A stretch of 8,515 nucleotides of DNA, taken from assembly GCA_016867055.1 (NCBI GenBank), contig VGKN01000048.1:1-8515 (forward strand). Reading direction: 5' to 3'. Shown piece by piece: positions 1-8,515 of the stretch. The notes under the pieces were generated by a model that was given only the letters and a program-made list of their open reading frames with translations, searched no databases and was not told the DNA's origin. A program made the position numbers and the translations under genes. This DNA comes from Candidatus Omnitrophota bacterium. GTDB taxonomy: Bacteria > Omnitrophota > Koll11 > VGKN01. Numbering within the stretch: the stretch's first letter is position 1; each line of letters starts with the position of its first letter.

Positions 1-2
1 AA

Positions 3-167
3 ATTCGCTGTTGGGACAGCATTGATGCGCGGCAGGCGCGTCCGACACAATTGCCGTTTGCTACCTTGGAGAAATTGGCGAGTAGGATCGTTAGGGAAGT
101 GCCAGGTATTGTCAGCGTTACCTATAATATTACCACCAAGCCGCCTTCTACTATGGAGGCGATATAA
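3..167 (+). CDS. guaA: GMP synthase (glutamine-hydrolysing), C-terminal end, partial
   Basis: The frame starting at base 3 is open from the window edge to TAA at 165-167 and gives 54 residues. It matches the C-terminal dimerisation domain of GuaA. The stretch ASRIVREVPGIVSV, followed by TYNITTKPPSTMEAI, corresponds to the family's 'RI.NEVPGI..V.YD...KPPATIE' ending. GuaA converts XMP to GMP with glutamine and ATP, in cytosolic purine biosynthesis. The N-terminal amidotransferase and ATP-pyrophosphatase domains lie outside the window, so intactness cannot be judged. The ending is slightly unusual (MEAI instead of the common IEWE). This 165-base piece looks more GC-rich than the genes that follow. 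No terminator hairpin with a T-run follows it; repeats begin about 25 bases downstream. The assignment rests on motif recall, not a database search. Confidence 0.85.
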   Translation: MRCWDSIDARQARPTQLPFATLEKLASRIVREVPGIVSVTYNITTKPPSTMEAI

Positions 168-190
168 AATTTCTGGAGATAAAGGAAGAA

Positions 191-254
191 TTCCAGGGAC
201 ACAATACCCAATTGAATTCTATAATTGGATGTAGAAAATTAAGTATTGTGTCCC
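191..254. repeat. Inverted repeat gggacacaatac / gtattgtgtccc
   Basis: The segment gggacacaatacccaatt (196-213) is the reverse complement, at 16 of 18 positions, of aattaagtattgtgtccc (237-254). The inner 12 bases (196-207 and 243-254) are perfect. The 23 bases between could form a hairpin loop. From general experience, 'gtattgtgtcccc' motifs of this kind occur beside IS200-like/REP-associated transposase genes in many environmental bacteria. No transposase gene is present here, so the arms would be orphan ends. Confidence 0.6.
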
Positions 255-297
255 CAAATTTTCTTAGAAAATTAAGTATTGTGTCCCCAAATTTTCT
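232..297. repeat. Two perfect tandem 33-bp stem-loop units
   Basis: Bases 232-264 and 265-297 are identical 33-mers lying directly end to end. Each unit contains its own inverted repeat: AGAAAATT (233-240) and AATTTTCT (257-264) in the first copy, at the same offsets in the second. The 16-base loop carries gtattgtgtcccc. The array is therefore two tandem potential hairpins. Zero divergence between the copies suggests recent duplication by slippage or by a REP-type process. Confidence 0.85.
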
Positions 298-334
298 GTC
301 CCCAAATTTTCATACCCAAATTTTCCAAATTTTC
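255..334. repeat. Five copies of the 9-mer caaattttc
   Basis: The 9-mer caaattttc occurs at 255-263, 288-296, 303-311, 317-325 and 326-334. The first two lie inside the 33-bp units, the third follows a shortened 'gtcc', and the last two are directly adjacent. The pattern reads as a progressively shortened and decayed continuation of the 33-bp array. A further 'agtgtccct' at 356-364 may be a last remnant. The A/T-rich stretch up to 393 holds nothing else I can identify. Confidence 0.75.
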
Positions 335-393
335 CAAGGTCCAAATTAAATGGGAAGTGTCCCTATTTTTCATTTAGATAATTACTAAGTAAT

Positions 394-948
394 ATGGATT
401 TTGTTGTCGGCATAGATGTTGGTGGTTATAAAAAGGGTTTTCACGGAGCAATTCTGGATTTAAAGAATAATAGTTTCTCAGGATTATTTCACGAGATTGA
501 AGCAGAGGCGGTATTAGAGCAGCTCAAGGATATTCCTGGCGTATGTAGAGCAATTGCAATTGATTGCCCTCCAAAAGCATATATCAAGGGTCCCAAAACA
601 AGGTTGGCAGAGAGAGAATTAGTTCGGCTTGGTTACCGCGTACAGTTTGTATCAAGGAATGGAAAAGCGTCGGAATGGATGCTTAATGGTAGCAATCTTT
701 GGATATTATTGAAAAATTATATGTCAGATGTTGAAATTATTGAAACATTCCCCACTGCCTTAAGCGATAAACTGTCCGATATTGAAATTAACATTCCATT
801 GAAGTTACTCGCAGGTAAAGATAAACGCAAGTTTTATGGAGACTATATTGATGCGTGTTTATGTGCTATAGCAGCAAAGAAGTTTTTACAGGGAAAATCT
901 ACAGAAATAGGCAAGGGCGATGAGCTGGGGCCAATACATATTCTTTAG
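394..948 (+). CDS. DUF429 family protein (predicted RNase H-like fold)
   Basis: This 184-residue protein has the DUF429 layout. The glycine-rich start GIDVGGYKKGF (6-16) carries an acidic D8. It is followed by AIDCPP (55-60), the R/ER element 70-80 (R70, R74, R78), ETFPTA (117-122), the helix GDYIDACLCAIAAKKF (149-164), and a final GDELGPIHIL (175-184). The acidic residues D8, D57, E117 and D150/D153 are where an RNase H-like site would be expected. DUF429 members are called predicted nucleases in the literature, but their substrate is generally unknown and I assign none. The start ATG has only a weak purine stretch upstream (ctaagtaat). The gene sits between the 33-bp repeat cluster and a decayed copy of the same motif, so it may have travelled with them. 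It converges on the minus-strand gene with a 32-base gap. Confidence 0.82.
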   Translation: MDFVVGIDVGGYKKGFHGAILDLKNNSFSGLFHEIEAEAVLEQLKDIPGVCRAIAIDCPPKAYIKGPKTRLAERELVRLGYRVQFVSRNGKASEWMLNGSNLWILLKNYMSDVEIIETFPTALSDKLSDIEINIPLKLLAGKDKRKFYGDYIDACLCAIAAKKFLQGKSTEIGKGDELGPIHIL

Positions 949-950
949 CA

Positions 951-975
951 TAAAATAAGTATTATAATGTCCCGG
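951..975. repeat. Decayed copy of the gtattgtgtccc repeat
   Basis: The segment aaaataagtattataatgtccc (952-973, shown here as aaaataagtatt + ataatgtccc) resembles the core of the 33-bp units, aaaattaagtattgtgtccc, if short indels are allowed. It lies three bases after the stop of the DUF429 gene, so that gene is bracketed by related sequence on both sides. The match is imperfect and could be chance in A/T-rich DNA. Confidence 0.35.
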
Positions 976-980
976 AATCG

Positions 981-1595
981 CTAAAATCTATAACCCAAAC
1001 CTGCTGTTATTTCAAAGGTATTTAAAGACTCCTCAAACTGACTTAACAACCTATCAATATAACGATAACGCAAGTCGGCCCTTAGAATCACATCCTCGGT
1101 GGCGTAATACTTTAATCCTCCACCCATATTGAAAGTAAAGCCGTCGCTATCGGAAATAGATTCAATTTGGTCATTGACAGTTCCGCGAATGTTATTTTCT
1201 AAATCTGCGCTTGCAAAACCAATACCAGCGGTTGCATAAAAAACTGTTTTTGCTTCCGGGTTAAAATGATACACACCGTTTATATCAATCATATGCACAT
1301 TCAAATCAGAGGTATTAGGCGAATTTATAGCTTCGCTTATATGTATGGTATAGCGCCCCTCAATTCCCCAATTAACGCCTAAATTGTAAGTATAATCTAC
1401 TCCCCACGCTACTGAGTTATCCAGCTCTGGTGTGGAGCCTGATACAGGCGAGGATGTTAATTCATCGCCAAGAATTCCTCCTACATGAACGCCAAACTCA
1501 GATGTCCCAGCTTTAACTTCTGCAAATACAGGAATAGTTATAAATATTAATAAACTAGCTGTTAGCCATATTAGCCGCCATATTTTATTTTTCAT
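981..1595 (-). CDS. Small outer-membrane beta-barrel protein
   Basis: From ATG at 1595 this is 204 residues. The first ATG at 1604 would add MVG, but the Shine-Dalgarno-like AAAGGA lies almost against it and about 8 bases before the 1595 ATG, so I chose the latter. Residues 1-25 are a clear Sec signal peptide: MKNK, the hydrophobic run IWLTASLLIFITIP, and likely cleavage after VFA. The mature part alternates hydrophobic and polar residues, with Gly/Tyr-rich strands (WGVDYTYNLGVNWGIEGRYT 64-83, TVFYATAGIGFAS 117-129, FTFNMGGGLKYY 153-164, LRADLRYRYID 171-181). It ends FEITAGLGYRF, with the C-terminal Phe recognised by the BAM machinery. It resembles the 8-stranded OmpA-like/'outer membrane protein beta-barrel' group of about 200 residues and has no peptidoglycan-binding domain. 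The function (adhesin, small porin or structural protein) cannot be told. A strong-looking promoter lies upstream. Confidence 0.85.
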   Translation of the reverse strand: MKNKIWRLIWLTASLLIFITIPVFAEVKAGTSEFGVHVGGILGDELTSSPVSGSTPELDNSVAWGVDYTYNLGVNWGIEGRYTIHISEAINSPNTSDLNVHMIDINGVYHFNPEAKTVFYATAGIGFASADLENNIRGTVNDQIESISDSDGFTFNMGGGLKYYATEDVILRADLRYRYIDRLLSQFEESLNTFEITAGLGYRF

Positions 1596-1651
1596 ACCAA
1601 CCATCCTTTCTTTTATTACTTCCTGTTCATTTCTTAAAATAAGTTGTAAAT

Positions 1652-1680
1652 ATCATAACTGACACAGGGAGAATTGTAAA
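1652..1680 (-). promoter_or_regulatory. Sigma70-type promoter of the beta-barrel gene
   Basis: On the minus strand, TTTACA (1680-1675) is followed after exactly 17 bases by TATGAT (1657-1652). Each hexamer differs from the consensus (TTGACA, TATAAT) at a single position. Transcription would begin near 1645, giving a leader of about 50 bases to ATG 1595 with AAAGGA in front of it. Orientation and position fit the gene well. Confidence 0.65.
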
Positions 1681-1725
1681 CAAAAAATTTTTTTAAAAAG
1701 AAAGGCCCCATATTATTATTTTGCT

Positions 1726-1754
1726 TTGACCAAAAGTATTTTTCATGATATTAT
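1726..1754 (+). promoter_or_regulatory. Candidate sigma70-type promoter for the CBM9-like gene
   Basis: TTGACC (1726-1731) and TATTAT (1749-1754) are separated by 17 bases, giving one mismatch in each hexamer. The predicted transcription start is near 1761, directly before the GTG at 1762. The element overlaps the upstream TTG (1726) that would otherwise be the longest start of the gene, which speaks against that TTG. A/T-rich DNA can produce such matches by chance. Confidence 0.45.
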
Positions 1755-1761
1755 TTGCCTC

Positions 1762-2922
1762 GTGTATAAGATAAAAAGTGTCAAAAATAAAATACTTTTG
1801 GTTATTTTTTTCGTCCCGATAACAGTTTATCATACTGCTTATGCGCATCTTTGCGATAATGTCTTCCGCCAGAAAGATAAACTTATCGTAAAGCCTGAAA
1901 CCTACAACATTACAGTGAAGGATAAAGCCACGTTTAAGATTTTTCTGCAGAACAATATGGACAGGGGGATTGCGGAGATAAGCCTTATTGCGGAAAGCCC
2001 TGCCTTTGATTTTGAAATAAACCCTAAAAAGATGCCACTTCCAAAAGACCAGAGGGCTTTCTTTCAGGTTAGTATGACGCCAAAATCAACAACAAGAACA
2101 GGTAATTACACGATTAACTTCCGGCTTGTAGGAGGAGGCAAGCAGTTTAAGAGTTTTAATCTGAGCATGGGTAAAGAGGCCGTGACGCAGAAAGCCGATG
2201 TAGAAACAGAAAGCGACGAAAAAAAGGTTAAAGAGACAGAAACAACAAAACCAAAGAAATATAAATCAGAGATAAGGCTTATTACGCCAGAGTCAGAGAT
2301 AGATAAACAAGAACCTCAAACAGAATTAACCGAACCCAGAGAAGAAGAAACAAAAACCCAAAAAATCAAATTCTTTCCTCCAGCACCTGTTATGGACGGC
2401 GCCTTGGATGATGAGCTCTGGAAGACCGCAAAGGTGCTTTCCAATTTTTCCTCTCCCCAAAAAGGCACGGCTTGGCATGAGACCATAATCCTTGTTTCTT
2501 GCGATACGGCACATATGTATCTTGGAATCTACTGCGAGACAGATAAAAGTCAAGACTTACCACGTGATGATACAATAGAGATAAAACTTGCGCGCAACAA
2601 GGAAGGTTGTCCTTATAGCGCTTTTCTGATTCCTGTTTCAGGCACACCCTCCTTTAAGAATGTTTCAACCGAAGGGACTGAGGTGCATCTAGAATCAAAA
2701 GACATAAAATATTGTGTTGTGGATAACGGCGAATTCTGGTCTGCTGAATTGGAGGTGCCGTTTTTTGTGCTTGGTTTTGAGTCAAGGGCTTACCAAGGAT
2801 ACTGGTATATGAGGATTACAAGGAATAAATCAGGCAGAGAGCCCCAGATGAGTTTTTGGGCGCAAGATGAATCCGGCTATAATGATGAAAAGGGATTTGG
2901 AAAGGTACTAATTAACCCATAA
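1762..2922 (+). CDS. Exported Ig-like plus CBM9/DOMON-like domain protein
   Basis: I chose GTG 1762 (386 residues). The frame opens 12 codons earlier at TTG 1726, but that codon overlaps a promoter-like element and the extra residues spoil the signal peptide. Neither start has a good ribosome site. Residues 1-28 form a Sec signal (KIKSVKNK, then ILLVIFFVPITVY, cleavage after AYA). Residues about 38-137 look like an Ig-like/NEW3-type beta-sandwich (IVKPETYNITVKDKATFKIFL; TGNYTINFRL). Residues 138-200 are a Lys/Glu/Thr-rich linker. Residues 201-386 match CBM9-like/DOMON proteins: MDGALDDELWKTA (211-223), MYLGIYC, DDTIEIKL (269-276), WSAELEVPF (326-334), and MRITRNKSG with SFWAQDESG near the end. 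Such domains bind sugars or heme, or dock in surface complexes. No catalytic domain is present, so I infer a binding or scaffolding role in the periplasm or at the surface. It is transcribed divergently from the beta-barrel gene. Confidence 0.78.
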   Translation: MYKIKSVKNKILLVIFFVPITVYHTAYAHLCDNVFRQKDKLIVKPETYNITVKDKATFKIFLQNNMDRGIAEISLIAESPAFDFEINPKKMPLPKDQRAFFQVSMTPKSTTRTGNYTINFRLVGGGKQFKSFNLSMGKEAVTQKADVETESDEKKVKETETTKPKKYKSEIRLITPESEIDKQEPQTELTEPREEETKTQKIKFFPPAPVMDGALDDELWKTAKVLSNFSSPQKGTAWHETIILVSCDTAHMYLGIYCETDKSQDLPRDDTIEIKLARNKEGCPYSAFLIPVSGTPSFKNVSTEGTEVHLESKDIKYCVVDNGEFWSAELEVPFFVLGFESRAYQGYWYMRITRNKSGREPQMSFWAQDESGYNDEKGFGKVLINP

Positions 2923-2955
2923 GCCTAGTTAGAGATTTTACCCATTCGCCAGAAA

Positions 2956-3015
2956 GCCACGTCTGTACCTCGACAGGCTCGGTATGGTGAGCGAATTCGA
3001 ACCATAAAGGCGTGG
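2956..3015. repeat. 60-bp palindromic intergenic repeat, copy 1
   Basis: This unit runs from gccacg to cgtgg. It shares 51 of 60 positions with the copy at 3069-3128, without gaps. Its ends are complementary (CCACG with CGTGG) and it contains an inner inverted pair, ATGGT (2984-2988) and ACCAT (3000-3004). The inner 'ctcgacaggctcgg...gagcgaattcgaaccat' belongs to a type of intergenic repeat familiar from many environmental bacterial genomes; that recognition is from memory. Confidence 0.8.
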
Positions 3016-3068
3016 ATGAATAGTATCTGGCTCAGGGTTCAGCTTTTTGGGACCCTGTAGAAAAAGAG

Positions 3069-3128
3069 GCCACGGCTGTCCCTCGTTAAGCTCGGGATGG
3101 TGAGCGAAGTCGAACCATAACGCCGTGG
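3069..3128. repeat. 60-bp palindromic intergenic repeat, copy 2
   Basis: This unit is in the same orientation as copy 1, 53 bases downstream of its end. Here the terminal arms are a perfect 7-bp pair: CCACGGC (3070-3076) and GCCGTGG (3122-3128). Of the nine differences from copy 1, those at the arms (T to G on one side, A/G to C on the other) make the stem better paired, as expected if the fold matters. The unit may stabilise or attenuate transcripts entering the operon behind it. Confidence 0.8.
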
Positions 3129-3228
3129 AGCTTCACAGTTTCTGATGTTTAAAGTTGGGATAATGTTAAGTTACATTAGCGTTATACGGTAATAAACTCA
3201 CGTATTTAGGGCTGTTCTCTAACGAGGC

Positions 3229-3234
3229 AAGGAG
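3229..3234 (+). promoter_or_regulatory. Ribosome binding site AAGGAG deciding a TTG start
   Basis: AAGGAG ends six bases before TTG 3241. This strong site at ideal spacing, together with the signal peptide that begins at that codon, settles the unusual TTG start. Confidence 0.8.
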
Positions 3235-3240
3235 AATTTT

Positions 3241-3798
3241 TTGGCACAAAGGGGTCTTATATTTTTTTGTACGGTATCATTTTTTTTATTCAGTGCCATT
3301 TGCTATGTCTATGCGGCGCAGGAAGCCCCTGTAAGTTTAGATTACCCGTCTTTTGAGGGGGATTTTTATGCCTCAGGTAAGGTTTTCTTTCCGCCTTCAA
3401 GCGTCAAATCAGAGCGAAATATAATAGTTGGACTTACAGATACCTCTTCAGAGATACCGTCAAAAATCACTATCCTTTCAAAATGGCCGAATGGTTCTAT
3501 CCAGAGTGCAAATATAATATTTGCCGCCAATTCAGCTTCTAAAAAAAAATATGTAGTTATTTTCGGAGAGGATGTTTTAAGGAAGAAAAGTTTTACCCAG
3601 CCAGCAGTGCTTCCCACTGTATCATTTTCTACTGCAGGAGCTCCTAAGACTGTTGAGGAAATAGATTTAAATGTGGGGCAGATTAATGTAAGGGTGGATA
3701 AAAGCCCGGATTTATTTTATTATTGGCATATTGTGCCTGTTATGATTCTTATCGGCATTGCATACTACCGTAGCCAGAGGCTAAATAAAGACAGATGA
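3241..3798 (+). CDS. Exported, C-terminally anchored protein with RIFT-barrel-like domain
   Basis: This 185-residue protein starts at TTG behind a strong AAGGAG. Residues 1-25 are a Sec signal peptide (hydrophobic LIFFCTVSFFLFSAI, cleavage likely after YVYA). Residues 157-175 form a single membrane helix (LFYYWHIVPVMILIGIAYY) followed by a basic tail, so the middle should face the periplasm. That middle is beta-rich, and its stretch IPSKITILSKWPNGSIQSANIIFAA (72-96 region) with YVVIFG resembles the N-terminal RIFT-barrel of PcRGLX/YetA-type proteins, where 'WP.GS..' is conserved. None of the catalytic parts of those lyases are present. No cysteines remain in the mature domain, so it binds no Fe-S cluster or c-type heme itself. 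The stop overlaps the next gene's start (ATGA), implying translational coupling and a joint role with the polyferredoxin. The precise function is unknown. Confidence 0.75.
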   Translation: MAQRGLIFFCTVSFFLFSAICYVYAAQEAPVSLDYPSFEGDFYASGKVFFPPSSVKSERNIIVGLTDTSSEIPSKITILSKWPNGSIQSANIIFAANSASKKKYVVIFGEDVLRKKSFTQPAVLPTVSFSTAGAPKTVEEIDLNVGQINVRVDKSPDLFYYWHIVPVMILIGIAYYRSQRLNKDR

Positions 3799-4844
3799 GA
3801 TTTAGAAGGATATCCATTGTAAGGAGAATTGCCCAGGTAATATTTCTTATCCTCATTATTTACGGAGGATATCTCTTTAAGGCAAATATTGAAACTGTCA
3901 AATCTGATGTATCGCAGGCTAAACCCAAAACTTTTTTTCCTGTCCTTAAGGCACCAAAGGGTAGTCTGTCAGCCGGGCAGTTTAAAAAGGGGGATATACT
4001 CTGGCCCTCAGGCGATACCCCAGTTTTTGAGAATTTTCCACCAAGCCTTATATGCAGGTTTAATCCGAAGGGTGGTATGTTTAAGGCGTGCATTGTCCAT
4101 CTGGTATCAGAGAACCTTACTTGGCGCACCAATATAAAGTACCTGTTACCGCATATTAGCCTTTTTATATTGCTTTGTTTTTTGCTGGGCAGGATGTGGT
4201 GCGGCTGGGTATGTCCCATAGGAAGCATGGGTGATTTTTTGTCATGGGTCAGGCGAAAGATGGACGTGCCTGTCAAAAGGTTTTCTGCCCTGATGCACAA
4301 TATTCTGCGTAGTTCATCTTACGGCCTGATGGCTAGCACCTTTTTTATATCGGGATTTATAGGGATACCGAATTTTACCCGCTTTCAATGCTATTGGTTT
4401 TTACCTTATTGTCAGGTATGCCCTGCGAGGCTATTATGCCCCTTGTTCGGATTTATAAGCCCCACCTGGAAGGATTTTTCTACTGCGGTCTCCACAATGT
4501 TCAGTATCCTTGCCTGGTTATCTTTAGGAGTTTTTATAGTGGCGTTTTACTGGGGAAGAAGGCTGTGGTGTTATCTGTGCCCGATTGGGCTTATGAATTC
4601 GTGGTTTAACAAGGGCGCAGGACTTGAATTAAAAAAAGTTGCACTTAAATGCAATAAGTGCGGCTCCTGTAGTGATGCTTGCCCTATGGGGCTTTCTGAA
4701 ATGTACGAGGCGGATAAAGACACAATTTACAATAATGAATACTGCATTATGTGTATACGCTGTGTGGATATATGCCCGAGGGATAACTGCCTGTCAGTTA
4801 ATTTTTTCGGTAAGAGAATAATTGCCTCAAAGTATCAAAAGTAA
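3795..4844 (+). CDS. NapH/CcoG-type membrane polyferredoxin
   Basis: This 349-residue integral membrane protein begins inside the stop of the previous gene (ATGA, 3795-3798). TM1 is at 11-28. A roughly 85-residue loop with C87 and C99 follows, then further hydrophobic segments near 116-133, 173-192 and 232-253. It carries the family's paired motifs WCGWVCP (C136, C140) and WCYLCP (C259, C262), plus an extra cysteine cluster at C199, C206, C209 and C215. The C-terminus has two ferredoxin motifs: C286-C289-C292-C296P and C317-C320-C323-C327P. Relatives include NapH, NosR, CcoG and RdxA, which pass electrons between quinol and Fe-S or redox partners. Topology suggests both [4Fe-4S] clusters are cytoplasmic. 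With an ATP-dependent reductase next in the operon, I infer that it feeds electrons to that system. It is not napH itself, since no Nap genes are nearby. Confidence 0.87.
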   Translation: MRFRRISIVRRIAQVIFLILIIYGGYLFKANIETVKSDVSQAKPKTFFPVLKAPKGSLSAGQFKKGDILWPSGDTPVFENFPPSLICRFNPKGGMFKACIVHLVSENLTWRTNIKYLLPHISLFILLCFLLGRMWCGWVCPIGSMGDFLSWVRRKMDVPVKRFSALMHNILRSSSYGLMASTFFISGFIGIPNFTRFQCYWFLPYCQVCPARLLCPLFGFISPTWKDFSTAVSTMFSILAWLSLGVFIVAFYWGRRLWCYLCPIGLMNSWFNKGAGLELKKVALKCNKCGSCSDACPMGLSEMYEADKDTIYNNEYCIMCIRCVDICPRDNCLSVNFFGKRIIASKYQK

Positions 4845-4855
4845 AGAACCCGATT

Positions 4856-6118
4856 ATGCCGATTAGAAAAGACCAATTAATGAAAGAGGTATATTTAAAG
4901 GCGATAAGAACTAATTTAATGCACTTAGATATGCCCCGTATTTCTGATATGGCTGAGGAAGTAAAGAAATATATGGAACACTCACCCTTAAAAAATTCTC
5001 ACTTCTTTTACGAGATTATTCTTAACAGCAATCACCGCCACAGTAAAAAGGGTTTTAAAAAGCCTGTTGTCGGGTATTTCTGTAATCTTATTCCTGAAGA
5101 GATTATTTATGCCGCAGGCTGCCTTCCTGTGCGGCTGTGCAGCCAGAACGATACTTACGCAAAGATAGGAGAGGAATTTTTTCCTGCGGATATGTGCCCT
5201 GTAATAAAATCGGCGTGTGGGGCTATTTCCACCAGGCACTATGAAAATATAGATTTTGTGATTGTGCCTGCTGCCTGTGACGGAAAGACGAAGTTAGCAG
5301 AGATGCTGGTGCCTTTTAAAGAGATTTATTTTCTGGATTTGCCTAAGGACAGCGATTATTTAAAAAGCGCAGGAATCTGGACAGGGGAATATGCCAAATT
5401 TCTTGGGTTTATCAAAAACAGGTATGATAGAAGAATAACCCGAAAAGACCTTATAGATGCCTGCACCCTTACAAACAGAAGGACGAATATATTTAGAGAG
5501 ATTTATGAGTTCAGGGCGCTTCATCCGGGCATTATAAACGCCTTTGATTATTTTACAATGACCAGCACCTCTTTTATTTCTGATGCAGGCTTCTGGAGCG
5601 AACATTCCGAAAAACTGTATGATGAGGCAAAAAAACTATCAAGTCATAACCACAGTGATTTTAAAGGAAAAAGGATTCTTTTAAGCGGCTCTTCAATTAT
5701 ATTCCCAAATTACAAAGTCCTTGATGTACTTGATGAACTGGGATGTGATATAGGGGGAGATACCCAGTGCTCGGCCTATGGTAGGTTATACGACCCGGTT
5801 GAGATAGACGAGGAAACAGAGGAAGGCATTTTAAGAGCCCTTTCGCTGAAATATGTCGCCGCAAGTATGTGTCCGTGTTTCTTAGGGATAGATAAATTCA
5901 TCGACCGAATTTTGGACTTGATAGAGACATATAAATTTGATGGGGTTATCTATAATAACCTAAGACTCTGTCAGGTGTTTGAGATACAAGGTTCTTTATT
6001 AAAACACGTGCTGAGGGAAAAGGAAATACCCTTTCTTTTTATAAAGACGGATTTGGGTAAAGAAGACACAGGTCAGCTAAAGACAAGGATAGAGGCCTTT
6101 CTTGAAATCTTAAAATAA
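4856..6118 (+). CDS. 2-hydroxyacyl-CoA dehydratase family protein, double-cubane-like reductase
   Basis: This 420-residue protein belongs to the HgdB/BcrB/BcrC family. Family landmarks are GYFCNLIPEEIIYAAGCLPVRL (73-94 region), DMCPVIKSACG (112-122), VPAACDGKTK (137-146), and the C-terminal KFDGVIYNNLRLCQ (360-373) with DTGQLKTRIEAFLEIL (404-419). Twelve cysteines are present; C76, C114, C141, C339, C341 and C372 fall at or near places where the family binds clusters. True dehydratases and benzoyl-CoA reductases have two catalytic subunits encoded side by side. Here there is one, directly followed by the activator, as in the YjiM/YjiL group, whose studied member carries an [Fe8S9] double cubane and reduces small molecules such as acetylene. 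I therefore favour a double-cubane-type protein, but the substrate is unknown. It starts 11 bases after the polyferredoxin stop with only a weak ribosome site; an in-frame ATG at 4880 is possible. Confidence 0.83.
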   Translation: MPIRKDQLMKEVYLKAIRTNLMHLDMPRISDMAEEVKKYMEHSPLKNSHFFYEIILNSNHRHSKKGFKKPVVGYFCNLIPEEIIYAAGCLPVRLCSQNDTYAKIGEEFFPADMCPVIKSACGAISTRHYENIDFVIVPAACDGKTKLAEMLVPFKEIYFLDLPKDSDYLKSAGIWTGEYAKFLGFIKNRYDRRITRKDLIDACTLTNRRTNIFREIYEFRALHPGIINAFDYFTMTSTSFISDAGFWSEHSEKLYDEAKKLSSHNHSDFKGKRILLSGSSIIFPNYKVLDVLDELGCDIGGDTQCSAYGRLYDPVEIDEETEEGILRALSLKYVAASMCPCFLGIDKFIDRILDLIETYKFDGVIYNNLRLCQVFEIQGSLLKHVLREKEIPFLFIKTDLGKEDTGQLKTRIEAFLEILK

Positions 6119-6125
6119 AACGCTT

Positions 6126-6926
6126 ATGGCAAACAAGGCAAAGATAACCGCAGGAATTGACATAGGCTCGGTTGCCACAAAGTGCGTCTTGGTGAAAGAG
6201 GCAAGGGTTATTGCCTCAAATCTGGGTAAGACAGGTTTTGACGTGGAAAAATCTACCATAGATATCTTTTATGATACACTAAAAAAGGCAAAAATTTCTA
6301 AGTCTAAAATCGGAACAGTTGTTTCTACCGGTTATGGCCGCAGGACATTTAAAGAGGCGGACAGGACCATAACAGAGGTATCAGCAGCAGGCTACGGCGC
6401 CTATATCCTTACAGGAAGGAAGAATTGCCTTGTGATAGATGTAGGCGGACAGGATACCAAGATAATTAATATTAATAAGACGGGACGGATTACGGATTTT
6501 CTGATGAATGACAAATGCGCTGCTGGAACAGGGCGTTTCCTTGAGTTGATGGTAGATGTGCTGGAGACGGACTTAGAGGGTCTTTCAAACCTTGCGCTAA
6601 AATCCAGAAAACCGGTAACCATTAACTCTACCTGTAGTGTTTTTGCCGAAAGCGAAGCAGTATCCCTTATAGCCCACTCCGTAAAAAGGGAGGATATAGC
6701 AGCTGGCCTGTTTGATGCGATAGCCACAAGGATTAATAATATGATAAAACAGGCACACTCCTCTAACCCCATAGTATTCTCAGGCGGTGGAGCAAAAAGC
6801 TCCGCCTTAAAAAAATCGCTTGAAAGAATAACTAAAAGAGAAATTACCATTCTTGATAATCCGCAGTTCGTGGCAGCCTATGGTGCAGCATTATTAGACT
6901 CAGGTTCTTTACCCCGCACCTCGTAA
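6126..6926 (+). CDS. BcrA/D-BadF/G-type ATPase, activator of the reductase
   Basis: This 266-residue protein is a full-length 2-hydroxyacyl-CoA dehydratase activase/CoA-enzyme activator of the actin-like ATPase fold. It shows phosphate-1 GIDIGSVATKC (10-20), STGYGRRTF (67-75), phosphate-2 VIDVGGQDTK (103-112), and the adenosine motif VFSGGGAKS (217-225). Two cysteines, C131 in NDKCAAGTGRFLE and C170 in NSTCSVFAESE, would supply one ligand pair each from two subunits to bridge a single [4Fe-4S] cluster in the homodimer. In this family ATP hydrolysis drives a conformational change that pushes one electron at very low potential into the partner. The partner is almost certainly the gene seven bases upstream. 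No separate ribosome site is obvious, which fits coupling. YjiL of E. coli is the nearest model I recall. Confidence 0.92.
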   Translation: MANKAKITAGIDIGSVATKCVLVKEARVIASNLGKTGFDVEKSTIDIFYDTLKKAKISKSKIGTVVSTGYGRRTFKEADRTITEVSAAGYGAYILTGRKNCLVIDVGGQDTKIININKTGRITDFLMNDKCAAGTGRFLELMVDVLETDLEGLSNLALKSRKPVTINSTCSVFAESEAVSLIAHSVKREDIAAGLFDAIATRINNMIKQAHSSNPIVFSGGGAKSSALKKSLERITKREITILDNPQFVAAYGAALLDSGSLPRTS

Positions 6927-6928
6927 AG

Positions 6929-6963
6929 CCCCCTTTTCTTGCTTTCGCAAGAAAACAGTGGGG
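6929..6963 (+). terminator. Hairpin directly behind the operon
   Basis: Three bases after the activator stop, TTTTCTTGC (6934-6942) pairs perfectly with GCAAGAAAA (6947-6955) around the loop TTTC. An outer CCCC/GGGG pair (6930-6933, 6960-6963) closes it with a four-base bulge. There is no T-run behind it, so it is not a classical intrinsic terminator. It may protect the 3' end of the mRNA or be the first helix of the structured region that follows. Confidence 0.45.
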
Positions 6964-7206
6964 ATGAAGGCTGTAGTTGATACATTCGGCGGCATTCAAA
7001 CCTCAACCCTTAGGTAGGGGAAAGAATATGCCGCTTTCAGTATCAATAATCTTTTCCCCAAAAGTTTCCTCCTAAAGGACGAGCTGAGGGGCTTACCTAA
7101 CGGTGCTTCTGTATAAGCTATGGATTAAAGGTTGCTGTTTCCCTTATACCATTATCCAAGACTCATCCCTTAGAAGTACCCACCTTTGTGGTAATTTGAT
7201 TTTTTC
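6964..7206 (+). ncRNA. Possible structured RNA, family not recognised
   Basis: This gene-free stretch is unusually rich in complementary segments. TTGATAC (6977-6983) pairs with GTATCAA (7040-7046). Inside a symmetric 5/5 internal loop, GCGGCAT (6989-6995) pairs with ATGCCGC (7028-7034), and CCCT/AGGG (7007-7010, 7016-7019) caps this arm. GTATAAG (7111-7117) pairs with CTTATAC (7143-7149). A small bulged hairpin (7177-7193) followed by atttgatttttt could terminate the RNA. I compared it from memory with tmRNA, RNase P RNA, SRP RNA, 6S and the common riboswitches and found no match. It could be a small RNA, a long 3' UTR of the operon, or a remnant of a mobile element. Strand is inferred from the position of the T-run. 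Confidence 0.4.
7177..7206 (+). terminator. Weak intrinsic terminator candidate
   Basis: TACC-AC (7177-7183, one bulged C) pairs with GTGGTA (7188-7193) around a CTTT loop, and atttgattttttc follows. The stem is short at six pairs, so the call is tentative. It would end any transcript from the operon or the structured region just before the next gene's promoter. Confidence 0.4.
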
Positions 7207-7224
7207 ATTTTTATATGTTATATT
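7196..7224 (+). promoter_or_regulatory. Candidate sigma70-type promoter of the sensor gene
   Basis: TTGATT (7196-7201) and TATATT (7219-7224) are 17 bases apart. The start of transcription would be near 7231, giving a leader of about 70 bases. The -35 box overlaps the T-run of the preceding terminator candidate. The region is very A/T-rich, so chance matches are likely, but position and spacing are right. Confidence 0.45.
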
Positions 7225-7298
7225 TTTATATACCTAAATAAGCCGTTATCAAAGCAATTTAAATTAGATAGGTTAAAAAATTCTCCGGGTTTCATAAG

Positions 7299-8515
7299 AT
7301 GATAGATGAGGATAAAACAAGGGAGCCACTTATAGGCGTGTTAAGAGAAAGCGAGAGTCTTTTAGAGTTAGTTTTTGATACAGAACCAGAGTGCGTAAAA
7401 TTACTTGCCTCTGATGGCACCATATTAAAAATGAATAAGGCTGGGCTGGCAATGCTTGAGGTTGATTCTCCTGAGCAGGTTATCGGAAAATGCATATACT
7501 CTTTTATAGCTCCAGAGTATATCGGAGCCTTCAAAGCCTTGGTGGAAGATGTATTCCAGGGCAACTCTGGAGTATTAGAGTTTGAGATAGTAGGTTTTAA
7601 GGGCACACGGCGCTTCCTTGAAACCCATGTAGTTCCATTTCGTAGTAATAATAAAACCCTTGCTTTACTTGCAATAACCCGCGATATTACTGAGCGTAAA
7701 ATATCCGAGCGACGTATAGCCAGGATAAATGAGTGCTTCTTGAATCTAAAGTTTGACCCTGTAAAGAATATTAATAGCCTGGTTTGCCTGTGCGGAGAAA
7801 TTTTAAGAGCAGATTGCGCCCTGTATAATAGGATTGATAATAATATGATTTATTCTATAGGGATGTGGAATGTCCCCCCAGATTTTAAAACCGAAGGAAA
7901 TGCAGAAGGCAAGATTTGTAATGATGTTATTAAGCAAAAGGCAAAGGGCGTTACGGTTATTACCAATTTAGACTCCAGCCCCTACGCTTATACGGATGCC
8001 AATATATCAAAATATAATCTGAAGACCTATATTGGATATCCTGTCAGATTTGGCAACAAAGCAGTTGGTATTTTATGTGCGCTGTATAAACAGAATTATA
8101 GTATCAGTAAGGAGGATGAGAGAATATTGGGCATACTCTCCTCGGCTATAGGCATAGAGGAGGAGCGTCTGGAAAAGGCAAGGGCGTTAAAGCAACGACT
8201 TGAGTTTGAGAGATTTATAACAACTATACTGACAGAGTTTATTAATATTAAGATAGATGAGATTGACCAGGCTATAAATACTGCACTAAAGAAAATAGGT
8301 GAGTTTGTTGGAGTTGACAGGAGTTATGTTTTTATTGCTCGCGATAACCTTACAAGGGCAGACAATACGCATGAGTGGTGCCGCGAGGGAATCAAATCGT
8401 ATATAAATAAACTTCAGGACTTAAGGGTGGAAGAGTTCCCATGGTTTACCCAGAAGATGAAGAATTTAGAAACCATCTACATTCCCAGCGTGGATATGCT
8501 CCCAGATGAAACTAG
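7299..8515 (+). CDS. PAS-GAF-GAF sensor protein, 3' end beyond window
   Basis: The frame from ATG 7299 is open to the window edge (405 codons). An in-frame TAG at 7269 limits the start, and the ribosome site is weak. Residues about 16-130 are a PAS domain (LLASDGTILKMNKAGLAML; FRSNNKTLALLAITRDITERK, the usual PAS end). Residues about 140-285 are a GAF domain (CGEILRADCALYNRID; LKTYIGYPVRFGNKAVGILCALY; then EDERILGILSSAIGIEEERL). A coiled-coil linker follows. From about 302 a second GAF begins, of the type with FINIKIDEIDQAINTAL, GEFVGVDRSYVFIA, THEWCREGI (357-365) and the PWF...IPSV...LP signature. No membrane helix or signal peptide is visible, so it is cytoplasmic. The output domain lies outside the window; a histidine kinase is most likely, a diguanylate cyclase possible. 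C163, C165 and C173 cluster in the first GAF. It may or may not regulate the neighbouring operon. Confidence 0.85.
   Translation, partial: MIDEDKTREPLIGVLRESESLLELVFDTEPECVKLLASDGTILKMNKAGLAMLEVDSPEQVIGKCIYSFIAPEYIGAFKALVEDVFQGNSGVLEFEIVGFKGTRRFLETHVVPFRSNNKTLALLAITRDITERKISERRIARINECFLNLKFDPVKNINSLVCLCGEILRADCALYNRIDNNMIYSIGMWNVPPDFKTEGNAEGKICNDVIKQKAKGVTVITNLDSSPYAYTDANISKYNLKTYIGYPVRFGNKAVGILCALYKQNYSISKEDERILGILSSAIGIEEERLEKARALKQRLEFERFITTILTEFINIKIDEIDQAINTALKKIGEFVGVDRSYVFIARDNLTRADNTHEWCREGIKSYINKLQDLRVEEFPWFTQKMKNLETIYIPSVDMLPDET

What the first reader, a model, noticed from the sequence alone, without database searches (positions are those of the whole stretch)
3241..6926. Operon joining a membrane polyferredoxin to a double-cubane-type ATP-dependent reductase
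Seen: four tightly spaced genes (ATGA overlap, then 11- and 7-base gaps) encoding an anchored periplasmic domain, a NapH/CcoG-like polyferredoxin, a single-subunit HgdB/YjiM-like protein and its BadF/G-type activator. Known: activators of this family take electrons from low-potential carriers such as ferredoxin or flavodoxin, and the physiological donor and substrate of the YjiM/YjiL (double-cubane) group are poorly defined. Inferred: here the donor would be a dedicated membrane module linking a quinol or periplasmic reductant to the reductase, possibly an undescribed pathway for reducing a small, hard-to-reduce molecule.
Basis: partly seen in the sequence, partly recalled or inferred. Interest (0 to 1): 0.72.

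Follow-up and report, generated by a model that had tools for sequence, protein, structure and literature searches.

The report
Membrane-linked ATP-driven double-cubane reductase module
A conserved set of five genes in uncultured bacteria ties an ATP-powered iron-sulfur reductase inside the cell to an iron-sulfur protein in the membrane and to exported proteins outside, which suggests a new way of moving high-energy electrons across the membrane, although its substrate is unknown.

Summary
The four genes are real. A fifth gene (1726-2922), an exported protein with an invariant HLCDNVFRQ motif at its predicted mature N-terminus, belongs to the module. In 35 genomes of the phylum of a named Omnitrophota relative, polyferredoxin and clade reductase occur in the same 14; all five proteins are found in 13, the fourteenth breaks at a contig end. 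In three the module is split over contigs, yet kept. The reductase has the six double-cubane cysteines, branches outside CoA-ester dehydratases and away from YjiM, and has no second subunit. Archaeal relatives sit behind a polyferredoxin, a DsbD-type protein, or both. The quinol-donor idea is not supported: the 14 genomes show no UbiA above cut-off, MqnA/D or cytochrome c assembly protein, but all have a POR-type gene. Best reading: ferredoxin feeds ATPase and double cubane, and the polyferredoxin exchanges these electrons with an extracytoplasmic partner, more likely outward; direction and substrate are inferred. No description found in the searches made. New variant of a known kind.

The parts
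1726..2922 (+). Fifth module gene ('up'): exported protein; ORF from TTG 1726, real start perhaps GTG 1762 (inference). N-terminal motif, Ig-like part, CBM9/DOMON-fold domain
   Evidence: Homologues beside or with the module in relatives; model and fold comparison. The model is poor overall (mean pLDDT 55, 5 sequences), usable only for the C-terminal domain
1846..1899 (+). Motif HLCDNVFRQ-x-[DN]-[KS]-LIVKPE directly after the predicted signal-peptidase site (read by eye), His first
   Evidence: HLCDNVFRQ and LIVKPE invariant in the 10 sequences; also in L005; a remnant in G036
2956..3129 (.). Two copies of a 61-nt repeat (2956-3016, 3069-3129) between 'up' and gene 1
   Evidence: 85% identity
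3241..3798 (+). Gene 1: signal peptide, RIFT-barrel-like domain (about 3310-3651), C-terminal helix, probably membrane anchor (3730-3792); no Cys or His invariant
3795..4844 (+). Gene 2: membrane polyferredoxin, NapH-like core
4053..4421 (+). Stretch holding the codons of the extra Cys quartet C87, C99, C206, C209 (probable ligands of a further cluster, probably on the outer side; inference)
   Evidence: All four in 42 of 42 clade rows (one row, P0121, repeats the window); outside the clade all four in 68 of 79, none in 5, partial in 6; absent from E. coli NapH
4650..4790 (+). C-terminal 2[4Fe-4S] ferredoxin domain, C286-C332
   Evidence: All nine Cys invariant in the clade; C286-C327 kept in NapH, C332 not
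4856..6118 (+). Gene 3: double-cubane-type reductase; six ligand Cys 76, 114, 141, 305, 339, 372 plus C341
   Evidence: trees
6126..6926 (+). Gene 4: BcrAD/HgdC-type ATPase activator; Cys131 and Cys170 are the expected cluster ligands
   Evidence: both Cys in 20 of 20 aligned activators

Best explanation
The five genes encode one membrane-linked double-cubane module. Shown from sequence: the reductase has the full double-cubane cysteine set, a cognate ATPase activator, and a polyferredoxin with extra conserved cysteines that occurs in the same genomes. Inferred: reduced cytoplasmic ferredoxin reduces the activator. ATP hydrolysis lifts the electrons into the [8Fe-9S] cluster. The cluster passes them to the ferredoxin domain of the polyferredoxin, which conducts them through the membrane clusters to the extra Cys quartet and on to an extracytoplasmic partner: the exported HLC-motif/CBM9-fold protein, docked by the anchored RIFT-barrel protein, or something it binds. 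The archaeal counterparts would do the same with a DsbD-type carrier beside or instead of the polyferredoxin. On this reading the double cubane boosts electrons for export or for reductive activation of an exterior partner, rather than reducing a small cytoplasmic molecule.
For: Unit: same 14 of 35 genomes for polyferredoxin and clade reductase; HLC-type 'up' in 13 of the 14; gene 1 and activator found in all 14. Three genomes keep the parts on separate contigs: G005 and G012 gene1-polyFd apart from up-reductase-activator, G023 up-gene1-polyFd apart from reductase-activator. Double cubane: six Cys in all 40 aligned; 6eno has them, HadC and MbdN do not. Linkage to membrane carriers follows the tree: of 17 loci in the related branch 12 have polyFd immediately upstream and 8 have DsbD_2 upstream, 16 at least one; of the 63 other loci none, bar one 31-bit hit 0.8 kb off in L025, but 10 of the 63 have under 1 kb of upstream sequence. 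Eight DsbD_2 proteins, from L008, L009, L011, L016, L017, L027, L029 and others, exceed the Pfam cut-off. Of 30 archaeal polyFd loci nine have the reductase next door, 8 of the 9 with a DsbD_2 relative. DsbD_2 keeps Cys in two membrane segments. Small ferredoxins follow the archaeal activators, in line with ferredoxin as donor. Against quinol feeding. Precedent that a double cubane can be an electron-transfer cofactor: BzdN (PMC11971306, passages).
Against: No double-cubane protein is known to me to deliver electrons to a membrane protein. Topology of the polyferredoxin is inferred from NapH (recalled); the hydropathy script found only three clear helices, so the outer place of the quartet is not shown. 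Four archaeal loci have DsbD_2 but no polyFd match, and five polyFd relatives lack the quartet, so the outer cluster is not universal. The CBM9-fold domain of 'up' has no invariant Met or His for haem, and gene 1 has no invariant Cys or His; both folds also occur in carbohydrate-active proteins, so the exported pair may not be redox-active. G020 has a reductase of the same branch next to an activator and an exported CBM9 protein but no polyFd at E <= 1e-40. Lack of UbiA is not special to module genomes (31 of 35 lack it over cut-off; p 0.13).
Confidence: 0.48

Rival explanations
1. Inward donor: the polyferredoxin takes electrons from an extracytoplasmic or membrane reductant and hands them to the activator, and the reductase reduces a small, hard-to-reduce molecule in the cytoplasm.
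For: Activators take electrons from low-potential ferredoxins or flavodoxins (established knowledge); the polyferredoxin gene is directly upstream; [quoted passage not shown]
Against: No quinone or cytochrome c route detected in module genomes; a POR-type gene in all 14, so ferredoxin is available inside. Bringing electrons in works against an inside-negative membrane potential (general principle). Archaeal DsbD_2 partners are of a type recalled to export electrons.
Confidence: 0.27
2. Maturation machine: polyferredoxin and reductase keep a metal or thiol site of the exported protein (the HLC motif) reduced or help install it, as NapH/MauN and CcoG-type polyferredoxins serve exported or membrane metalloproteins (roles recalled).
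For: In G002 the N-terminal part of 'up' is 61% identical to the window, against 66% for the polyferredoxin and 52% for the reductase; the motif with a single Cys starts at the predicted mature N-terminus; DsbD_2 in archaea.
Against: No second metal ligand (Cys or His) is invariant in 'up' outside the motif; nothing shows that the motif binds metal; why a double cubane would be needed is unclear.
Confidence: 0.17
3. Neighbours without functional link, co-inherited as a block.
For: The genomes in which the full module was verified come from one phylum of MAGs; shared contig lengths suggest a few other labels.
Against: The set is kept on separate contigs in three genomes; a like pairing occurs in an archaeal branch and, in G028, with a second, distant reductase.
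Confidence: 0.04

Closest known systems
Double-cubane cluster protein (DCCP) and its reductase, Carboxydothermus hydrogenoformans (PDB 6eno, 7yyl; organism recalled and named in PMC7306483, passages)
   Same: Single-subunit HGD-D protein, six cluster Cys plus C341, cognate ATPase activator
   Different: Window protein is below the NCBIfam double_cubane cut-off (271 of 350 bits); separate branch; tied to membrane and exported proteins, not seen beside the 63 loci outside the branch (10 of them have little upstream sequence)
E. coli YjiM/YjiL
   Same: Single-subunit protein with the same seven Cys; activator beside it
   Different: YjiM lies in a separate 7-row clade; no polyferredoxin among its annotated neighbours in 12 kb
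Benzoyl-CoA reductase BzdN / 2-hydroxyisocaproyl-CoA dehydratase HadC
   Same: Same fold family; BzdN keeps the six Cys and is thought to use its double cubane for electron transfer or storage
   Different: Two-subunit enzymes; HadC lacks Cys at 76 and 305; very long branches outside the single-subunit proteins
NapH / MauN / CcoG membrane polyferredoxins
   Same: Fer4_5 plus C-terminal 2[4Fe-4S]; the NapH core Cys are kept
   Different: Far below the TIGR02163, NF007013 and CcoG cut-offs; additional Cys quartet absent in NapH; no NapG-type partner in the operon
ATP-driven methyl-coenzyme M reductase activation complex
   Same: ATP-linked system whose complex FeS clusters may route low-potential electrons to another site (PMC12176620, start of abstract and passages)
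   Different: L-cluster-like clusters and different proteins; soluble (recalled)

Membership tests
Double-cubane cluster protein family | Six Cys ligands of the [8Fe-9S] cluster (76, 114, 141, 305, 339, 372) | tested here: met
   39 of 39 relatives and the window; also 6eno, BzdN and YjiM; HadC lacks two, MbdN three. Ligand identity read from alignment, not structure
Double-cubane cluster protein family | Curated NCBIfam NF040772 cut-off (350 bits) | tested here: not met
   271.1 bits; so not filed as that equivalog
Double-cubane cluster protein family | Single subunit with cognate BcrAD-type ATPase | tested here: met
   one HGD-D match (E <= 0.001) in 11 of 14 module genomes; extras are a second, distant reductase (G028), a contig split (G034), a weak 7.8e-4 hit (G017)
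Double-cubane cluster protein family | [8Fe-9S] cluster by spectroscopy or crystal; ATP-dependent reduction | not testable with these tools
   Needs protein
2-hydroxyacyl-CoA dehydratase / class I benzoyl-CoA reductase | Two different HGD-D subunits | tested here: not met
   (relatives are MAGs of unstated completeness)
2-hydroxyacyl-CoA dehydratase / class I benzoyl-CoA reductase | Phylogenetic grouping with HadC, BzdN, MbdN | tested here: not met
   These three fall apart from the 116 other rows, support 99; the tool warns of long branches. In one search, without HadC and MbdN, BzdN's place is weak (85/27)
YjiM/YjiL group | Grouping with YjiM | tested here: not met
   YjiM in a separate 7-row clade (100/100)
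NapH/MauN quinol dehydrogenase ferredoxin subunit | Curated cut-offs (TIGR02163 213; NF007013 234) | tested here: not met
   73.4 and 76 bits
NapH/MauN quinol dehydrogenase ferredoxin subunit | Conserved core Cys pattern | tested here: met
   NapH Cys aligned at 136, 140, 259, 262 and 286-327
NapH/MauN quinol dehydrogenase ferredoxin subunit | Quinol available in the cell | tested here: not met
   UbiA over cut-off 0 of 14, MqnA/D 0 of 35; tested in relatives, which may be incomplete; the window's own genome is not held
CBM9 / ethylbenzene dehydrogenase gamma haem-b fold ('up' C-terminal domain) | Shared fold | tested here: met
CBM9 / ethylbenzene dehydrogenase gamma haem-b fold ('up' C-terminal domain) | Haem or sugar ligands | tested here: inconclusive
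   No invariant Met or His in that domain; no residue-level superposition available

The most novel reading that the evidence does not exclude
A double-cubane ATPase system used as a transmembrane electron booster: ATP hydrolysis at the activator drives very low-potential electrons out of the cytoplasm through a polyferredoxin (bacteria) or a polyferredoxin and/or DsbD-type carrier (archaea) to an exported acceptor, in bacteria without detectable quinone or c-cytochrome genes. A whole branch of double-cubane proteins would then be membrane-coupled electron exporters.
Probability: 0.3. Interest if true: 0.86.

Novelty: new variant of a known kind. Interest (0 to 1): 0.62.

Why it matters
The role of double-cubane proteins is still given as unknown in a 2025 paper (PMC11971306, passages). 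This module gives one branch a fixed set of partners, so donor, acceptor and direction become testable. If electrons go outward, it would be an ATP-powered way to place very low-potential electrons outside the cytoplasm of organisms whose relatives seem to lack quinones and c-type cytochromes.

Tried and rejected

Limits: the 35 genomes are MAGs or drafts of unstated completeness, so separate contigs could also come from assembly or binning. The DsbD_2 profile came from three archaeal sequences. Trees: one search used the window and 18 of the 39 aligned clade relatives, 11 of P0064-P0120, L006-L080 and four references, but not L001-L005, which I place in the clade by 43-51% identity; one search dropped five long rows (HadC, MbdN, P0080, P0081, P0084) and 32 locus rows and added YjiM. 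In one search sequences of 240 aa or less were left out. Only 30 of the archaeal polyFd matches became loci. Co-location is read only from shared contig lengths. My ORF caller takes the longest start, so most gene overlaps are artefacts, and it missed four genes in G037, found by tblastn.
Full report
Observation. All four genes are present as stated: gene 1 3241-3798, gene 2 3795-4844, gene 3 4856-6118, gene 4 6126-6926, with an ATGA overlap and gaps of 11 and 7 bases. Closest solved relatives of gene 3 are the chains of 7yyl and 6eno; of gene 4, MbdQ and the HAD activator.

Is it a unit? The phylum of genome G001 (record named Candidatus Omnitrophota) holds 35 genomes. Polyferredoxin at E <= 1e-40: 14 of 35. 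Reductase at E <= 1e-10: 15 of 35, the same 14 plus G020 with a 35% relative. 'Up' at E <= 1e-5: 20 of 35, but matches reaching the N-terminal HLC part strongly (E <= 1e-48) are in 13, all within the 14; the rest are C-terminal-domain matches and one 35-residue remnant in G036. The fourteenth, G001, has no 'up' match, and its module contig starts inside gene 1. Gene 1 and activator were found in all 14. In G005 and G012 gene1-polyFd lie on another contig than up-reductase-activator, and in G023 up-gene1-polyFd on another than reductase-activator. Keeping the set although split is the best evidence of joint function, with the caveat that these are draft genomes. Wider protein searches show the same longest-contig length for reductase and polyferredoxin in 16 cases by my reading, including an Eremiobacteraeota-labelled contig; this is suggestive only.

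What is the reductase? All 40 clade sequences (39 and the window) have the six double-cubane Cys plus C341. 6eno has all seven. BzdN, which carries a double cubane (PMC11971306, passages), lacks only C341. HadC lacks 76 and 305 (and 341), MbdN 76, 305 and 339 (and 341). In trees of 119 rows (quick) and 83 rows (careful; rows dropped are listed under Tried and rejected) the window clade is solid (19 rows, 100/100) and joins a Pacearchaeota protein and P0064-P0078 (28 rows, 100/99), then Bathyarchaeota/Hecatellales proteins (38 rows, 93/87). 6eno and YjiM are elsewhere; L009's place is weak (85/27), and BzdN, HadC and MbdN are very long branches. Eleven of 14 module genomes have one HGD-D match only.

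The branch is membrane-linked. Of 80 reductase loci, 12 have a polyferredoxin immediately upstream on the same strand (L001-L004, L006-L009, L011, L014, L018, L054) and eight a DsbD_2 protein upstream (L008, L009, L011, L016, L017, L018, L027, L029; in L016, L017, L027 and L029 immediately so). All lie in that branch, which I count as 17 loci including L009 and, by identity, L001-L005. Only L005 has neither, and its genome has the polyferredoxin elsewhere. The other 63 loci have none, bar one 31-bit hit in L025; 10 of the 63 have under 1 kb of sequence before the reductase, L071, the nearest to 6eno, among them. Pfam confirms DsbD_2 above cut-off in all nine proteins tested: the L009 one, L008, L011, L016, L017, L027, L029, L151 and L161. 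In 300 genomes of the phylum of G008, 23 have a polyferredoxin relative at E <= 1e-30. Of the 30 loci returned nine have the reductase next door, eight of these with DsbD_2 upstream. The DsbD_2 proteins keep Cys in two membrane segments. Small ferredoxins follow the archaeal activators in L008, L135 and L136. In G028 a second reductase also has a polyferredoxin-like gene close by; it groups with the rows that surround YjiM.

Polyferredoxin. Nineteen of 20 Cys are invariant in 42 clade rows, one of which (P0121) repeats the window. C87, C99, C206 and C209 behave as a set: outside the clade all four in 68 of 79, none in five, partial in six, four of these being short sequences of 246-257 aa. E. 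coli NapH has the core Cys but none of the four. I read them as ligands of one further cluster, probably on the outer side. The hydropathy script found only three clear helices, so topology rests on analogy with NapH (recalled).

Direction. UbiA exceeds its cut-off in 4 of 35 genomes, none of the 14 module genomes (one sub-cut-off hit in G022), though 14 of 14 control genomes ring; with 31 of 35 lacking it, this is not special to module genomes (p 0.13). MqnA/D: 0 of 35, controls 4 of 14. Cytochrome c assembly: 2 of 35, none of the 14, controls 9 of 14. POR_N: 34 of 35, all 14, controls 10 of 14. These organisms thus look like ferredoxin-based anaerobes without quinones or c-type cytochromes. 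Together with DsbD_2 in archaea and the membrane potential, this favours outward flow from ferredoxin via activator and double cubane to the polyferredoxin and an exterior partner. That a double cubane can serve electron transfer has a proposed precedent in BzdN. This part is inference; the inward model keeps about a quarter of the weight.

Novelty. Each part belongs to a known superfamily, but the combination, the membrane-linked branch and the exported partner were not found in print by the searches, which cover only the held open-licence papers and of which I saw listings and some passages. The key structure papers on double-cubane proteins were not held. Verdict: a real, conserved module that I found undescribed; new variant of a known kind, with a bolder possibility (ATP-driven electron export) that the evidence does not exclude.

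Noticed in passing
window 2956-3016 and 3069-3129: Two 61-nt copies (85% identical) of a repeat with short complementary ends (by eye) sit between 'up' and gene 1, where seven relatives have gaps of at most 18 bases; looks like a mobile REP-type element.
   Followed up: partly
window 196-312: 33-nt tandem copies of TAGAAAATTAAGTATTGTGTCCCCAAATTTTCT with inverted arms, possibly a transposon-related repeat.
   Followed up: no
L016, L017, L027, L029: Bathycorpusculum loci have DsbD_2 directly before the reductase and two activators, with no polyferredoxin match: the DsbD-type protein may replace it.
   Followed up: partly
L139 7909-10206 (G028 contig C215): A second, distant reductase beside a 128-aa protein with a hydrophobic stretch and a polyferredoxin-like gene, near SelB: possible independent recruitment.
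   Followed up: partly
L137 8949-12622 (G020): A reductase of the same branch and its activator follow a GxGYxYP protein that also carries a CBM9 domain; no polyferredoxin in that genome at E <= 1e-40.
   Followed up: no
L132 9992-10273 (G036): A short ORF holds the signal peptide and HLCDNVFRQADKLIVKPE motif and then unrelated sequence; no polyferredoxin or reductase match in this genome: remnant or assembly join.
   Followed up: partly
L008 10987-11223, L135 4327-4596, L136 7555-7827: Small ferredoxin genes follow the two activators in archaeal loci, possible dedicated donors.
   Followed up: partly
window 394-948, 981-1604, 7299-8513: Flanking genes: DUF429 match below cut-off; a minus-strand 207-aa protein that looks like a small outer-membrane beta-barrel (by eye); a PAS-GAF protein cut by the window end.
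   Followed up: no
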